The notes below the pieces were generated by a model that did not search any database, had not been told where the DNA came from, and was given only the letters and a program-made list of their open reading frames with translations. DNA of 59,118 nucleotides from Acidobacteriota bacterium (GTDB lineage: Bacteria; Acidobacteriota; Terriglobia; Bryobacterales; Bryobacteraceae), in NCBI GenBank assembly GCA_025353165.1, contig JANXRE010000154.1, positions 1 to 59,118 on the forward strand, given 5' to 3'. This document shows positions 1 to 59,118 of this stretch, piece after piece (positions within the stretch are counted from its first letter, which is position 1; every line of letters starts with the position of its first letter). A program made the position numbers and the translations under genes.

Positions 1-2718
1 GTGCCGTGCGTCGAACAGCGAGGGCCCGTGCTCCGCGTTCAGGTTGAATGGATTCTGGGCCAGATCGTTTTCTCCCGCCACCAGCCGCGGAGCGGACCCG
101 GCGACGTTGAACGTCGAAACGTAGTCGAGCGATTTCGAATATGTGTACGACCCGACGAAGGCCAAGCCGTTCGAGAAGCGCCGGGTCAGCGCGGCTTGTC
201 CCGCATGGTACGTCGAGCTGGTCGAATCCGTGATCAGACCGACGGAGGCGAAATCGCAGGGACCGCCCGCGCCGTGGCATCCGGCGTACAGACGCCGCTG
301 GTCCGCGTCCTGTCCGGTCGCGCCCGCCTGATACACGGCGGGGTTGGCCTCGATCATGCGCGGCAGGCGCGTCCCCTTGTTGCCAATATAGCGGACGTCG
401 ACAAGATAATTCCCGGGCAGGGAATGCTGCACCGAAAAATTCCAGTTCTGCGCATAGGGTGGACGCATTCCGTTCTCCACAGTCAGCACCGTTGTGAACT
501 GCGGGAACGACTTCAGATCAAAAGGATTCGTTCCGTTCCACGGATTCGCGAAATTGATCGGCGGGGACAACTGCCTGGCCTGGGTCCAGGGCAGCGCGCT
601 CAGGGGAGCTTGCAGTGGACCGCCGACACCGTTCGTAAACGAATCATAAAAGATGCCGTAGGCCGCGCGTATCGACGTCTTGCCGGAGCCGGTCGGGTCA
701 AAGGCGATTCCAACCCGCGGCATCAGCCCCTTCCAATAGACCGGCGCGATGCCGTTCGGGACGCCGGGATCGCCCGGGAACAACAGCCCGGCGGGCGCGC
801 TGGGAAATACCTTGGACTGCCGCCCCGGCGCCCACGCGTTCATGCGGTTTCGGATATCGACGAAAGGCGTGCCGACTTCCCAGCGCGCGCCGTAATTGAC
901 GGTCAACCTCGACGTGACGCGCCATTCATCCTGCCCGTAAGCGGCGAAATCGACGTTCCGCAGACCGCGGTTCATGTCGCCGCCCCCCTGAAAGAACACG
1001 ACAGGAAATCCCAGCAGGAAGCTCGCGAACGAATCGCTTGCCGGAAAAGGAGCGAAGACGAAAAATCCGTTGGAGGCGATGCCCTCGGTCATATTGATCT
1101 GGTTGCGCCGCACCTCAACGCCGGCCTTGAAGCTGTGCGCGCCCGCCGTGTGCGAGAGCGAATCGTACAACTCATAAGTGTTCTGCGCCGTATCCCGCGG
1201 CCCCGTGATTGGGTCGCCGACGCTCGCGTATCCGCTGACGATGAGTAACGGCGGGCCCTGGGCGGCGGCCAACGTGCTGTCGTACCCGAATCCGAGAGCG
1301 CTGGGCGCGGTCCGGTTCAGCGGTTTATCCGTGTTGAACAAGTTCCGGAAAAACCCCACCCTTAAGTTGTTCAGAGTGGCGCCCGAGAAAAGGTGCGTTT
1401 CCGAAATGGTCGCGGCGTGCGTGCCGATGTCTTCGCCCACCGGAAAGCCGGGCACATTGGCGCCGGACACCGAGAGCGGATCGACGTTCGCGCTGCTGTT
1501 GCGCGCGTAATGCACGGCCAGTTGGTCGCGCTCGTTGAAGATATGGTCGAACCGGAAGCCGCCCTGGTCCGCGTCGTTGCTCATCGTCTGCGTGGTGATA
1601 AACAGGTTCGGCCCCGCGTTCGCATGCGGGTAAAAAGAAACCAGCGACTGCGCCAGTGCATTCATCGCCGGGGCGGGGATCTGGTTGTTCGGAAACGGCT
1701 GGCCGGAGAATTCGTTGATTAAAGGAATGGGCTGGCCTGTCTGCGGGTCTTTCAATCCGGAGAAGTCGCCGCCGCGTTGCGCGTCGCTGGGAACCGTCGC
1801 ACTCTGAGTGATTCCCTGCCGGTTGCGAAAGCCCTCGTAATACGCGAAGAAGAAATCCTTGTTCTTTCGCACGGGTCCGCCGAAGGTGCCGCCGAACTGG
1901 TTCTGCTTCAGCGGCTCGACTGCCGCCGAGAAGAAATTGCGGGAGTCCAGCTTGTCGTTCCGTAGAAACTCGTATAGATCGCCGTGAAAAGCGTTGCTGC
2001 CGGAGCGCGTGACCACCGTCGTGGTCGCGCCGCTCGTTCCTCCGTATTCCGCGGGAGCGGTCCCGGTCAGAATTCGAAATTCCTGGATGGCATCGACGGG
2101 CGTCTTCAGCGCGTACCCTCCATCGACGCGGTTCACGTTCGTGCCGCCGTCGAGCAGATAGTTGTTCGACTCCGGACGCTGGCCATTCACGGCATAAGCC
2201 TGCCCGGCGCGCAGAGATCCGCCGGCCAGTGCCAGCCCCTGCGTTAACGGCGCAACCCCCGGCTGAAGCAGCCCGAGCTGCGTAAATGTGCGTCCGTTCA
2301 GCGGCAGATCCACCAGTTCGCGACCGGTGACGACGTTGCCGATGACGTTCGACCCGTTGTCCACCAGCGGCGTCTTCATCGTGACGTCCACGGTATCTTT
2401 TTCCCGGGTCACTTGTAGTTGCACGTCGAGGCGCGCGTTCTGGCTGACGTTCAAGGAGACGCCGTGTCTGACGTAACCGGCGAAATTGGGAGCGCTCACG
2501 CGCAACTCGTAATCGCCCGCCGGAAGAATCAGGTGATAGGCGCCTGCGCTGGTCGTGAACTGCGTCCGGGAGTATCCATTGGCCTCGTTGGTTGCCTGGA
2601 CGGTCGCCCCGACGAGAACGCTTCCCGACGAATCGGTGACCTGTCCTTCGAGAACCGCGGTCGTATCCTGCGCAAGCGCGCAGACACCCAGAGATAGCAA
2701 TAAAACAATCGTTTTTAT
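1..2718 (-). CDS. TonB-dependent receptor, Oar-like (3' end outside window)
   Basis: Outer-membrane beta-barrel transporter of the acidobacterial Oar-like type, probably for oligosaccharides or other large ligands. The visible part is about 906 residues and continues past base 1. Seen in order: a signal-peptide-like start (KTIVLLLSLGVCALAQ), a carboxypeptidase-regulatory Ig-like domain (GQVTDSSGSVLVGATVQATN), a plug domain (LPLNGRTFTQLGLLQPGV, then AVNGQRPESNNYLLDGG), and barrel strands such as NLRVGFFRNLF. The frame is open throughout. No ATG, GTG or suitable TTG precedes the signal peptide; the best-placed codon is ATA at 2718, giving MKTIVLL. The start is therefore uncertain: rare AUA initiation, a shortened TTG start at about 2700, or a sequence error. 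Confidence 0.85.
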   Translation of the reverse strand, partial: MKTIVLLLSLGVCALAQDTTAVLEGQVTDSSGSVLVGATVQATNEANGYSRTQFTTSAGAYHLILPAGDYELRVSAPNFAGYVRHGVSLNVSQNARLDVQLQVTREKDTVDVTMKTPLVDNGSNVIGNVVTGRELVDLPLNGRTFTQLGLLQPGVAPLTQGLALAGGSLRAGQAYAVNGQRPESNNYLLDGGTNVNRVDGGYALKTPVDAIQEFRILTGTAPAEYGGTSGATTTVVTRSGSNAFHGDLYEFLRNDKLDSRNFFSAAVEPLKQNQFGGTFGGPVRKNKDFFFAYYEGFRNRQGITQSATVPSDAQRGGDFSGLKDPQTGQPIPLINEFSGQPFPNNQIPAPAMNALAQSLVSFYPHANAGPNLFITTQTMSNDADQGGFRFDHIFNERDQLAVHYARNSSANVDPLSVSGANVPGFPVGEDIGTHAATISETHLFSGATLNNLRVGFFRNLFNTDKPLNRTAPSALGFGYDSTLAAAQGPPLLIVSGYASVGDPITGPRDTAQNTYELYDSLSHTAGAHSFKAGVEVRRNQINMTEGIASNGFFVFAPFPASDSFASFLLGFPVVFFQGGGDMNRGLRNVDFAAYGQDEWRVTSRLTVNYGARWEVGTPFVDIRNRMNAWAPGRQSKVFPSAPAGLLFPGDPGVPNGIAPVYWKGLMPRVGIAFDPTGSGKTSIRAAYGIFYDSFTNGVGGPLQAPLSALPWTQARQLSPPINFANPWNGTNPFDLKSFPQFTTVLTVENGMRPPYAQNWNFSVQHSLPGNYLVDVRYIGNKGTRLPRMIEANPAVYQAGATGQDADQRRLYAGCHGAGGPCDFASVGLITDSTSSTYHAGQAALTRRFSNGLAFVGSYTYSKSLDYVSTFNVAGSAPRLVAGENDLAQNPFNLNAEHGPSLFDARH

Positions 2719-2864
2719 TTGTGTCGTAACAGGCCCCTGTGGACATGAGTCTAAGTGACTTGGCGGGCTCCGGCAATAGTTCGAAAGGATTACTGTAAAT
2801 GCCAGTTAGTTGATTTGCTCTATTTGCGCAACCCTGACAGATGAGATACGCTTGGCCACTCCAC

Positions 2865-3236
2865 ATGACCACCAACTTCCTGAGAATCGCAAGCCTGACA
2901 GCGCTGGGCGCCGCCGCGGTTTTGGCGGCTGACGCCGGCAAATCCGTAACGGTAAACGGTTGGGTCCTCGACGCGGCGTGCGCGTTTACCAAGGGACTGA
3001 GCAAGCCGATTAGCCGAGACTGCGCGCTCGCCTGCGCGAAAGCCGGATCGCCGCTGGTGATACTTCAGACCGACGGATCCATCTACTGGCCGATCGCGGA
3101 CACCATGCCGGCCGCAAGCCAGAACAGCCGTCTCACGCCATTCGCCGGGAAGCAGGTCACCGCTTCCGGGAAGCTATATACGAGGGGCGGATCGAATGCG
3201 CTGGTGATCGAGACCATCCAAGAAGCCGCGCACTGA
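2865..3236 (+). CDS. small secreted protein of unknown function
   Basis: 123 residues from ATG 2865; an upstream in-frame ATG at 2841 would place a poor leader before the signal peptide. The N terminus (MTTNFLRIASLTALGAAAVLAAD) is a typical Sec signal peptide. The mature part is short and beta-rich, with three cysteines (AACAF, RDCALACAK) and an OB-fold-like pattern ending in QVTASGKLYTRGG. I do not recognise a named family. It is transcribed away from the receptor across a 146-bp gap, so the two may share a regulatory region. Confidence 0.6.
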   Translation: MTTNFLRIASLTALGAAAVLAADAGKSVTVNGWVLDAACAFTKGLSKPISRDCALACAKAGSPLVILQTDGSIYWPIADTMPAASQNSRLTPFAGKQVTASGKLYTRGGSNALVIETIQEAAH

Positions 3237-3239
3237 CAA

Positions 3240-3674
3240 TCAGGGCGCTTTCTGTTTCGACGCGAACAGCACACCCAACGCCGATCCGACCAGGCCTTGG
3301 CTCGGTCCCAGCCACAGGTTCGAGCTGTGCATCAGCGTCACCGGATCGGCGCCGGTGAACGGTTGGATCAGGATCGTCAGCGACACCAGCAGCAGATAGA
3401 AAACCGACAGCCAGAGAGCCAGACGATAGTAACTGGTGCGCACCACGGACTCCGAGCGCACCGGGTCGAGTGCGGTTACAGTCAGACCGGCGACGATCAT
3501 TCCCAAGGTGGGCATGATGGTAGGTAGCAACCACCCCCACGCGTCTTGGACGTGGTCGCCGAACTTGCCCAACAGCGACTGCAAAACAACGATGGTGAGG
3601 ATGCATGCGCAGCCCCCGAGCCAGATGCCCGCGAGGCGCGTACGAACCGTGTCCAGCGGTGTGATGGCGGGCAT
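3240..3674 (-). CDS. four-helix membrane protein, unknown function
   Basis: 144 residues with four hydrophobic stretches (about residues 14-34, 48-68, 83-104, 122-138), so probably an inner-membrane protein. There is no catalytic motif. It sits 3 bp downstream of the lipoprotein gene on the same strand and is probably co-transcribed with it, so the two may form one envelope module. It converges tightly with the secreted protein at 3236. Function unknown. Confidence 0.55.
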   Translation of the reverse strand: MPAITPLDTVRTRLAGIWLGGCACILTIVVLQSLLGKFGDHVQDAWGWLLPTIMPTLGMIVAGLTVTALDPVRSESVVRTSYYRLALWLSVFYLLLVSLTILIQPFTGADPVTLMHSSNLWLGPSQGLVGSALGVLFASKQKAP

Positions 3675-3677
3675 CTC

Positions 3678-4502
3678 CTACTGACCTCCCAGCGCCGACC
3701 ACAATCCTGAGTTGGCCAAGTGTTCCTGCGCCGCAATCGAACTGGGAATCACCGCGCGCGCCGCGGCTGGCGTACTGCCGGTTGCCCGCTCGAATTCGTA
3801 GATGAGCGCCGTCGTGGCGACATCGTTGGTGTAGGGCAATCCGCCCAGGCTGGGCGGCAGCTTGTTGAGGCCGCCTCGTAGCCACTCCAGCGCCTGTTCA
3901 CTGGTGACGCGCGCGTCGCTCTCCCGGAACGGGGCGTCGGTGACGGTAAACACGATCACGCGGTAGCGGCCAGGGTCGGCTGTGAAGAGCGCGCGGAGAT
4001 ATCCGCCGAGGGAGAAGTCGGTAAGCCCGCCCGCATTGGCGGACCAGCGCGCCGGCGGAGCTCTCGACCGCCCGGAGTTGTCGATCTGCTCCAGGCGAGT
4101 CACCACGGCAAAGCCGCGCGGCACGGCGAAGTAGCTTTTCTCCAGATAGCCGCGGGAAGCGAGAGCGGCGGAGAGGCGGGCGTCGACGTCGCGCAGCGCT
4201 GACGGCATCGTGCCCCTTCGCAGCATATCCGGCGGAATGGTTCCGCGAGCGGAAGCGGCCGGGGGCGGCCACGGGAATTGCGGGATCGCCTCCTGCGGGG
4301 AGTCCCCGCCTGCTGGCGGCTTCCCGGGGGGCGCGTGGCCGTCGCCCGTGGGTCCGCGATCCGGCGGCCTCGCTCCGGACGGGGGCGGCGGAGGTGGAGG
4401 GGGCTTGCGCTTCGCGGTTCTCTCCCTCTGGCAGGCGATCAGGCACAAAGCCAGGACGATTACGAAGGCGGCCGGCAATGCGCGTCGCATCTCGGGAATC
4501 AT
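3678..4502 (-). CDS. proline-rich lipoprotein, unknown function
   Basis: About 275 residues. The start is taken as ATG 4502 (or 4490), because the sequence that follows forms a lipoprotein signal: a basic start, a hydrophobic stretch and the lipobox LIAC before Gln. After the cysteine comes a linker with a run of eight prolines, then a Pro/Gly-rich stretch, then a globular domain (about residues 90-275) with motifs such as YLEKSYFAVPRGFAVVTRLE. The domain is not one I can name. The linker suggests a domain held away from the membrane. The membrane-protein gene at 3240-3674 follows directly. Confidence 0.6.
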   Translation of the reverse strand: MIPEMRRALPAAFVIVLALCLIACQRERTAKRKPPPPPPPPSGARPPDRGPTGDGHAPPGKPPAGGDSPQEAIPQFPWPPPAASARGTIPPDMLRRGTMPSALRDVDARLSAALASRGYLEKSYFAVPRGFAVVTRLEQIDNSGRSRAPPARWSANAGGLTDFSLGGYLRALFTADPGRYRVIVFTVTDAPFRESDARVTSEQALEWLRGGLNKLPPSLGGLPYTNDVATTALIYEFERATGSTPAAARAVIPSSIAAQEHLANSGLWSALGGQ

Positions 4503-4566
4503 ATCAGCACTTCTCTTCCCGTGGGATTTCCCGTATAATCCTGAGGTCGTGGAGGCCTGACAAACA

Positions 4567-5306
4567 ATGCGCAAACGCATCGCCTCTTGCGCCGACGGAA
4601 CTTGGCAGGACGCCGCCAACAACACGAACGTCCACAAGCTATACAATTCGCTCGTCCACGGCGCGGATCAGATCGCGTCCTATGACGAGGGAGTCGGCGC
4701 AACTCAGGATCCCATCTGGAAACTGCTCGGTGGCGCATTCGGAACAGGCTTCGGGCAGAAGATCAAGGACGGGTATACGAGCATCGCTCATGTGTACGAG
4801 GCGCGTACACCGCGCGCAGACTCGCGGGGATGATTGCCGCCTGCGGCCTTCCGACCCCGGACTTCAGCCAGGACGTCGTCGCCATTCCGTTCCGGGCCCA
4901 CGCGATAGGGACAACCGACAGGCGCTGATGGCGCAGTTGAAAGGCTGCAACATGGACGCGGCCAAAATCAAGATGGTCGGCGTGCGGAACACCGTCGGCG
5001 CGCGGGGAATACCTTGGTTGTTTGGGGAGGTGGACGCTGTTCTTTACGGTTTCCTCGAAAAAAGGAGCCCCGTGATCGGAAAAGCGGGCGAGTTTCCTCC
5101 AACCCGGTGGGCGACGTACGCTCCATTTATCCGGGATTATCCTGTGCGGCTTTCCGAAGCCCGGTGGATGGGCGAAGACGCCATACTCGCGAATAGCGTC
5201 GCCGTCCGCTTGGGGCCACGACGACTGTTATCGCCCGGAGAACCTGACGCTCGCAACCGGGGTTCCTTCCGTGGTGGGACCGGCCGTCATGGCAGCCGGC
5301 GCTTAG
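4567..5306 (+). pseudogene. broken DUF2235 (alpha/beta hydrolase-like) gene
   Basis: The first 75 codons match the start of DUF2235 proteins (RKRIASCADGTWQD, ASYDEGVGA, IKDGYTSIAHVYE). The segment that should carry the nucleophile motif (GFSRGAYTAR) is then cut: only GAYTARRLAGMIAACGL survives, in another frame, from about 4800. A third frame from about 4925 carries KIKMVGVRNTVGARGIPW and VDAVLYGFLE, which are the next conserved blocks. Remnants end near 5306. At least two frame changes plus loss of the catalytic serine region make this a true wreck. The family includes phospholipase effectors; no secretion genes are nearby. Confidence 0.7.
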
Positions 5307-6277
5307 GCCCCAACCGACGGAACCTCCGCCGCGCTGTACACGGTGTAGCCGTCGTTGTAGGACGGCGAGCCGTCGTCGTTGTTTCCCGCGATCATCCACA
5401 ACAGGCTGCCCGCGCCGCCGCTTGCGTCCACCTCGGCCAGCCACCGCGCAAACGTCGCATCGCGGGTGGCGGGATCGGCCTTGATGCCGTACTCCTCGAC
5501 GATCGCCGGCTTCGCCGCGCGCTGAGCCGCCTCGATGTGCTCGCGAATCCAGCGCACGCCGAAATCACCTGGGTCGGTGTCCGGTTCGAATTCCGGGTAC
5601 AGGTGGCACGTTCCGAAATCGATGTCCGGGATGCCCAGCAGCGCCTCGTGATCCAGTCCGTGCGATCCGTTGTACGGCGCGTGAGCGCCGGCGCCCGCGC
5701 GGCGGAAGAAACCCTCATCGCCCAGAGAGACGAGCTGTTGCGCGCCCGCCGCCTTGATCGCGGCGCTCATCTCTGCGGCCCACTTCAGAACGATGCCGGG
5801 GTCCGCGCCCTCGCATCTCGGCTCGTTGGCCAGCTCCCACGCGAGCACCGCGGGCTCGTCGCGGTACTGGCGTCCCGTAACTGTATTGACTCGCGACAAC
5901 AGGTTCGTCACGTACGAGCGGAAGGCGTCGCGAACCGCCGGCTCGGTGTAGAAAGGTTGCTGACCCGCGAAGCCGAAACGCTGCGACCAGGCTTCCATTC
6001 CCAGGATGTCCTTCCAGTAATTGACGAGCGGGAGAATCAGCCGCAGTCCCTGCTGCTCGGCCGCGGCGATGGTTTTGTCCAGCCTCGTCCAGTCGGGTTC
6101 TCCCGACGAGAAGGCGCAGGTGCGAAGGGTGTTCAGTTGCAGGTCCGCCGCCAGCTGAAAGACCTGGCCGGCCATCCCGTCGGACGCGAAACCGAGGTAG
6201 TAGCAATTGGCTCCCTTCACCCGGAAGGCCGCGCCGCCCGCCCGGAAAGCGCCGTCCTCAACGCGAACGTAGTCCAT
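5303..6277 (-). CDS. GH5-type glycoside hydrolase (mannanase-like)
   Basis: About 324 residues from ATG 6277; an in-frame ATG at 6361 would overlap the divergent FkbH gene and is less likely. The pattern is that of clan GH-A endo-beta-1,4-mannanases of GH5: FRVKGANCYYLGF near the N terminus, VLAWELANEP with the acid/base Glu near residue 152, HLYPEFEP, and IVEEYGIK with the nucleophile Glu near residue 262. No signal peptide is obvious from this start, so it may act in the cytoplasm or be exported another way. Exact subfamily and substrate are inferred. Confidence 0.75.
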   Translation of the reverse strand: MDYVRVEDGAFRAGGAAFRVKGANCYYLGFASDGMAGQVFQLAADLQLNTLRTCAFSSGEPDWTRLDKTIAAAEQQGLRLILPLVNYWKDILGMEAWSQRFGFAGQQPFYTEPAVRDAFRSYVTNLLSRVNTVTGRQYRDEPAVLAWELANEPRCEGADPGIVLKWAAEMSAAIKAAGAQQLVSLGDEGFFRRAGAGAHAPYNGSHGLDHEALLGIPDIDFGTCHLYPEFEPDTDPGDFGVRWIREHIEAAQRAAKPAIVEEYGIKADPATRDATFARWLAEVDASGGAGSLLWMIAGNNDDGSPSYNDGYTVYSAAEVPSVGA

Positions 6278-6296
6278 ATCTTCAATACAATAGGGG

Positions 6297-8366
6297 TTGA
6301 ACCCGGCAAACTCGAAATCCCCAGCGCCAGCCTTCCGCTTTTGCGTCGCCGCTTCGTTCACGGCGGAGCCGCTCGAGCCGGTGTTCCGCTTTTGGGGCGC
6401 TCAATTGAATGCGCCCGTGGAAATCCAGTTCGCGCCCTTCAACCAGTTGATTCAAACGCTTCTCGACCCTGCGAGTATATTCGCCGCGAACGCGCACGGC
6501 GTGAATGTGCTGTTGGCGCGCATCGAGGATCTGGGCCTCGATCCGGCCCGCGCCGCCGAGAACGCCGCGCACCTGGCCGACGCGATTCGCGGCGCGCACG
6601 AGCGGTTCGCGGTACCCCTGATTGTCTGCCTCTCTCCGCCGTCTCCCGCCGTCGTTTCCGCGCGCATGGAAACGGCGCTGGAGGGCGTCCCCGGCGTGCA
6701 ATACCTGGCGGCGGATCGCGTCGCCCAGTTGTATCCCGTCGAGCGCGTTTACGATCCCGACGCGGACCGGCTGGGAAAGATTCCTTATTCGGAGCAGTAT
6801 TTCGCCGCCCTCGGAACGGCCATCGTGCGCGTCGCGCACTCGCTGTCGGCGCCGCCCTACAAAGCGATCGCACTCGATTGCGACAACACGTTGTGGTCCG
6901 GCATCGCGGGTGAGGATGGGCCTACCGGCGTTACGCTCGATCCGTCCCGGCGCGCCCTGCACCAGTTCATGCTCGAGCAGCGCAATGACGGCATGCTGCT
7001 GTGCCTGGCCAGCAAGAACAACGAGGCGGACGTGCTCGAGACGTTCGACCTCAACCCGGACTTCCCGCTTCAAATGCGCCATTTCACCGCCTGGCGGTTG
7101 AACTGGGAATCGAAAGCCGAGAATCTGGAATCGCTGGCCGGCGAATTGTCGCTCGGACTGGACAGCTTCATCTTCGTGGACGACAACCCACTCGAGTGCG
7201 CCGAGGTGGAGGACGCTGCCCCGGAGGTGTTGACGCTGGCGCTCCCCGAAAACGCCGGCGAAATCCCGCATTTCCTCGATCACGTGTGGGCTTTCGATCA
7301 CCCGGTGGTCACGGAGGAGGATCGCAATCGCAATGCCTATTATTCGCAGACGCGGCAGTTCGGACGGGAAATGCGAGGCGCCGGGGATCTTCAGAAATTC
7401 ATCGGCGGCCTTGCGCTGGACGTTCGTTTTGCGCCGGTTTCGGCCGCGACTCTGCCGCGCGCCGCGCAGATGACGCAGCGAACCAACCAGTTCAACTTTG
7501 CGGCTGTTCGCCGTGCCGTGCCGGATCTGCAGGCGCTTCTCAGCGCCGGATACGAGTGCGTCACTGTGGACGTCTCCGACCGCTTCGGAGCGTACGGCAT
7601 CGTCGGCCTGCTGATTTGGCGCGAGGAGGCGGGCGCGCTGGACGTGGACACATTCCTGCTCAGTTGCCGGGCGCTGGGACGCGGAGTCGAGCATCGAATG
7701 CTGGCGTTCCTCGCGGGACGGGGTGCGGGGCGGGTTCGCATCCGCGGCGTTCCGACCGCGAAGAATCAGCCCGCGCTGCAATTCATCCACGACGTCGCCG
7801 CGCGTTATGGGCAGCCCAACGGGCGGTACGACTTGCCTGCCGAAGAGTTCCGCGATCTGGAATGGCGCGCGGTAGCGCGGCCGGCGGCAGCGCCGGTAGC
7901 CAAGCCGGTTCGCGCGGACGGACGCCGATTTGTCGAGTACGCGCACATCGCCCGCAATTTGAGCACGCCCGCCCGCATTGTCGCGGCCATGCGGCAGCCC
8001 GCCGCTCCGGGCGCTCACGCTATGCGGATGACCGCCGCCGAGCGGAGGCTCGCCGTCATCTGGTCGGATCTCCTGCGCAAACCCGATATACGCCCGGCCG
8101 ACAATTTCTACGATCTGGGAGGTCACTCGCTGCTGGCGGTCCTGTTGACGTTGCGCGTGCGCGAGGAGTTCGGCATCGAGCTTCCTATCGACGACGTTTA
8201 TTCGGCCGGACTCACGCTGTCCGAGCTTGCGCGAAAAGTGGAGACCTATCAGTTCGCGCGAGTCAGTCCCGAGGAGTATCAGGCTGTGCTGGACGAGATC
8301 GAGAACATGAGCGACGACGAGGTCCTGGCCGCGCTCGCCCGCGAGGGCGTGGAGGAACCGGCGTAG
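6297..8366 (+). CDS. FkbH-like HAD enzyme fused to a carrier (PCP/ACP) domain
   Basis: 689 residues from a TTG start that leaves a 19-bp gap to the divergent hydrolase. Residues 1-180 form the usual FkbH N-terminal part. The HAD-IIIC motif DCDNTLWSG has Asp194 and Asp196, and FVDDNPLECAEV is the later HAD motif. Residues about 350-520 are the GNAT-like FkbH tail. A carrier domain follows (about 555-640) with phosphopantetheine Ser611 in LGGHSLL. Characterised FkbH proteins load a glyceryl group from 1,3-bisphosphoglycerate onto a carrier protein. Here enzyme and carrier are in one chain, so a glyceryl-S-carrier product is inferred. The next gene starts 3 bp later. Confidence 0.85.
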   Translation: MNPANSKSPAPAFRFCVAASFTAEPLEPVFRFWGAQLNAPVEIQFAPFNQLIQTLLDPASIFAANAHGVNVLLARIEDLGLDPARAAENAAHLADAIRGAHERFAVPLIVCLSPPSPAVVSARMETALEGVPGVQYLAADRVAQLYPVERVYDPDADRLGKIPYSEQYFAALGTAIVRVAHSLSAPPYKAIALDCDNTLWSGIAGEDGPTGVTLDPSRRALHQFMLEQRNDGMLLCLASKNNEADVLETFDLNPDFPLQMRHFTAWRLNWESKAENLESLAGELSLGLDSFIFVDDNPLECAEVEDAAPEVLTLALPENAGEIPHFLDHVWAFDHPVVTEEDRNRNAYYSQTRQFGREMRGAGDLQKFIGGLALDVRFAPVSAATLPRAAQMTQRTNQFNFAAVRRAVPDLQALLSAGYECVTVDVSDRFGAYGIVGLLIWREEAGALDVDTFLLSCRALGRGVEHRMLAFLAGRGAGRVRIRGVPTAKNQPALQFIHDVAARYGQPNGRYDLPAEEFRDLEWRAVARPAAAPVAKPVRADGRRFVEYAHIARNLSTPARIVAAMRQPAAPGAHAMRMTAAERRLAVIWSDLLRKPDIRPADNFYDLGGHSLLAVLLTLRVREEFGIELPIDDVYSAGLTLSELARKVETYQFARVSPEEYQAVLDEIENMSDDEVLAALAREGVEEPA

Positions 8367-8369
8367 CGC

Positions 8370-11300
8370 ATGCGCATTCTGCTGACTTCCAACGCCTCCT
8401 ACGACCCCCCCCGCGGAGGCTCCACCAGAAGCAACCTCGCATGGTTGCGCCAGCTTGCGGCCGCCGGTCACGAATGCCACGTGATCTGCGCCTCGATGGG
8501 CGGCGACGCCGTGACGGAGCGGGATGGCATTCGCATCGAATCCTATCGCGACCTCGCTCGCCGCACGGAAGTCTTGCGTGCCGCGATCGCGCGCGTCATC
8601 CCCGATTGGGTGCTGGTCACCTCCGAGGATGTGGGGCACACGCTGCTTCGCGAAGCCGCGCACGGCGCTCCCGGACGCCTGGTGTTTCTCGCGCACACGC
8701 CGCAGTGGTTTCCGTTCGGCCCGGAATCCTGGCACCCGGATGCCGGTGCGGCCGCGTTGATCCGCGGCGCTCGCGGGATCGTCGCCATCGGCCGGCACAT
8801 GGCGGATTACATCGAACGCCACCTCGGCGTGCGGCCTTCGGTGGTGCACCCGCCCATCTACGGCGAGGCGCCCTACCCGCAGTTCGGGCGCTTCGACGAC
8901 GGCGTCGTGCTGATGATCAATCCGTGCGATGTGAAAGGGATTGGAATCTTCGCGGGACTCGCCGCGCGATTTCCCGAATTGCAGTTCGTCGCCCTCGTCG
9001 GCTGGGGAACGACGCATGCGGATCGCGATGTTCTCGCCCGGCTCCCCAATGTGCAACTGCTTGGCGCGGTGGCCAACATTGACGAGGCGCTTTCCCGCGC
9101 GCGCGTACTGCTAATGCCGTCGTTGTGGTACGAGGGATTCGGCCTGATCGCGATGGAGGCGATGTTGCGCGGCGTCCCGGTGATCGCCAGCGATTCGGGC
9201 GGCTTGGCCGAATCCAAGAGCGGCACCGGCTATGTCGTCCCGGTCCGCCCGATTACACGCTACCTTCCCGAATTCGACGAAAACGGCATGCCGAAGGCGG
9301 TGGTGCCCGAACAGGACATCGAGCCGTGGGCGGAAGCCCTCCGCACTCTCGCGACGGATGAGAACGCTTACCGGGCGGAGGCGGAGACGTCGCGCGAACG
9401 GGCCATTGGCTTCGTTTCGCGATTGCAGCCGGATGGTCTGGAGCGCGTGCTCGATTCGCTGCGCCCCGCTCCGCTGCGCATTCTGGTCGCTCACAACTCG
9501 CTGTACTTCCCTTCGCACGGCGGCGGCGATAAATCCAACCGGATCCTTATGGAGCTGCTCGCTTCGCATGGCCACGAAGTACGCGTGACGGCGCGTATCG
9601 AGCATTTCGGAGAGGAGTCCCACTACCGCCTGCTGCGCGATCTCGCCGGGCGCGGCGTCCCCGTCGATTCGGCTGACGACGGCGTAGTGAAGTTCCATTG
9701 CAAGGGCGTCGAGGTTCATACGCTGACCTCGAATCCCCGCATGCGCGCCTACTTCGAGGAGCAGGTTGCGACTTTCGATCCGCGGATTATCATTACTTCG
9801 ACAGACGATCCCGCGCAGTTCCTTTTTGAGATTGCCGCGCAGTCCGAACGGGCGCACGTGGTGTACCTGGTGCGCGCCACCATCGCCGTGCCGTTCGGAC
9901 CCGACGCGTCAAGCCCGAACGCGCCGCGAACGGCGACGCTGCGGCGCGCCGACGGCATCGTCACCGTCAGCGAATACGTCGCCCGCTATGTTCGGGAATA
10001 CGCCGGCCTCGATGCGGTGCACCTGCCGATCTCGCTGCCCGATCCCGGCCCGTTTCCGCTGCTCGGCCGGTTCGACAATCCGTATGTCACGATGGTGAAT
10101 CCCTGCGCGGTGAAGGGCATCGCGATTTTCCTGGCGCTCGCGGAACAGATGCCGGACGTCCAGTTCGCGGCGGTGCCGACGTGGGGCGCAACCTCCGACG
10201 ACCTCGCGGCGCTGGGTGGCTTGCCCAATGTCACGCTGGTGCCCGCGTCCGACGACATCGACGAGATTCTGAAGATCACGCGCGTGCTGCTGGTGCCCAG
10301 CGTGTGGGCCGAAGCGCGTTCCCGCGTGGTGCTGGAAGCGATGGAGCGCGGAGTGCCGGTGATGGCCGGCAATCTCGGCGGGCTGCCCGAAGCCAAGCTG
10401 GGCGTGCCGTATATCCTGCCGGTGAATCCGGTCAAACGCTACCTGCCCGCCGTCGATGAGAACATGGTGCCGGTGGCCGACGTGCCGCCGCAGGATGTAG
10501 CGCCGTGGAAGCAGGCGCTCGGCAGACTCGTCACCGACCGCGCCCATTGGGACGAGATCTCCGATATCTCCCGCCGCGCCGCGCTCGAATACGGCGACCG
10601 CGCGACGGTCTGGCCGTTCGAAGCCTTCCTTTCTTCGCTGGCGGGGAAGCCAAAGAAGCGCGTGGAAGCCGCGGCGGCGGAAACATCGGCGCTCGACCGC
10701 CTGTCGCCCGAGCAGCGGAAGCTGCTCGCGATCCGGTTGACGCGGCGCGCCGCGCGCCCGCGCTATATCTGGTTTCCGGGCATCGACGAGAGCGCGACCG
10801 GAAAACTGCGCCTCTTCTGTTTCCCGCACGCGGGCGGAGGAACAGCGGCGTACTCTTCGTGGCGAGGCGCCGTCGCCGATGTATTCGTGTGCCCGGTCCG
10901 GCTGCCCGGCCGCGAATCCCGGATGGAGGAAGCGCCGATCGATGAGATGCCGGCGCTGGTGGGTGCGCTGGCCGGCGCGATCGACCACTGGCTGAATGAG
11001 CCGTTCGCATTCTTCGGCCACAGCATGGGCGCGGGCGTGGCCTTCGAGCTGGCGCGCGAGCTGCGCCGGCGCGGGAAACCTCTTCCGCAAGCGTTGATTG
11101 TCTCCGGCGCGCGCGCGCCTCAACTGCGCAAAGGATGGACGCCGCCGCCGGAGCCGTCGGACTCGGAATTGTTGGAGCGGCTGCACGGCAATCCGGAAGC
11201 GCTGCGCCTGGCGCTCCCCGCTCTGCGCGCCGATATCCGGCTGTACAGCAATTACGCTTATTCGCAGGAAGCCCCGCTGCCCGTTCCCATCACGGCCTTT

Positions 11301-11465
11301 GCCGGTTTGTCCGATGCGAATGTTACGCCCGGGCAAGTGGCCGCGTGGAGCGCGCAGACCTCGGCGGCTTTCCGCTTCCACGCGTTTGAAGGCGGCCACT
11401 TCTTTCTGCAATCGGCCGCGGCTGAGTTTCTCCGCGAAGTGTCGGCCGCGCTCACGCCGGCGTGA
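8370..11465 (+). CDS. fusion: two GT4 glycosyltransferases plus type II thioesterase
   Basis: 1031 residues. The first GT4-like unit is about 1-365 (MRILLTSNASYDPPRGG; late motif SLWYEGFGLIAMEAM, then GVPVIASDSGGLAE). The second is about 368-745 (LRILVAHNSLYFPSHGG; SVWAEARSRVVLEAM, GVPVMAGNLGGLPEAK). Residues about 790-1031 are an alpha/beta-hydrolase thioesterase of the GrsT kind (LRLFCFPHAGGG; nucleophile Ser885 in FGHSMGAG; final His in EGGHFFL). Thioesterases of this type release or edit carrier-bound acyl groups, and the upstream gene ends in a carrier domain, so the two proteins likely work together. The second GT lacks the usual EGFG before its EAM motif (EARS), so it may be altered or inactive. 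Confidence 0.85.
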   Translation: MRILLTSNASYDPPRGGSTRSNLAWLRQLAAAGHECHVICASMGGDAVTERDGIRIESYRDLARRTEVLRAAIARVIPDWVLVTSEDVGHTLLREAAHGAPGRLVFLAHTPQWFPFGPESWHPDAGAAALIRGARGIVAIGRHMADYIERHLGVRPSVVHPPIYGEAPYPQFGRFDDGVVLMINPCDVKGIGIFAGLAARFPELQFVALVGWGTTHADRDVLARLPNVQLLGAVANIDEALSRARVLLMPSLWYEGFGLIAMEAMLRGVPVIASDSGGLAESKSGTGYVVPVRPITRYLPEFDENGMPKAVVPEQDIEPWAEALRTLATDENAYRAEAETSRERAIGFVSRLQPDGLERVLDSLRPAPLRILVAHNSLYFPSHGGGDKSNRILMELLASHGHEVRVTARIEHFGEESHYRLLRDLAGRGVPVDSADDGVVKFHCKGVEVHTLTSNPRMRAYFEEQVATFDPRIIITSTDDPAQFLFEIAAQSERAHVVYLVRATIAVPFGPDASSPNAPRTATLRRADGIVTVSEYVARYVREYAGLDAVHLPISLPDPGPFPLLGRFDNPYVTMVNPCAVKGIAIFLALAEQMPDVQFAAVPTWGATSDDLAALGGLPNVTLVPASDDIDEILKITRVLLVPSVWAEARSRVVLEAMERGVPVMAGNLGGLPEAKLGVPYILPVNPVKRYLPAVDENMVPVADVPPQDVAPWKQALGRLVTDRAHWDEISDISRRAALEYGDRATVWPFEAFLSSLAGKPKKRVEAAAAETSALDRLSPEQRKLLAIRLTRRAARPRYIWFPGIDESATGKLRLFCFPHAGGGTAAYSSWRGAVADVFVCPVRLPGRESRMEEAPIDEMPALVGALAGAIDHWLNEPFAFFGHSMGAGVAFELARELRRRGKPLPQALIVSGARAPQLRKGWTPPPEPSDSELLERLHGNPEALRLALPALRADIRLYSNYAYSQEAPLPVPITAFAGLSDANVTPGQVAAWSAQTSAAFRFHAFEGGHFFLQSAAAEFLREVSAALTPA

Positions 11466-12750
11466 CTGCGGAGTGGTAATCCTTCTCGCTTTCCGGCGCG
11501 GGCAGCGGCTCGGTCAGTTTCCCCCCGGCGTTGAACAGCGCCCAGTAGAGGGCCGTCGACCCGCTCAGCAGTCCGGCGATCACGCCGACCGGCCGGATAC
11601 CGATGGCGCCCGTCGCCACGCTCGACAGGGCCATTGAGATCATCATGACGGTGTTGAGCATCATGTCCACGGTCGAGAACACGCGCCCCCGGTATTGATC
11701 CGGGACGTGAGTTAACAGCATGGTCCGGTTGAGCACGTTGTTTGAACCCATGGCGATTCGCGAGACGCCGACGGCGATCGCCGAGGTCCATATGGTCGGC
11801 GCGAGAGCGAACGCGACATACGCCGCACCGTGGACGAAGTATCCGATCGAGATCGCGTGCTTGTAGCCATTGAACCTGAGCACGCGGCCGAGCCGGTGCG
11901 CGGTGATGCCGCCGGCCACGAGGCCGAGCCCGGCCGCGCCCCAAAGAATGCCGATGCCCGCCGGTCCCGCTTCGTACACGATCTCGCCGAACAGCGTGAA
12001 GAGAATCTGCGCCGCGCCGCCGCCGCTCGCCCAGCCGACGTAGGACATTCCGATGGCGAAAATCAGCGGCGTGCGCCACATGTAGCGCAGGCTGTCGGTA
12101 AAATCGCGCGCCCACTCGTCCGGGCCGTGGAGGCGCGGCGCGCCTTCCCGCGCCGGGCGGAAATGTCCCTCCGCCGATCGCAAATTCCACACCGCCCACG
12201 CGCTGCACAGAAACGACGCCGAGTTTGCGACGAACGCCCACTTGTATCCGAACTGATGCGTGCTGATTCCGCCTAGCATCGCGCCGATGGAAAGCGTGAG
12301 CCACGCCGTGGTCTGGGTGAGCGCGTTGGCGGTATGCAATTCCTCGGGATTCGTGATACGGGGCAGGATGGACGACCGCCCGCTGGTGAAGAAGGGAGAC
12401 GCGAAGGTCAGCAGCGCGCTCAAGGCATACAGCAGCCAGGTCTGCTGGTGAGTCAGCACCAGCACGAAGCCGAGCGCGATCAGGCAGCGGAGCAGATCGC
12501 TCGCCAGCATGATCTTTCTGCGGTCGAAGCGGTCGAGAGCGACGCCGGCGATCGGGCCCGCGAGCACGGCGGGCAGCGTCCGCGCGAGCATCACGCCTCC
12601 CACCACGAGGCTCGATCCCCCAGGAATGTGCAGGGCCAGGCTGACCACCGCGATGGTGTTGAAGTGGTCGCCTACCTCGCTCACCACCTGCCCCATCCAC
12701 AGATTGCGGTAATTCGCGTTGCGGCGCAGCAGCGCCTGGAAGGACGTCAC
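11452..12750 (-). CDS. MFS exporter, EntS/DUF894-like
   Basis: 432 residues with about 12 membrane segments. The start (FQALLRRNANYRNLWMGQVVSEVGD) and the loop LDRFDRRKIMLASD between helices 2 and 3 are typical of the enterobactin-exporter-like MFS group, which exports small molecules. Its 3' end overlaps the thioesterase fusion by 14 bp (convergent), and its start lies 28 bp from the divergent deacetylase gene. This placement suggests export of the product made by the two preceding proteins. Confidence 0.8.
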   Translation of the reverse strand: MTSFQALLRRNANYRNLWMGQVVSEVGDHFNTIAVVSLALHIPGGSSLVVGGVMLARTLPAVLAGPIAGVALDRFDRRKIMLASDLLRCLIALGFVLVLTHQQTWLLYALSALLTFASPFFTSGRSSILPRITNPEELHTANALTQTTAWLTLSIGAMLGGISTHQFGYKWAFVANSASFLCSAWAVWNLRSAEGHFRPAREGAPRLHGPDEWARDFTDSLRYMWRTPLIFAIGMSYVGWASGGGAAQILFTLFGEIVYEAGPAGIGILWGAAGLGLVAGGITAHRLGRVLRFNGYKHAISIGYFVHGAAYVAFALAPTIWTSAIAVGVSRIAMGSNNVLNRTMLLTHVPDQYRGRVFSTVDMMLNTVMMISMALSSVATGAIGIRPVGVIAGLLSGSTALYWALFNAGGKLTEPLPAPESEKDYHSAVTPA

Positions 12751-12778
12751 TACCTCCAGAGTAAGGGAAAATGGTCAA

Positions 12779-13714
12779 GTGGCTCCCGCGTTCCTCATCA
12801 CCATCGACACGGAAGGAGACGACCTGTGGTCGGGGCCTTCGACCATCACGGCGAAGAACGCCGAATACCTGCCGCGCTTCCAGCAATTGTGCGAGAAGTA
12901 CGGGCTGAAGCCGACGTGGCTGACGAATTATGAGATGGCGGCGGACGATCGCTTTGTGGAGCTCGGCCGGGACGCGGTGGCGCGCGGCGCGGCGGAGATC
13001 GGCATGCACCTGCACGCGTGGAACTCGCCTCCGGTTGTGCCGCTGACGGACGACGACTACCGGCATTGCCCTTACCTGATCGAGTACCCGCGCACCCTGA
13101 TCGAAGAGAAGGTCCGCTTCATGACCCGGCTGCTGGAAGACCGCTTCGAGCGGCCGGTCACGAGTCATCGCGCGGGCCGCTGGGCTTTCAACGAGGCATA
13201 CGCGAAAGTGCTGCTCGATCTCGGCTACATGGTCGATACGTCGGTGACGCCGCACGTCTCGTGGCGCGCGTACTATGGCGATCCGAAGGGAAACGGCGGC
13301 CCCGATTTCACCCATGCTCCCGAATTGCCCTACTTTCTGGACGGCGGGCTGCTGGAAGTGCCGATGACGATCATGACCGGCGGACCCGCGGCGGAGTCGA
13401 TTCGAAGCCTGCTGCCGCGCGGATCGGTGTTGGCGAAAGCGTGGAACCGCGTCAGCCCGCCCGTGCGATGGCTGCGGCCCAACGGGATGAACCTGAAGCT
13501 GATGTTGTCCATCCTGGATCGCGTACTGAGTGAAAACCGGCCCTGCGCCGTATTCATGCTGCACTCGTCGGAGATGATGCCCGGCGGCAGCCCGAACTTC
13601 CGCACGCCGGAATCCATCCAGGTGCTGTACGAGCACATGGAGGCCGTCTTTAAGGCCGCCGCCGCGGGCTTCCGGGGGCAAACCCTGACGGAGTTCGCGC
13701 TGGCATTCGCGTGA
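12779..13714 (+). CDS. polysaccharide-deacetylase-like (NodB superfamily) protein
   Basis: About 311 residues from GTG 12779, chosen because AAGGGA lies nine bases upstream and MAPAFLITIDTEGDD is a natural start. Motifs match the NodB fold: TIDTEGDD (metal-binding and catalytic Asp pair), EIGMHLHAW (His-x-His), TSHRAGRW and, near the C terminus, FMLHSSEMMPGG. The protein probably deacetylates or otherwise hydrolyses a glycan or glycolipid. No signal peptide, so it may be cytoplasmic. Its position at the edge of the FkbH/GT cluster suggests tailoring of the same product; this is inference. Confidence 0.75.
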   Translation: MAPAFLITIDTEGDDLWSGPSTITAKNAEYLPRFQQLCEKYGLKPTWLTNYEMAADDRFVELGRDAVARGAAEIGMHLHAWNSPPVVPLTDDDYRHCPYLIEYPRTLIEEKVRFMTRLLEDRFERPVTSHRAGRWAFNEAYAKVLLDLGYMVDTSVTPHVSWRAYYGDPKGNGGPDFTHAPELPYFLDGGLLEVPMTIMTGGPAAESIRSLLPRGSVLAKAWNRVSPPVRWLRPNGMNLKLMLSILDRVLSENRPCAVFMLHSSEMMPGGSPNFRTPESIQVLYEHMEAVFKAAAAGFRGQTLTEFALAFA

Positions 13715-13749
13715 ACCGCCGCTCATCTCGAGTACTCCCCCGGTTCGTC

Positions 13750-14170
13750 GCGGCGAGGAGTGTACGGCTTCGGCGGATGAGGCTCGGCGGGTCCCTTGGT
13801 TGCCGGGAAAGGGCCGGCGACGTCCTTCTTTCCGATTGAAACCAATGGGTTAGGACCTTCCCGGGTTCGTTTGGCAATTTTTCCTTTTGCAGCTTGCGGA
13901 GGAGCTTGAGGGCACAATGCCAGTTGCGGGCGCAGCGGGCTTCGTCGCGGGAAATATGGGCGAGCGCACCGTCGGCGCCGTGCGGCATGTTGACGAACTC
14001 TTCGGCGACCTAGGGGGCCGTACGGTCCATGGTGACGTTGAGGATGCCAGCTTCCATCATGAGGGCACGGCGCTGGCGCCATTTGGCCGCGACCATTTCG
14101 TCGACGAGGTCGCGCTGGGGCGGGGTGCACGGGAGGTTTTTGAGGAAAAGCGACGGGTATAATGCTTCTT
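13750..14170 (-). pseudogene. degenerate remnant of an acidobacterial hypothetical protein
   Basis: The minus strand between about 14170 and 13880 reads as the C-terminal half of a family common in this group: SLFLKNLPCTPPQRDLVDEM, AAKWRQRRALMMEAG, then an in-frame TAG near 14010, then RDEARCARNWHCALKLL. A start and N-terminal half are missing (a TAA precedes the fragment). The remainder down to about 13750 has no recognisable content. Family assignment is from memory of Solibacter-like proteins and is tentative. Confidence 0.4.
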
Positions 14171-14171
14171 A

Positions 14172-14801
14172 ATGAGGCGCGTGGCGATTACCTATCACCG
14201 GGACGACAAGGTCGCATCGTACGCCGCCGCCGTGCGCGCGGCCGGCATGGAGCCGGTGCTGGTGAAGGCTGGCGATCCGGCGTCGCTCGACGGGATGGAC
14301 GGATTGCTGCTGTCCGGCGGAGCGGATGTCGATCCGGCCCTGTTTGGAGAACAGCGTCATGAAAAGACTGAGACGCCGGTTCCCGAGCGCGACGGGCTGG
14401 AATGGGCGCTGCTCACGCAGGCGCTGGCGGCCGATTTTCCCGTGCTCGCGATCTGCCGCGGCTTGCAGTTGATGAACGTGCTGCAGGGAGGCACGCTCGT
14501 GCAGCATGTGGAGGGGCACAAGATCGCCGATGTCCACGATATCGTTCTGGAGCCGGGGTCGCGTCTGCACGCGATCTTCGGCGCCAGCGAACTGTGCGTA
14601 AATTCGCGGCACCATCAGATCGTGGGACGGCTCGGCTCCGGCTTGTCGGTAAGCGCGCGGTCCAAGCACGATGGGGTGGTCGAGGGACTGGAGCGCCCGG
14701 ACCGCCGGTTCGCCGTCGCGGTGCAGTGGCATCCCGAGGACCAGTATGCCCGGTACAAAGAACAGTTGAAATTGTTCGACGCGTTCCGGGATGCGCTCTG
14801 A
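14172..14801 (+). CDS. gamma-glutamyl-gamma-aminobutyrate hydrolase family (peptidase C26)
   Basis: 209 residues, class I glutamine-amidotransferase fold. The catalytic triad is visible: Cys95 in AICRGLQ, His187 and Glu189 in VQWHPED. The [16 protein letters not shown] block is typical of PuuD-like hydrolases. It would cleave gamma-glutamyl amides in the cytoplasm. It is shorter than PuuD (about 250) but otherwise intact. No puu genes are near, so the substrate is open. Confidence 0.8.
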
Positions 14802-14862
14802 TGCGGTTGTGTCGCGCGACGGACGAAGGCAGAATGAGGAATCGCTTTTTTCAAGGAGGTGT

Positions 14863-15475
14863 ATGCCCCTGAGCAGACGCGCGGCCGCCGAACTGCCAGG
14901 CAATTTCTGGCTGGTGTTCGGCGGTTGCGGAAGCGCAGTACTCGCCGCAGCTTTTCCCGGTCTGGGGATCGGGTTTCTAGGCGTGGCCCTTGCGTTCGGA
15001 CTCACGGTCTTGACCATGGCTTTTGCCATCGGGCACATTTCGGGCTGTCATTTGAACCGCGCGGTTTCCGTCGGGCTGGTGGTAGCCAAGCGATTCCCGG
15101 CATCGGAATTATCGCCTGATTTAGCTGCCAGGTTATCGGCGGCATTGTGGGCGCGGGCGTGCTCTTCGTGATCGCCAGCGGGAAGGCGGGGTTCAGTCTC
15201 GCCGGCGGGTTTGCTTCGAACGGGTATGGGGATCACTCGCCCGGCGGCTATCCGAAAGTGGCGTGCCTGGTGGCCGAGGGGGTGCTCACTTGATTCGCCT
15301 GATCGGCATCCCGGCCAACAATCTGTCTGTAAACCCGGCGCGCAGCACCGGCCGGGCGGTGTTCGCCGGAGGCTGGGCCATCGAGCAATTGTGGCTGTCC
15401 TGGGTGGCGCCGATTGTGGGGGCCGCTTTGGCGGGGATCGTGTACCCGGCGATCGCCGGGCGGGCAAAGGATTAA
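14863..15475 (+). pseudogene. aqpZ: decayed aquaporin Z (MIP family)
   Basis: Begins well, with a strong AAGGAGGTGT ribosome site just before ATG 14863 and [32 protein letters not shown]. The first NPA motif is already changed (HLNRAVS). The frame then breaks near 15115; the next stretch ([30 protein letters not shown]) is in another frame and stops at TGA near 15292. About 20-30 residues are missing before [11 protein letters not shown], and the second NPA region (SVNPARSTG) through the C terminus is in the same frame as the middle piece but after the stop. Two lesions plus a lost pore motif argue for real inactivation. Confidence 0.8.
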
Positions 15476-16238
15476 TATCCGCATACTCCGCTCTATCTGG
15501 ATCTGGACCGCCGGTGCCGTCCTCCTGCTGTCGTGGGTGCCGATCCAGGGCGTCGTCCGGTTGTTGGACCGCGACCCGATGCGCCTTCGGACAGGCCGGT
15601 GGTTCCGGCGGCTGGGAAGGAATCTGGCGCGCCTCAACCCCTGGCGGCTGCACATCGAGGGGCGGGAGCGCATCGCGCCGGGGCAGGTCTACGTGGTGGT
15701 CAGCAACCACCAGTCCCTGGCCGATATCCCGGTGATCTGCTTCCTGTGGCTGGATGCGAAATGGCTGGCCAAAATAGAGCTGTTCCGGCTTCCGGTGCTG
15801 GGGGTGCTGCTGCGCATGGCGGGCGATATCCCCGTCGACCGGTCCGCCCGCCGGGAAGCGGGGAAGGCCTTTCATCAGGCGACGATGTGCGTCCGCCAGG
15901 GGTGTTCCGTAGTGTTCTTCGCGGAGGGCACGCGATCGCCGGACGGCGAGATCGGGCCCTTCAACGACGGGCCGTTCCAACTCGCCCTGCGCGAGCGGGT
16001 CCCGCTGCTGCCGCTGGTTTTGGATGGCTCCGGCGATGCCCTGCCGCGGAACTCCTGGTTATTCGGGGGAGCCCGCGACATCCGGCTGCGGGTTCTCGCG
16101 CCGGTGGAAACCGAGGGCTGGGACGTGGAACAGGGGGCGGAGCTACGGGATGCAGTTCGTCAAACAATGATCGACGAACTGCATCGCATGCGGACCGCGG
16201 CAGGGACTGCTCCCTTACGGCCGCGGCTCGGTATCTAG
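15414..16238 (+). CDS. 1-acyl-sn-glycerol-3-phosphate acyltransferase (PlsC family)
   Basis: Membrane-bound acyltransferase that would add the second acyl chain in phospholipid synthesis. The HX4D motif is present as NHQSLAD, followed by GDIPVDRS and [11 protein letters not shown], the expected order of PlsC blocks. One N-terminal membrane helix ([15 protein letters not shown]). The open frame begins with TTG 15414 inside the aquaporin remnant; the natural start is probably near 15471-15486, where no standard start codon lies in frame (ATT and ATA are present), so the 5' end is uncertain. The last 4 bp overlap the convergent ThuA gene. Confidence 0.8.
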
Positions 16239-17056
16239 TTGGCGGGCTTCGGGTGGGGCGTGGTGTCGGTTTCGGTCAGGCGCAGCGCCCACTTGGTGGC
16301 CTCGAGATACATCTTTTGCACGTCCGTGCGCTCGTAGGCTTCCAGCGTGTGCCCGAGGGTGGTGTAAAACACCCGGCCTTTTCCGTAGTTCTTCACCCAG
16401 GCCACCGCGAAATCCTGGTCGGTTCGCTTCACGTTCTTGTTCTGGAGGTTCAGCTTCGTTTCATCCAGCCGCATCAGGACGTGGACCTTGTCGCGGGAGA
16501 AGATGGCGCTGGGCTGGTAAATCTCGTCGTGAATGAGAAATGCCGGCTGGAAGTAGGCGGTGATCGGAGAGGCGCGATCCTCCACGATGACGGGGGCGTC
16601 GAAGGTGCCCCAGGGGTGATTGTCGAAGTAGGCCCCCATCATTTCTCCGTACTCCGGCCATTTATAGAGCGTGTCGATGGCGGTGTGGCCGCCGACGATG
16701 CCTTTGCCGTCCTCCTTCACGAAGGAGAGCAGATCGGCCTTTTGCGAATCGTCCAACGGAAGTTCGCCGGTGGTGAACAGGTAAATGGCGTCGAAGTTGT
16801 CCAAATTTTTGCGGTTGTTTCCGGCGGGTTTCTTCTTCGTGATGAGTTCCGTGTCGGTGCGGATGGTGGTGTCCCACAGGCCGGTGTCGCGGCCGAGTTG
16901 CCACATCATGGCGAGACCGCGGGTTACCGAGTCGTGCTGGTACCCCATGGTCTGGCCGATGGCGAGCACCTTCTTCTTTTGGGGAGCGTTCTGCTGGGCC
17001 GGGGCGAGGCCGCCGGCGCAGAGCAGAAGGGCAAGTGAAAGTTGTAAATAGCGCAT
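16235..17056 (-). CDS. ThuA-domain protein, exported
   Basis: 273 residues with a signal peptide (MRYLQLSLALLLCAGGLAPAQ). The rest is a ThuA-like glutamine-amidotransferase-fold domain: VLAIGQTMGYQHDSV, YLFTTGELPLDDSQ, GIVGGHTAIDTLYKW, GRVFYTTLGHT. These domains are frequent in Acidobacteria, Verrucomicrobia and Planctomycetes, linked to sugar use, but their activity is not settled. The start lies 68 bp from the divergent fliW start. Confidence 0.8.
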   Translation of the reverse strand: MRYLQLSLALLLCAGGLAPAQQNAPQKKKVLAIGQTMGYQHDSVTRGLAMMWQLGRDTGLWDTTIRTDTELITKKKPAGNNRKNLDNFDAIYLFTTGELPLDDSQKADLLSFVKEDGKGIVGGHTAIDTLYKWPEYGEMMGAYFDNHPWGTFDAPVIVEDRASPITAYFQPAFLIHDEIYQPSAIFSRDKVHVLMRLDETKLNLQNKNVKRTDQDFAVAWVKNYGKGRVFYTTLGHTLEAYERTDVQKMYLEATKWALRLTETDTTPHPKPAN

Positions 17057-17123
17057 AATATTGCGGTCGCCAACATCATATCAGCCTGAGCGGAATTTCC
17101 GGCGGAACATACTACAACCTTGG

Positions 17124-17576
17124 ATGCCTTTCCTAAACACTCGCGACTTCGGGGAGATCGAATACGGCGAGGAGACGGTGATCGAGTTTCCGCTGGGGTT
17201 GCCCGCTTTCGAGGGCCAGCGCAAGTTCCTGTTGATCCAACCGCCGGCGATGAGCCCGCTGGTTTTTCTGCAAAGCGTTGCGACGCCGCCGCTGTCCTTC
17301 ACGGTGCTTCCCGTCGCCGCCATCGATCCGGATTATGAGCTCTCGGTTTCAGCCGAAGACCTCCAGGCCATCGGGCTGCCCGCCGGGGACAGCGTTTTGG
17401 TGAGCGAGCAACTGGCGTGTTTTGCCGTGGTAACGCTGCCGGAGCGGGGGAGCGCGACCGCGAATCTGCTGGCGCCCGTCATCGTGAACGTGGGCGCGCG
17501 CCGGGCCGTGCAGGCCGTGCGATGCGACGCACGGTATTCGCACCGGCACCCGATTGAAGGCGCGCCATGCTCGTGA
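17124..17576 (+). CDS. fliW: flagellar assembly factor FliW
   Basis: 150 residues from ATG 17124 (MPFLNTRDFGEIEYGEE); an upstream in-frame start would add a non-conserved leader. Conserved FliW blocks: VIEFPLGLPAFEGQRKF, PLVFLQSV and NLLAPVIVN. FliW binds flagellin and CsrA alternately: while flagellin is stored, FliW is titrated and CsrA is free to block flagellin translation. Its last 10 bp overlap csrA, and flagellin follows, so the whole control loop is encoded together. Confidence 0.92.
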   Translation: MPFLNTRDFGEIEYGEETVIEFPLGLPAFEGQRKFLLIQPPAMSPLVFLQSVATPPLSFTVLPVAAIDPDYELSVSAEDLQAIGLPAGDSVLVSEQLACFAVVTLPERGSATANLLAPVIVNVGARRAVQAVRCDARYSHRHPIEGAPCS

Positions 17577-17848
17577 TCCGGCGGCGGCCCGGCGAGACGT
17601 TCGTGATCGGCGAGGACGTCGAGGTCGAAGTGCTCGAGATCAGCGGCAACCAGGTGAAGGTGGGGATCCGCGCTCCCCGGGAGATCCTGGTACTTCGCAA
17701 AGAGGTGCACCTGACCCGTACCGAGAACCGCGCGGCCTCGGAGCCGCCACTGGCCGGGCGCCTTGAAACGGTACTGGACCGATTGCGTCGGAGGACCCCG
17801 CTGGCTCACGCGCGCGGCTCTGAAAGCGTTTCCGAGCCGCGACCGTAA
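17567..17848 (+). CDS. csrA: carbon storage regulator CsrA with an unusual C-terminal tail
   Basis: 93 residues, RNA-binding translational regulator. The core (MLVIRRRPGETFVIGEDVEV, GNQVKVGIRAPREILVLR) is a normal CsrA with the RNA-contacting Leu/Arg edges. Usual length is 60-75. Residues from about 78 (PLAHARGSESVSEPRP) are encoded by a hairpin-forming sequence that looks like a dispersed repeat inserted at the 3' end. Overlaps fliW by 10 bp; flagellin starts 175 bp downstream and has matching GGA sites in its leader. Confidence 0.9.
   Translation: MLVIRRRPGETFVIGEDVEVEVLEISGNQVKVGIRAPREILVLRKEVHLTRTENRAASEPPLAGRLETVLDRLRRRTPLAHARGSESVSEPRP
17813..17841. repeat. 29-nt hairpin sequence in the csrA 3' end
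   Basis: CGCGGCTC (17813-17820) pairs with GAGCCGCG (17834-17841), and inside it GAAA pairs with TTTC, leaving a three-base loop: 12 pairs with one mismatch. It encodes part of the extra CsrA tail. It resembles dispersed repeats I associate with Solibacter-type genomes, but only one copy is in this window, so that is inference. It has no T-tract, so a terminator role is weak. Confidence 0.5.
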
Positions 17849-17908
17849 GGGAGTCGGTGGACGGGTTGTGACACTGCGCACTAAGCGTTTTACCTGAGCA
17901 CAGAAAAC

Positions 17909-17935
17909 TCAAGAGTCTTTCCGGGAACCCGATAA
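17909..17935 (+). promoter_or_regulatory. sigma-28 (FliA)-type promoter for flagellin
   Basis: TCAAGAGT at 17909-17916, an 11-base spacer, then CCCGATAA at 17928-17935. The consensus known for FliA is TAAAGTTT-N11-GCCGATAA; the -10 matches at 7 of 8 and the spacing is exact. It lies 89 bp before the flagellin ATG, leaving a leader of about 80 nt. Confidence 0.7.
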
Positions 17936-17954
17936 GGGGGTTGTAGGACACGAA

Positions 17955-18019
17955 CGCGGAAGAAAATCCGCGGGGCCGGGCAAGGAAGTCCGGCTCGAGT
18001 CCGCAATTCAAGGAGAGAA
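17955..18019 (+). promoter_or_regulatory. flagellin mRNA leader with two CsrA-type GGA sites
   Basis: Two hairpins precede the start. The first has stem CGCGGA/TCCGCG (17955-17972). The second has stem GCCGG/CCGGC (17975-17994) presenting CAAGGAAG in its loop. The ribosome site itself is CAAGGAGAG (18009-18017). A GGA in a hairpin loop plus a second GGA in the Shine-Dalgarno sequence is the known layout of CsrA sites in the Bacillus subtilis hag leader. With fliW and csrA just upstream, CsrA repression here is a strong inference. Confidence 0.6.
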
Positions 18020-18023
18020 TAAA

Positions 18024-19286
18024 ATGAGTTTTACAATCAACACGAACATGGCCTCTTTGCAGGCTCAGGGGTATCTTCAGCAGACCAGCGACTTCCAGGG
18101 AAAGACCCTGAACCGGGTCACTTCGGGCTTGCGAATTGTTTCCGCCGGAGACGACGCAGCCGGACTCGCGATTGCGAACGGCTTACGGTCCGACCAGGCC
18201 GTCTTGACCCAAGGCGTCCGTAACGCCAACGACGCTCTGAGCCAGTTGCAAATTATGGACGGCGGAATGAACAACATCAGCAAGTTAATCGACCGCGCCC
18301 GCACTCTGGCCACGCAGTCCGCCTCGGACACGTTCACTGGAAACCGCACGGCCCTGAACAACGAGTTCACCGATGTGATGAAGGAAATCGATCGCCAGGC
18401 GAAGAACATCGGCCTGGACAATGCCGGACAATTCGCCAACACGCTGAAGGTCTTCATTGGCGGCGGAAAAGACGGCTCGGGCAACGCGCAAAACATAATC
18501 GACAACGGGTCGGTTTCGCTCGCCCTGGGCGGGGCCAAAGTGGACACGCTGGGACTGGGCCTGACGAAGAGCCTGGGCGCGACCGTTTCCACCGGCACGG
18601 TGGACCTCACCGGCGGCGCGACGACCGCTCTCGGGAGCGCGACTAGCGCGACGTTTTCGCTCGCGGTTGGCGCCGCGAACGTCAGCGTCACCGTGAATAC
18701 GACGAACCTCGTAAACGATGCCGATTTCCTGAACCGTCTGAACAGCGCCATCCAGACCGCATCCTCGACCAACTCCGCCGTGGCGGCCGCCAACATTCAT
18801 GCCTCGCTCATGCCCGCCGCCGGAGGTAAAACCTATTTGGGATTCACGTCCTCGGTGGAAGACCCTAAGAGCCCCGGCAACGCCCTGGCATTCAGCGTGA
18901 CGGCTTCCGATGTTAACGCCGCGCTGGTATTCACTACCAAGGCCACGTCCACCGCCGCCGCCGCCGGAACCGCCGCGAACTACTCCTTCTCCATCGCCGA
19001 CATGACCAGCGCTCAAGGCGCAGTCACGGCGCTGTCCGCTGCGACGAGTTCACTCGGCCTGGCGCAGGCCACCGTTGGCCGCAGCGAAAACGTTCTGAAC
19101 TACGCCATGAATCTGGCGCAGTCCCAATCCACCAACATGGCCGCTGCCGAGTCGCGCATTCGCGACGCGGACCTGGCGACCGAAGCGGCCAACATGAGCA
19201 AGGCCCAGATCCTGCTTCAGGCCGGCGTGGCCGCGCTGGCGCAGGCGAACTCCGCCCCGCAGCAGGTGTTAGCGCTTCTGAAGTAG
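18024..19286 (+). CDS. fliC: flagellin
   Basis: 420 residues, the filament subunit, secreted by the flagellar type III system. The conserved D0/D1 N terminus (FTINTNMASLQAQGYL, RVTSGLRIVSAGDDAAGLAI) and C terminus (ESRIRDADLATEAANMSKAQ, then ILLQAGVAALAQANSAPQQ, VLALLK) are complete, with a Ser/Thr/Ala-rich variable middle (about 150-330). Ribosome site AAGGAGAG seven bases before ATG. Preceded by a sigma-28-type promoter and CsrA-type leader; followed by a strong terminator, so it is a single-gene transcript. Confidence 0.95.
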   Translation: MSFTINTNMASLQAQGYLQQTSDFQGKTLNRVTSGLRIVSAGDDAAGLAIANGLRSDQAVLTQGVRNANDALSQLQIMDGGMNNISKLIDRARTLATQSASDTFTGNRTALNNEFTDVMKEIDRQAKNIGLDNAGQFANTLKVFIGGGKDGSGNAQNIIDNGSVSLALGGAKVDTLGLGLTKSLGATVSTGTVDLTGGATTALGSATSATFSLAVGAANVSVTVNTTNLVNDADFLNRLNSAIQTASSTNSAVAAANIHASLMPAAGGKTYLGFTSSVEDPKSPGNALAFSVTASDVNAALVFTTKATSTAAAAGTAANYSFSIADMTSAQGAVTALSAATSSLGLAQATVGRSENVLNYAMNLAQSQSTNMAAAESRIRDADLATEAANMSKAQILLQAGVAALAQANSAPQQVLALLK

Positions 19287-19311
19287 TTGCAGTTGATTTC
19301 AGGCAGGCAGC

Positions 19312-19355
19312 CGCCCCCAGCCGGTCGTTCTGACTCGGTTGGGGGCGTTTTTTTT
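19312..19355 (+). terminator. intrinsic terminator after flagellin
   Basis: CGCCCCCAGCCG (19312-19323) pairs with CGGTTGGGGGCG (19336-19347; 12 pairs with one G-T) around a 12-base loop, followed by eight T residues (19348-19355). It sits 26 bp after the flagellin stop. Confidence 0.9.
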
Positions 19356-19367
19356 GCGCGGAAACAT

Positions 19368-19413
19368 GCGTCGCCAGGAGTGGCAACGCGGCACGCAACA
19401 GTGCGTGCGCCAC
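19368..19413 (-). repeat. 46-bp double-hairpin repeat, copy 1
   Basis: Two tandem hairpins: stem GCGTCGCCA with partner TGGCAACGC (one mismatch) and stem GCACGCA with TGCGTGC, with 4-base loops. Same unit as at 40023, 47637 and 47807. This copy lies just after the flagellin terminator, between convergent genes. Orientation is set by calling the 40023 copy plus. Confidence 0.75.
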
Positions 19414-19418
19414 GTGAA

Positions 19419-19727
19419 TCAGCCGATGCAGTTGAGAGTGCGGTCGGGTTGGAGTGGGGTAAGGGTGCAGGAGACCTGGCGAAGCCGGTCGAGAGCGGCC
19501 AGATCGGCCGAGCGGATCTGGTTTAGATGTTCCCGGACGCGTTCGCCCGTTTCGCGGATTTGCTGGAGCCTCGCTAACACGCCCTCACTGTGGTGGCTCG
19601 GAATTAACGCGATCAGCCGTTCTCGCCTGGCGAGCGCTTCGGAAACCTGCGCCGAACCGGAGGAACCGGATGCCTCCAGGGCCTCCGATACCATTTCCAG
19701 AGCTGAGAGAGTCTGTTCGATGTCCAT
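19419..19727 (-). CDS. small helical protein downstream of fliD (FliT/FlgN-like)
   Basis: 102 residues, almost entirely helical and charged (SALEMVSEALEASG, LARRERLIALI, VREHLNQIRSADLAALDRLR). It starts 10 bp after fliD. Small helical chaperones (FliT, FlgN) or FliS commonly follow fliD; the sequence lacks the FliS pattern, and the LARRERLIALI segment fits FliT/FlgN best. Assignment rests mainly on position and helix content. Confidence 0.5.
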   Translation of the reverse strand: MDIEQTLSALEMVSEALEASGSSGSAQVSEALARRERLIALIPSHHSEGVLARLQQIRETGERVREHLNQIRSADLAALDRLRQVSCTLTPLQPDRTLNCIG

Positions 19728-19737
19728 GGCCGTCCGG

Positions 19738-21111
19738 CTAATGGCCCGTCGAGCTGGTCGAGGTTCCGTAGCTGCTGAAGTTCAGACTCTGAATGCTGGC
19801 CGTCAGCATCTGCTGTTGCGAGTCGAGTTGTGCCAGCGCCGCGTCGGCGGCCGCCAGTTTGGACTGCAGGGAGGCCTGCATGAGGTTGATCCGCTGCGTG
19901 GTGGCGGCGATCTGCGCCTGCATGCGCTGGTCCTGCTGCGTCAACCCGGCCTGCTCGATGTTGATCAACCCGTTCATGGGATCGGAGTACGCTGTCAACT
20001 GGCTCGATAGGCCGCCGAAGCCGGTGATAGCCGAGCCGAGAAACGTGAATGCGCCGGCCAGGGCGGAGTCGGGGAGAGCCGAGAATGCAGTGGCGTCGAA
20101 CGTCATCTTCCCGGTGGTATCCAAAGAGATTCCCAGGTCCGTCAGGCTGTTGACCGCGCCCGTTGCCGTGCCCCGGTAACCGGAGATCTGACGCAGGACG
20201 GACTGAATGCCCAGCACGGATTGATCGGCCAACAGCAGATCGGCGCCCGGCCCGGAATGCTTGTCCATCTCGTTCACGGCGGCGTTGTACTTGGTGACCA
20301 GCGTCTGCAGCGCCGTCGAGATTTGGGTTCGATCGCTGGCCACGCCGACCGTGATCGGCGGAGTACTGGCCGTTGTGCCGAGCAACGTCATCGTAACGCC
20401 CGGTATGGCGTCGTGGATCGTGTTCGTGCTTCGTGTGACCGGCTTTCCATTCAGTTGGAAAGAGGCGTTTGACCCTTGGTTTGTATTCGTCAGCCACGGG
20501 ACGTTCGTGTGCGTTCCCGTCCCCGGATCGTCCGTTAACGACACCGTAGTGGCACCCGTGTTGTTGGCGGTGACTGTGAGGAAGCTGCCCGCGTCCGTTG
20601 TGATAATGCTGGCCGAGACACCGGCGTTCAAGCTGTTGATCTGGTCGCGAAGCCCGTTCAGGGAATTGTTGGTCAGCGTGAAGTCGTAGGTATGACCGCC
20701 AGCCACCAACTCCATGGATCCATTCAACGATACCGGGGTTGCCGCCGGATCCTGGTACCCGTTGTTCGAGAGCTCGGAGGCGGCGCTGGCCAGCGAGGTA
20801 ATGTTGGAAATCGAGTACGATCCAGCCGAGGTCGCGCCGTTCATCGAGACCGCCACCTTGGAGCTGTCCGAACTGGAAACGCCTAATCCTCCCGTCGATC
20901 CCACGGTGCCGAGACCTGAAATGGCGGTCGCCAGGTCGCCCACGGTGGCCTGCATCGTCCCGAGCAGAGACTTGCGGCTGATCGTGTCGGTATCCGAGTT
21001 CTGCAACATTTGCAGCGGCAGCGACGCGATCTTGACGGCGCGCGTCAGGATGCTTTGGAAATCCTGCGAATAAGAGCTGACCCCTGAAAAAGTGAGTGGC
21101 GCGATTGACAT
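19738..21111 (-). CDS. fliD: flagellar hook-associated protein 2 (filament cap) FliD
   Basis: 457 residues from ATG 21111 (MSIAPLTFSGVSSYSQDF). Forms the cap that folds flagellin at the filament tip. N-terminal D0 helix (ILTRAVKIASLPLQMLQ), FliD-specific middle with NTNQGSNASFQLNGKPV and IHDAIPGVTMTL (usually NTIDDLIPGVTLTL), and C-terminal coiled coil (GLTQQDQRMQAQIAATTQRI). Typical length. Convergent with flagellin, which is expected of one filament module. Confidence 0.9.
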   Translation of the reverse strand: MSIAPLTFSGVSSYSQDFQSILTRAVKIASLPLQMLQNSDTDTISRKSLLGTMQATVGDLATAISGLGTVGSTGGLGVSSSDSSKVAVSMNGATSAGSYSISNITSLASAASELSNNGYQDPAATPVSLNGSMELVAGGHTYDFTLTNNSLNGLRDQINSLNAGVSASIITTDAGSFLTVTANNTGATTVSLTDDPGTGTHTNVPWLTNTNQGSNASFQLNGKPVTRSTNTIHDAIPGVTMTLLGTTASTPPITVGVASDRTQISTALQTLVTKYNAAVNEMDKHSGPGADLLLADQSVLGIQSVLRQISGYRGTATGAVNSLTDLGISLDTTGKMTFDATAFSALPDSALAGAFTFLGSAITGFGGLSSQLTAYSDPMNGLINIEQAGLTQQDQRMQAQIAATTQRINLMQASLQSKLAAADAALAQLDSQQQMLTASIQSLNFSSYGTSTSSTGH

Positions 21112-21151
21112 GGTGTCCCGTTGAACATATCGGCGGGACGGCGATGTTTCT

Positions 21152-22555
21152 TTAGGCTTTGACCAAAACGTCGAGGTGCGCGGCCGGCTCCACCGTTCCC
21201 ATGCCGATATAGCGGAACCCGATGCCGCGCAACCGCGCGGCGTCGAGGACGTTGCGGCCATCCAGCAGAATCGGCGTCCGCATGGTTTTCGCAATCGCCT
21301 CCCAGTCGAGGTCGCTGTACTGGGGCCATTCCGTCACCAGCACCACCGCGTCCGCGTTTTCGGCGACTTTCTCCGGAGAATCGCACAAGATCACATCTAT
21401 CCCCGGGTATTCCCTCCGGAAACGCTCCATGGCAACCGGGTCGTGGACCCTGACTTTACATCCGCGCTCGATCAGTTTTTTGGCGATCTCAATGGCCGGC
21501 GCTTCGCGCAAGTCGTCCGTGTTCGGTTTAAACGCCAACCCCAGAAGACCGATCGTGCGGCCTTTGAGAATGCGGAGCGCGCTCAGCAATTTTTCCACGA
21601 CGACATCGCGCTGGCGCCGGTTCACCTCGCGGGCCGCTTTGACAATCGGCATGTCCAGGCTGTACTCGGCGGCCGTCGAGACCAGCGCCGCGGTGTCTTT
21701 CCCGAAACACGACCCGCCCCACCCGATGCCCGCGTGGAGGAATCTCATGCCGATGCGCGCGTCCAGTCCGATGCCCTTCGCCACCTGCGCGATATCGGCG
21801 CCCACGCGCTCCGCCAGTTGCGATATTTCGTTGATGTAGCTGATCTTCAGCGCGAGGAAGGCGTTGGCCGCGTACTTGATCAACTCTGCCGAAGCCAGGT
21901 CCGTCGCGATTAGCGGGACGGCCGCCAGCGCTTCCGGCCGTGGAAGATAGGTCGGGGCCGTGAAGCTCTGGTCAAGCATCGGACGATACAGTGCGTACAG
22001 CGTGTCCAGGCTCTTGGGGTCGTCCGAACCCACCACCACGCGATCCGGGTACAGGCTGTCGTGCAGGCCGGAGCCCTCGCGGAGAAACTCGGGGTTGGAA
22101 GCGACGGAGAAGCAGCCGGCCGGGCGTTTCCCCTTCGCGGTTTCATACGCCTCCCGAATCAACGAGTCCACCCAGTTCCCGCTTCCGATGGGGACCGTGG
22201 ACTTATTCACGACGACCGTGAATTCGTGATCCAGGTGCGCGCCGATGCTCTGGGAAGCCAGGCGGAGGTACTGCAGATCGGGACCGCCGCCGGGGGATGG
22301 CGGGGTGCCTACCGCGATAAAGACGACGTCCGCCCCGGGGATCGCTTCCTCATACGAAGTGGTGAAGCGAATCCTCGGCGCCGCGTCCGCCAGCAGCTCC
22401 TCCAGGAACGGTTCGTAAATCGGTGTCCGCCCGCTCTTCAAGGCGGCGATCTTCGCGGTATCCGTATCGAGACATTGGACTTCGTGCCCAACGTAGGCCA
22501 GGCAGACGCCGGTCGTAAGCCCTACATATCCGGTCCCGATGATTGCGATTCTCAT
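21152..22555 (-). CDS. ugd: UDP-glucose 6-dehydrogenase
   Basis: 467 residues. Oxidises UDP-glucose to UDP-glucuronate with two NAD+, supplying envelope polysaccharides. N-terminal Rossmann motif GTGYVGLTTGVCLAYVGHEV, catalytic Cys283 in GWGGSCFGKD, and C-terminal UDP-binding domain (LGLAFKPNTDDLREAPAIEI). Full length. It lies 40 bp upstream of fliD on the same strand and might share transcription, but the link is loose. Confidence 0.93.
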   Translation of the reverse strand: MRIAIIGTGYVGLTTGVCLAYVGHEVQCLDTDTAKIAALKSGRTPIYEPFLEELLADAAPRIRFTTSYEEAIPGADVVFIAVGTPPSPGGGPDLQYLRLASQSIGAHLDHEFTVVVNKSTVPIGSGNWVDSLIREAYETAKGKRPAGCFSVASNPEFLREGSGLHDSLYPDRVVVGSDDPKSLDTLYALYRPMLDQSFTAPTYLPRPEALAAVPLIATDLASAELIKYAANAFLALKISYINEISQLAERVGADIAQVAKGIGLDARIGMRFLHAGIGWGGSCFGKDTAALVSTAAEYSLDMPIVKAAREVNRRQRDVVVEKLLSALRILKGRTIGLLGLAFKPNTDDLREAPAIEIAKKLIERGCKVRVHDPVAMERFRREYPGIDVILCDSPEKVAENADAVVLVTEWPQYSDLDWEAIAKTMRTPILLDGRNVLDAARLRGIGFRYIGMGTVEPAAHLDVLVKA

Positions 22556-22574
22556 CGCCTACCATTGTACTGAA

Positions 22575-23612
22575 TCAACCCGCCGGCAGTTCCCGGGTGT
22601 GCTCGCCCAGGGACGGGGCGGGGGCGCCCTGACGCGCGGGCGTGCCGCTCAATTTGGGGATCGGTCCGGCCGTCCGCTCTTGTTCGGCGAGGGTGCGCAC
22701 CGGAGTCACGCAGCACTCGACGCCGCGCAGCAGGGCCCACCATTCGGCGGCAGCCTTTTCAGCGAATATCGCCGCCAGTCCACGCGCGATTTCCTCCTGC
22801 CGCGGGTCCGGGGCATACTGATCCGCGATGAATTCGGAGCAGTTGAGCGCGGTGCACAGGTTGGCCCAGAACTTCGGCTCCAGAGCGCCCACCGCCAACC
22901 AGCGCCCATCCAGCGTGGGATATACGCGATAGCAGGCGAACTTACCGGTCAGAAGCCCGGCACCTCTGGCCGGCAGATCGCCCGTCGCCTGAAACTGGCT
23001 CAGCGCTACGGGCAGCATGGCCGCCGCGCCATCCGCCATCGAGACGTCGATAAACTGGCCCAGGCCGGTCTGCTGCCGCGAGAACAGCGCGAGCAGGATG
23101 CCGATCACCGCCTGCATCGCCCCGCCGGCGAGGTCGGCGATCTGCCCGCCGGGGATGGTGGGCGGTCCGCCGACAACGCCGGTCAGTTCCAGGAGCCCGG
23201 CCATCGCGATGTAGTTAATGTCGTGCCCCGCCAGGTCCCGCCACGGCCCGGTCTGCCCATAGCCGGTGATCGCGCAGTAAACCAGGCGCGGGTTGCGGGC
23301 CGACAGGACCTCGAAGCCGCACCCCAGACGGTCCATTACGCCCGGGCGAAAGCTCTCCACCACCACGTCGGCGCGATCGGCCAGGCGGAGGAAGGCCGCC
23401 CGGCCATCCGGGTTCTTCAGATCGATTTCGACAGACTTCTTGCCCCGGTTGGTGGCTTCAAACAGCGCGGGCGTGTTCCGGGCGTAATCGCCGACACCGG
23501 GCTGCTCCACCTTGATCACCTCCGCCCCGAAGTTGGCGAGCCACATCGTGGCGACGCCCCCGGGGAGCAGGCGCGTCAGATCCAGGACCGTAGTCCCGCC
23601 GAGCGCGGTCAT
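22575..23612 (-). CDS. family III CoA-transferase/alpha-methylacyl-CoA racemase-like
   Basis: 345 residues, CaiB/BaiF fold. Motifs: VLDLTRLLPGGVATMWLANF, GAEVIKVEQPGVGDYAR, NRGKKSVEIDLKNPDG, VVVESFRPGVMDRLG and AGHDINYIAM. The GHDINY motif with His130 is the one seen in alpha-methylacyl-CoA racemases, so racemisation of a branched acyl-CoA is favoured over CoA transfer, though the fold supports both. Stop overlaps the upstream MaoC gene by 4 bp: one operon for acyl-CoA metabolism. Confidence 0.8.
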   Translation of the reverse strand: MTALGGTTVLDLTRLLPGGVATMWLANFGAEVIKVEQPGVGDYARNTPALFEATNRGKKSVEIDLKNPDGRAAFLRLADRADVVVESFRPGVMDRLGCGFEVLSARNPRLVYCAITGYGQTGPWRDLAGHDINYIAMAGLLELTGVVGGPPTIPGGQIADLAGGAMQAVIGILLALFSRQQTGLGQFIDVSMADGAAAMLPVALSQFQATGDLPARGAGLLTGKFACYRVYPTLDGRWLAVGALEPKFWANLCTALNCSEFIADQYAPDPRQEEIARGLAAIFAEKAAAEWWALLRGVECCVTPVRTLAEQERTAGPIPKLSGTPARQGAPAPSLGEHTRELPAG

Positions 23613-24052
23613 GCCGCCGGGCGTCTCCGGACCATTAGCTTGTCGGTGTACACCAGAACCGGCTCGTGGTTCTGGTTCAGCACCGAAGTCTCAAAGGTGA
23701 TCACGCCGCCCTTTTCTTTATCCTGGCGGCCGACCACCGTCTTTTCGACTCTCACCGTGTCCCCGATGAAGGTCGGCCGCACGAACCGGAGCCGGTCGAT
23801 GCCGTAGAAGGCCACCACGGTATCCGTGGTTTGCCCCATCTGCACCATGAGCCCGCTGGATATGGACAGGATCAGCAGGCCGTGGGCAATGCGCCGGCCG
23901 AACGGGCCGGTTTTGGCGAACTCCTCGTTGGTGTGCAGCTCGACGAAATCGCCCGAGAGGCCGGCGAAATTTACGATATCGGCCTCCGTGATGGTGCGGC
24001 CGCGCGAGCGGGACACGTGTCCAATTTCGAAATCCTCAAAGTAGAGGGCCAT
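23609..24052 (-). CDS. MaoC-like dehydratase
   Basis: 147 residues, single hot-dog domain. Likely (R)-specific enoyl-CoA hydratase: TITEADIVNFAGLSGDFVEL followed by HTNEEFAKTGPFGRRIAHG holds the catalytic Asp/His pattern (D-x4-H and the R-I-A-H-G end). Overlaps the CoA racemase-like gene by 4 bp, so both probably act on one acyl-CoA pathway. Confidence 0.85.
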   Translation of the reverse strand: MALYFEDFEIGHVSRSRGRTITEADIVNFAGLSGDFVELHTNEEFAKTGPFGRRIAHGLLILSISSGLMVQMGQTTDTVVAFYGIDRLRFVRPTFIGDTVRVEKTVVGRQDKEKGGVITFETSVLNQNHEPVLVYTDKLMVRRRPAA

Positions 24053-24064
24053 GGTGTTTCTGGA

Positions 24065-24376
24065 TCAGACCGGCAGTAGATCCAGCGCGGCCTGCAACTC
24101 AGAGCGGGTATGGGCGTCGCCGGTGCGGCTGGTTACGTCGATGCCGCGCTCATACCACTGGCGCGCTTCGTCCACCCGCTTCAACTGCTCCAGCGCTTGT
24201 CCGCCGTGGAAGTAGGCGGCGGCGTAATTCGGGTCTTTCTCCAGCAGGGCGCGGTACTCGCCGACCGCCTCGTCGAGTTGCCCGCTCTTGGCGTGCTCCA
24301 TCGCGAGTCCGTATCGCGCGAACGTATTCTGCGGGTCTTGCGCGAGCATGGCCCGCAGGGTTTCTAGTCTATCCAT
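24065..24376 (-). CDS. small TPR-repeat protein
   Basis: 103 residues from ATG 24376 (MDRLETLRAMLAQDPQNTFA). Two to three tetratricopeptide repeats are clear (ARYGLAMEHAKSGQLDEAVG, AAYFHGGQALEQLKRVDEAR). No other domain. It likely mediates protein contacts in the cytoplasm. It lies 12 bp upstream of the MaoC gene. Confidence 0.8.
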   Translation of the reverse strand: MDRLETLRAMLAQDPQNTFARYGLAMEHAKSGQLDEAVGEYRALLEKDPNYAAAYFHGGQALEQLKRVDEARQWYERGIDVTSRTGDAHTRSELQAALDLLPV

Positions 24377-24418
24377 CGGGATCTCAGTGTAGCGCAACAA
24401 AGGTGCTACTATGCGCTC

Positions 24419-24826
24419 GTGGCGTGCCCCTACTTCTATCCCGTGGAACTCCTCTCCGGCGGTTCCGCGCGATCCCCGCTGGGTGGCGAGTGCCAGGGAA
24501 CCTGCCGCGCCGATTCGAGCCAAGCGTTCCAGCCAGACGGCGGCACCCTGCAGTCGTTCTGCAATTTCGGGTATGGCCGCGGATTGTGCCCGCGTTTTCC
24601 CGAGAGTTCTCCGGTTGACGCCGTCCGTTTCTCCGTCCGTCGGGACGGCGATGACGCGCGCATCGTATTCGTCCTTGAGCGGGACTACGCGCCGCTGCGG
24701 CATGGCGTGGTTCGATACCTGGACGGATGCGTGGAAGGCGAACTACCGGACGAATGCGTCGCGCGTCAGGCAGCGGTCTTTGCCGGCGCCTACGCTAGGC
24801 TTCGTGCGCCTTGTACATGTACTTGA
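24419..24826 (+). CDS. cysteine-rich protein of unknown function
   Basis: 135 residues from GTG 24419 ([12 protein letters not shown]). Eight or more cysteines, several in conserved-looking places: [20 protein letters not shown], then [20 protein letters not shown]. The spaced Cys clusters suggest metal or Fe-S binding. I associate the pattern with acidobacterial hypotheticals but cannot name a family. Divergent from the TPR gene, and its end overlaps hfq (convergent) by 32 bp. Confidence 0.55.
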
Positions 24827-25133
24827 TGTTGGGCTTGAAGATCAGGAGATTGGGGGCACTCTCGCGGTTGAACTTGAGGCAGCCCTTGTCGTACCACTCG
24901 ATGAGGCCATGCAGTTCCTCGCCGTCCTTCAGCACGATGACCATCGCGGTCTTGGATTGCATCTGCTTGATGTAATAAAAATTCTCCGCGTTGGTTTGTT
25001 CAGGAGGGACGGCCTTCTTCTGCGGCGGCGCTTTTTTGGCGATCGCCTGCTGTTTTGCCTCGTTGAATGAGGGGCGGATCAGTCTTCGATTTGCGGTTTC
25101 CACTGCGCTACTCCTGATGACGCTGGCTGACAC
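24795..25133 (-). CDS. hfq: Hfq-like RNA chaperone with N-terminal extension
   Basis: 112 residues. The Sm core is at about 50-108: [20 protein letters not shown] (Sm1) and [16 protein letters not shown] (Sm2, in place of the usual YKHAIST). A 45-residue basic, Lys/Ala/Pro-rich extension precedes it ([17 protein letters not shown]), unlike enteric Hfq where the extension is C-terminal. Would bind sRNA and mRNA. The hexamer-forming core is kept. Confidence 0.75.
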
Positions 25134-25284
25134 TTTGAGCCCCGGTGGCGGGCTGCTGCAAGAGGGAAATCAGCCAGGCGAATCTATCGTTAAGTCATAT
25201 CACAACGAGCCTGTACCCGCAAGCCAAGGCGCGACACTCCCGGCTGGACCGGATCGAAGCGGCATTCGCCGCGTTCAGCCAGCG

Positions 25285-27726
25285 CTACTCATTGCGCAGC
25301 GAAATCGCAGGATCGACGCCGCTGGCGCGGCGCGCGGGGATGTAGCTCGCGGCCAGTGCCACCAGCGCCAGGCAAGCGGCTACCAGCGCGAACGTAACCG
25401 GGTCCCCGGGTTGCACCTCGAACAACAGGTTCGAGACGGCGCGAGCGACTCCAATCGCGCCCACGAGTCCAATGAGAATTCCCGCGCCGGTGATCGCCAG
25501 GCTCTGCCCGAGAATCATTCGCACCACCTGCCAGCGGCTCGCCCCGAGAGCGATGCGTATGCCGATCTCGTGCGTGCGCCGCGTCACCGTGTAGGACATC
25601 ACGCCGTACAGACCGACGGCGGCCAGCAGCAGCGCGCAAGCCGCAAACACGGCCAGCAGCATCATCGCCAGCTTGCGCCGCGCGATCGAATCGGACATCA
25701 ACTGCTTCATCGTGCGGATCTTATACAGCGGCTGGTCCGGATCGACCGCCGCCACCACGCGCTGCACGGAGTTCGCCAGCGCGCCCGGATCCATCGTGGT
25801 GCGCAGTGTCAGCGACATGAACCGGTCGGGATTCTGAGCGTGCGGCAGGTAGAGTTGCGTACGGGAAAGCGCTTCGAGAGTGCGGTATCGGACGTGAGCC
25901 ACGACCCCGGCCACGGTGAGCCAGGGCGCCTTGGAACCCAGGTCGCCTTGCTTGAGCCGCTTGCCCACCGGATCTTCCCCCGGCCAATAGGTATTCGCCA
26001 GGGTCTCATCCACGATCGCGACCGGCGCAGCCGTCTCGGTGTCGCGGGCGTCGAACGTCCGGCCGCGGATCAGCCGGATTCCCATCGATTCGAAGTAACC
26101 TGGCAGGACGGTGCGCTGATCGGCCTCCGGCGACCGCTGGTCCGGCGGCACGGCGGTGGTGTCGATGGTGGTGGTTCCCGACGAACCATTTCCGCTGAGC
26201 GGAAGCTCCGAAACGCCGCCCGCCGCCTGGACGCCCGGCAGCTTCGCTACGCGGTCCAGCACATTGCGGTAGAACATCCTCACCGTCTCCGGCTTCCCGT
26301 ACGTCTCCGACGGCACGGCCAGCCGCATCGTGAGAACGCCCTCCGCGCGGAAGCCCGGATCCACTTCCTGCAAACGTAGGAAGCTGCGGATCAGCAGCCC
26401 GGCGCCCACCAGCAGCATCAGCGAGACGGCAAGTTCGACGGCCACCAGCCCGCGCCGAAGTTGCTGCGGCCGCGCGCCGCCGGTGGATCCGCGCGAGCCT
26501 TCCTTCAGCGCATCGTGCGCGATCGTCGTCCGCACCGCCTGCCAGGCCGGCGCGAGTCCGAAGGCGAGCCCCGTCGCCAGGCTCAGGCCGATCGTGAAAG
26601 CCACCGCCCACGCGTCGAGCGACGCGGCGGCCATCCGGGGAAAACTGGATTCCGCCATCGTTCGGAAAATGGCCAGCCCCGACGCTCCGAGCGCCAGGCC
26701 GAGCGCGCCGCTGGAGAGCCCGAGCACCAGGCTCTCAATGAGCATCTGCCGGACCAGCGTCGCCGCGCCCGCGCCCAGCGCGACCCGGATGGCCATCTCC
26801 CGCTCCCGCGCGGTCGCCCTCGCGAGCAGCAGGCCCGCGACGTTGGCACACGCGATCAGCAGCACCGCGCAGACCGCCGCCATCAGGATCCACAGCGGCT
26901 TTCGCACATCGCCCACCACCTCGTCGAGCAGCGGAGACAGCAGCACGGAATAGTTGTATTTCGTGTAGGGGTACTGCGGGTTCTGCTCGACGATGGTGCG
27001 CGTCATCGCCGCGGCGTCTGTCTTGGCCTGCTCCAGCGACAGCTCGGGCCGGATGCGCGCCAGCACCTCCAGGTAATGGCCGCCGCGCGCTCCCGGCGAA
27101 AGGTCGTCCGCGCCGAAGGCCAACGGAACCCAAATCTCGACCTCGGGCGGAAACGCGAAGGAGGCGGGAAGCACCCCGACGATCTGGCACTCCGCGCCGT
27201 TCATTCGCACGGACCGGCCGATCACGCCGGGATCGGCGCCGAATTTCGTCCGCCACAGGGAGTGGCTGATCAGAGCGACCCGGTCGCGGCCGGGAACCTC
27301 GTCCTCGTGGGTGAACAAACGCCCGACTTGCGGCGTCACGCCGAGCATGGGAAACAGGCTCGCCGACACGCCCGCTCCGTCCACGCGCTCGGGAGTCCCT
27401 CCGGCGGAGATGTTGAGGGACCGCCCGTCCATGGCCGCGATCTGCGAGAAGCCGCGGTTCAGCCGCTCCAAATCCTTGAACTCCGGCGGAGAAATCCAGT
27501 TGCGGTCGCCCGGAATCCCGATCCCGGTAAACTGGCCCCAGACCTTCACCAGCCTGCCCGGGTCCTGGTAAGTGAGCGGCCGCAGCAGAACCGAATCGAC
27601 AACCGTAAAGATCGCGGTGTTGGCGCCGATCCCCAGCGCCAGCACGGCGATCGCCACGGCGGTAAAGCCCGGATTGCGGGCGAGCGAGCGCAAACTGTAC
27701 CGAAGGTCCCGGAGAACGGAGTCCAT
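25285..27726 (-). CDS. ABC-type permease of the ADOP (MacB/FtsX-like) family
   Basis: 813 residues. Start LRDLRYSLRSLARNPGFTAV and GIGANTAIFTVVDSVLLRPL are the hallmark of acidobacterial duplicated orphan permeases. It contains a MacB periplasmic core (about 50-250), an FtsX domain (about 280-400), a linker, a second periplasmic part and a second FtsX domain (about 690-800) ending PARRASGVDPAISLRNE. No ATPase gene is adjacent, hence orphan. Role unknown; these often occur with PadR regulators, none seen here. Confidence 0.9.
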   Translation of the reverse strand: MDSVLRDLRYSLRSLARNPGFTAVAIAVLALGIGANTAIFTVVDSVLLRPLTYQDPGRLVKVWGQFTGIGIPGDRNWISPPEFKDLERLNRGFSQIAAMDGRSLNISAGGTPERVDGAGVSASLFPMLGVTPQVGRLFTHEDEVPGRDRVALISHSLWRTKFGADPGVIGRSVRMNGAECQIVGVLPASFAFPPEVEIWVPLAFGADDLSPGARGGHYLEVLARIRPELSLEQAKTDAAAMTRTIVEQNPQYPYTKYNYSVLLSPLLDEVVGDVRKPLWILMAAVCAVLLIACANVAGLLLARATAREREMAIRVALGAGAATLVRQMLIESLVLGLSSGALGLALGASGLAIFRTMAESSFPRMAAASLDAWAVAFTIGLSLATGLAFGLAPAWQAVRTTIAHDALKEGSRGSTGGARPQQLRRGLVAVELAVSLMLLVGAGLLIRSFLRLQEVDPGFRAEGVLTMRLAVPSETYGKPETVRMFYRNVLDRVAKLPGVQAAGGVSELPLSGNGSSGTTTIDTTAVPPDQRSPEADQRTVLPGYFESMGIRLIRGRTFDARDTETAAPVAIVDETLANTYWPGEDPVGKRLKQGDLGSKAPWLTVAGVVAHVRYRTLEALSRTQLYLPHAQNPDRFMSLTLRTTMDPGALANSVQRVVAAVDPDQPLYKIRTMKQLMSDSIARRKLAMMLLAVFAACALLLAAVGLYGVMSYTVTRRTHEIGIRIALGASRWQVVRMILGQSLAITGAGILIGLVGAIGVARAVSNLLFEVQPGDPVTFALVAACLALVALAASYIPARRASGVDPAISLRNE

Positions 27727-27819
27727 GGAGAACAGTACGCTGCGGGCTGCCCCGCAGTTCGCAAATTGTCAGGGGTGCTTAACCGTTCCGGAGCCCACGC
27801 GTTCCGGGCGCCCTGACGG

Positions 27820-28100
27820 CCGGTGAAGTGAGTGTCGAAGACGGGCGCACCGTTGTTCAGACGGTCGAAGCGGCAGCCCTGCATGTCCAACTGGAGCAGG
27901 TAAGGGTCTCCGGTGCCCCGGTCGACCCTGGGCACGGCGGCCCCGCTGTACCAGACCACGTCGACGGTGCCGTCCTTGGCATTGGCCGTGATGGGCAGAA
28001 CCTGCGCATCGACAGAGAAGATCTCAGTCTCATGCGGTGCGGGCGGCGCGCCGGCATCAGGTGGCTCGCCGGCGGAGATCTCAGTTCGCAAAAGGGGCAT
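27820..28100 (-). pseudogene. phage prohead-protease-like fragment
   Basis: From ATG 28100, with TAGGAG about ten bases upstream, about 93 codons match the N terminus of a phage head-maturation protease: AVPRVDRGTGDPYLLQLDMQ and DRLNNGAPVFDTHFTG, the block before the protease proper. Homology stops at about 27820, where the frame runs into the permease promoter region. No catalytic domain remains. Family call is from motif memory. Confidence 0.5.
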
Positions 28101-28110
28101 GGAATGGCTC

Positions 28111-28558
28111 CTAATCCTTGACCGCATTCACGGCGACGTAGTCATTCTCGCCCAGCTTCTTCCACTGGTAGAGCTGCTTCTGCAGCCACGCGACGTGGCC
28201 TTTGAACTTGTCATCACCCTCGCGGTGCCACTTCACCAGGTGCTGGTAGAAGTGGAAGTTCGACATATCGCCGGCGTCGTAGCACTGCTTGCAGAGATCG
28301 GTGAAACGCCCGATGGCGGCCTGCTCGGCGGAAAAGGCATCGTTGAGAATCTCGGTGACGCTGTCGTGGATCGCGGCGGGCTTCAACTCAATCGTCGGCG
28401 CGCCCTCGAGGAACAGCAGGCGGCTCACCAGGCACTTCATGTGGTCCCCGCACTGCTCCTTCGGCGGCCATACCTTTGTTGTAATCCGAGAACGTCGGAA
28501 TAGTGGTCCAGGAGAGGAGCAATTCGATCGCGAGGAATGGCTTTGTCGAGGAGGTTCA
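28111..28558 (-). pseudogene. bacterioferritin-like gene with a 5' frameshift
   Basis: The last 109 codons (from ATG 28440) read as the C-terminal part of a bacterioferritin four-helix bundle: KCLVSRLLFLEGAPTIELKP, VTEILNDAFSAEQAAI, HLVKWHREGDDKFKGHVAWL. Upstream, EEQCGDH continues in frame but the preceding codons (FSDYNKGMAA) are in another frame; dropping one G in the run near 28468 joins them. A further break separates NLLDKAIPR (from about 28558). The N-terminal helices holding ferroxidase ligands are therefore disrupted. Confidence 0.6.
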
Positions 28559-28614
28559 TTGGGTGTTTGCAGGCGACGTGACTAGGCTGGCCAGCATATT
28601 GCTAAAATAATGCT

Positions 28615-28905
28615 GTGAGCAATATCGAGTTTGCTTGGGATGGCCGGAAGGCCAAATCCAACCTCGCCAAGCACGGCGTCTCATTCGAGGAAGCGAAGAC
28701 CGCTTTTCTAGATGAGAACGGCCGCTTACTCGATGACCCGGATCACTCTGAGAACGAAGATCGATTTGTCTTGCTCGGGTACAGCTTCAAGGCGCGTTGC
28801 CTGATTGTCAGCCACTGTTACCGGGCAGCCGATTCTGTAATTAGGATCATTTCCGCCAGATGCGCTACCGCGCAGGAAGAGAAGGACTATTGGAGGCTCC
28901 AATGA
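28615..28905 (+). CDS. brnT: BrnT-family toxin
   Basis: 96 residues from GTG 28615. RelE-fold ribonuclease toxin: FAWDGRKAKSNLAKHGVSFE, the DPDHSENEDRFVLLG centre and RIISARCATAQEEKDYW at the end match BrnT throughout. Its stop overlaps the antitoxin start (ATGA). Typical two-gene type II toxin-antitoxin arrangement with the toxin first and autoregulation by the antitoxin expected. Confidence 0.88.
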   Translation: MSNIEFAWDGRKAKSNLAKHGVSFEEAKTAFLDENGRLLDDPDHSENEDRFVLLGYSFKARCLIVSHCYRAADSVIRIISARCATAQEEKDYWRLQ

Positions 28906-29144
28906 GAACTGAATACGATTTTTCTAAGTCCCGCAAGAATCCTTACGCCAAACAACTCAAACGCCAAATTACGATTCGCATCGATACGGCGGCCGTGGAC
29001 TACTTCAAGCAAATGGCGGCCGAGTTGGGGATGCCGTATCAGAATCTCATCAATCTGTTCCTGCGAGACTGCGCAATTCAAAAGCGGCGCCCGACCCTGC
29101 AATGGCCCGAGGATCCGGCCGGTAGCGATGCTCGATCTCATTAG
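28902..29144 (+). CDS. brnA: BrnA-family antitoxin
   Basis: 80 residues from ATG 28902. Short acidic N terminus (YDFSKSRKNPYAKQ) that would bind the toxin, then a ribbon-helix-helix DNA-binding domain (QITIRIDTAAVDYFKQMAAE, PYQNLINLFLRDC). Four-base overlap with brnT. The pair sits in a stretch of phage and gene remnants, consistent with mobile origin. Confidence 0.85.
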   Translation: MRTEYDFSKSRKNPYAKQLKRQITIRIDTAAVDYFKQMAAELGMPYQNLINLFLRDCAIQKRRPTLQWPEDPAGSDARSH

Positions 29145-29395
29145 CGCGTCGGACCCGTGGGACCATCGCCACGCTGATGCTGCGCGAACCGCACGCGACT
29201 CCCGGTCTTCCCGCTGGCCTGCCGGATGTCCTCTTCGATCTCGGCCTTGGCCTTGCGCAGATCGTCCACGGAGCGGTAGGTCACCTCGCGCCCATCGGGG
29301 AAGCGGACCTTCAGCGGTACCGCGCGCGGAAGTGCGCCACTGCGGACCCGGCCATGCCGGGTTGCGCCAGCCGTGGTAACGTAACTGACAGCCAA
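29141..29395 (-). CDS. phage gpW-like small head protein, remnant
   Basis: 84 residues from TTG 29395. The centre (VRFPDGREVTYRSVDDLRKA) and basic end resemble small phage head-tail joining proteins of the gpW kind. Immediately upstream on the same strand a frame ends DVVPVLGVPHAKLGEQEP before TAG at 29398-29396, which could be the tail of a large terminase, the normal neighbour; that part is weak. Together with the prohead-protease fragment at 27820-28100 it suggests a dead lambda-type prophage. Confidence 0.45.
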   Translation of the reverse strand: MAVSYVTTAGATRHGRVRSGALPRAVPLKVRFPDGREVTYRSVDDLRKAKAEIEEDIRQASGKTGSRVRFAQHQRGDGPTGPTR

Positions 29396-29704
29396 CTATG
29401 GCTCTTGTTCGCCCAGTTTTGCATGTGGGACCCCAAGGACCGGCACCACATCGATCCAAGGGGCGTTGGCCGCGTGCCGGTGCCTGTTGCTGGAGCACGG
29501 CGTCCATTATCCACCGAGCCAGCCGGAAAGCGTCGAAGGCCAGCCCTCCCTGGCATGGGAAGTATTAACTTCGTGCGGCAGGCCCGTGGCGCGGCTGAGG
29601 CGGAGATCAACAAGACGGCCTATCCTATTTGGCCGAGACAGCCTGCGATCTGCAAAATACTCCACGCCCGCGCCGCAAAGACACTGAACGGCAAACTGCG
29701 AAGT
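29396..29704. other. remnant region without a clear gene
   Basis: No intact gene. The minus strand to about 29480 carries the possible terminase tail described for the gpW-like gene, preceded by a stop. Beyond that I see no conserved protein in either direction. Probably eroded phage DNA. Confidence 0.4.
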
Positions 29705-29917
29705 TCATGCCCTGGATTCGCGAGCCGTGCCACGGACGGCCTCGACGCTTCGAGCTAACGTATGCATCCGGCGGGCACGCTCGGCCGGGCTGAGCTTGAT
29801 CTGCTCAATTATCCACGTGACATCGACACCGAATTCCTTTGCAGCTTCGATCTTGCCTCCAGGGATCGGATTCCGAAGTCGCTCAATCGCGCGCACGCGT
29901 TTGGAAGGTAAGTTCAC
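29705..29917 (-). CDS. small protein of unknown function
   Basis: 70 residues from GTG 29917, overlapping the DeoR stop as GTGA, so translationally coupled. Sequence RAIERLRNPIPGGKIEAAKE then FGVDVTWIIEQIKLSPAERA. It resembles short antitoxin-like proteins usually paired with a nucleotidyltransferase in environmental bacteria, but that partner is not present. Function unknown; probably a late addition to the end of the BMC operon. Confidence 0.5.
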   Translation of the reverse strand: MNLPSKRVRAIERLRNPIPGGKIEAAKEFGVDVTWIIEQIKLSPAERARRMHTLARSVEAVRGTARESRA

Positions 29918-30669
29918 GCCAGAATTAAGTCGACTTCGTGGGCGTGCAACAGTTCCTGATACTCCGGGGCCAGCTCCCAGTCCGAAACGACAATGTCGGC
30001 AATCTCGAGCGTGGCGAGGGGGATCACCGAACCGCGGCCGAACTTGGTGTGATCCGCCACCACGACGATCCGGCCGGAGGCCTCGATCATCTTGCGCTCG
30101 GGTCCCACCACCAGCGTATTGTTATTGCTGAATCCCGCCGCGCTGATGCCGCCGATTCCCATGATCAGCATGTCGGCGCGGACTCCCGACAGCATCTGCT
30201 CGCACAACGGCCCGAGCAGCGCCCGCAGGCGCGGATACAGGTATCCGCCAGTCAACGTTACGTCGATGCGGCGTGATTCGTTGAACACCTCGGCGATGGG
30301 CAGCGAATTCGTCACCACGTGCAGCGAGCGGTTGGTGAGCTCCCGCGCCACCGCCGTCACCGTCGTGCCGCCGTCGAGGATCAGCGTCTGCCCGTCCTTC
30401 ACCAGGCGCGCCGCCGCCGCTCCGATGCGCTTCTTCTCGTCCGCCATTCTGGTGCTCTGCCAGGCGAAATCGAGTTGGTGGTCGCGCGCCTGCATCGCCA
30501 GCGCCCCGCCATACACGCGCTTCAGCACGCCTTCCTGTTCGAGGCAGGTCAAATCGCGGCGGACCGACGACTCCGACGCTTCCACTTCGCGGCAGATGGT
30601 TTCGAGATCGACGAACTCCTGCGACTCCAGGAGCCCGCGAATCTTCAGCTGCCTGCCGGCTGCTTTCAT
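29914..30669 (-). CDS. DeoR-family transcriptional regulator of the BMC locus
   Basis: 251 residues from ATG 30669, overlapping the aldolase stop by 4 bp. N-terminal winged helix with the DeoR signature (VEASESSVRRDLTCLEQEGV, LKRVYGGALA), then a sugar-phosphate-sensing isomerase-like domain (LILDGGTTVTAVARELTNR, MLIMGIGGISAAGFS, VVVADHTKFGRGS). DeoR proteins repress sugar operons and are released by a phosphorylated sugar. It likely controls both divergent BMC operons, perhaps through the inverted repeat at 36672-36691. Confidence 0.9.
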   Translation of the reverse strand: MKAAGRQLKIRGLLESQEFVDLETICREVEASESSVRRDLTCLEQEGVLKRVYGGALAMQARDHQLDFAWQSTRMADEKKRIGAAAARLVKDGQTLILDGGTTVTAVARELTNRSLHVVTNSLPIAEVFNESRRIDVTLTGGYLYPRLRALLGPLCEQMLSGVRADMLIMGIGGISAAGFSNNNTLVVGPERKMIEASGRIVVVADHTKFGRGSVIPLATLEIADIVVSDWELAPEYQELLHAHEVDLILA

Positions 30670-31733
30670 TGGCTCCGTTTGTTGATCGTCGCCAGAACGG
30701 CATCCGTGATCGATTGGATCATGGCCTCGATTTCGGCTTCCGGCGGCCGTTCGCCAGCGGGAGTCACGCAGGTTTTCGGGACCAGGGAAATGGAGCCGGG
30801 CAAGTCCGGCAGATCGCACAACTGGCACTCCTTCATGCCCGACCCCGTGCCCTCGAAGCGCACGTCCGGAAGTCCGAGCTTCTGCTTGATCGCCAGCAAA
30901 TCCGCGGCCTTGTCCTCCGGGATGTGCGTCAGCGATCCCAGTTGCCCCGCCAGCATCAGGGTCATGCAGTAGGTGTCCACTACCTCGACGAACCATTCGG
31001 CGTGGGTAACCGTGTCCGCCCAGCAGATGATGCCGTGGTTCGCCAGCAGAACGGTGTTGTGCGTTTTCACAAACGGCAGGACCGTCTCGGCGAACTTCTG
31101 CGTGCCCGGCGTTTCGTACGGAGAGAGCGCGACCTTGCCGATGAAAACCTCGTATTCCGGAATCACGCAGGTCGGCGGAACGCGCCCCGTGATGGCGTAA
31201 GCCGTGGCGTGCGGAGGATGGCAATGCACCGCCCCTTTCGCCTCTGGCACGGCCTTATAAATCTCCAGGTGCAGCAGGATTTCGCTGGTCCGCGGTTTGC
31301 CCCCGGCGAGTTGATTGCCCTGCAAATCGACCAGGCAGAGATCTTCCGGCTTCAGGTCGGCCTTGCTGGTGAGAGTCGGCGTGCAGATCACCGTATCCGC
31401 CGTCAGACGGTGGGAGATGTTCCCGCCGTTCCCATCCACATACGCCCGCTGCCAGAGTTTCTGTCCGACCTGAATAATTTCCAGCTTGATGGCCTGCGCT
31501 TCGGGCGAGTTGAACAGGCGGTCCCACTCTGAGGCCGAAGAAGCCGTCGCCCCCACGGCTTTGGTGCCGGCCGCCGCCTTCATCGAAAATCCGCGCGCCG
31601 AGATCGCGTCCCGCGCCGACGGGGTCAGGATGGCGCCCTCGCGGACGAGCAGTTCCGTCGCGCCGGCCCGCGCTGCCGCTTCGATGTCCTCCGCCGCGAC
31701 GACTCGATATTGCGTTAGATCGAAGCTTTTCAT
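30666..31733 (-). CDS. BMC class II aldolase (fuculose/rhamnulose-1-phosphate aldolase type)
   Basis: 355 residues; the catalytic domain is about 75-300. Zinc-site residues are visible: Glu151 in RTSEILLH, His170 and His172 in HCHPPH, His233 in ANHG; GNGGNIS (101-107) binds phosphate. It would split a deoxyketose phosphate into DHAP and lactaldehyde. Residues 8-50 form a leader (VVAAEDIEAAARAGATELLV, then REGAILTPSARD) like that of other BMC proteins. The C terminus has an amphipathic helix (EIEAMIQSITDAVLATI), likely an encapsulation peptide. Family FucA is about 215 long, so both ends are extra. Confidence 0.85.
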   Translation of the reverse strand: MKSFDLTQYRVVAAEDIEAAARAGATELLVREGAILTPSARDAISARGFSMKAAAGTKAVGATASSASEWDRLFNSPEAQAIKLEIIQVGQKLWQRAYVDGNGGNISHRLTADTVICTPTLTSKADLKPEDLCLVDLQGNQLAGGKPRTSEILLHLEIYKAVPEAKGAVHCHPPHATAYAITGRVPPTCVIPEYEVFIGKVALSPYETPGTQKFAETVLPFVKTHNTVLLANHGIICWADTVTHAEWFVEVVDTYCMTLMLAGQLGSLTHIPEDKAADLLAIKQKLGLPDVRFEGTGSGMKECQLCDLPDLPGSISLVPKTCVTPAGERPPEAEIEAMIQSITDAVLATINKRSQ

Positions 31734-32056
31734 GGTTGAACCTCACTGTCGGTTTTTGTTTCCGGCTCCGGCGGGTGAAACTCGATTTGCTGCACAATCA
31801 GCGCGCAGTAGGCATCCACCGGAATCTCCTCGGGCCAGTACGGACTCGCGGCCGTGCGGCCCTCCACCACTCCCACCACCTGTCCCTCCGCCGGACCCAG
31901 TTGGTCCACGGCGATGAACGGCTTTCCGCCTCCCATCCGCCCTCCGGCCTTCAGCCGCTCCGCCGTGATCGGCTCGACGATCACCAGGCGCTGCCCCTGG
32001 AGCGAGGGGACGGCGGCATTCAACACCACGCTTCCGCGCACGACGGCGAGCCTCAT
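31730..32056 (-). CDS. BMC pentamer (EutN/CcmL type), copy 1
   Basis: 108 residues. Bacterial microcompartment vertex protein: MRLAVVRGSVVLNAAVPSLQ, GQRLVIVEPI, DQLGPAEGQVVGVVEG and the end VDAYCALIVQQIEF. Five copies form a pentamer closing a shell vertex. Slightly longer than usual because of an acidic tail (PPEPETKTDSEVQ). Overlaps both neighbours by 4 bp. Confidence 0.88.
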   Translation of the reverse strand: MRLAVVRGSVVLNAAVPSLQGQRLVIVEPITAERLKAGGRMGGGKPFIAVDQLGPAEGQVVGVVEGRTAASPYWPEEIPVDAYCALIVQQIEFHPPEPETKTDSEVQP

Positions 32057-32316
32057 TGCGACACCTCATCCACGATCCCTACGACGATGAGCCTCGCCGG
32101 GGCCGTATTCCCTTTCGCGGCGCGCAGAGGCTCGTTGTCGGTGGTCACCAGAACGGTGCACCCGCGGCGCGCTCCCACCATGTCGACCAGCAACATCGGT
32201 TCGCCGCTCGTCTGCCCGCTCGCTTCCAGCCGCTGCCCGATCAGCAGCCGGTATCCTTCCAGCGTCGGGTGCTTGATAGTGGAGGTCACTGTTCCGTCGA
32301 TGCGTGCCAAGAACAT
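32053..32316 (-). CDS. BMC pentamer (EutN/CcmL type), copy 2
   Basis: 87 residues, standard EutN/CcmL length: MFLARIDGTVTSTIKHPTLE, GYRLLIGQRLE, LLVDMVGARRGCTVLVTT and the end LIVVGIVDEV. A second vertex protein. Different copies probably set different positions or permeability. Overlaps copy 1 by 4 bp and lies 3 bp after the aldehyde dehydrogenase. Confidence 0.9.
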   Translation of the reverse strand: MFLARIDGTVTSTIKHPTLEGYRLLIGQRLEASGQTSGEPMLLVDMVGARRGCTVLVTTDNEPLRAAKGNTAPARLIVVGIVDEVSQ

Positions 32317-32319
32317 AAT

Positions 32320-33762
32320 CTAGATGAACCGCAATCCGCCGTGAGCCAGGGTGAGCTGACGCTCGCGCGTGAAAGTCAGAGGCGTCGTCACGCCCTCGCC
32401 GGTCGGCGTTGCAATGCTGTAGCTGAGGTACGATGCGGCCTCGCTGCCCAGCGACGCCATGCTCGGGCCGTTGTGCACAAACAGGGTCGTGTTCATGACG
32501 CGCGCCATCTTGGTGACGTTCTCGATGCTGCGCGAGTGCATCAGCGCGGTGTGCCGGTAGCCGTGCTCCGCGCGCAGCGCCGCGGCAATGCCGGCCTTCA
32601 CGTCGGGCACGCGGACAATCGGGAGGAACGGCATCATCTGCTCCTCCTGCACGAACGCATGGTCTTCGCTGGTAGTGCCGAAAAGCAATTGCGTCCCGGC
32701 CGGAACTTGCACGCCCGCCGCCGCGGCCAGCACCGAAACGTCCTTGCCGACGAGCTCTTTGCGCAGATGCGCCTGACCGCAGCCCTTGCCGTCCTTGTCG
32801 AAGCGAAATGCCGCCTGCGTCAGCTTTTCGATGGCCGCCGGGCCCAGCTCGTAACCTCCGGCGCGCTTCATCGCGGCGATGAAACCGTCGAACACCGAGG
32901 TGACGACGAACGCTTCCTTTTCGCCGATGCAAAGCAGGTTGTTGTCGAACGCGGCGCCGGCCACGATCGACTTCGCCGCCAGCTCCAGACAGGCCGTCTC
33001 GTCCACCACCACCGGAGGATTGCCCGGCCCCGCCGCGATCACGCGCTTGCCGGCTTTCTGCGCGGCCTTTACCACCGCCTGACCGCCGGTAACGCAAAGC
33101 AGGGCAACTCCAGGATGGTGGAAAATTTCCTCGGCGCTCCGGATGCTCGCGTCCGCCACGGTCGTAATCACATTGGCGACGCCGGCCTCGCGCTCAATCT
33201 CGCGATTGAAGGCGCGCAGGGCCATCGCGACCGATTTCGCGCCCGCGGGATGAGGGTTGAAGACCGCCGTATTGCCCGCCGCCAGGATGTTGATCGCATT
33301 GCTTGCCAGCGTGGGGATGGAGTGAGTCACCGGCAGCACCATGCCGATCACGCCCCACGGCGCGCGCTCGATCACGCAGATTCCGGTGGCGTCGGTGCGA
33401 ACCTGGCTAACCATGAACTCCACGCCCAAAACGTTGCGGATAATCTTTAGCTTGTCGACCTTATGATCCAATCGCCCGAGGCCCGTCTCCTCCAGCTCGA
33501 AGCGCGCCCACTCTGCCGCTTTCTCGTCGCACAGCCGGCGGATGACCGCGATCATTCGCCCGCGATCCTCCAGGCTCATCCGGCCCACCGTCTCCTGCGC
33601 CTTCGCCGCGGCTTGCACCGCATCGTCGACCGTGGCGAAAACGCCGTCGCCGGTGGGAGAGGCCGTCGCGCGGCCGGCGGCGCCGGGCGTTGGCAATCTC
33701 GTTTGCAGCCGCGCGATCACCTCCTGGGCAATCTCGGCGATGAGTTGGTCCTGGTTCAACAT
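32320..33762 (-). CDS. BMC CoA-acylating aldehyde dehydrogenase (PduP/EutE-like)
   Basis: 480 residues from ATG 33762, which overlaps the upstream BMC-P stop by one base. Oxidises an aldehyde (here probably lactaldehyde) with NAD+ and CoA to the acyl-CoA. Catalytic Cys278 in FDNNLLCIGEKE; nucleotide-binding blocks NPHPAGAKSVAMALRAF and LLCVTGGQAVVKAA. The first 22 residues (LNQDQLIAEIAQEVIARLQT) form an amphipathic helix, the usual encapsulation peptide, followed by a Pro/Ala linker. Confidence 0.92.
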   Translation of the reverse strand: MLNQDQLIAEIAQEVIARLQTRLPTPGAAGRATASPTGDGVFATVDDAVQAAAKAQETVGRMSLEDRGRMIAVIRRLCDEKAAEWARFELEETGLGRLDHKVDKLKIIRNVLGVEFMVSQVRTDATGICVIERAPWGVIGMVLPVTHSIPTLASNAINILAAGNTAVFNPHPAGAKSVAMALRAFNREIEREAGVANVITTVADASIRSAEEIFHHPGVALLCVTGGQAVVKAAQKAGKRVIAAGPGNPPVVVDETACLELAAKSIVAGAAFDNNLLCIGEKEAFVVTSVFDGFIAAMKRAGGYELGPAAIEKLTQAAFRFDKDGKGCGQAHLRKELVGKDVSVLAAAAGVQVPAGTQLLFGTTSEDHAFVQEEQMMPFLPIVRVPDVKAGIAAALRAEHGYRHTALMHSRSIENVTKMARVMNTTLFVHNGPSMASLGSEAASYLSYSIATPTGEGVTTPLTFTRERQLTLAHGGLRFI

Positions 33763-34058
33763 CACGGTTTCTCCACGATGGTTCCTTCCACGTCCACAAT
33801 GTCCACGATCCCGACGATCACGGCGTCCACCGGCGCTCCCTTGGTGTTGTGGGTCAAGCGGGCGGAGCTGCCCTGCGTGAACAGAACGCACTCGCCCGTC
33901 CCCGCGCCCACGCTATCCACCGCGACCACCGAGCTTCCCGAGGAAACCAGGACGCGATCCCGGTTGATATAGGGCTGGATCAGGAGCAGCTTCATGCCCT
34001 GCAGCTCCGGGCTCTTCTCGGTCGCGACGACGTTGCCGATCACCTTGGCCAGAAACAT
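33762..34058 (-). CDS. BMC pentamer (EutN/CcmL type), copy 3
   Basis: 98 residues: MFLAKVIGNVVATEKSPELQ, GMKLLLIQPYINRD, VDSVGAGTGECVLFTQGSSA and the end VIVGIVDIVDVEG. Third vertex protein of the locus. Three BMC-P genes are typical of the Planctomycetes/Verrucomicrobia-type fucose/rhamnose loci. Confidence 0.9.
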   Translation of the reverse strand: MFLAKVIGNVVATEKSPELQGMKLLLIQPYINRDRVLVSSGSSVVAVDSVGAGTGECVLFTQGSSARLTHNTKGAPVDAVIVGIVDIVDVEGTIVEKP

Positions 34059-34062
34059 GGGG

Positions 34063-34335
34063 TTACTTCGGCAGGATGTTCTTCAGGTCGTCGTGCGCGC
34101 GCGGGATCACATGCACGCTGACGACCTCGCCAATCGGACGCGCCGCCGCCGCCCCCGCGTCCACCGCCGCTTTCACCGACGCTACATCGCCGGTGACGAA
34201 CGCGGTGCACAGGCCGCTGCCCACTTTGCGCCAGCCGCGGAATTGCACCTTGGCCGCTTTCAGCATGGCGTCGGTGGCATACACCAGCGCCACCAGGCCT
34301 TTCGTTTCGATCATTCCAATGGTTGTCGATTCCAC
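34063..34335 (-). CDS. BMC hexamer shell protein (BMC-H)
   Basis: 90 residues, single BMC domain, PduA/EutM-like: [68 protein letters not shown]. It forms the hexagonal sheet of the shell facets with a small central pore. It is the only single-domain BMC-H in the window. Confidence 0.95.
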   Translation of the reverse strand: MESTTIGMIETKGLVALVYATDAMLKAAKVQFRGWRKVGSGLCTAFVTGDVASVKAAVDAGAAAARPIGEVVSVHVIPRAHDDLKNILPK

Positions 34336-34353
34336 TTTGAGTCTCCTTGCCGC

Positions 34354-34920
34354 TTACCGCAGCATCCCTTCCATCAAGCCATCGTGCGGCCGCGGAATGA
34401 CGTGCGACGACACCAGCTCGCCCACCCGCCGCGCCGCCGCCGCGCCCGCGTCCACCGACGCGCGCACGCTTCCCACATCGCCCCGCACCACGCTAGTCAC
34501 GAACCCGCCGCCGATCTCGATGGTGCGAATCAGTTGCACGCTCGCCGCTTTGCACATGGCGTCGCTCGCTTCGATCACGCCCACCAAGCCCTTGGTCTCG
34601 ATCAGCCCCAGCGCGGCGGCGTTGTCGGGCTCCGTGGCGGCGCCCTTCTTGACGGCCTTGACGAAGCCTTCCAGCTCGTCGTGCGGCCGCGGGATCACCT
34701 GCACGGTCAGCAGTTCGCCCACCCGGCGCGCTGCCGCCGCGCCGGCGTCCGTGGCTGCCTTTACGGCGGCGACGTCCCCTTCGACGAAAGCCGTCACCAT
34801 GCCGCTGCCCACGGTCTCCCAACCGGCGAACGTGACGTTTGCGGCTTTCAACATGGCATCCGTCGCCTCAAACAGCGCGACCAGCCCTTTCGTTTCCACC
34901 ATTCCTAACGCTTGCTTCAT
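34354..34920 (-). CDS. BMC trimer shell protein (tandem BMC domains)
   Basis: 188 residues from ATG 34920 ([12 protein letters not shown]). Two BMC domains in tandem: residues 1-90 ([32 protein letters not shown]) and 98-188 ([32 protein letters not shown]). The halves are close to each other and to the BMC-H at 34063, pointing to duplication and fusion. Forms pseudohexameric trimers in the shell. Confidence 0.93.
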
Positions 34921-34930
34921 ATTGGTTTCC

Positions 34931-35581
34931 TTACTTGAAAAGCTCGATCTCCTTGGCCAAATGCAGGCCACACGCGTTGGCCTCGTCCGTATCCATGTGG
35001 ACGTTCAGCCGCACCGTCTGGTCCACCCGGACCTTGACGCGGTCGAACGTCACCCCGGCGTCGCCGCCGACGCGCAGCTTCATCCTGTCGCCGTGCTGCA
35101 CTCCGTAGTAGCCGGCTTCCGAAGGATTCATGTGGACGTGAATGGCGGCGCGGATCACGCCTTCCTTCAACTCCACCATGCCCTTCGGTCCCATCACGAA
35201 CGCTCCCGGCGTGCCCGCGATGTCGCCCGAGATCCGCACCGGAATTTCCAGCCCCAGGCTGATGGCATCCGTGAATGCCAGCTCGATCTGCGACTTCTCC
35301 CGCAAGGGCCCCAGGATCCGCAGGTTCGAGATCAACCGGCTGCGCGGCCCGATCAGCGTGACTGTTTCGTGGGCCGCGAAATGGCCGGCCTGGTATAGCG
35401 GGCGATAGACCGTCAGCTCGTACCCTTTCCCGAACAGCGCGTCCAGGTGCTCCCGGCTCAGGTGACAGTGCCGCGCCGAGGCGTCGACCACTAATGTGGG
35501 GGCCGGCTGCGCGACCCGCTTGAGCACGATCTCGCGAACTAGGCCTTCGACAAAATCCCGAGTGATAGCTGGCGCTCCCAT
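34931..35581 (-). CDS. pduL: PduL-type phosphotransacylase
   Basis: 216 residues. Converts acyl-CoA plus phosphate to acyl-phosphate, recycling CoA inside the compartment. Zinc-binding histidines are visible: His38/His40 in RHCHLSREH, His148/His150 in [21 protein letters not shown] near the end is conserved. The N terminus ([17 protein letters not shown]) is an amphipathic helix, the usual encapsulation peptide. It lies 3 bp after the acetate kinase gene. Confidence 0.92.
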
Positions 35582-35584
35582 GTC

Positions 35585-36667
35585 TTATCCCAGAACCGAC
35601 GCCGCCGCGCGCGCAACGATGCGCTCCTCGTCGGCCGGCACCACAAAAATCGCCGCGCCGGACCAAGCGGACGAGATGCGCGCCTCGCCTCGAACCGTGG
35701 CATTCACCTGCGGGTCCAGCTCGATTCCAAACGAAGCCAATCCCTTGCACACCGCTTCGCGGATCTCCGGGCTGTTCTCGCCGATGCCGCCCGAAAACGT
35801 CAGCACATCGACACCGCCCAACTCGACCAGGAAGGCTCCGATGTAGTGGCGGATGGCCCGCACGAACACGTCCAGCGCGAGGCGCGCCCGCGGATTCGTC
35901 GAGTCCTGCAAATCGCGCACGTCGCCCGACAGCCCGCTGATCCCCGCCAGGCCGGACTGGCTGCCGAGAATCTCCGCCATCTCGTCGACCGTCAGCCCGG
36001 TCTTCTTCATCACGAACAGCGCCGCCGGCGCGTCGATATCCCCCGCGCGGTTATTGTGCGGAACGCCCGACTGCGCGGAAATGCCGAAGCTCGTGTCCAC
36101 CGCGACGCCGTTCTTGATTGCCGCAAGGCTCGAACTCCCGCCCAGGTGACAGGAGATGTGCCGCAGATCGGAGCGCCCCAGCAATTCCTGCGCCCGCTCG
36201 CTGGCCGCGCGATGACTCGCGCCGTGAAATCCGTAACGGCGAACGCCCAACTCCTCGCGCCATCGATAGGGCACGGGGTAGGTGATCGCCGCTTCGCTCA
36301 TCGATTCGAAGAACGCGGTCTCGAACAACGCCACCAGCGGCAGATCCGGAGTCAACGCGCGGAAGGCGCGCATCGCCGCGAGGTACGGCGGATTGTGCGC
36401 CGGCGCCAGGAACGTGAATTCCTCCATCGCCGCGAGCACGGCATCGTCGACGATTCGCGCACCCGTCAACGGCCCGCCGTGCACCGCCTTGAAGCCGACC
36501 GCATCCACTTTTTCCACGCCGCCGATCTCGTCCAGGCACCGGGAGATCGCCGGCTGATAGTCGGTAATGCGCTCGATTTTCCCTTGCGCGACGACTGAAC
36601 CGTAATCCATATCATATAACCGGTACTTGAAGGAGGTGCTTCCGATGTTGGCAACCAGGATCTTCAT
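35585..36667 (-). CDS. ackA: acetate kinase-like (acyl kinase) of the BMC operon
   Basis: 360 residues, ASKHA fold. Transfers the phosphate of an acyl-phosphate to ADP, giving acid and ATP. Motifs NIGSTSFKYRLYD, VGFKAVHGG, VALFETAFFESM, RRYGFHGASHR, HLGGSSSLAAI and VLTFSGGIGENSPEIR are all in order. About 40 residues shorter than housekeeping AckA (about 400). First gene of the minus-strand BMC operon; in this setting lactyl- or propionyl-phosphate is a likely substrate. Confidence 0.9.
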   Translation of the reverse strand: MKILVANIGSTSFKYRLYDMDYGSVVAQGKIERITDYQPAISRCLDEIGGVEKVDAVGFKAVHGGPLTGARIVDDAVLAAMEEFTFLAPAHNPPYLAAMRAFRALTPDLPLVALFETAFFESMSEAAITYPVPYRWREELGVRRYGFHGASHRAASERAQELLGRSDLRHISCHLGGSSSLAAIKNGVAVDTSFGISAQSGVPHNNRAGDIDAPAALFVMKKTGLTVDEMAEILGSQSGLAGISGLSGDVRDLQDSTNPRARLALDVFVRAIRHYIGAFLVELGGVDVLTFSGGIGENSPEIREAVCKGLASFGIELDPQVNATVRGEARISSAWSGAAIFVVPADEERIVARAAASVLG

Positions 36668-36671
36668 GATC

Positions 36672-36721
36672 GGTCTTGACTAAGAAAGACCATATTATCT
36701 ATAATTCTCTTTCAAAGTCAA
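36672..36721. promoter_or_regulatory. overlapping divergent promoters and inverted repeat of the BMC locus
   Basis: Plus strand: TTGACT (36676-36681), 18-base spacer, TATAAT (36700-36705), leading to the PduS-like gene. Minus strand: TTGACT (36721-36716), 16-base spacer, GATAAT (36699-36694), leading to ackA. An inverted repeat GGTCTT-N8-AAGACC (36672-36691) covers the plus -35 box and lies just downstream of the minus -10. This is a good operator candidate for the DeoR regulator; the operator role is inference. Confidence 0.65.
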
Positions 36722-36736
36722 TCAGAATCCGTCAAC

Positions 36737-38048
36737 ATGAACCAGACTAGATCACTCGCACGGATCGACGAGCTGGGAATTGTCGGGGCGGGCGGTGCCT
36801 GGCTTCCCGACCGCCGAGAAGCTCCGCAGCCGGGCCGCCGTCGTCCTGGTCAACGGCGCGGAGTGCGAACCGCTGCTTCATAAGGACAAGGAGCTTTTGC
36901 TTCATGAGGCGCCGGCGATGTTGGCCGGTCTGCGCATCGCGATGGACTGCGTGGGCGCGCCGGAAGCGGTCATCGGGATCAAAGACAAGTACCACGACGT
37001 CATCGACGCCCTCACGCCCCAACTGCCGTCCGGCGTCCGGATCTTCCCGCTGACCGATACCTACCCCGCGGGCGACGAGTTCCTGCTGGTGCACGACATC
37101 ACCGGCAAGATCATTCCGCCCGGAGGCCTGCCCCGGGACGCCGGCGCGGCGGTCTGCAACGTCGAGACGCTGGTGAACATCGGCCTGGACGCGCCGGTCA
37201 CCCACAAGTACCTGACCGTTGCCGGAGCGGTTGCCACGCCGGTTACTTTACGCGCGCCGGTCGGGATGTCGATCGGCGAGGTGATCGAAGCGGCGGGCGG
37301 CGCCACCGTTCCCGATTTCGCTGTGCTGTTGGGAGGCGCAATGATGGGCCGCCTCTGCCCCAGCCTGGACGAACCGGTGAGCAAAACGCTGGGCGGCATC
37401 ATCGTACTGCCGTCCTCGCACTCCTTGATCGTCCGGTATTCGAAGACGTGGAAGCAGATCCACCACATCGGAAAATCGGCCTGCGACCAGTGCCGGTTCT
37501 GCACGGACCTTTGCCCGCGCTATCTGCTGGGCCACCCCATCGAGCCGCACGCGGCGATGCGCGCGCTCAGCTTCGGCAGTTCGGTGGAGACGCTGGTGGC
37601 GGCCACCCTGTATTGCTGCGAGTGCAATCTGTGCACCCTGTTCGCCTGCCCCGAGGATCTGGACCCGAAGAACGTCTGCGTGCAAGCCAAACCGGCCGCG
37701 CGCGAACTGGGCTTGACCTTTCGCGGGCAGCCTGATGAAATCGAACCGCACCCCATGGCCGAGTACCGCCGCATCCCGACCAGACGCCTGATCGTCAAGC
37801 TGGGCCTGGAGGAGTTCCGCAACGTCGGCCCGCTGGTCGATCTGCCGCGGCAACCGAAACGCGTCGTTCTGCCGCTGAAGCAGCACGCGGGCGCGCCCGC
37901 CCTCGCCGTCGTGCGGCCGGGCGATCGCGTGCGGGCCGGCGACCTGATCGCCGCGCCCGCCTCCAACAAGCTGGCAGCCAGGATTCACGCCAGCATGAGC
38001 GGTATCGTGGGAAACGTAGACAGCGCCATCGCCATCGAATATGCCTGA
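36737..38048 (+). pseudogene. PduS/RnfC-like flavoprotein, frameshifted near the start
   Basis: From ATG 36737 the first 21 codons (RIDELGIVGAGGA) are the expected RnfC/PduS start, but one extra base (T36800 fits best) shifts the frame. From GFPTAEKL onward the 400-residue remainder is intact in another frame: VLVNGAECEPLL, two CxxCxxC...CP ferredoxin clusters (SACDQCRFCTDLCP, YCCECNLCTLFACPEDL), and a C-terminal barrel-sandwich part. The break falls inside the glycine-rich loop GAGGAGFPT. A TTG at 36780 could start the open frame, but without that loop. PduS passes electrons from NADH to cobalamin reductase or the shell. Sequence error is possible. Confidence 0.75.
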
Positions 38049-38601
38049 AATCGACTCCATCGGACTCGTCGAACTATCGAGCATCGCCCGCGGCTTTGTG
38101 GTCGAGGACGCCATGATCAAAGCGGCGCCAGTCGAAGTCCTGATGGCGCGGACCATCTGCTCGGGAAAATTTCTCATCGCGGTGTGCGGAGACGTCGCCG
38201 CGGTCGGCGCGTCGCTGGAAGCGGGCGCGGCGGCGGGCCGGGGCTCCATCATCGAGAAGCGCCACATCAGCCGCGTGCATCCTTCGATCTTCCCGGCCAT
38301 CGCCGGATCGGTCAGCCTGGAGCTGGCGCAGGCGCGCGCCATGGGGATCATCGAAACGTTCTCGGCCTCGAGCATCATCGAAGTGGCGGATGCGGCGGTG
38401 AAGGCGGCCAACGTCATCCTGTTCCGCGTCCATTTGGCGATGGCTCTCGGCGGCAAGGGCTTTGTGCTGCTCACCGGCGATGTGGCCAGCGTCGAGGCCG
38501 CGGTCGCGGCGGGTTCGGCGGTGGCGGGCCAGGACGGCATCCTGGTGGATCGCCAGGTGATTCCCGCGCCTTCGCGCGAATTATTCCGGGAGTTCACATG
38601 A
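38041..38601 (+). CDS. PduT-like BMC trimer shell protein with pore cysteine
   Basis: 186 residues, two BMC domains (about 1-92 and 96-183): IGLVELSSIARGFVVEDAMI, HISRVHPSIFPAIAGS, GIIETFSASSIIEVADAAVK, VIPAPSRELF. Cys40 in RTICSGKF aligns with the pore-loop cysteine (Cys38) by which PduT holds an Fe-S cluster, while the other BMC-T of the locus has no such Cys. Overlaps the PduS-like gene by 8 bp and the isomerase by 4 bp, consistent with a redox relay through the shell. Confidence 0.88.
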   Translation: MPEIDSIGLVELSSIARGFVVEDAMIKAAPVEVLMARTICSGKFLIAVCGDVAAVGASLEAGAAAGRGSIIEKRHISRVHPSIFPAIAGSVSLELAQARAMGIIETFSASSIIEVADAAVKAANVILFRVHLAMALGGKGFVLLTGDVASVEAAVAAGSAVAGQDGILVDRQVIPAPSRELFREFT

Positions 38602-40016
38602 GCAACCTTCGCGTCGGTCTGTTCGGCATCGGCCTGGATGCCTACTGGCCGCAGTTCGCCGGCCTCGAGCCCCGATTGAAAGAATACGTTCAACGCGTGG
38701 CGAAGCGCCTCGGCCGGCCCGGGGTGGAGGTGGTGAATCTCGGGCTGATCGACAACCCGGAGAAGGCCGCCGTCGCGGGCCACGATTTTCGCCGCGCGGA
38801 TGTGGATCTGATTTTCCTCCACGTCACCACGTATGCGCTCTCTTCGACCGTGCTCCCCGTGGTGCGGCGCGCGAAGACGCCGGTCGTCGTGCTGAATCTC
38901 TCGCCCGGCGACGCCATCGATTACGCTTCGTTCAACGCCATGTCCGACCGCGGCAAGATGACCGGAGAATGGCTGGCGTATTGCCAGGCCTGTCCCGTGC
39001 CCGAGATCGCGAACGTCTTCCGCCGCTCGGGCATTCCGTTTTTCCAGGTCACCGGAACGCTCGACGACGAGGCCGCGTGGAATGAAATCGACGGCTGGGT
39101 GCAAGCCGCGCAGGTCGCCCACGTGATGGAGGGCAACCGCCTCGGGGTGATGGGCCATTATTACTGCGGCATGCTGGACGTGTACTCCGATCTCACGCTG
39201 CAGTTGGTGAAATTCGGCGGGCACATCGAGATTGTCGAGGTCGACGAGCTCTCGGCGCTGCGCGCGGATGTCGGCGCCGCCGAGGTCTCCGATCGCGTCG
39301 CCCACTTCTTCGACGTGTTCGACGTCCAGCCCGATTGCTCGCGCGAAGAACTCGAACGCGCCGCCCGAACCTCCGTCGCTCTGGACCGCCTGGCCGGGAA
39401 TCACGCGCTGGGGTCGATGGCGTACTATTACGCGGGCACCGGGAATCCCGCCAACGAAGACACCATCAGCTCCATCATTCTCGGCACCAGTCTGTTGACC
39501 GCGCGCGGCATTCCGGTGGCCGGCGAGTGCGAGGTGAAGAACGCGCAGGCGATGAAGATCCTGGACGCGTTCGGCGCGGGCGGATCGTTCACCGAGTACT
39601 ACGCCACCGACTACAAAGCCGACATCGTCATCATGGGCCACGACGGCCCGGGTCACCTGGCCATCGCCGAAGGCAAGACGAAGGTGCGGCCGCTGGGCGT
39701 GTTCCACGGGAAGGTCGGGCGGGGGTTGTCGGTCGAGATGTCGGTGAAGCGCGGACCCGTGACGCTGCTGTCGGTGGTGGAGACCGCCGGGGGAATCAAG
39801 CTGCTGATCGCCGAAGCGGAATCCGTGCCCGGCCCGATTCTGGAGATCGGGAACACGAACAGCCGTTATCGTTTCAGCATCGGGGCGCGCCGTTTCATCC
39901 ACGACTGGAACGCGCAAGGACCGGCGCACCATTGCGCCATCGGAGTCGGCCACATCGCCGGCAAACTCGAAAAGCTGGCCGCCCTGCTGGGACTGGAAGC
40001 CGTACGCGTCTGCTGA
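38598..40016 (+). CDS. L-fucose/L-arabinose isomerase family protein
   Basis: 472 residues from ATG 38598 (ATGA overlap with the BMC-T). The fold family interconverts aldoses and ketoses. Seen: VGLFGIGLDAYWPQFAGLEP, LIFLHVTTYALSSTVLPVV, NRLGVMGHYYCGMLDVYSDL, CEVKNAQAMKILDAFGAGGS, VIMGHDGPGHLAI. Conserved Glu/Asp/His of the C-terminal part would bind Mn2+. In this locus it would isomerise fucose or a related sugar upstream of a kinase and the aldolase; no kinase is present. Confidence 0.85.
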   Translation: MSNLRVGLFGIGLDAYWPQFAGLEPRLKEYVQRVAKRLGRPGVEVVNLGLIDNPEKAAVAGHDFRRADVDLIFLHVTTYALSSTVLPVVRRAKTPVVVLNLSPGDAIDYASFNAMSDRGKMTGEWLAYCQACPVPEIANVFRRSGIPFFQVTGTLDDEAAWNEIDGWVQAAQVAHVMEGNRLGVMGHYYCGMLDVYSDLTLQLVKFGGHIEIVEVDELSALRADVGAAEVSDRVAHFFDVFDVQPDCSREELERAARTSVALDRLAGNHALGSMAYYYAGTGNPANEDTISSIILGTSLLTARGIPVAGECEVKNAQAMKILDAFGAGGSFTEYYATDYKADIVIMGHDGPGHLAIAEGKTKVRPLGVFHGKVGRGLSVEMSVKRGPVTLLSVVETAGGIKLLIAEAESVPGPILEIGNTNSRYRFSIGARRFIHDWNAQGPAHHCAIGVGHIAGKLEKLAALLGLEAVRVC

Positions 40017-40022
40017 AGCGAC

Positions 40023-40068
40023 GTGGCGCACGCACTCCTGCGTGCCGCGTCGCCACTCCTGGCGACGC
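40023..40068 (+). repeat. 46-bp double-hairpin repeat, copy 2
   Basis: Perfect stems GCACGCA/TGCGTGC and GCGTCGCCA/TGGCGACGC, both with loop CTCC. Lies 7 bp after the isomerase stop at the end of the BMC plus-strand operon, where it may protect or end the transcript. Confidence 0.8.
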
Positions 40069-40081
40069 CGCTATCTAAATC

Positions 40082-40462
40082 TTCTCCAGCACCGCGACTG
40101 CCTCACTGACCGGGCAGCGCGGCATGGCCAGTTCCCCCTGCGACGGCAGACCGCAATTCCGCCGTCGTGATGAACAGTGAGCGTGGTGTTCGACAGTTCG
40201 ACGCAATGGTCTTCCAAGTACCGCGGCCCGGCTGGAACGAATCGAGAACGATCGGTTCAAAGAACGCGAAGTCCCGGGGCGGCGGATGGGCGACGTATCC
40301 GTGCAGCAGAGTCTCGCCGCGCAGCATCGAAACCCGAACGCGATCGCCGCTATCGCGGTCCACCACAAACCAGCCATCGCCATTCCGTACCCGGCGTCCA
40401 CCCGAACCCGAATAACAGTGTGGACATTCGGCGCGCTCATATCCGCGCCGAGCAACTCGGCG
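40082..40462 (-). pseudogene. degenerate unidentified reading frame
   Basis: The minus strand starts with SAPNVHTVIRVRVDAGYG in one frame (from 40440) and continues in another with WFVVDRDSGDRVRVSMLRGE and DFAFFEPIVLDSFQPG. The two pieces join with one frame change near 40380. I do not recognise the family. No other gene is seen between the isomerase and the GloVer remnant. Confidence 0.3.
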
Positions 40463-41577
40463 TCATAACCCAGCTCTCTTAGCTAACAGCTTGGAGACCG
40501 TTTTCGAAGGGCACGCAAAAATGGGGACAGATACCTTTTCCGCTGCGGTAACCTTGCTGATACTGCTTTCGACCTCTGGCGGAAAAGGCTGTCTGTCCCC
40601 ATTTTTCCCATCGTCGGCCGTTGTACCAATCAAGACCTCGCCATTATTGCTCCCCACGACTAAGCCGCTGGCCGGGTAGAAACCGGGCAGCGTGACCGGT
40701 GTAAGACCGGCGACCAGGGCTCTCCGGGAGTCGTCGGCGGATACAATGCGTACGCGACCCCGCAACCGTTAGCGCAGGCAGTGCTGTAACCGCCATACCT
40801 GGTCACTCCCCAGAGGATGCCCGGCGAGTCGAATGCAAGCGTCCCGGCGGGGCTAACTGGTAAGCGGTGCCTTGCCCATATTGGCCGCCTCTCTGCGTCG
40901 CGCCGTACAAAGCGCCCCGGGGCATCTATCACCAGCGGTCCGACCGGCTGCGCGCCTTCCCCTTTTTGGAAGGAGTGCGGCACCGTTTCCGTCCAGGCGC
41001 CGCCCGCGACCGACGGCGGGGCCAACTTGAAAATCACGCCTTTGTTGCTTGTTCCGCCCAGCGTCGTGACCCCATACAAGGCACCCGCCGAATCCAGTAC
41101 CAGGCCGCCTACCGGGTTCGCTCCGTCCGGCTCGCCTCGAAAGCGATACAAAGCGCTTTCGATGGTGGAGAGCACGTACACTACTCCGCAGCCGTTGGGG
41201 AGAGCCTTGTTGCAGGCATTCCCGCCCGCGGCAACGCCATAGATGTTGCCGAGGGCGTCCAATAGGAGGCTCCCCGTCGGCAGGGCTCCGTTCGCCAGCC
41301 CGGATCCGCTCCTCGGGAACGAGTGCACCACGGAAAACCCCCAGGAATCACCCTGGCGTATGCCCGGCGAGGTGCGAAAGACCGCGCCGCCCCGATAGGC
41401 CCCGCCATACTGCGTTGTGCCGTAAAAAACGTCGGACAGCGGCGACGCAACCACCGGCCCCTGAGGCGTACTTCCATCGGCGCCCCCGGAGAACGTATAT
41501 TGACCTTCCACGTAAATCTGAGCGCTTACGGGCAAAACCGTAACCGCGAGAAGCACGCACATATAATTGAATTTCAT
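40463..41577 (-). pseudogene. GloVer-repeat (TIGR03803-type) exported protein, frameshifted
   Basis: From ATG 41577: signal peptide ([19 protein letters not shown]), then several copies of the choice-anchor GloVer repeat, e.g. VFYGTTQYGGAYRGGAVFR, IYGVAAGGNACNKALPNGCG, LYGVTTLGGTSNKGVIFKL. Near 40905-40865 the expected ALYGATQRGGQYGQGTAYQL is out of frame, the frame then returns (GVTRYGGYSTACANGCG), and breaks again near 40720. The 3' end is interrupted by a MITE-like element. Such proteins are probably extracellular propeller-like binders. Decay looks real given several lesions. Confidence 0.7.
40517..40606. mobile_element. 90-bp MITE-like element with terminal inverted repeats
   Basis: AAAAATGGGGACAG at 40517-40530 is inverted as CTGTCCCCATTTTT at 40593-40606, and the similarity continues inward (CCTTTTCCGC against GCGGAAAAGG), giving imperfect terminal repeats of about 29 bases around a 30-base centre. 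No coding capacity. It lies inside the 3' end of the GloVer pseudogene. The TGGGGACAG end resembles ends I have seen on small non-autonomous elements in other bacteria. Confidence 0.65.
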
Positions 41578-43042
41578 GGCCAGTATTGCGAATGTAGCAT
41601 CTCCCGAACAGATCGCGAAATACGAGCCAGTCATCGGCCTCGAAGTTCATGTCCAGCTTTCGACGCGGACCAAGATCTTCTGCGGCTGCCCGACGGCTTT
41701 CGGCGCGCCGCCGAACACCAACGTCTGTCCGGTCTGCCTGGGCCTGCCGGGCGCGCTGCCCGTTCTCAACCGCCTCGCCGTGGAGATGGCCATTAAGGCG
41801 GGGCTAGCGCTGCGCTGCCGCGTCAACACCACTTCGCGCTTCGCCCGCAAAAACTATTTTTACCCCGATCTCCCCAAGGGCTACCAGATCTCGCAATACG
41901 AACTCCCGGTCGCCGAGCAGGGCTGGGTGGAGGTCGAGGGGAAACGTATCGGCATCACGAGAGTCCATATGGAGGACGACGCGGGCAAGAGCATGCACGA
42001 GGGGTTTCGCGATTCCGATCAGTACACCTACGTGGATCTCAATCGCACCGGCACGCCGCTGATCGAAATCGTCACCGAGCCCGACCTGCGCACATCGGGC
42101 GAGGCGTTTGCGTTCCTCACCGAGCTGAAGCAGGCGCTCCAATACATCGGGGTGTCGGCCTGCGACATGGAGAAGGGCCAGCTACGCTGCGACGCCAACG
42201 TTTCCGTACGGCTGAAGGGCGCGGAGACGTTCGGAACCAAGGCCGAGGTCAAGAATCTGAATTCGTTCCGGTTCGTGAAAATGGCGATTGACCACGAGAT
42301 CGCCCGCCAGGTTGCCGTGCTCGAAAGTGGCGGACGCATCGAGCAGGAGTCGCGCCTTTACAATCCGGATCTCGACGAGACCTTCGGGATGCGCAGTAAG
42401 GAGCACGCGCACGACTATCGATATTTTCCCGAGCCCGATCTGGTCCCGCTCCGCATCGGCGACGAATGGATGGCTCGTATCCAGGCCGAGATGGTGGAAC
42501 TCCCCGCCGGCCGCCGCGCCCGCTTCATCCGCGATTACGGGCTTCGTGAATACGACGCCCAGGTTCTCACCGCCACCCGCGATCTCAGCGATTTCTTCGA
42601 GGCGGCGGCGAAGGCCTCGGGCGACCCACGCGCCGCCGCGAACTGGGTGATGGGCGATCTCGCCGCCGCCTTGAAGGAAGCGGGCCAGAACATCGCGGAT
42701 TCGCCCGTCACCCCCGAGCGTCTCGGCGAACTCATCGCCCTGATCGGGAAGGGCGAGGTGACCGGAAAACTCGCGAAGGATGTTTTCCCGAAAATGTTCG
42801 CGACCGGGGACGCGCCGCGCGACATCATGGAGCGCGAGGGCCTGAAAGCGATGAGCGATTCCGGCGCGCTCGAGAAGATCGTGGATGAGATCGTCGCCGC
42901 CAATCCGAAACAGGTCGAGCAGTACAAAGGCGGAAAAACGACCGTGCTGGCCTTCTTCGTCGGTCAAGCGATGAAGGCCACTCGAGGCCAGGCCGACCCG
43001 CAAGCGGTGGGCGAGATTCTCAAGAGCAGGATGGCGCGTTGA
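41576..43042 (+). CDS. gatB: aspartyl/glutamyl-tRNA(Asn/Gln) amidotransferase subunit B
   Basis: 488 residues from ATG 41576 ([19 protein letters not shown]). Kinase/amidase partner that activates mischarged Glu-tRNA(Gln) or Asp-tRNA(Asn). GatB blocks: [68 protein letters not shown], and the C-terminal YqeY-like tRNA-binding tail ([20 protein letters not shown]). Complete. gatA and gatC are not adjacent. Starts back to back with the GloVer pseudogene, their start codons overlapping in CATG. Confidence 0.97.
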
Positions 43043-43705
43043 TGGACATGGAGCGCTGGCCGCCTCTGCCGTTGAGCGAATGGCAGGGCACCTACGACAC
43101 ACTCCATATGTGGACGCAGATCGTGGGCAAAATACGCCTGGCCCTCTCGCCGACCCTGAATCATCGGTGGAGTTCCACTCTCTACGTCAACGCGCGCGGA
43201 CTGACCACCGGACCGATGCCCTACCCGCAAGGCATCTTTTGAAATCGAATTCGACTTCCGGAAACACGAGCTGAACATCTCGACCGGTGAAGGCGCGTCG
43301 AGGCCGCCCCAGGTTGAGTCTGTCGCCGCCTTTTACGGCGCAATCCTGGGCGCATCCTCGTCTCCACTGCCAAAGTGCTGGAACGGTTCCGAGCGAAGTT
43401 CATCGGCAAGTGCAGCCCGGTCCACTTCTTCTAAGGCAGCTTCGATCTGGCCTGCACGCGCTTTTCCGGCCAACTCGCGCCCTCGCGGAAAGGCGTCATC
43501 AGCGGCCCGGCTTATTATGCCTACACCGTTCCTTGGCCTTCCGGCATCCATAAGATGAGCGATTCGACCCGCCGCGGCGGGTTGGAACACGCGAATGTCG
43601 GAGTTTATTCTGATGTACGACGACGTGCTGTACGAGTTCTCCGAGAGCGCCTACCAAGCGGGAGCGCGTCTCGGGATGTGGGATCGCGCGGCATTGGAGG
43701 TTTGA
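43042..43705 (+). pseudogene. broken DUF5996 gene
   Basis: Starts at ATG 43042 overlapping the gatB stop. Frame 1: WPPLPLSEWQGTYDTLHMWT, QIVGKIRLALSPTLNHRWSS. A one-base shift near 43235 leads to FEIEFDFRKHELNIS. An internal deletion follows, then VLERFRAKFIGKCSPVHFF with a TAA where GSFDLACTRFSG continues, and the end DVLYEFSESAYQAGARLGMW in yet another frame. The family is normally about 300 residues; roughly a third is missing. Function of the family is unknown. Confidence 0.75.
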
Positions 43706-43708
43706 CCT

Positions 43709-43978
43709 TTGGCAAAAACCTGCACTCACCTGGACCAGATCAAGATCAAGCAAACGAATAAGCATGCCTGCGAAGACTGCCTCAAAACGGGCGACACCTG
43801 GGTGCAACTGCGCCTCTGCGTGATTTGTGGGCATGTGGGGTGTTGCGATTCCTCCAAGAACAAGCACGCCACGAAACACTTCCATGCCACGAAACACCCG
43901 TTGATCCGCTCCATCGAACCCGGCGAAGCCTGGTTGTGGTGCTATGCCGATGAACTAATGGCGGGCGAGTTGGACTAA
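43709..43978 (+). CDS. UBP-type zinc-finger protein
   Basis: 89 residues from TTG 43709. Zinc ligands in the UBP (ZnF-UBP) order: CTHLDQIK, CEDCLKTGDTWVQLRLCVIC, GHVGCCDSSKNKHATKHFHA, HPLIRSIEPGEAWLWCYADE. In bacteria this domain occurs alone or fused to other proteins; its ligand is not established. Intact despite broken neighbours. Confidence 0.85.
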   Translation: MAKTCTHLDQIKIKQTNKHACEDCLKTGDTWVQLRLCVICGHVGCCDSSKNKHATKHFHATKHPLIRSIEPGEAWLWCYADELMAGELD

Positions 43979-44025
43979 ACGGCCGCGGTTCTCGGAGATC
44001 GGCAAATATATCCAAGTGTGCATAA

Positions 44026-44370
44026 TTGGCAGTGTCGGGTCTGAAGTCAATCGCTTGGCTAGGTGACCGTCTGGCCCGGTTGCGCGCGGCCCCGGCGGAT
44101 ATTCGTTCGGACGCAGGCTACCAGTTGGACCTGGTTCAGCGTGGCGGCGTTCCGGCGGATTTCAGGCCGATGCCGGATGTCGGTCAGGGCGCAATGGAGA
44201 TTCGCCTGCACGGTGACAACGAGTATCGGATGTTCTACGTCGCCCGGTTCGAGGAGGTCGCTTACGTGCTTTACTGTTTCGTTAAAAAGACCCCGGCGAC
44301 CCGGAAGTCAGATCTCGAATTGGGCAGGCGACGAGACTCCACTTTGCGTGAGTCTCGGAAATCGAATTGA
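44026..44370 (+). CDS. HigB/RelE-like toxin (phage Gp49 family)
   Basis: 114 residues from TTG 44026 (GTG 44032 is an alternative). SIAWLGDRLARLRAAPADIR, GYQLDLVQRG, FRPMPDVGQGAMEIRL, RMFYVARFEEVAYVLYCFVK and KKTPATRKSDLELGRRR match the Gp49/HigB-like mRNA interferases. Followed by the antitoxin gene 14 bp later, the usual toxin-first order. The toxin frame is intact while the antitoxin is not. Confidence 0.8.
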   Translation: MAVSGLKSIAWLGDRLARLRAAPADIRSDAGYQLDLVQRGGVPADFRPMPDVGQGAMEIRLHGDNEYRMFYVARFEEVAYVLYCFVKKTPATRKSDLELGRRRDSTLRESRKSN

Positions 44371-44384
44371 GGGAGAAGACAGTC

Positions 44385-44698
44385 ATGAAAACCCCCAGTG
44401 GCGCGACGATCACCAGAGGCAGCGGCAAATTTTTTGTCGACCTCGATTTCTCGTCCGCTGAATCCCGCAACCTCCTGCTACGGTCGCAGATGATGACGGC
44501 TCTCCGGAAATTCATCGAGAAAGAAGGCTTGACCCAAGCCGGTGCCGCCAGTGCCTGAAGGTGAGTCAGCCCCGTATCTCCGATTTGACGCGCGGCAAAA
44601 TCAGCCGGTTCTCGCTCGACACTCTGGTGAACATGCCCGCCGGCGCCGACCTAGAGGTTGACTTTCGGATCAAGACGCCGTCTCGGCGAGTTGCCTAG
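44385..44698 (+). pseudogene. HigA-type XRE antitoxin, frameshifted
   Basis: ATG 44385 begins MKTPSGATITRGSGKFFVDL, then MMTALRKFIEKEGLTQAGAA, the first half of an XRE helix-turn-helix. The frame stops at TGA 44555. One missing base near 44553-44556 would join AASAL to KVSQPRISDLTRGKISRFSL, the recognition helix and tail, which run to TAG 44698. So the DNA-binding half is lost in the current frame. Single-base lesion; sequence error not excluded. Confidence 0.7.
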
Positions 44699-44710
44699 CT
44701 TCCCGGGAGG

Positions 44711-45520
44711 TCAGCCCCGGTAAACCAGCGGATTCAACTCACTGGCCGCGAGGTCCCCCGGCCCGAGCCCCGGCATCCAACGCGCCAAGTCGCGCCGCCG
44801 GTTGAAATTGTCCGGCTCCGCGATCCGCGCCCCGTCGGCAAACCAGATAATCGTCATCACCTCGCGCGCCCGCTCGGTCGAGTTTCCGGGCGCTCCGTGC
44901 AGGGTCCAGCCATAGTGGAACGTCGCGTCGCCCGCAGTCATCGCCTCGCTGCGAGCAATCCGGTACCCGCGCGAACGTATCAGCTCTTCGAAGCGCACTT
45001 CCGAATCGTCGCTGATCGGCATGTCCCCGAGATACCCGTCGCGGTGCGAGCCCGACGCAAAATGCATGGTCCCCATCGCAACCGTCAGATCCACCAGCGG
45101 CATCCACATAGTGACGGTGTTGTCCGTGTCCAGCGGCCAATAATGCTGGTCTTGATGCCACGGCGTGATTCCGCCGCCGGCTTCCTTAAACAGCGCCTGG
45201 TCGTGGTACACGCGCACGCCATCCACGCCGAGCAGATCCGCCGCGGCTTTCGCGAACCTCCGCGCCAGCACGAACCGGCGCGCGTCCGCGTCGTGCTCCC
45301 ATAGATTGATCCCCTTCAGGAACGCCTTGCCGTAGGTGTCCCGATCCTCGAGCGGAGTCGACGCCGGCCCGAACCGGTCGCGCGCTTCCAGAATCACCGG
45401 ACGGTACGCCGCGGCCTCCGCCGGCGTCGCCACCGCGCGCAAGAGAACGTGACCGTCCCGCCGGAATGATTCGACAACTTCCGGCGCGACCGGGTAATCG
45501 CTCGACAGCTCAGGCCACAT
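44711..45520 (-). CDS. phytanoyl-CoA dioxygenase (PhyH) family protein
   Basis: 269 residues, Fe(II)/2-oxoglutarate dioxygenase fold. Iron ligands: His122 and Asp124 in WHQDQHYW and distal His208 in TLHGAPGNST; Arg in TERAREVMTIIW would bind 2-oxoglutarate. Full length for the family. Substrate unknown. Overlaps the downstream end of the sugar kinase gene by 11 bp, so it is the last gene of that operon. Confidence 0.88.
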   Translation of the reverse strand: MWPELSSDYPVAPEVVESFRRDGHVLLRAVATPAEAAAYRPVILEARDRFGPASTPLEDRDTYGKAFLKGINLWEHDADARRFVLARRFAKAAADLLGVDGVRVYHDQALFKEAGGGITPWHQDQHYWPLDTDNTVTMWMPLVDLTVAMGTMHFASGSHRDGYLGDMPISDDSEVRFEELIRSRGYRIARSEAMTAGDATFHYGWTLHGAPGNSTERAREVMTIIWFADGARIAEPDNFNRRRDLARWMPGLGPGDLAASELNPLVYRG

Positions 45521-46649
45521 CCATCAACCCCGCCCCAGCCGCCGGTTCCACCGGATAGACTTCCGGCTGCACGCCCGTGGACATGCGGTACCTTTCCGAA
45601 ACCGCGGCCGAGAAGGCATCCATTTCGCCCGCCTCCACAAACGCCACCATGCATCCTCCGAAACCCGCGCCCGCCTGCCTCGCGCCGATCGAGCCCGGCG
45701 CGCGAGTCATCGCGTCCATCATCGCGATCATCGATGGCGAGCAGATTTCGTACAAGTCGCGCGCGCCTGCAAAGGACTCCGAGCACAATCGCCCGACCCG
45801 GCCGCGATCTCCCGCTGCAAGCGCTTCCGTCATGGCCAGCACTCGCTCATTCTCGCCGATAATGAACCGGCACCGCTTCAGCACCTCCGGTGGAAGCTCG
45901 GCGGCGCGCGCCTCCAACTCCGCCGCCGTAGCATCCCGCAAAGCCGCCACCCCGAGAATCGCCGCGCCTTCTTCGCATTGCGCCCGCCGCACGCCGTACT
46001 CGCCGCCGGCCAGCTCGCGCGGCGACTTCGTGTCGCAGATCACCACGCGAATGGCCTCGGCGACATGCACCGCGCGCGTGGACAGATCGCGGCAATCCAG
46101 CAGTAGCGCGCAGCCCGCGCGCCCCAGGCACGACGAGAACTGGTCCAGGATTCCGCAATTCAATCCGATGAATTCGTTCTCGGCCCGCAGGCACAGCCGC
46201 GCCATGCGCGCGCCACCCATCTCCCATCCTCCGAGCGCGCGAAACACCACCGCGATCGAACATTCCAGCGCGGCCGACGAACTCAACCCGCTGCCGGTCG
46301 GAACCGTGCTGTGGATCACCGCATCGAACCCGCGCAGCGGCAACCCCTCGGCGGCCAGGGCCCAAGCCACGCCGCGAACGTAATCGCCCCAGCAGGCGCG
46401 GCGCTGGATCGATGTCAAGTCGAAGCAATCCTCGGAATCGAGATTCGCCGCAAACATCCGCACCTGCCCGTCGTCGCGCGCTCGCGCCGCCACCCACGTT
46501 TCCCGGCTGATCGGCAGCGTCAGCACAAACCCCAGGTTGTAATCCGTGTGGCTCCCCATCAGATCCACCCGGCCCGGCGCCCGCGCCCACAATTCCGGTG
46601 CGCCGCCGAACTTCTCTCGAAATAACCGCGTCACCAGTTCCCGTCTCAC
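45510..46649 (-). CDS. galactokinase-like GHMP sugar kinase
   Basis: 379 residues from GTG 46649, overlapping the UroD-like stop by 4 bp. GHMP motifs: GRVDLMGSHTDYN (26-38), PTGSGLSSSAA (117-127) for ATP, catalytic-base Asp169 in CGILDQFSS, and RQAGAGFGGCMVAF near the end. The signature of true galactokinase is GRVNLIGEHTDYN; here the Glu that contacts the sugar is Ser33. The sugar may therefore not be plain galactose. Family and kinase activity are sure; substrate is not. Confidence 0.85.
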   Translation of the reverse strand: MRRELVTRLFREKFGGAPELWARAPGRVDLMGSHTDYNLGFVLTLPISRETWVAARARDDGQVRMFAANLDSEDCFDLTSIQRRACWGDYVRGVAWALAAEGLPLRGFDAVIHSTVPTGSGLSSSAALECSIAVVFRALGGWEMGGARMARLCLRAENEFIGLNCGILDQFSSCLGRAGCALLLDCRDLSTRAVHVAEAIRVVICDTKSPRELAGGEYGVRRAQCEEGAAILGVAALRDATAAELEARAAELPPEVLKRCRFIIGENERVLAMTEALAAGDRGRVGRLCSESFAGARDLYEICSPSMIAMMDAMTRAPGSIGARQAGAGFGGCMVAFVEAGEMDAFSAAVSERYRMSTGVQPEVYPVEPAAGAGLMDVA

Positions 46650-47674
46650 CCAAAAGCCTCCAGCATCGCCTCGACGCTCGCAGGCGGAATGTCCGACTGC
46701 ATCCGGTGAGAAGGCCCCAGCAGTAGCCCCGTTCCTTCCGGCGCAAGGGTTCGCGCGCACGTGCGGGTGGCATCGCGAACGGCCGCGGCGTCTCCTCCGG
46801 GCAGCACGCCCTGGGTCGAAATCCCACCGAAGAAACTCAGCTTCGCGCCGTACTCGCGATGCAGCCATGCGTGCTCCAGCACCTCCGGTTGCACCGGATT
46901 CAGCGTGGTCAAGCCGATCTCGACGAGGTCCGGCAGGATCGCGCGAATGTCGCCGTCCGAATGCAGGATGACCGGCAACCCGGCCTCGAGAAACACCGCG
47001 AACATCGCCGCCAGCCGCGGCTTCATGAGCCTGCGCCACAGCCGCGGCGAGAACAGCATGGAGCGCTGCGCCCCGTAATCGTCGCCGAAATAGCCGCCGT
47101 CCACACCCGCCGCGACGAATCGTTTCGCGAGCGCCACCTGGACGGCGGTGATGCGATCCAGCAGTTCCTCGACCCACTCGGGCCGCTCCACCATGTCCAT
47201 CAGCGCGGCATCGAAACCGCGCAGCGACCAAGCGCGCTCGAACAGGCACATGCCGAGATTTGGCGCGACGAATTGATCCGCCGCTTGGATGGCGTTAGGA
47301 ACGAGTCCCGGCGCGCCGGGGTCGGGCCATGCGAGGCGGTCCAGGTCCAGCGAGTCCTTTAGAGGCGCAAACGAGTGCCAGTACCCCTCGGTGCGCGTGT
47401 CCCACCCGGCGCCCCACCAATCGAACTCGACCGAGCCGTCTTCGTTCAACGGACGCTTGTGTGAGATATCCACCCGCAGCAGATGATTGCCGAGCCGGTC
47501 CGGCAATTCCTGCACCGTCACGCCAAAGTGCCGGGCCAGAATGCGGCCCATCTTCGGCGTGTAATTGGTCTGCGTGGGCAGCCGGTCCACGGGCTCGCGC
47601 CGCAGTGCCCGCCGGACTCGTGCTTTCCTGCCCGGCGTGGCGCACGCACTCGTGCGTGCCGCGTCGCCACTCAT
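46646..47674 (-). CDS. uroporphyrinogen decarboxylase (URO-D) family protein
   Basis: 342 residues if begun at ATG 47674, which has GAAAGAGG eight bases upstream; 47704 and 47776 are other in-frame ATGs. The 13 or so first codons come from the double-hairpin repeat at 47637-47682; the conserved part starts at RRALRREPVDRLP. URO-D fold: RVDISHKRPLNEDG, VILHSDGDIRAILPDLVEIG, TLNPVQPEVLEHAW, FFGGISTQGVLPGG, GTGLLLGPSH. These relatives in sugar or methyl-transfer clusters are not heme enzymes. Here it is linked to a sugar kinase and a PhyH protein. Confidence 0.8.
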   Translation of the reverse strand: MSGDAARTSACATPGRKARVRRALRREPVDRLPTQTNYTPKMGRILARHFGVTVQELPDRLGNHLLRVDISHKRPLNEDGSVEFDWWGAGWDTRTEGYWHSFAPLKDSLDLDRLAWPDPGAPGLVPNAIQAADQFVAPNLGMCLFERAWSLRGFDAALMDMVERPEWVEELLDRITAVQVALAKRFVAAGVDGGYFGDDYGAQRSMLFSPRLWRRLMKPRLAAMFAVFLEAGLPVILHSDGDIRAILPDLVEIGLTTLNPVQPEVLEHAWLHREYGAKLSFFGGISTQGVLPGGDAAAVRDATRTCARTLAPEGTGLLLGPSHRMQSDIPPASVEAMLEAFG

Positions 47675-47682
47675 GGCGACGC
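47637..47682 (+). repeat. 46-bp double-hairpin repeat, copy 3
   Basis: Stems GCACGCA/TGCGTGC and GCGTCGCCA/TGGCGACGC are perfect; loops are CTCG and CTCA. Overlaps the start of the UroD-like gene and supplies its likely ATG. With copy 4 it forms an inverted pair 124 bp apart. Confidence 0.8.
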
Positions 47683-47806
47683 CTCTTTCCCGTTCAGTAC
47701 CCATAACTCGCGGAATCGAATTCTCCCCCTCCAGCAACTCCGCTTCTTCCGCGGGTATGCGATGCGATCCAGCCACTTCACTTTTTTGCGGCTCCCTTTA
47801 AGGCAG

Positions 47807-47852
47807 GCGTCGCCAAGAGTGGCGACGCGGCACGCACGAGTGCGCGCGCCAC
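47807..47852 (-). repeat. 46-bp double-hairpin repeat, copy 4
   Basis: Inverse orientation to copy 3. Stem GCGTCGCCA/TGGCGACGC is perfect with loop AGAG; the second stem GCACGCA/TGCGCGC has one changed base (G-T type pair in one strand) and loop CGAG. Lies 29 bp from the symporter stop. Confidence 0.78.
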
Positions 47853-47881
47853 GCAAACCCTCGAAGAGCTGGTCATATTGT

Positions 47882-49558
47882 TTACCAGAACAGCAGGTTG
47901 AGAACGACAAAACCAAGGCCCACGGCCGCGGCCCAAAAGATCGGCCTCTTGTAGAGCGGAACGTCGCGCTCGGACGGAATTTCAGTAGTTCCATAAACCA
48001 GCCCCTGCAATTCCGCAAGAGGCTTCGGGGTCGTGACCAGGCTAACCGCGACTGTGACGGCAACGCACGCCAGCCACGACCAAATGAAGCGGTACAGATT
48101 CTCCGCCATTGGCTTGGCGTTGGCGGAGAGCGTGACCGACGCCAGCGCCGTCGGATCCAGCCTCACCCACAGCCACAACAGAATGGACGCGAGCGTTCCG
48201 GCCAGCAAGCCCCAGAACCCTCCCGCCGGAGTCGCGCGCTTCCACGTCATCCCGAGAATCACCGTGCCGAACAGAGGAATGATGAAAAATCCGAACAGCG
48301 CCTGCACGTAGTCCATGATGCTGGCGAATTGCATCACCGCCCACGCCGCCCCGATGCTCAGCAGCAGTCCCACCACGGTGCACCACCGGCCCATTCGCAA
48401 GTAATGCGCGTCGTCCGCGTTCTTTCGCAACACCGGCCGGTAAATGTCGTAGGTCCAAACGGTCGCGAACGCGCTCACGTTGCCCGCCATGCCCGACATG
48501 AACCCCGCGATCAGCGCCGTTACGCCCAGGCCCAGCAGACCCGGGCCCAGGTAGCGCGCCATGATCAGCGGCATCACCTCGTTGTAGCTGTGGCCGCCGG
48601 TCGCCAGGGCCTGCGTCTCGCCCATCAGTTTCATCGGCAGCACCGCCCGGCCCAGCAGGCCCGGCAGGATCACCACGAACGGTACCAGCATCTTGAACGC
48701 CGCCCCGATCACCGGCGCCATTCTCGCCGACCGCAGGTCGCGCGCCGCCATCACCCGCTGCACCACCAGGAAATCCGTGGTCCAATAGCCGAACGCGCCG
48801 ATCAGCCCGAGGCCGAACACGATTCCCGTCCAGTGCACTCCCATCGGGTTCGCCGCCGCCGATCCCATGTTGCTCCAGATGTGCGTGTAATCCTCGCCGG
48901 GAAAACGCGCGGCGATCTTCGCCAGCATGCCCTTCCATCCTCCGGCTTCGATCAAGCCGAGGATGGGGATCAGCAGCGTTCCGGCCCAGATCAAAACGAA
49001 CTGCAAGACTTCGTTGAAGATGGCCGACTGCAGCCCGCCCAGCGCCACATACACCCCGACCGTCGCGGTAGAAACCAGGATGCTGAACCGGATGTCCCAG
49101 CCAAGGATGACCTTCATGACGATGGCCATCGAGTACATGTTGATGCCGCTCATCAGCACGGTCATCACGGCGAACGAGATCGCCGACAGCAGCCGCGCGC
49201 CCTCGCCGTATCGCAGCTTCAAATAACCCGGCACCGAGTGGGTTTTAGAAACATAATAGAAGGGCATCATCACGAGGCCGAGAAACAGCATCGCGGGGAT
49301 TGCGCCCATCCAGTACCAGTGCGTTGCCAGCAACCCGTACTGATAGGCGGACGCCGACCACCCCAGCAGTTCCAGCGATCCGAGGTTGGCCGCCACAAAG
49401 CTCAGGCCCGCGACCCAGGCCGTCATGCTTCGGCCGGCGAAGAAGAAATCGGAGGCGCCGGCCGAGCGGCGCTTGAGATAGAACCCGATCCCGAGCACCA
49501 TCGCGAAATACAGCACGATAATCGCGATGTCCGCGGGGGCAAGTCGGAGGAGCGTCAA
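47882..49558 (-). CDS. sodium:solute symporter (SSS family)
   Basis: 558 residues from TTG 49558. About 14 membrane helices; LAPADIAIIVLYFAMVLGIG, DFFFAGRSMTAWVAGLSFVA, NLGSLELLGWSASAYQYGLL, ALIAGFMSGMAGNVSAFATV (Na+ site region). Close in kind to SGLT/VSST sugar transporters. It lies 207 bp upstream of the UroD-like gene on the same strand, and the sugar kinase follows, so sugar import is the likely role. Confidence 0.85.
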   Translation of the reverse strand: MTLLRLAPADIAIIVLYFAMVLGIGFYLKRRSAGASDFFFAGRSMTAWVAGLSFVAANLGSLELLGWSASAYQYGLLATHWYWMGAIPAMLFLGLVMMPFYYVSKTHSVPGYLKLRYGEGARLLSAISFAVMTVLMSGINMYSMAIVMKVILGWDIRFSILVSTATVGVYVALGGLQSAIFNEVLQFVLIWAGTLLIPILGLIEAGGWKGMLAKIAARFPGEDYTHIWSNMGSAAANPMGVHWTGIVFGLGLIGAFGYWTTDFLVVQRVMAARDLRSARMAPVIGAAFKMLVPFVVILPGLLGRAVLPMKLMGETQALATGGHSYNEVMPLIMARYLGPGLLGLGVTALIAGFMSGMAGNVSAFATVWTYDIYRPVLRKNADDAHYLRMGRWCTVVGLLLSIGAAWAVMQFASIMDYVQALFGFFIIPLFGTVILGMTWKRATPAGGFWGLLAGTLASILLWLWVRLDPTALASVTLSANAKPMAENLYRFIWSWLACVAVTVAVSLVTTPKPLAELQGLVYGTTEIPSERDVPLYKRPIFWAAAVGLGFVVLNLLFW

Positions 49559-49589
49559 ATCCGAGTATGGGAACCGGTGACGCCCGCTG

Positions 49590-49730
49590 TCAATTCGACG
49601 CGAGGCCCGCCAGGCTGACCAGACCGGCCAGTAGCAGGAACAGCATCGACGCCGTGGAAACCGCCAACAGAATTGGCCCGAATGCCACCAATCCGATTGC
49701 AATCAAAAGAAAGACGAGACCGTAATGCAA
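49590..49730 (-). CDS. tiny membrane protein (DUF1328-like)
   Basis: 46 residues from TTG 49730, with AAGGGGGGAC just upstream. Two hydrophobic helices: HYGLVFLLIAIGLVAFGPIL and MLFLLLAGLVSLAGL. Resembles the small YtjA/DUF1328 membrane proteins in size and layout, but identity is low. Lies between the symporter and the pilin gene. Confidence 0.5.
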   Translation of the reverse strand: MHYGLVFLLIAIGLVAFGPILLAVSTASMLFLLLAGLVSLAGLASN

Positions 49731-49740
49731 GTGTCCCCCC

Positions 49741-49935
49741 TTAACTGGTATAGCTGCCCAGTTTCGTGCCGACGGCGGCGAACGCGCTTCCGATGGTGCC
49801 GGCCAGAGTATTCATGCCCGCGGTCGCGCCCAGGGCAATCAGCCCGATAACCAGCGCGTATTCCACCAGGTCCTGTCCCCGGTCGTCGCGAACGATCTGC
49901 AAGCTCACATAAAGACGAAGTAAGGCTTCTCTCAT
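49741..49935 (-). CDS. Flp-type class IVb pilin
   Basis: 64 residues. Short leader, then RDDRGQDLVEYALVIGLIAL with the conserved Glu+5 motif (GQDLVEYA) and one long hydrophobic helix; ends GTIGSAFAAVGTKLGSYTS. Flp pilins form tight-adherence fibres after cleavage by a TadV-like peptidase. No tad/cpa assembly genes are near, so it must use a system elsewhere. Confidence 0.85.
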   Translation of the reverse strand: MREALLRLYVSLQIVRDDRGQDLVEYALVIGLIALGATAGMNTLAGTIGSAFAAVGTKLGSYTS

Positions 49936-50070
49936 TCAAAATGTCTCCGTGCCAAAAAACAGGGCACTTCAGGTTCCAAGGAAGTTTCGTTGATAGAGCG
50001 GGGGGGCGGCGATGCAACCGTCAACGGTTGTACACACCGTCGGGGGGTGTGCGTGGCCGTTGGTACACAG

Positions 50071-51546
50071 TCACTCGCGAAAAAGATAATGCAGGTCCGG
50101 CAGCCTTCCGCTGAGAAGCGCGTCCTCCGCCCGCAAAGCTCCGCGCGGAAAGCGGGCGCGCTGGCGGTTCTCGTACTCTGCGTAGTTGGCGCCTTCCGGA
50201 AGCGGAAACAGAACGAAGCGATGGTAGGGCCCGGCCGGCAAATCGCGCAGCAACTCCGTACGGCGATGCAGGACCGCGAAGATCCGGGGGCCGTCCGCGG
50301 TATGGACGGCAGGAAACTGCACGGTGAGGAATTCGGGCAGGTAGTAGGCCGCGTGCCGGTATCCCAGGAAGTGGGAATCGAAACCGACGATCATCGTCTC
50401 CGCCGGGTGGAAGTCGCGGCGGACCGCGGCGGTCACTAGCGTCAGGCCGGCTTCGAATCGCCGCACCTCCCGGAATGAGCAATACAGAGGCGCGAAGAGA
50501 AAGATACACGTGTTCACGGCTGCCGCCGCGCCCAGCGCTAGATTACGTCCACGCCACGAGCTCGCGCGAAAGCCCAGCCACGCAAATAGCGGCGGAGACA
50601 GCACGAGCAAATACCCGCTGTTCACAAACAGCAGGAATATCAGGCTGAAGAATGCCAGGCCGGGGGCGATCCATACCAAAGTGAATACTCGCAGATTGGG
50701 AACAGCGGCCCGCGCGGGGCGAAACAGGAAGAACCCAGCGGCGCCGAAACACAGTCCGCCAATCGCGGTAATTGTAACGGCGCGAGCCAGCAGCATTGCC
50801 GGCCAGCCAGCCGCGCTGCCTTGATGCGCCGGGACCGTATTCCAGAGGTTCCACAACGGAGCCAGGTAAGCGGCCGCCCCGCCCGCCGCGTGCAACATCG
50901 GGATGCCCCACGCAAGCAGAGTCGCTGCCAGCGCGGCCGCGGCGGCGAACCGCTTCGGCCACGCCGCCTTCCAAAGCGACAACAGCCAGAGCGGACCCAG
51001 GAAAATCAACGACGAAGGCCGGAAGCCCGCCGCCAGCCCGAGAGCCACCGCGGCCGGGACAGGATACCCGCGCCAACACAAATACCCGACCAGCGCCGAG
51101 AAAAACGTTTCGACAATGTACGTCAGCGCGACCGTGCCGTGAAACCAGCACAGCGGCGAAAAGAGGAATATCGCTCCCGCGAACAGGGCCGCCTCCCGTC
51201 CGAACCATTCGCGCGCCAGTAAATAAATGAACACGACGGCAGCGGCGCTGGCCACGATACTCATTGCCACCAGCGAGGCATTCGCGTCGTGCAGCACCGT
51301 GTCGATGGCGCGCGCGGTCCAGACGTACAGGTAATACCCGGGCGGGTGCGGTTGATGCAATGCCGGAGCGAAGTGTTCCATGCCCAGCGCGAAGTTCACC
51401 GAATCGATGTCGTATAAGAACCGGCTGCGGCAGGCGTAGCGCGTGGCCAGCGTCGCGCACGCGAGCGCGGCGCAGTCCGAAGCAGTTCTCTCCACCGGTC
51501 TGCTCGTGCAATTTCGAATCCATCTAATTTGGTTCGCGAATTGCAC
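50071..51546 (-). CDS. GT39-like polytopic membrane protein
   Basis: 491 residues, about 10 helices. The start DIDSVNFALGMEHFAPALHQ, PHPPGYYLYVWTARAID and REWFGREAALFAGAIFLFSP are typical of lipid-linked-sugar-dependent mannosyltransferase-like (GT-C) proteins, with an acidic pair in the first periplasmic loop. The extreme N terminus is irregular (RTASDCAALACATLATRYAC) and the start could lie later. Likely glycosylates an envelope component using polyprenyl-phosphate sugar. Confidence 0.65.
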   Translation of the reverse strand: MQFANQIRWIRNCTSRPVERTASDCAALACATLATRYACRSRFLYDIDSVNFALGMEHFAPALHQPHPPGYYLYVWTARAIDTVLHDANASLVAMSIVASAAAVVFIYLLAREWFGREAALFAGAIFLFSPLCWFHGTVALTYIVETFFSALVGYLCWRGYPVPAAVALGLAAGFRPSSLIFLGPLWLLSLWKAAWPKRFAAAAALAATLLAWGIPMLHAAGGAAAYLAPLWNLWNTVPAHQGSAAGWPAMLLARAVTITAIGGLCFGAAGFFLFRPARAAVPNLRVFTLVWIAPGLAFFSLIFLLFVNSGYLLVLSPPLFAWLGFRASSWRGRNLALGAAAAVNTCIFLFAPLYCSFREVRRFEAGLTLVTAAVRRDFHPAETMIVGFDSHFLGYRHAAYYLPEFLTVQFPAVHTADGPRIFAVLHRRTELLRDLPAGPYHRFVLFPLPEGANYAEYENRQRARFPRGALRAEDALLSGRLPDLHYLFRE

Positions 51547-51556
51547 TTAGATCGCG

Positions 51557-53050
51557 TTGACGCTGCGTCTCATCCTCGCCATCTTGATCCTGCTCCGGAT
51601 GCTCATTCTACGCCCGAAGGCTGCCTGGCTCGAAGCCGTTCTGGTGCTGGTGTGTGCGGCGATCTCACTCGCCCGGCCCCGGTTGGGCGCGCGCTGGTTC
51701 CGCGCGCTCGCGGGGCGTGCCGTTTTGGCATCTCGGTTTCCCGTTCCGGTACCGCGCATCCACGATGAATACTCGTACCTGCTGGCCGCGGACACGTTTT
51801 CGTCGGGCCGCTTGAGGAATCCTCCGCATCCCCAGTGGAAATACTTTGAGACCTTTCACTTCGATCAGCAGCCTACAGATATGTCGATGTATCCTCTGGC
51901 TCAGGGACTTGTTCTCGCGGCCCGCCAGAAACTCGCGGGCATTCCCTGGCTGGGCGTCTGGCTGAGTTCCGCCTGCATGTGCGCAAGCATTGGTTGGGCG
52001 CTGCCAGGCTGGCTTGCCCCGCGATGGGCGCTGTTGGGCGGCCTGCTGGTGGTGCTTCGCTGGGGACTATTCAGCTACTTCGTGAACAGCTACTGGGGTG
52101 GACCGGTGGCCGCGACGGGCGGAGCCTTGGTCGTAGGCGCGCTGCCCAGGATTCTCCGCCGTCCGCAGGTGAGCGCTTCTCCGATCCTGGCCGGATTGGC
52201 GATCCTCGCGAACAGCCGGCCGTTTGAAAGATTCCCGCTCGGCGCGGCAGCCGAAATCGCCATTCGGTACCGCGGCTTGCTGCGCAAGGTTGTTCTGCCG
52301 CTGGTCTTAGTGCTGCTCTGCACCGCCGGGGCGATGGCCTTCTACAACGCCCGCGTATACGGAAACCCGCTGACTCTCCCTTCCCAGTTGAACCGCGCGG
52401 CTTACGGTTCGGTTCCCGTCTTTATCTGGCAGCGGCTGACGCCCGCGCCGCACGACAACCATGCGGTCATGCGGGATTTCTTTCTCGGCTGGGAACTGGC
52501 GGAATACAAGGAGGTTCATTCGATCGCCGGCTTTCTGAGCCAGGCGAATTACAAAGCTTTTCTGGGGTGGCGGTTCTTCACCGGCCCCCTGCTGACCTTT
52601 CCCCGCGTCCGGCTGCTCTGGCTGATCGCCGCGGCCGGCAGCGTTGGTGTCGCGCTCGCGGTCGTCTTTGCCTTGACGGTGCAAGGACCTCGTCATTTGC
52701 AATGTTGGCGCTGGCGTGGACGGCGCGCGGGCCGCCTCGCCATTTGCCTGGTGGTGGCCGCGACTCCGCAACTATGGACCGCGAAGTGGTTGAACTACTC
52801 CTGGTATTACTTCATTCCGAACACGGCGCCTCGCGAACAGTGGATTGCCCGGCTCAATAAAATCGAAGGCCGTCATCTCGCGATTGTTCGTTACCGGGAT
52901 AACCACGATCCGTTTCACGAGCTGGTGTTTCACGGGGCAAATATCGATGCCTCTAAAATCGTCTGGGCGCGAGACCTGGGGCCGGCCGGGAATCAGCCGC
53001 TCATCGAATATTTCCGCAGCCGCCGCGTTTGGTTGATGGACGCGCGCTGA
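51557..53050 (+). CDS. GT39-like membrane protein, paralogue A (partly eroded)
   Basis: 497 residues from TTG 51557. First loop [20 protein letters not shown] carries the acidic DE pair, then [20 protein letters not shown] and [20 protein letters not shown]. Paralogous to the next gene. Compared with it, residues after ANSRPFE and from about residue 375 ([20 protein letters not shown]) look out of register and basic where a membrane helix is expected; a second frame there reads [14 protein letters not shown]. The end ([14 protein letters not shown]) is again conserved. The gene may be damaged. Confidence 0.55.
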
Positions 53051-53055
53051 CACTT

Positions 53056-54720
53056 ATGGGACCGTCGCTATTCGTCATCGAAACCTCGGCGGTGGCTGTT
53101 ACGCTGGTCTCGGCGTTTTGTTTCGCTCGCTTGGGGTCGGGCATATTTGGGCGAGTAGAACGCATCCTCGGAGCGCTGGCACGAAGAAAGGCGCTTTCGG
53201 TGGGTGTGGTAATTGCCGCGACACTGCTCGGCCGGTTGTTGATTCTGCCGGCCGTTCCGATACCGCAGCCCTACGTGCATGACGAGTTCAGCTATCTGCT
53301 GGCCGGAGATACCTTCGCTTCCGGGCGCCTGACTAACCCGACCCATCCACTCTGGGTGTTCTTCGAGAGTTTCCACATCAGCCATCAGCCCACCTACATG
53401 TCCATGTATTTCCCGGCGCAGGGTCTACTGCTGGCGGCGGGCAAAATGTGGTTCGGCCATCCCTGGTTCGGCGTGTGGCTGAGCGCCGGCCTGATGTGCG
53501 GCGCGATTTGCTGGATGCTGCAGCAGTGGCTGCCGCCGGGATGGGCGCTGCTGGGCGGGCTGCTCTCGGTGATGCGCCTGGGGCTCTTCAGCTACTGGAT
53601 GAACAGCTATAACGGCGGGGCGGTGGCCGCCATCGGCGGAGCGCTGGTGCTGGGCGGCGTGCGCCGCGCCACCCGCCGGTCGACGGGATTATCGGGGGCG
53701 CTGGCGATGGGCTCGGGGATCGCGCTCCTCCTGTTCAGCCGGCCGTATGAAGGGCTCCTCATTGCCGCGCCCGCGGTCCTCTTTCTGATATTCCGGCGAA
53801 TCGGGATCGGCGTCTTCGTGCCGCTCGCGCTGATCCTCGGCTTATCCGGGGCGGCCCTGGGTTACTACAACTGGCGCGTGTTCGGAGATCCCCTCGTGCT
53901 GCCGTATCAACTGAACCGCGCGACCTACGCGGTCGCTCAGGTCTTTTTCTGGCAGGCTCCAAAATCCGAGCCTGTGTACCGGCACCCTGTCCTGCGCGAC
54001 TTCTATGTGTCCATGGAATTGCCGGACGCGCTCGAAGCGCGCACACCGGCGGGATTCTTCCGGCGAACGCTGCAGAAGGCCGGAATCGTAGCGTTCTTCC
54101 TTTTTGGGACGGCGTTGATGATTCCGCTCTTCGCGGTGCATCGGGCTGTGCGCAGCCGGCGTCTGCGGTTCCTGGTCATCGCCGCAGCCGTGTATGGGTT
54201 CGGCTTGATTCTGAACGTCTGGTTGTTTCCGCATTATGTGGCTGCGGCCACGGCGCTGTTCTACGCGATCCTCCTCGAATCCATGAGGTATCTGCGGCGA
54301 TGGAACGATCCCGCGGGTTTGTTCCTGGTCCGCGCGGTTCCCGTGCTCTGCGTTCTGATGTGCGTGGTCCGCCTCGGGGGGATACCGATTGAGCGGTGGC
54401 CAAGCATGTGGTACGGCACGCCGAGGCTGGGATTGCCCCGTGCCGCGATGCAGGCCCGCTTGACGGCGCTGCCCGGCGAGCAACTCGCCATCGTGCGTTA
54501 CAGTGCCGGCCACAATCCAGTGGACGACTGGGTGTACAACGCCGCCGACATCGATCACTCGCGGGTGGTGTGGGCTCGCGAGATGGACGCCGAGAAGATG
54601 ACCCGGCTGATTCGCTATTATCCCGGCCGCCGCATGTGGCTGGTGGAACCGGATCGAAACCCTCCGGGATTATCGTCCTATTCCAGCGCTCGGCGCACCA
54701 GCATCAGTTGCCCGAGATGA
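53056..54720 (+). CDS. GT39-like membrane protein, paralogue B
   Basis: 554 residues from ATG 53056. About 10-12 membrane helices; first loop [80 protein letters not shown] and C-terminal soluble part [23 protein letters not shown] fold with the DE pair as likely catalytic residues. Intact, unlike paralogue A directly upstream. The 3' end overlaps the convergent DinB gene by 43 bp. Confidence 0.7.
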
Positions 54721-55142
54721 TAGGCGTTGTGGTCCGCAACCAGCAGCGCTTCCCGCAGCAGCGTCTGGCCCTGGCCCCAGGGAAACGGTTTATACAAATC
54801 CTGCGCCTCGTCGCGAACGAGCCGTTCGAACACCGTCCTGTCGTCGAGGAAGGACTGCACCGACCCGTGCCAGTCCGATTCTCGCGCGGGTGCAGCCGCC
54901 GCCGGCCAATACCCCTCCGGCCAATCCGGCGAAACATATTCTGCCGCGCGGCTGAATTCCAGGATGTCTTTTTGCGCGATCCGCATGTGCTCCAGCAGTT
55001 CCCACGCGGAATGGAGCATTCCATCCGGCCGGATGCAGGCCTTCTCGATCGGGAACCTATCCACGGCCGCTCCGAACGTGACGTGCGCGTTTCCGCCTCG
55101 CAGCAGATCGACCAATTGCTCTCGCAGCTGCTTGTGGCTCAT
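54678..55142 (-). CDS. DinB-superfamily protein
   Basis: 154 residues from ATG 55142, overlapping the CBM9-like gene by 4 bp. Four-helix DinB/DfsB fold: [20 protein letters not shown], with later [16 protein letters not shown] giving two of the three metal-binding histidines (first in LLEHMR). Such proteins bind a divalent metal and include thiol-dependent enzymes; this one's reaction is unknown. Confidence 0.8.
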
Positions 55143-55942
55143 CGCACCTCGGTCGAGAACTGCACCTCGGTCCAACGTTCCGGCAGGTGAGTGTCGTAAA
55201 CGCCGTGCTTCGACCAGCACCACGCGGGTTGCGGATTCGCGTCGCGGCCGCCGAAAATCATGCGCTCGAACCGGCCGAAGAACATGCGCCACAGGTCGCC
55301 GTCGCGCGGAGGCAGCGCTCTGCCGTTGGCGAGCCATTTCATCCCCGCCCACGGAAATGCGAGTTCCACGCTCCAGCCCCGGTCCACCACCGAGCGGTCG
55401 TTGATCTTGCCATCCACCTGCACGGCCGATTTCATTCCGGCTAAATCCCAGTCGAGGAAGGCCCACCGGCAACCGCGAGGATGGGTTCCGCGCCAAAATG
55501 TTTTTCCGTCGCGGTCGAAATTGCCGCCGAACGACAGCGCGTCTCTCGATCGCAGATCGAACTCGACGGGGTCAAACCGCGAACCGGCGCGGAAAGCGTC
55601 CTGCCAGAGGAAGAACACTTCGTACACCGTTCCGAGCGCGTTGATCTCGAACTCGTAGTAGCAATCGCCCCCGTCGATGAACACCTCGACGTCGTTCTCG
55701 TTGAAGATGAGCGAGTCGCGTTCGGTGAGTTGAGCCTCGACGAACGGCTCCTGGATCCAGAACGCGACGTAAAAATTCTCGTCGTCCCACAGCGCCGCCG
55801 CCCGCGTGTCGAAATGCGCGAAATCTCCGGTGGCCATGTCTACGAATCGCGGCGACCGCGGAGCGTTCCGCCACGCGATCTTCGTCAGGTCGCCATCGAT
55901 CGGGATCGGCTCGCGCGCGCGGTGACAAGTGTAGCTTGTCAT
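55139..55942 (-). CDS. CBM9/DOMON-like carbohydrate-binding protein
   Basis: 267 residues from ATG 55942, overlapping the upstream gene by 4 bp. The layout follows CBM9-like domains: PIPIDGDLTKIAWRNAP, AALWDDENFYVAFWIQEPFV, NENDVEVFIDGGDCYYEFEI, RGWSVELAFPWAGMKWLA and the end YDTHLPERWTEVQFS. These bind sugar ends; no catalytic domain or signal peptide is attached. Probably acts with the mutarotase-like protein encoded just before it. Confidence 0.75.
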   Translation of the reverse strand: MTSYTCHRAREPIPIDGDLTKIAWRNAPRSPRFVDMATGDFAHFDTRAAALWDDENFYVAFWIQEPFVEAQLTERDSLIFNENDVEVFIDGGDCYYEFEINALGTVYEVFFLWQDAFRAGSRFDPVEFDLRSRDALSFGGNFDRDGKTFWRGTHPRGCRWAFLDWDLAGMKSAVQVDGKINDRSVVDRGWSVELAFPWAGMKWLANGRALPPRDGDLWRMFFGRFERMIFGGRDANPQPAWCWSKHGVYDTHLPERWTEVQFSTEVR

Positions 55943-56912
55943 AGGGCCGGCGGTTCGTCCGGGATGGCATCGGCAGCGCGCGCGAACGCCGCGTACCGTA
56001 CCGTCGCCTTGGTCCCGCCGGGAAGCCAGCGATACGCCGGAACCCCGAGCAGCGAGCCGCGGCCGATCATCTGCCGGCGCGTTTCCGCGAACGGCGACAC
56101 GCCGAATTCCAAACCGCGGGTGAGTGTCTGCCCGTTCCACGGCGGAGTCTGGCGGCGGTAGTTCTCTTCCCAGATCCCGAGCCACGGGAATTCGTGCCGG
56201 CTCCAAACGTAGCCGAACAACAGCTTCTCCGAAGGCGACCACGCCAGAAACCAGGCGTTGATCCGCGACTCGTCCATCACGTGCGTGGTGAAGCCCTCGG
56301 AAGACGCGGCATTCGTAAACAACTCAAGGTCTCCAATACAGGGCTGACCTTCCGGAGTGTTGGATTTCGTTACCGGTATCCGGAACTGGGTCGCCCCTTT
56401 TTCCAAGAACGGCGGACCGAGGGTCACGTGCTCGGTCCACGCGATCGGGCGATCGTACGGCAGCAGGTTCTCCACGCTTTCGACGATATGGGCCGCCGTT
56501 CCCTCCAGGACAATCCGCCGCTCGATGGCCAGTCCCGCCCAGGGCAGGCGCGCCTTCTGCACCAGCTGGCTCCCCGAGGCTTCGATGTCGTACTCGACGA
56601 CGGACGCCTCGCCGTGCACGGTCAGTCCCGCGGCAGCCTCCTCGTCCGAGGGCGGTCCGAAGAGGTCGACGCAGAGGTTGTGGCCCATGATGCCGGCCAG
56701 CAGCTTCGATTCCGAGTCGGCGCCGTACTCCGGGTGCTTGGCGAGCGAATAGGTCGAAGGTTCGATGGAAGGCCAGGGCGGAGTCCACAGCGGGTTCACT
56801 CCGGTTGGCTTGTGCAGTATCTCCGCGATGTGACCGCCCTCCACCAGGACGGTCACACGGAGACTCTCGTTTTCTATCTGGCGGGCACGGCGGCCGCGGT
56901 ACCGCTGTTCGG

Positions 56913-56916
<4 letters not shown>
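55939..56916 (-). CDS. galactose-mutarotase-like protein
   Basis: 325 residues of beta-rich sequence: RQIENESLRVTVLVEGGHIA, then EILHKPTGVNPLWTPPW, MGHNLCVDLFGPPSDEE, WTEHVTLGPPFLEKGATQF, LAWSPSEKLLFGYVWSRHEF. The start, with N-x-x-L-R-V-T-V-L-x-x-G-G-H-I, and the HVTLGPPFL block fit the galactose mutarotase-like superfamily. Substrate unknown. First gene after hppA; its start overlaps the hppA stop by 4 bp. Confidence 0.6.

Positions 56917-59118
<2,202 letters not shown>

What the first reader, a model, noticed from the sequence alone, without database searches (positions are those of the whole stretch)
6297..13714. Compact FkbH-carrier / GT-GT-thioesterase / exporter / deacetylase cluster
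Seen: an FkbH-like HAD enzyme fused to its own carrier domain (Ser611), followed 3 bp later by a chain with two GT4 domains and a type II thioesterase, then an MFS exporter of the EntS group and a NodB-type deacetylase. Known: FkbH enzymes load glyceryl units on carriers in polyketide pathways. There is no ketosynthase, adenylation or condensation domain nearby. Inference: a minimal pathway that makes a glyceryl- (or other C3-acyl-) decorated glycoside, with the thioesterase transferring or releasing the carrier-bound unit onto a disaccharide and the MFS protein exporting it. I do not know of a described system of this composition.
Basis: partly seen in the sequence, partly recalled or inferred. 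Interest (0 to 1): 0.75.

Follow-up and report, generated by a model that had tools for sequence, protein, structure and literature searches.

The report
Glyceryl carrier with tandem glycosyltransferases
Many bacteria of one Acidobacteria family keep two neighbouring genes that look like a cut-down antibiotic-type assembly line which holds a three-carbon acid on a carrier protein, probably adds two sugars and lets the product go; the metabolite is unknown and the prediction is easy to test.

Summary
The gene pair is real and conserved; the four-gene cluster is not. The window holds an FkbH-carrier protein (6297-8366) and, 3 bp on, a GT4-GT4-type II thioesterase chain (8370-11465). 75 of 150 sampled family genomes have a close FkbH-carrier (78 places, hand-selected), and 67 of the 75 have a GT(-TE) gene downstream on the same strand. 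Catalytic residues are nearly invariant. The MFS gene, on the minus strand, adjoins the pair in at least 16 of 75. The deacetylase is not part: it occurs in 5 other of 101 family genomes, none with a close FkbH-carrier. Key addition: in three relatives the same gene reads FAAL-ACP-condensation-FkbH-ACP, with a fourth cut by its contig end. That is the order of the first two modules of the vioprolide and corramycin lines; in vioprolide a fatty acid is esterified to carrier-bound glycerate (passages). The window version is best read as a stripped glyceryl module whose carrier-bound glycerate is glycosylated by the two GTs and released by the TE. Substrate, donors and product are inferred. New variant of a known kind.

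The parts
6297..8366 (+). FkbH-carrier protein, 689 aa, TTG start: N-terminal FkbH region, HAD-IIIC/FkbH domain (about 6858-7802), peptidyl-carrier-type domain (about 8046-8234), Ser611 codon 8127-8129
   Evidence: TIGR01686 and PP-binding over cut-off; D194, D196, T198, C457, S611 in 44 of 44 family rows (43 distinct, one locus twice)
8370..11465 (+). GT4-GT4-type II thioesterase, 1031 aa: GT1 8370-9467, GT2 9468-10589, TE about 10809-11447
   Evidence: E255/E263 of GT1, E648/E656 of GT2, TE Ser885/Asp982/His1010; the chain's fold matches MshA/PimA/BshA and RedJ/BorB/RifR
11452..12750 (-). MFS transporter, convergent with the pair; optional neighbour
   Evidence: MFS_1 108 bits; a homolog adjoins the pair in at least 16 of 75 genomes
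12779..13714 (+). putative polysaccharide-deacetylase-like protein; not part of the unit
   Evidence: no family match; homologs in 5 other of 101 family genomes, none with a close FkbH-carrier
5303..6361 (-). GH5 cellulase-like protein, divergent neighbour; not part of the unit
   Evidence: PF00150, 50.8 bits; no homolog over 50 bits in the 50 stretches

Best explanation
The pair is a minimal, carrier-protein-based pathway for a glycosylated glyceric acid. Step 1: a phosphopantetheinyl transferase arms Ser611. Step 2: the FkbH domain takes a phosphorylated glyceryl unit (1,3-bisphosphoglycerate or 3-phosphoglycerate), removes the phosphate and leaves glyceryl as a thioester on the adjoining carrier. 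Step 3: the two GT4 domains add two sugars to the hydroxyl groups of the carrier-bound unit. Step 4: the fused type II thioesterase releases the glycoside; in some lineages an MFS protein may export it. In relatives with the long form, FAAL-ACP-C first puts a fatty acyl ester on the glyceryl unit, as in vioprolide, so their product would be an acyl-glycerate glycolipid. Shown by sequence: the domains, their conservation, the coupling of the two genes, and candidate PPTases in the genome. Inferred: substrate, sugar donors, order of steps, product.
For: Gene coupling: 75 of 150 family genomes have a close FkbH-carrier (78 places, hand-selected from the capped list); in 67 genomes (68 places) a GT or GT-TE match follows on the same strand within 6 kb. 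No GT-GT-TE relative listed in the 48 non-family genomes (TE or weak GT matches only, at most 124 bits). Residue conservation. Purifying selection in three short-form pairs: dN/dS 0.075-0.251 for FkbH, GT1 and GT2-TE (a fourth pair was saturated or lacked a part and gave one usable value, 0.111). Long form FAAL-ACP-C-FkbH-ACP in L074, L077 and L082, and C-FkbH-ACP cut by the contig end in L070; FAAL identity by the closest solved structures for L082; HHxxxD motif of the C domain in 4 of 4. These four are also followed by GT and GT-TE genes, L070's being cut inside the TE by the contig end. FAAL-ACP-C-HAD-T starts the vioprolide and corramycin lines, and the vioprolide FkbH domain is said to have been shown to activate D-3-phosphoglycerate (PMC10099666, passages; PMC8949500, passages). 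A GT of this subfamily (46% to GT2) is fused to an NRPS C-A-T-TE module in G168, and a 38-39% relative sits beside FkbH-ACP, ACP and TE genes, with a condensation gene in the same locus, on a Streptomyces plasmid. PPTases: 2 PF01648 matches in the genome, frames of 128 and 249 aa.
Against: No biochemical evidence. Type II TEs often only proofread (recalled). The window's genome has no FAAL by search (best partial match 55 bits) and its only condensation match is on another contig, so the acylated product cannot be assumed here. GT or GT-TE genes occur without a close FkbH in G030, G065, G068, G072 and G168 (G030 and G072 are pieces, G168 is the NRPS fusion), and FkbH lies apart from the GTs in G015, G029 and G138. 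No third gene family is tied to the pair, so there is no neighbour that would tell the sugar donors.
Confidence: 0.5

Rival explanations
1. One reading: the GTs build a disaccharide or glycolipid by themselves and the TE domain acts as an acyltransferase that moves the glyceryl (or acyl-glyceryl) group from the carrier onto a sugar hydroxyl.
For: Same gene coupling; TE triad intact in nearly all rows (Ser 42 and His 42 of 42 rows with letters; Asp 36 and Glu 4 of 42); the GT domains look like general GT4 enzymes.
Against: Closest TEs by sequence and fold are type II enzymes such as RedJ, BorB and RifR. A GT of this subfamily fused into an NRPS module with C, A, T and TE fits action on carrier-bound or NRPS-made acceptors better.
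Confidence: 0.25
2. Surface-polysaccharide decoration: the pair makes a glyceryl or glycerate-glycoside substituent of a cell-surface glycan.
For: An FkbH-carrier relative (47% over the FkbH region) lies in an exosortase/exopolysaccharide locus of Aquisphaera.
Against: Apart from the MFS, no third gene family recurs in more than 10 of the 44 neighbourhoods (those families were not named by search), so no polymerase or flippase is tied to the pair.
Confidence: 0.13
3. Trans-acting module: the FkbH-carrier feeds glyceryl to an NRPS elsewhere in the genome (contig C84 or C62 here).
For: The genome has adenylation-carrier and adenylation-carrier-thioesterase genes on C84 and C62 (translations; domains read by eye) with one condensation domain on C84.
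Against: Several genomes with the pair have only weak matches to a FAAL-ACP-C query (for example G007, G044 and G037, best E 6.9e-7, 1.0e-8 and 2.3e-9); tight linkage to GT-GT-TE would be unexplained.
Confidence: 0.06
4. The FkbH domain loads another acid, or its glyceryl unit is turned into another unit such as methoxymalonyl, and no glycerate is in the final product.
For: FkbH enzymes also serve methoxymalonyl-ACP routes (recalled).
Against: Such routes need dehydrogenase and methyltransferase partners (recalled); no third family is tied to the pair (families there not named by search).
Confidence: 0.06

Closest known systems
Vioprolide and corramycin starter modules (FAAL-ACP-C-FkbH-T)
   Same: FkbH domain directly followed by a carrier; in three relatives of the window the whole FAAL-ACP-C-FkbH-T order is identical (PMC10099666 and PMC8949500, passages)
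   Different: The window lacks FAAL-ACP-C; no NRPS modules follow; two GT4 domains and a type II TE follow instead
Cystomanamide synthetase (C-FkbH-PCP module, glycosylated lipopeptides)
   Same: Glyceryl module in a line whose product is glycosylated (PMC9581180, table passage; PMC8949500, passage)
   Different: A five-module NRPS; where the sugar sits was not in what I read
Suomilide/dysinosin FkbH loading modules
   Same: FkbH proposed to load glycerate at the start of a line (PMC8609519, passages)
   Different: Glycerate is proposed to be methylated and sulfonated, and NRPS modules extend it
Streptomyces sp. NBC_00441 plasmid cluster
   Same: FkbH-ACP, a GT4 of the same subfamily, TE, ACP, condensation protein, MFS
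   Different: Separate genes on both strands, a second GT of the EryCIII-like type, nucleotide-sugar genes, GH38; product unknown to me
Glucosylglycerate / methylglucose lipopolysaccharide pathways
   Same: Glycosylated glyceric acid as product
   Different: Made on free phosphoglycerate without a carrier protein (recalled); only the listing and start of abstract of PMC4555173 were seen

Membership tests
FkbH (glyceryl transferase/phosphatase, HAD-IIIC) | FkbH domain model over its curated cut-off | tested here: met
   TIGR01686 253.2 bits against 146.65
FkbH (glyceryl transferase/phosphatase, HAD-IIIC) | HAD DxDxT motif and conserved Cys in the LSCR block | tested here: met
   D194, D196, T198, C457 in 44 of 44 rows; that this Cys is catalytic is recalled
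FkbH (glyceryl transferase/phosphatase, HAD-IIIC) | Loads glyceryl from a phosphoglycerate on a carrier | not testable with these tools
   needs enzyme assay
Thiolation/carrier domain | Phosphopantetheine Ser in a canonical motif and a PPTase in the genome | tested here: met
   S611 44 of 44; PP-binding over cut-off; two PF01648 matches. Actual modification not testable here
Vioprolide-type acyl-glycerate starter (FAAL-ACP-C-FkbH-T) | FAAL, ACP and C domain upstream of FkbH-T | tested here: not met
   absent from the window and no FAAL found in its genome; met in relatives L074, L077, L082
Type II thioesterase | TE fold with GHSxG Ser, Asp, His and closest relatives RifR/RedJ/BorB | tested here: met
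   unusual in being fused to GTs
GT4 glycosyltransferase | GT4 domain models and E-x7-E motif in both units; GT-B fold matches for the chain | tested here: met
NodB polysaccharide deacetylase | NodB domain model | tested here: not met
   no match in Pfam at E 10 or NCBIfam at E 1e-3; motif resemblance by eye only
EntS siderophore exporter | EntS equivalog model over cut-off | tested here: not met
   83.3 bits against 324

The most novel reading that the evidence does not exclude
Thioester-templated saccharide assembly: Bryobacteraceae build a glycoside on a carrier-bound glyceryl primer with no adenylation, condensation or ketosynthase domain, using an NRPS-type starter reduced to the glyceryl loader and its carrier, and both GT4 enzymes act on the tethered unit. 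The product would be a previously undescribed metabolite (or, in long-form lineages, an acyl-glycerate glycolipid) common to a large part of the family.
Probability: 0.35. Interest if true: 0.75.

Novelty: new variant of a known kind. Interest (0 to 1): 0.6.

Why it matters
Glyceryl-carrier chemistry is known from polyketide and peptide lines, where it supplies one building block. Here it seems to be the whole scaffold and is tied to sugar transfer and release in two genes, conserved in about half of the sampled genomes of a family. If true, it shows how an assembly line can shrink to a sugar-conjugating machine. It also gives a two-protein test system for glycosylation on a carrier, and points to an unknown metabolite shared by many members of a family that is hard to grow (recalled). 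The long and short forms in relatives make the evolutionary step testable.

Tried and rejected
Four-gene cluster (FkbH, GT-GT-TE, MFS, deacetylase): rejected. Deacetylase homologs occur in 5 other of 101 family genomes (G021, G024, G129, G135, G136). In one search none of these has a close FkbH-carrier (G135 has only a 36% FkbH match). GH5, peptidase C26 and the LPAAT-like gene of the window: no homolog over 50 bits in the 50 stretches. ThuA homologs there are scattered, at 25-30% identity.

How 'close FkbH-carrier' was chosen: by hand from the capped list, matches of 43% identity or more over most of the protein plus fragments of at least 46%. Left out: distant ones (G171, G032 and G172 at 37-41%) and four further pieces of G040 at 41-45% (C13, C226, C267, C1). 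The GT list was likewise hand-copied from the capped lists.

Exporter as a fixed part: weakened. They adjoin the pair (or, in G040, the GT-TE gene) in at least 16 of 75: 11 convergent including the window and 4 divergent by hand comparison, plus G038, seen only because its contig cuts the gene. Of the 14 best MFS matches, 11 adjoin the pair and 3 (G003, G023, G016) do not. The 15 of 44 loci with an MFS-cluster ORF include three (L057, L059, L067) where it lies several kb away.

Direction of evolution: the tree puts the four long-form rows (99/95) beside the other 40 rows of the family (97/91), with six outgroups outside. One loss or one gain fits equally; three outgroup branches are very long. 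Two near-copies (L029, L032) were dropped before that tree.

Non-adjacent FkbH places: 10 of 78. Seven appear cut by a contig end (G022, G167, G176, G035, G040, G043:C171, G143:C284, judged from coordinates; G022 has a GT1 piece beside it); G015, G029 and G138 look really separate.

Deacetylase structure by single-sequence prediction: useless. Literature: FkbH + glyceryl + glycosyltransferase + thioesterase 0 papers; FkbH + Acidobacteria 0; the 35 papers with FkbH were seen as titles and abstract starts, and four of them as passages; the listings showed no description of such a system. These cover open-licence PMC papers only.

Of those 50, 48 show the pair; L084 (a distant FkbH in G171) and L028 (contig starts inside the GT) do not.

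Full report
What is there. The window is contig C98 of a 5.77-Mb genome whose nearest named relatives are Bryobacteraceae, Acidobacteriota (record titles). 6297-8366 (+) encodes 689 aa: an FkbH domain (TIGR01686, 253 bits) and a carrier domain (PP-binding, 52.6 bits). The only usual start codon ahead of the conserved block is the TTG at 6297, because the in-frame codon 6291-6293 is a stop (read by eye). Three bases after its stop comes 8370-11465 (+), 1031 aa: two GT4 units and a thioesterase domain. The MFS gene at 11452-12750 is on the minus strand and overlaps the end of the TE gene by 14 bp. The putative deacetylase starts divergently from it. A GH5-like gene diverges upstream of the FkbH gene.

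The two GT units are 36% identical to each other, which suggests a duplication. Both keep the E-x7-E motif: E255 in 40 of 40 and E263 in 39 of 40 GT1 rows, both Glu in 44 of 44 GT2 rows. The TE keeps Ser in 42 and His in 42 of 42 rows with letters, and Asp in 36 plus Glu in 4 of 42. A model of the chain (mean pLDDT 76, 5 sequences) matches type II thioesterases RedJ, BorB and RifR and the GT4 enzymes MshA, PimA and BshA. BshA and MshA act on small polar acceptors such as malate or inositol phosphate (recalled); this is suggestive only. Between GT2 and TE, 25 of 42 chains over 600 aa of this cluster match a strict pattern LS..(R/K).LL..R(L/A), which reminds me of NRPS inter-domain linkers (recalled).

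Is it a unit? Yes, the pair is. In 150 family genomes a close FkbH-carrier was found at 78 places in 75 genomes (hand selection described under Tried and rejected); 68 places in 67 genomes have a GT or GT-TE match downstream on the same strand within 6 kb. In 44 neighbourhoods (43 distinct, all chosen for an FkbH or GT match) compared all against all, the FkbH-carrier and the GT(-TE) clusters were each in 44 of 44; the next most frequent cluster was the MFS, in 15 of 44 (in three of these several kb away), and none of the rest exceeded 10 (those others were not named by family search). GT1 is fused to GT2-TE in some (as in the window) and a separate gene in others. In the 48 genomes of other families no GT-GT-TE was listed. 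In one search (297 genomes of the phylum, E up to 1e-40) the best non-family FkbH matches were 38-45% identical, and one (G436) continues directly into a TE domain (FkbH-ACP-TE). So in these samples the pair is a trait of about half the family. Pairs of related genomes show dN/dS from 0.075 to 0.251 in the three coding parts of the short form.

What is not part of it. The deacetylase occurs in 5 other of 101 family genomes and none of those has a close FkbH-carrier; the same-genus genome G001 has no match. The MFS belongs to a family present in 127 of 150 genomes, and adjoins the pair in at least 16 of 75. It may be a recruited exporter in some lineages; the 11 convergent copies are all among the 14 best matches to the window's MFS, which suggests co-inheritance there.

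The clue to mechanism. In L074, L077 and L082 (three genera) the FkbH gene is 1827-1879 aa and reads FAAL, ACP, condensation, FkbH, ACP; L070 shows C-FkbH-ACP from the contig end. Pfam names AMP-binding, two carrier and condensation domains; the FkbH part is by alignment with the window protein, and the FAAL call rests on the closest solved structures of the L082 domain, among them FadD32, FadD23 and FadD28. All four C domains keep HHxxxD, and all four genes are followed by GT and GT-TE, the last one cut in L070. FAAL-ACP-C-HAD-T is the order of the first two modules of the vioprolide and corramycin lines; in vioprolide a special C domain esterifies glycerate with the fatty acid, and its FkbH domain is reported to activate D-3-phosphoglycerate (PMC10099666 and PMC8949500, passages). 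Hence the FkbH-carrier of the window is best read as the glyceryl module of such a starter without its acylating half. The window's genome shows no FAAL (best partial match 55 bits), a single condensation match on another contig, and two PPTase-family genes, one short and one of Sfp-like length.

Why glycosylation on the carrier is my preferred order. A GT of the same subfamily (46% to GT2) is the N-terminal domain of a C-A-T-TE NRPS chain in G168, in a contig that also has a FAAL line. In Streptomyces sp. NBC_00441 an FkbH-ACP protein (46% over the FkbH region), a GT4 (38-39%), a TE, a free ACP, a condensation protein, an MFS and nucleotide-sugar genes share one locus on a plasmid. Both link this GT type to carrier-based lines. 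On the other hand a GT4 relative (33-37%) on a Niveispirillum plasmid has no FkbH, carrier or TE match in its 29-kb stretch, and five family genomes have stand-alone GT2-like genes without TE. The opposite direction, a glyceryl group moved onto a sugar, is not excluded.

Results against. G065 and G068 have GT-TE genes with no close FkbH; G030 and G072 show only pieces; G168 has the NRPS-fused GT. G015, G029 and G138 have FkbH apart from the GTs. No neighbour tied to the pair tells the sugar donors. The tree does not tell loss from gain of FAAL-ACP-C. No product is known.

Known or new. I found no description of such a pair in the searched open-licence papers (FkbH is named in only 35 of them). 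Each domain is known, and the long form starts like vioprolide. The combination of a bare glyceryl-carrier with a tandem GT4-TE chain as a conserved two-gene unit is a new variant of a known kind. Interest 0.6: a specialist would want the product, and the test needs two proteins.

Noticed in passing
L107:301-5778 (G168 contig C67): One chain with GT4, condensation, adenylation, carrier and thioesterase domains: a glycosyltransferase fused to an NRPS module, in a contig with a FAAL line.
   Followed up: partly
L104:7956-10931 (G436 contig C161) and L106: FkbH-carrier-thioesterase in one chain (L104), followed by an adenylation-carrier-thioesterase gene: another minimal glyceryl line in Acidobacteriota. 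L106 has FkbH and then carrier-TE in overlapping frames.
   Followed up: no
L100:1554-21702 (Streptomyces sp. NBC_00441 plasmid): Unassigned saccharide cluster with FkbH-ACP, ACP, GT4, EryCIII-like GT, TE, condensation protein, FGE-like protein, GH38, MFS and nucleotide-sugar genes.
   Followed up: partly
L002:40-2697 (contig C36 of the window's genome): A second, distant FkbH-like gene (28% over residues 134-497, 569 aa) starts after a 3-bp gap behind a gene that looks to me like a polysaccharide deacetylase (label by eye).
   Followed up: no
L003 (C62) and L004 (C84) of the window's genome: Small NRPS genes that read by eye as adenylation-carrier-thioesterase and adenylation-carrier; the only condensation match of the genome is on C84.
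   Followed up: no
L109, L110, L111, L112, L113: Stand-alone GT2-like genes without thioesterase (48-60% identical to GT2) elsewhere in family genomes; their acceptors could hint at the sugar chemistry.
   Followed up: no
window 14172-17056: Peptidase C26/GATase, LPAAT-like acyltransferase and ThuA genes follow the finding; only scattered ThuA homologs show up near the pair in relatives.
   Followed up: partly
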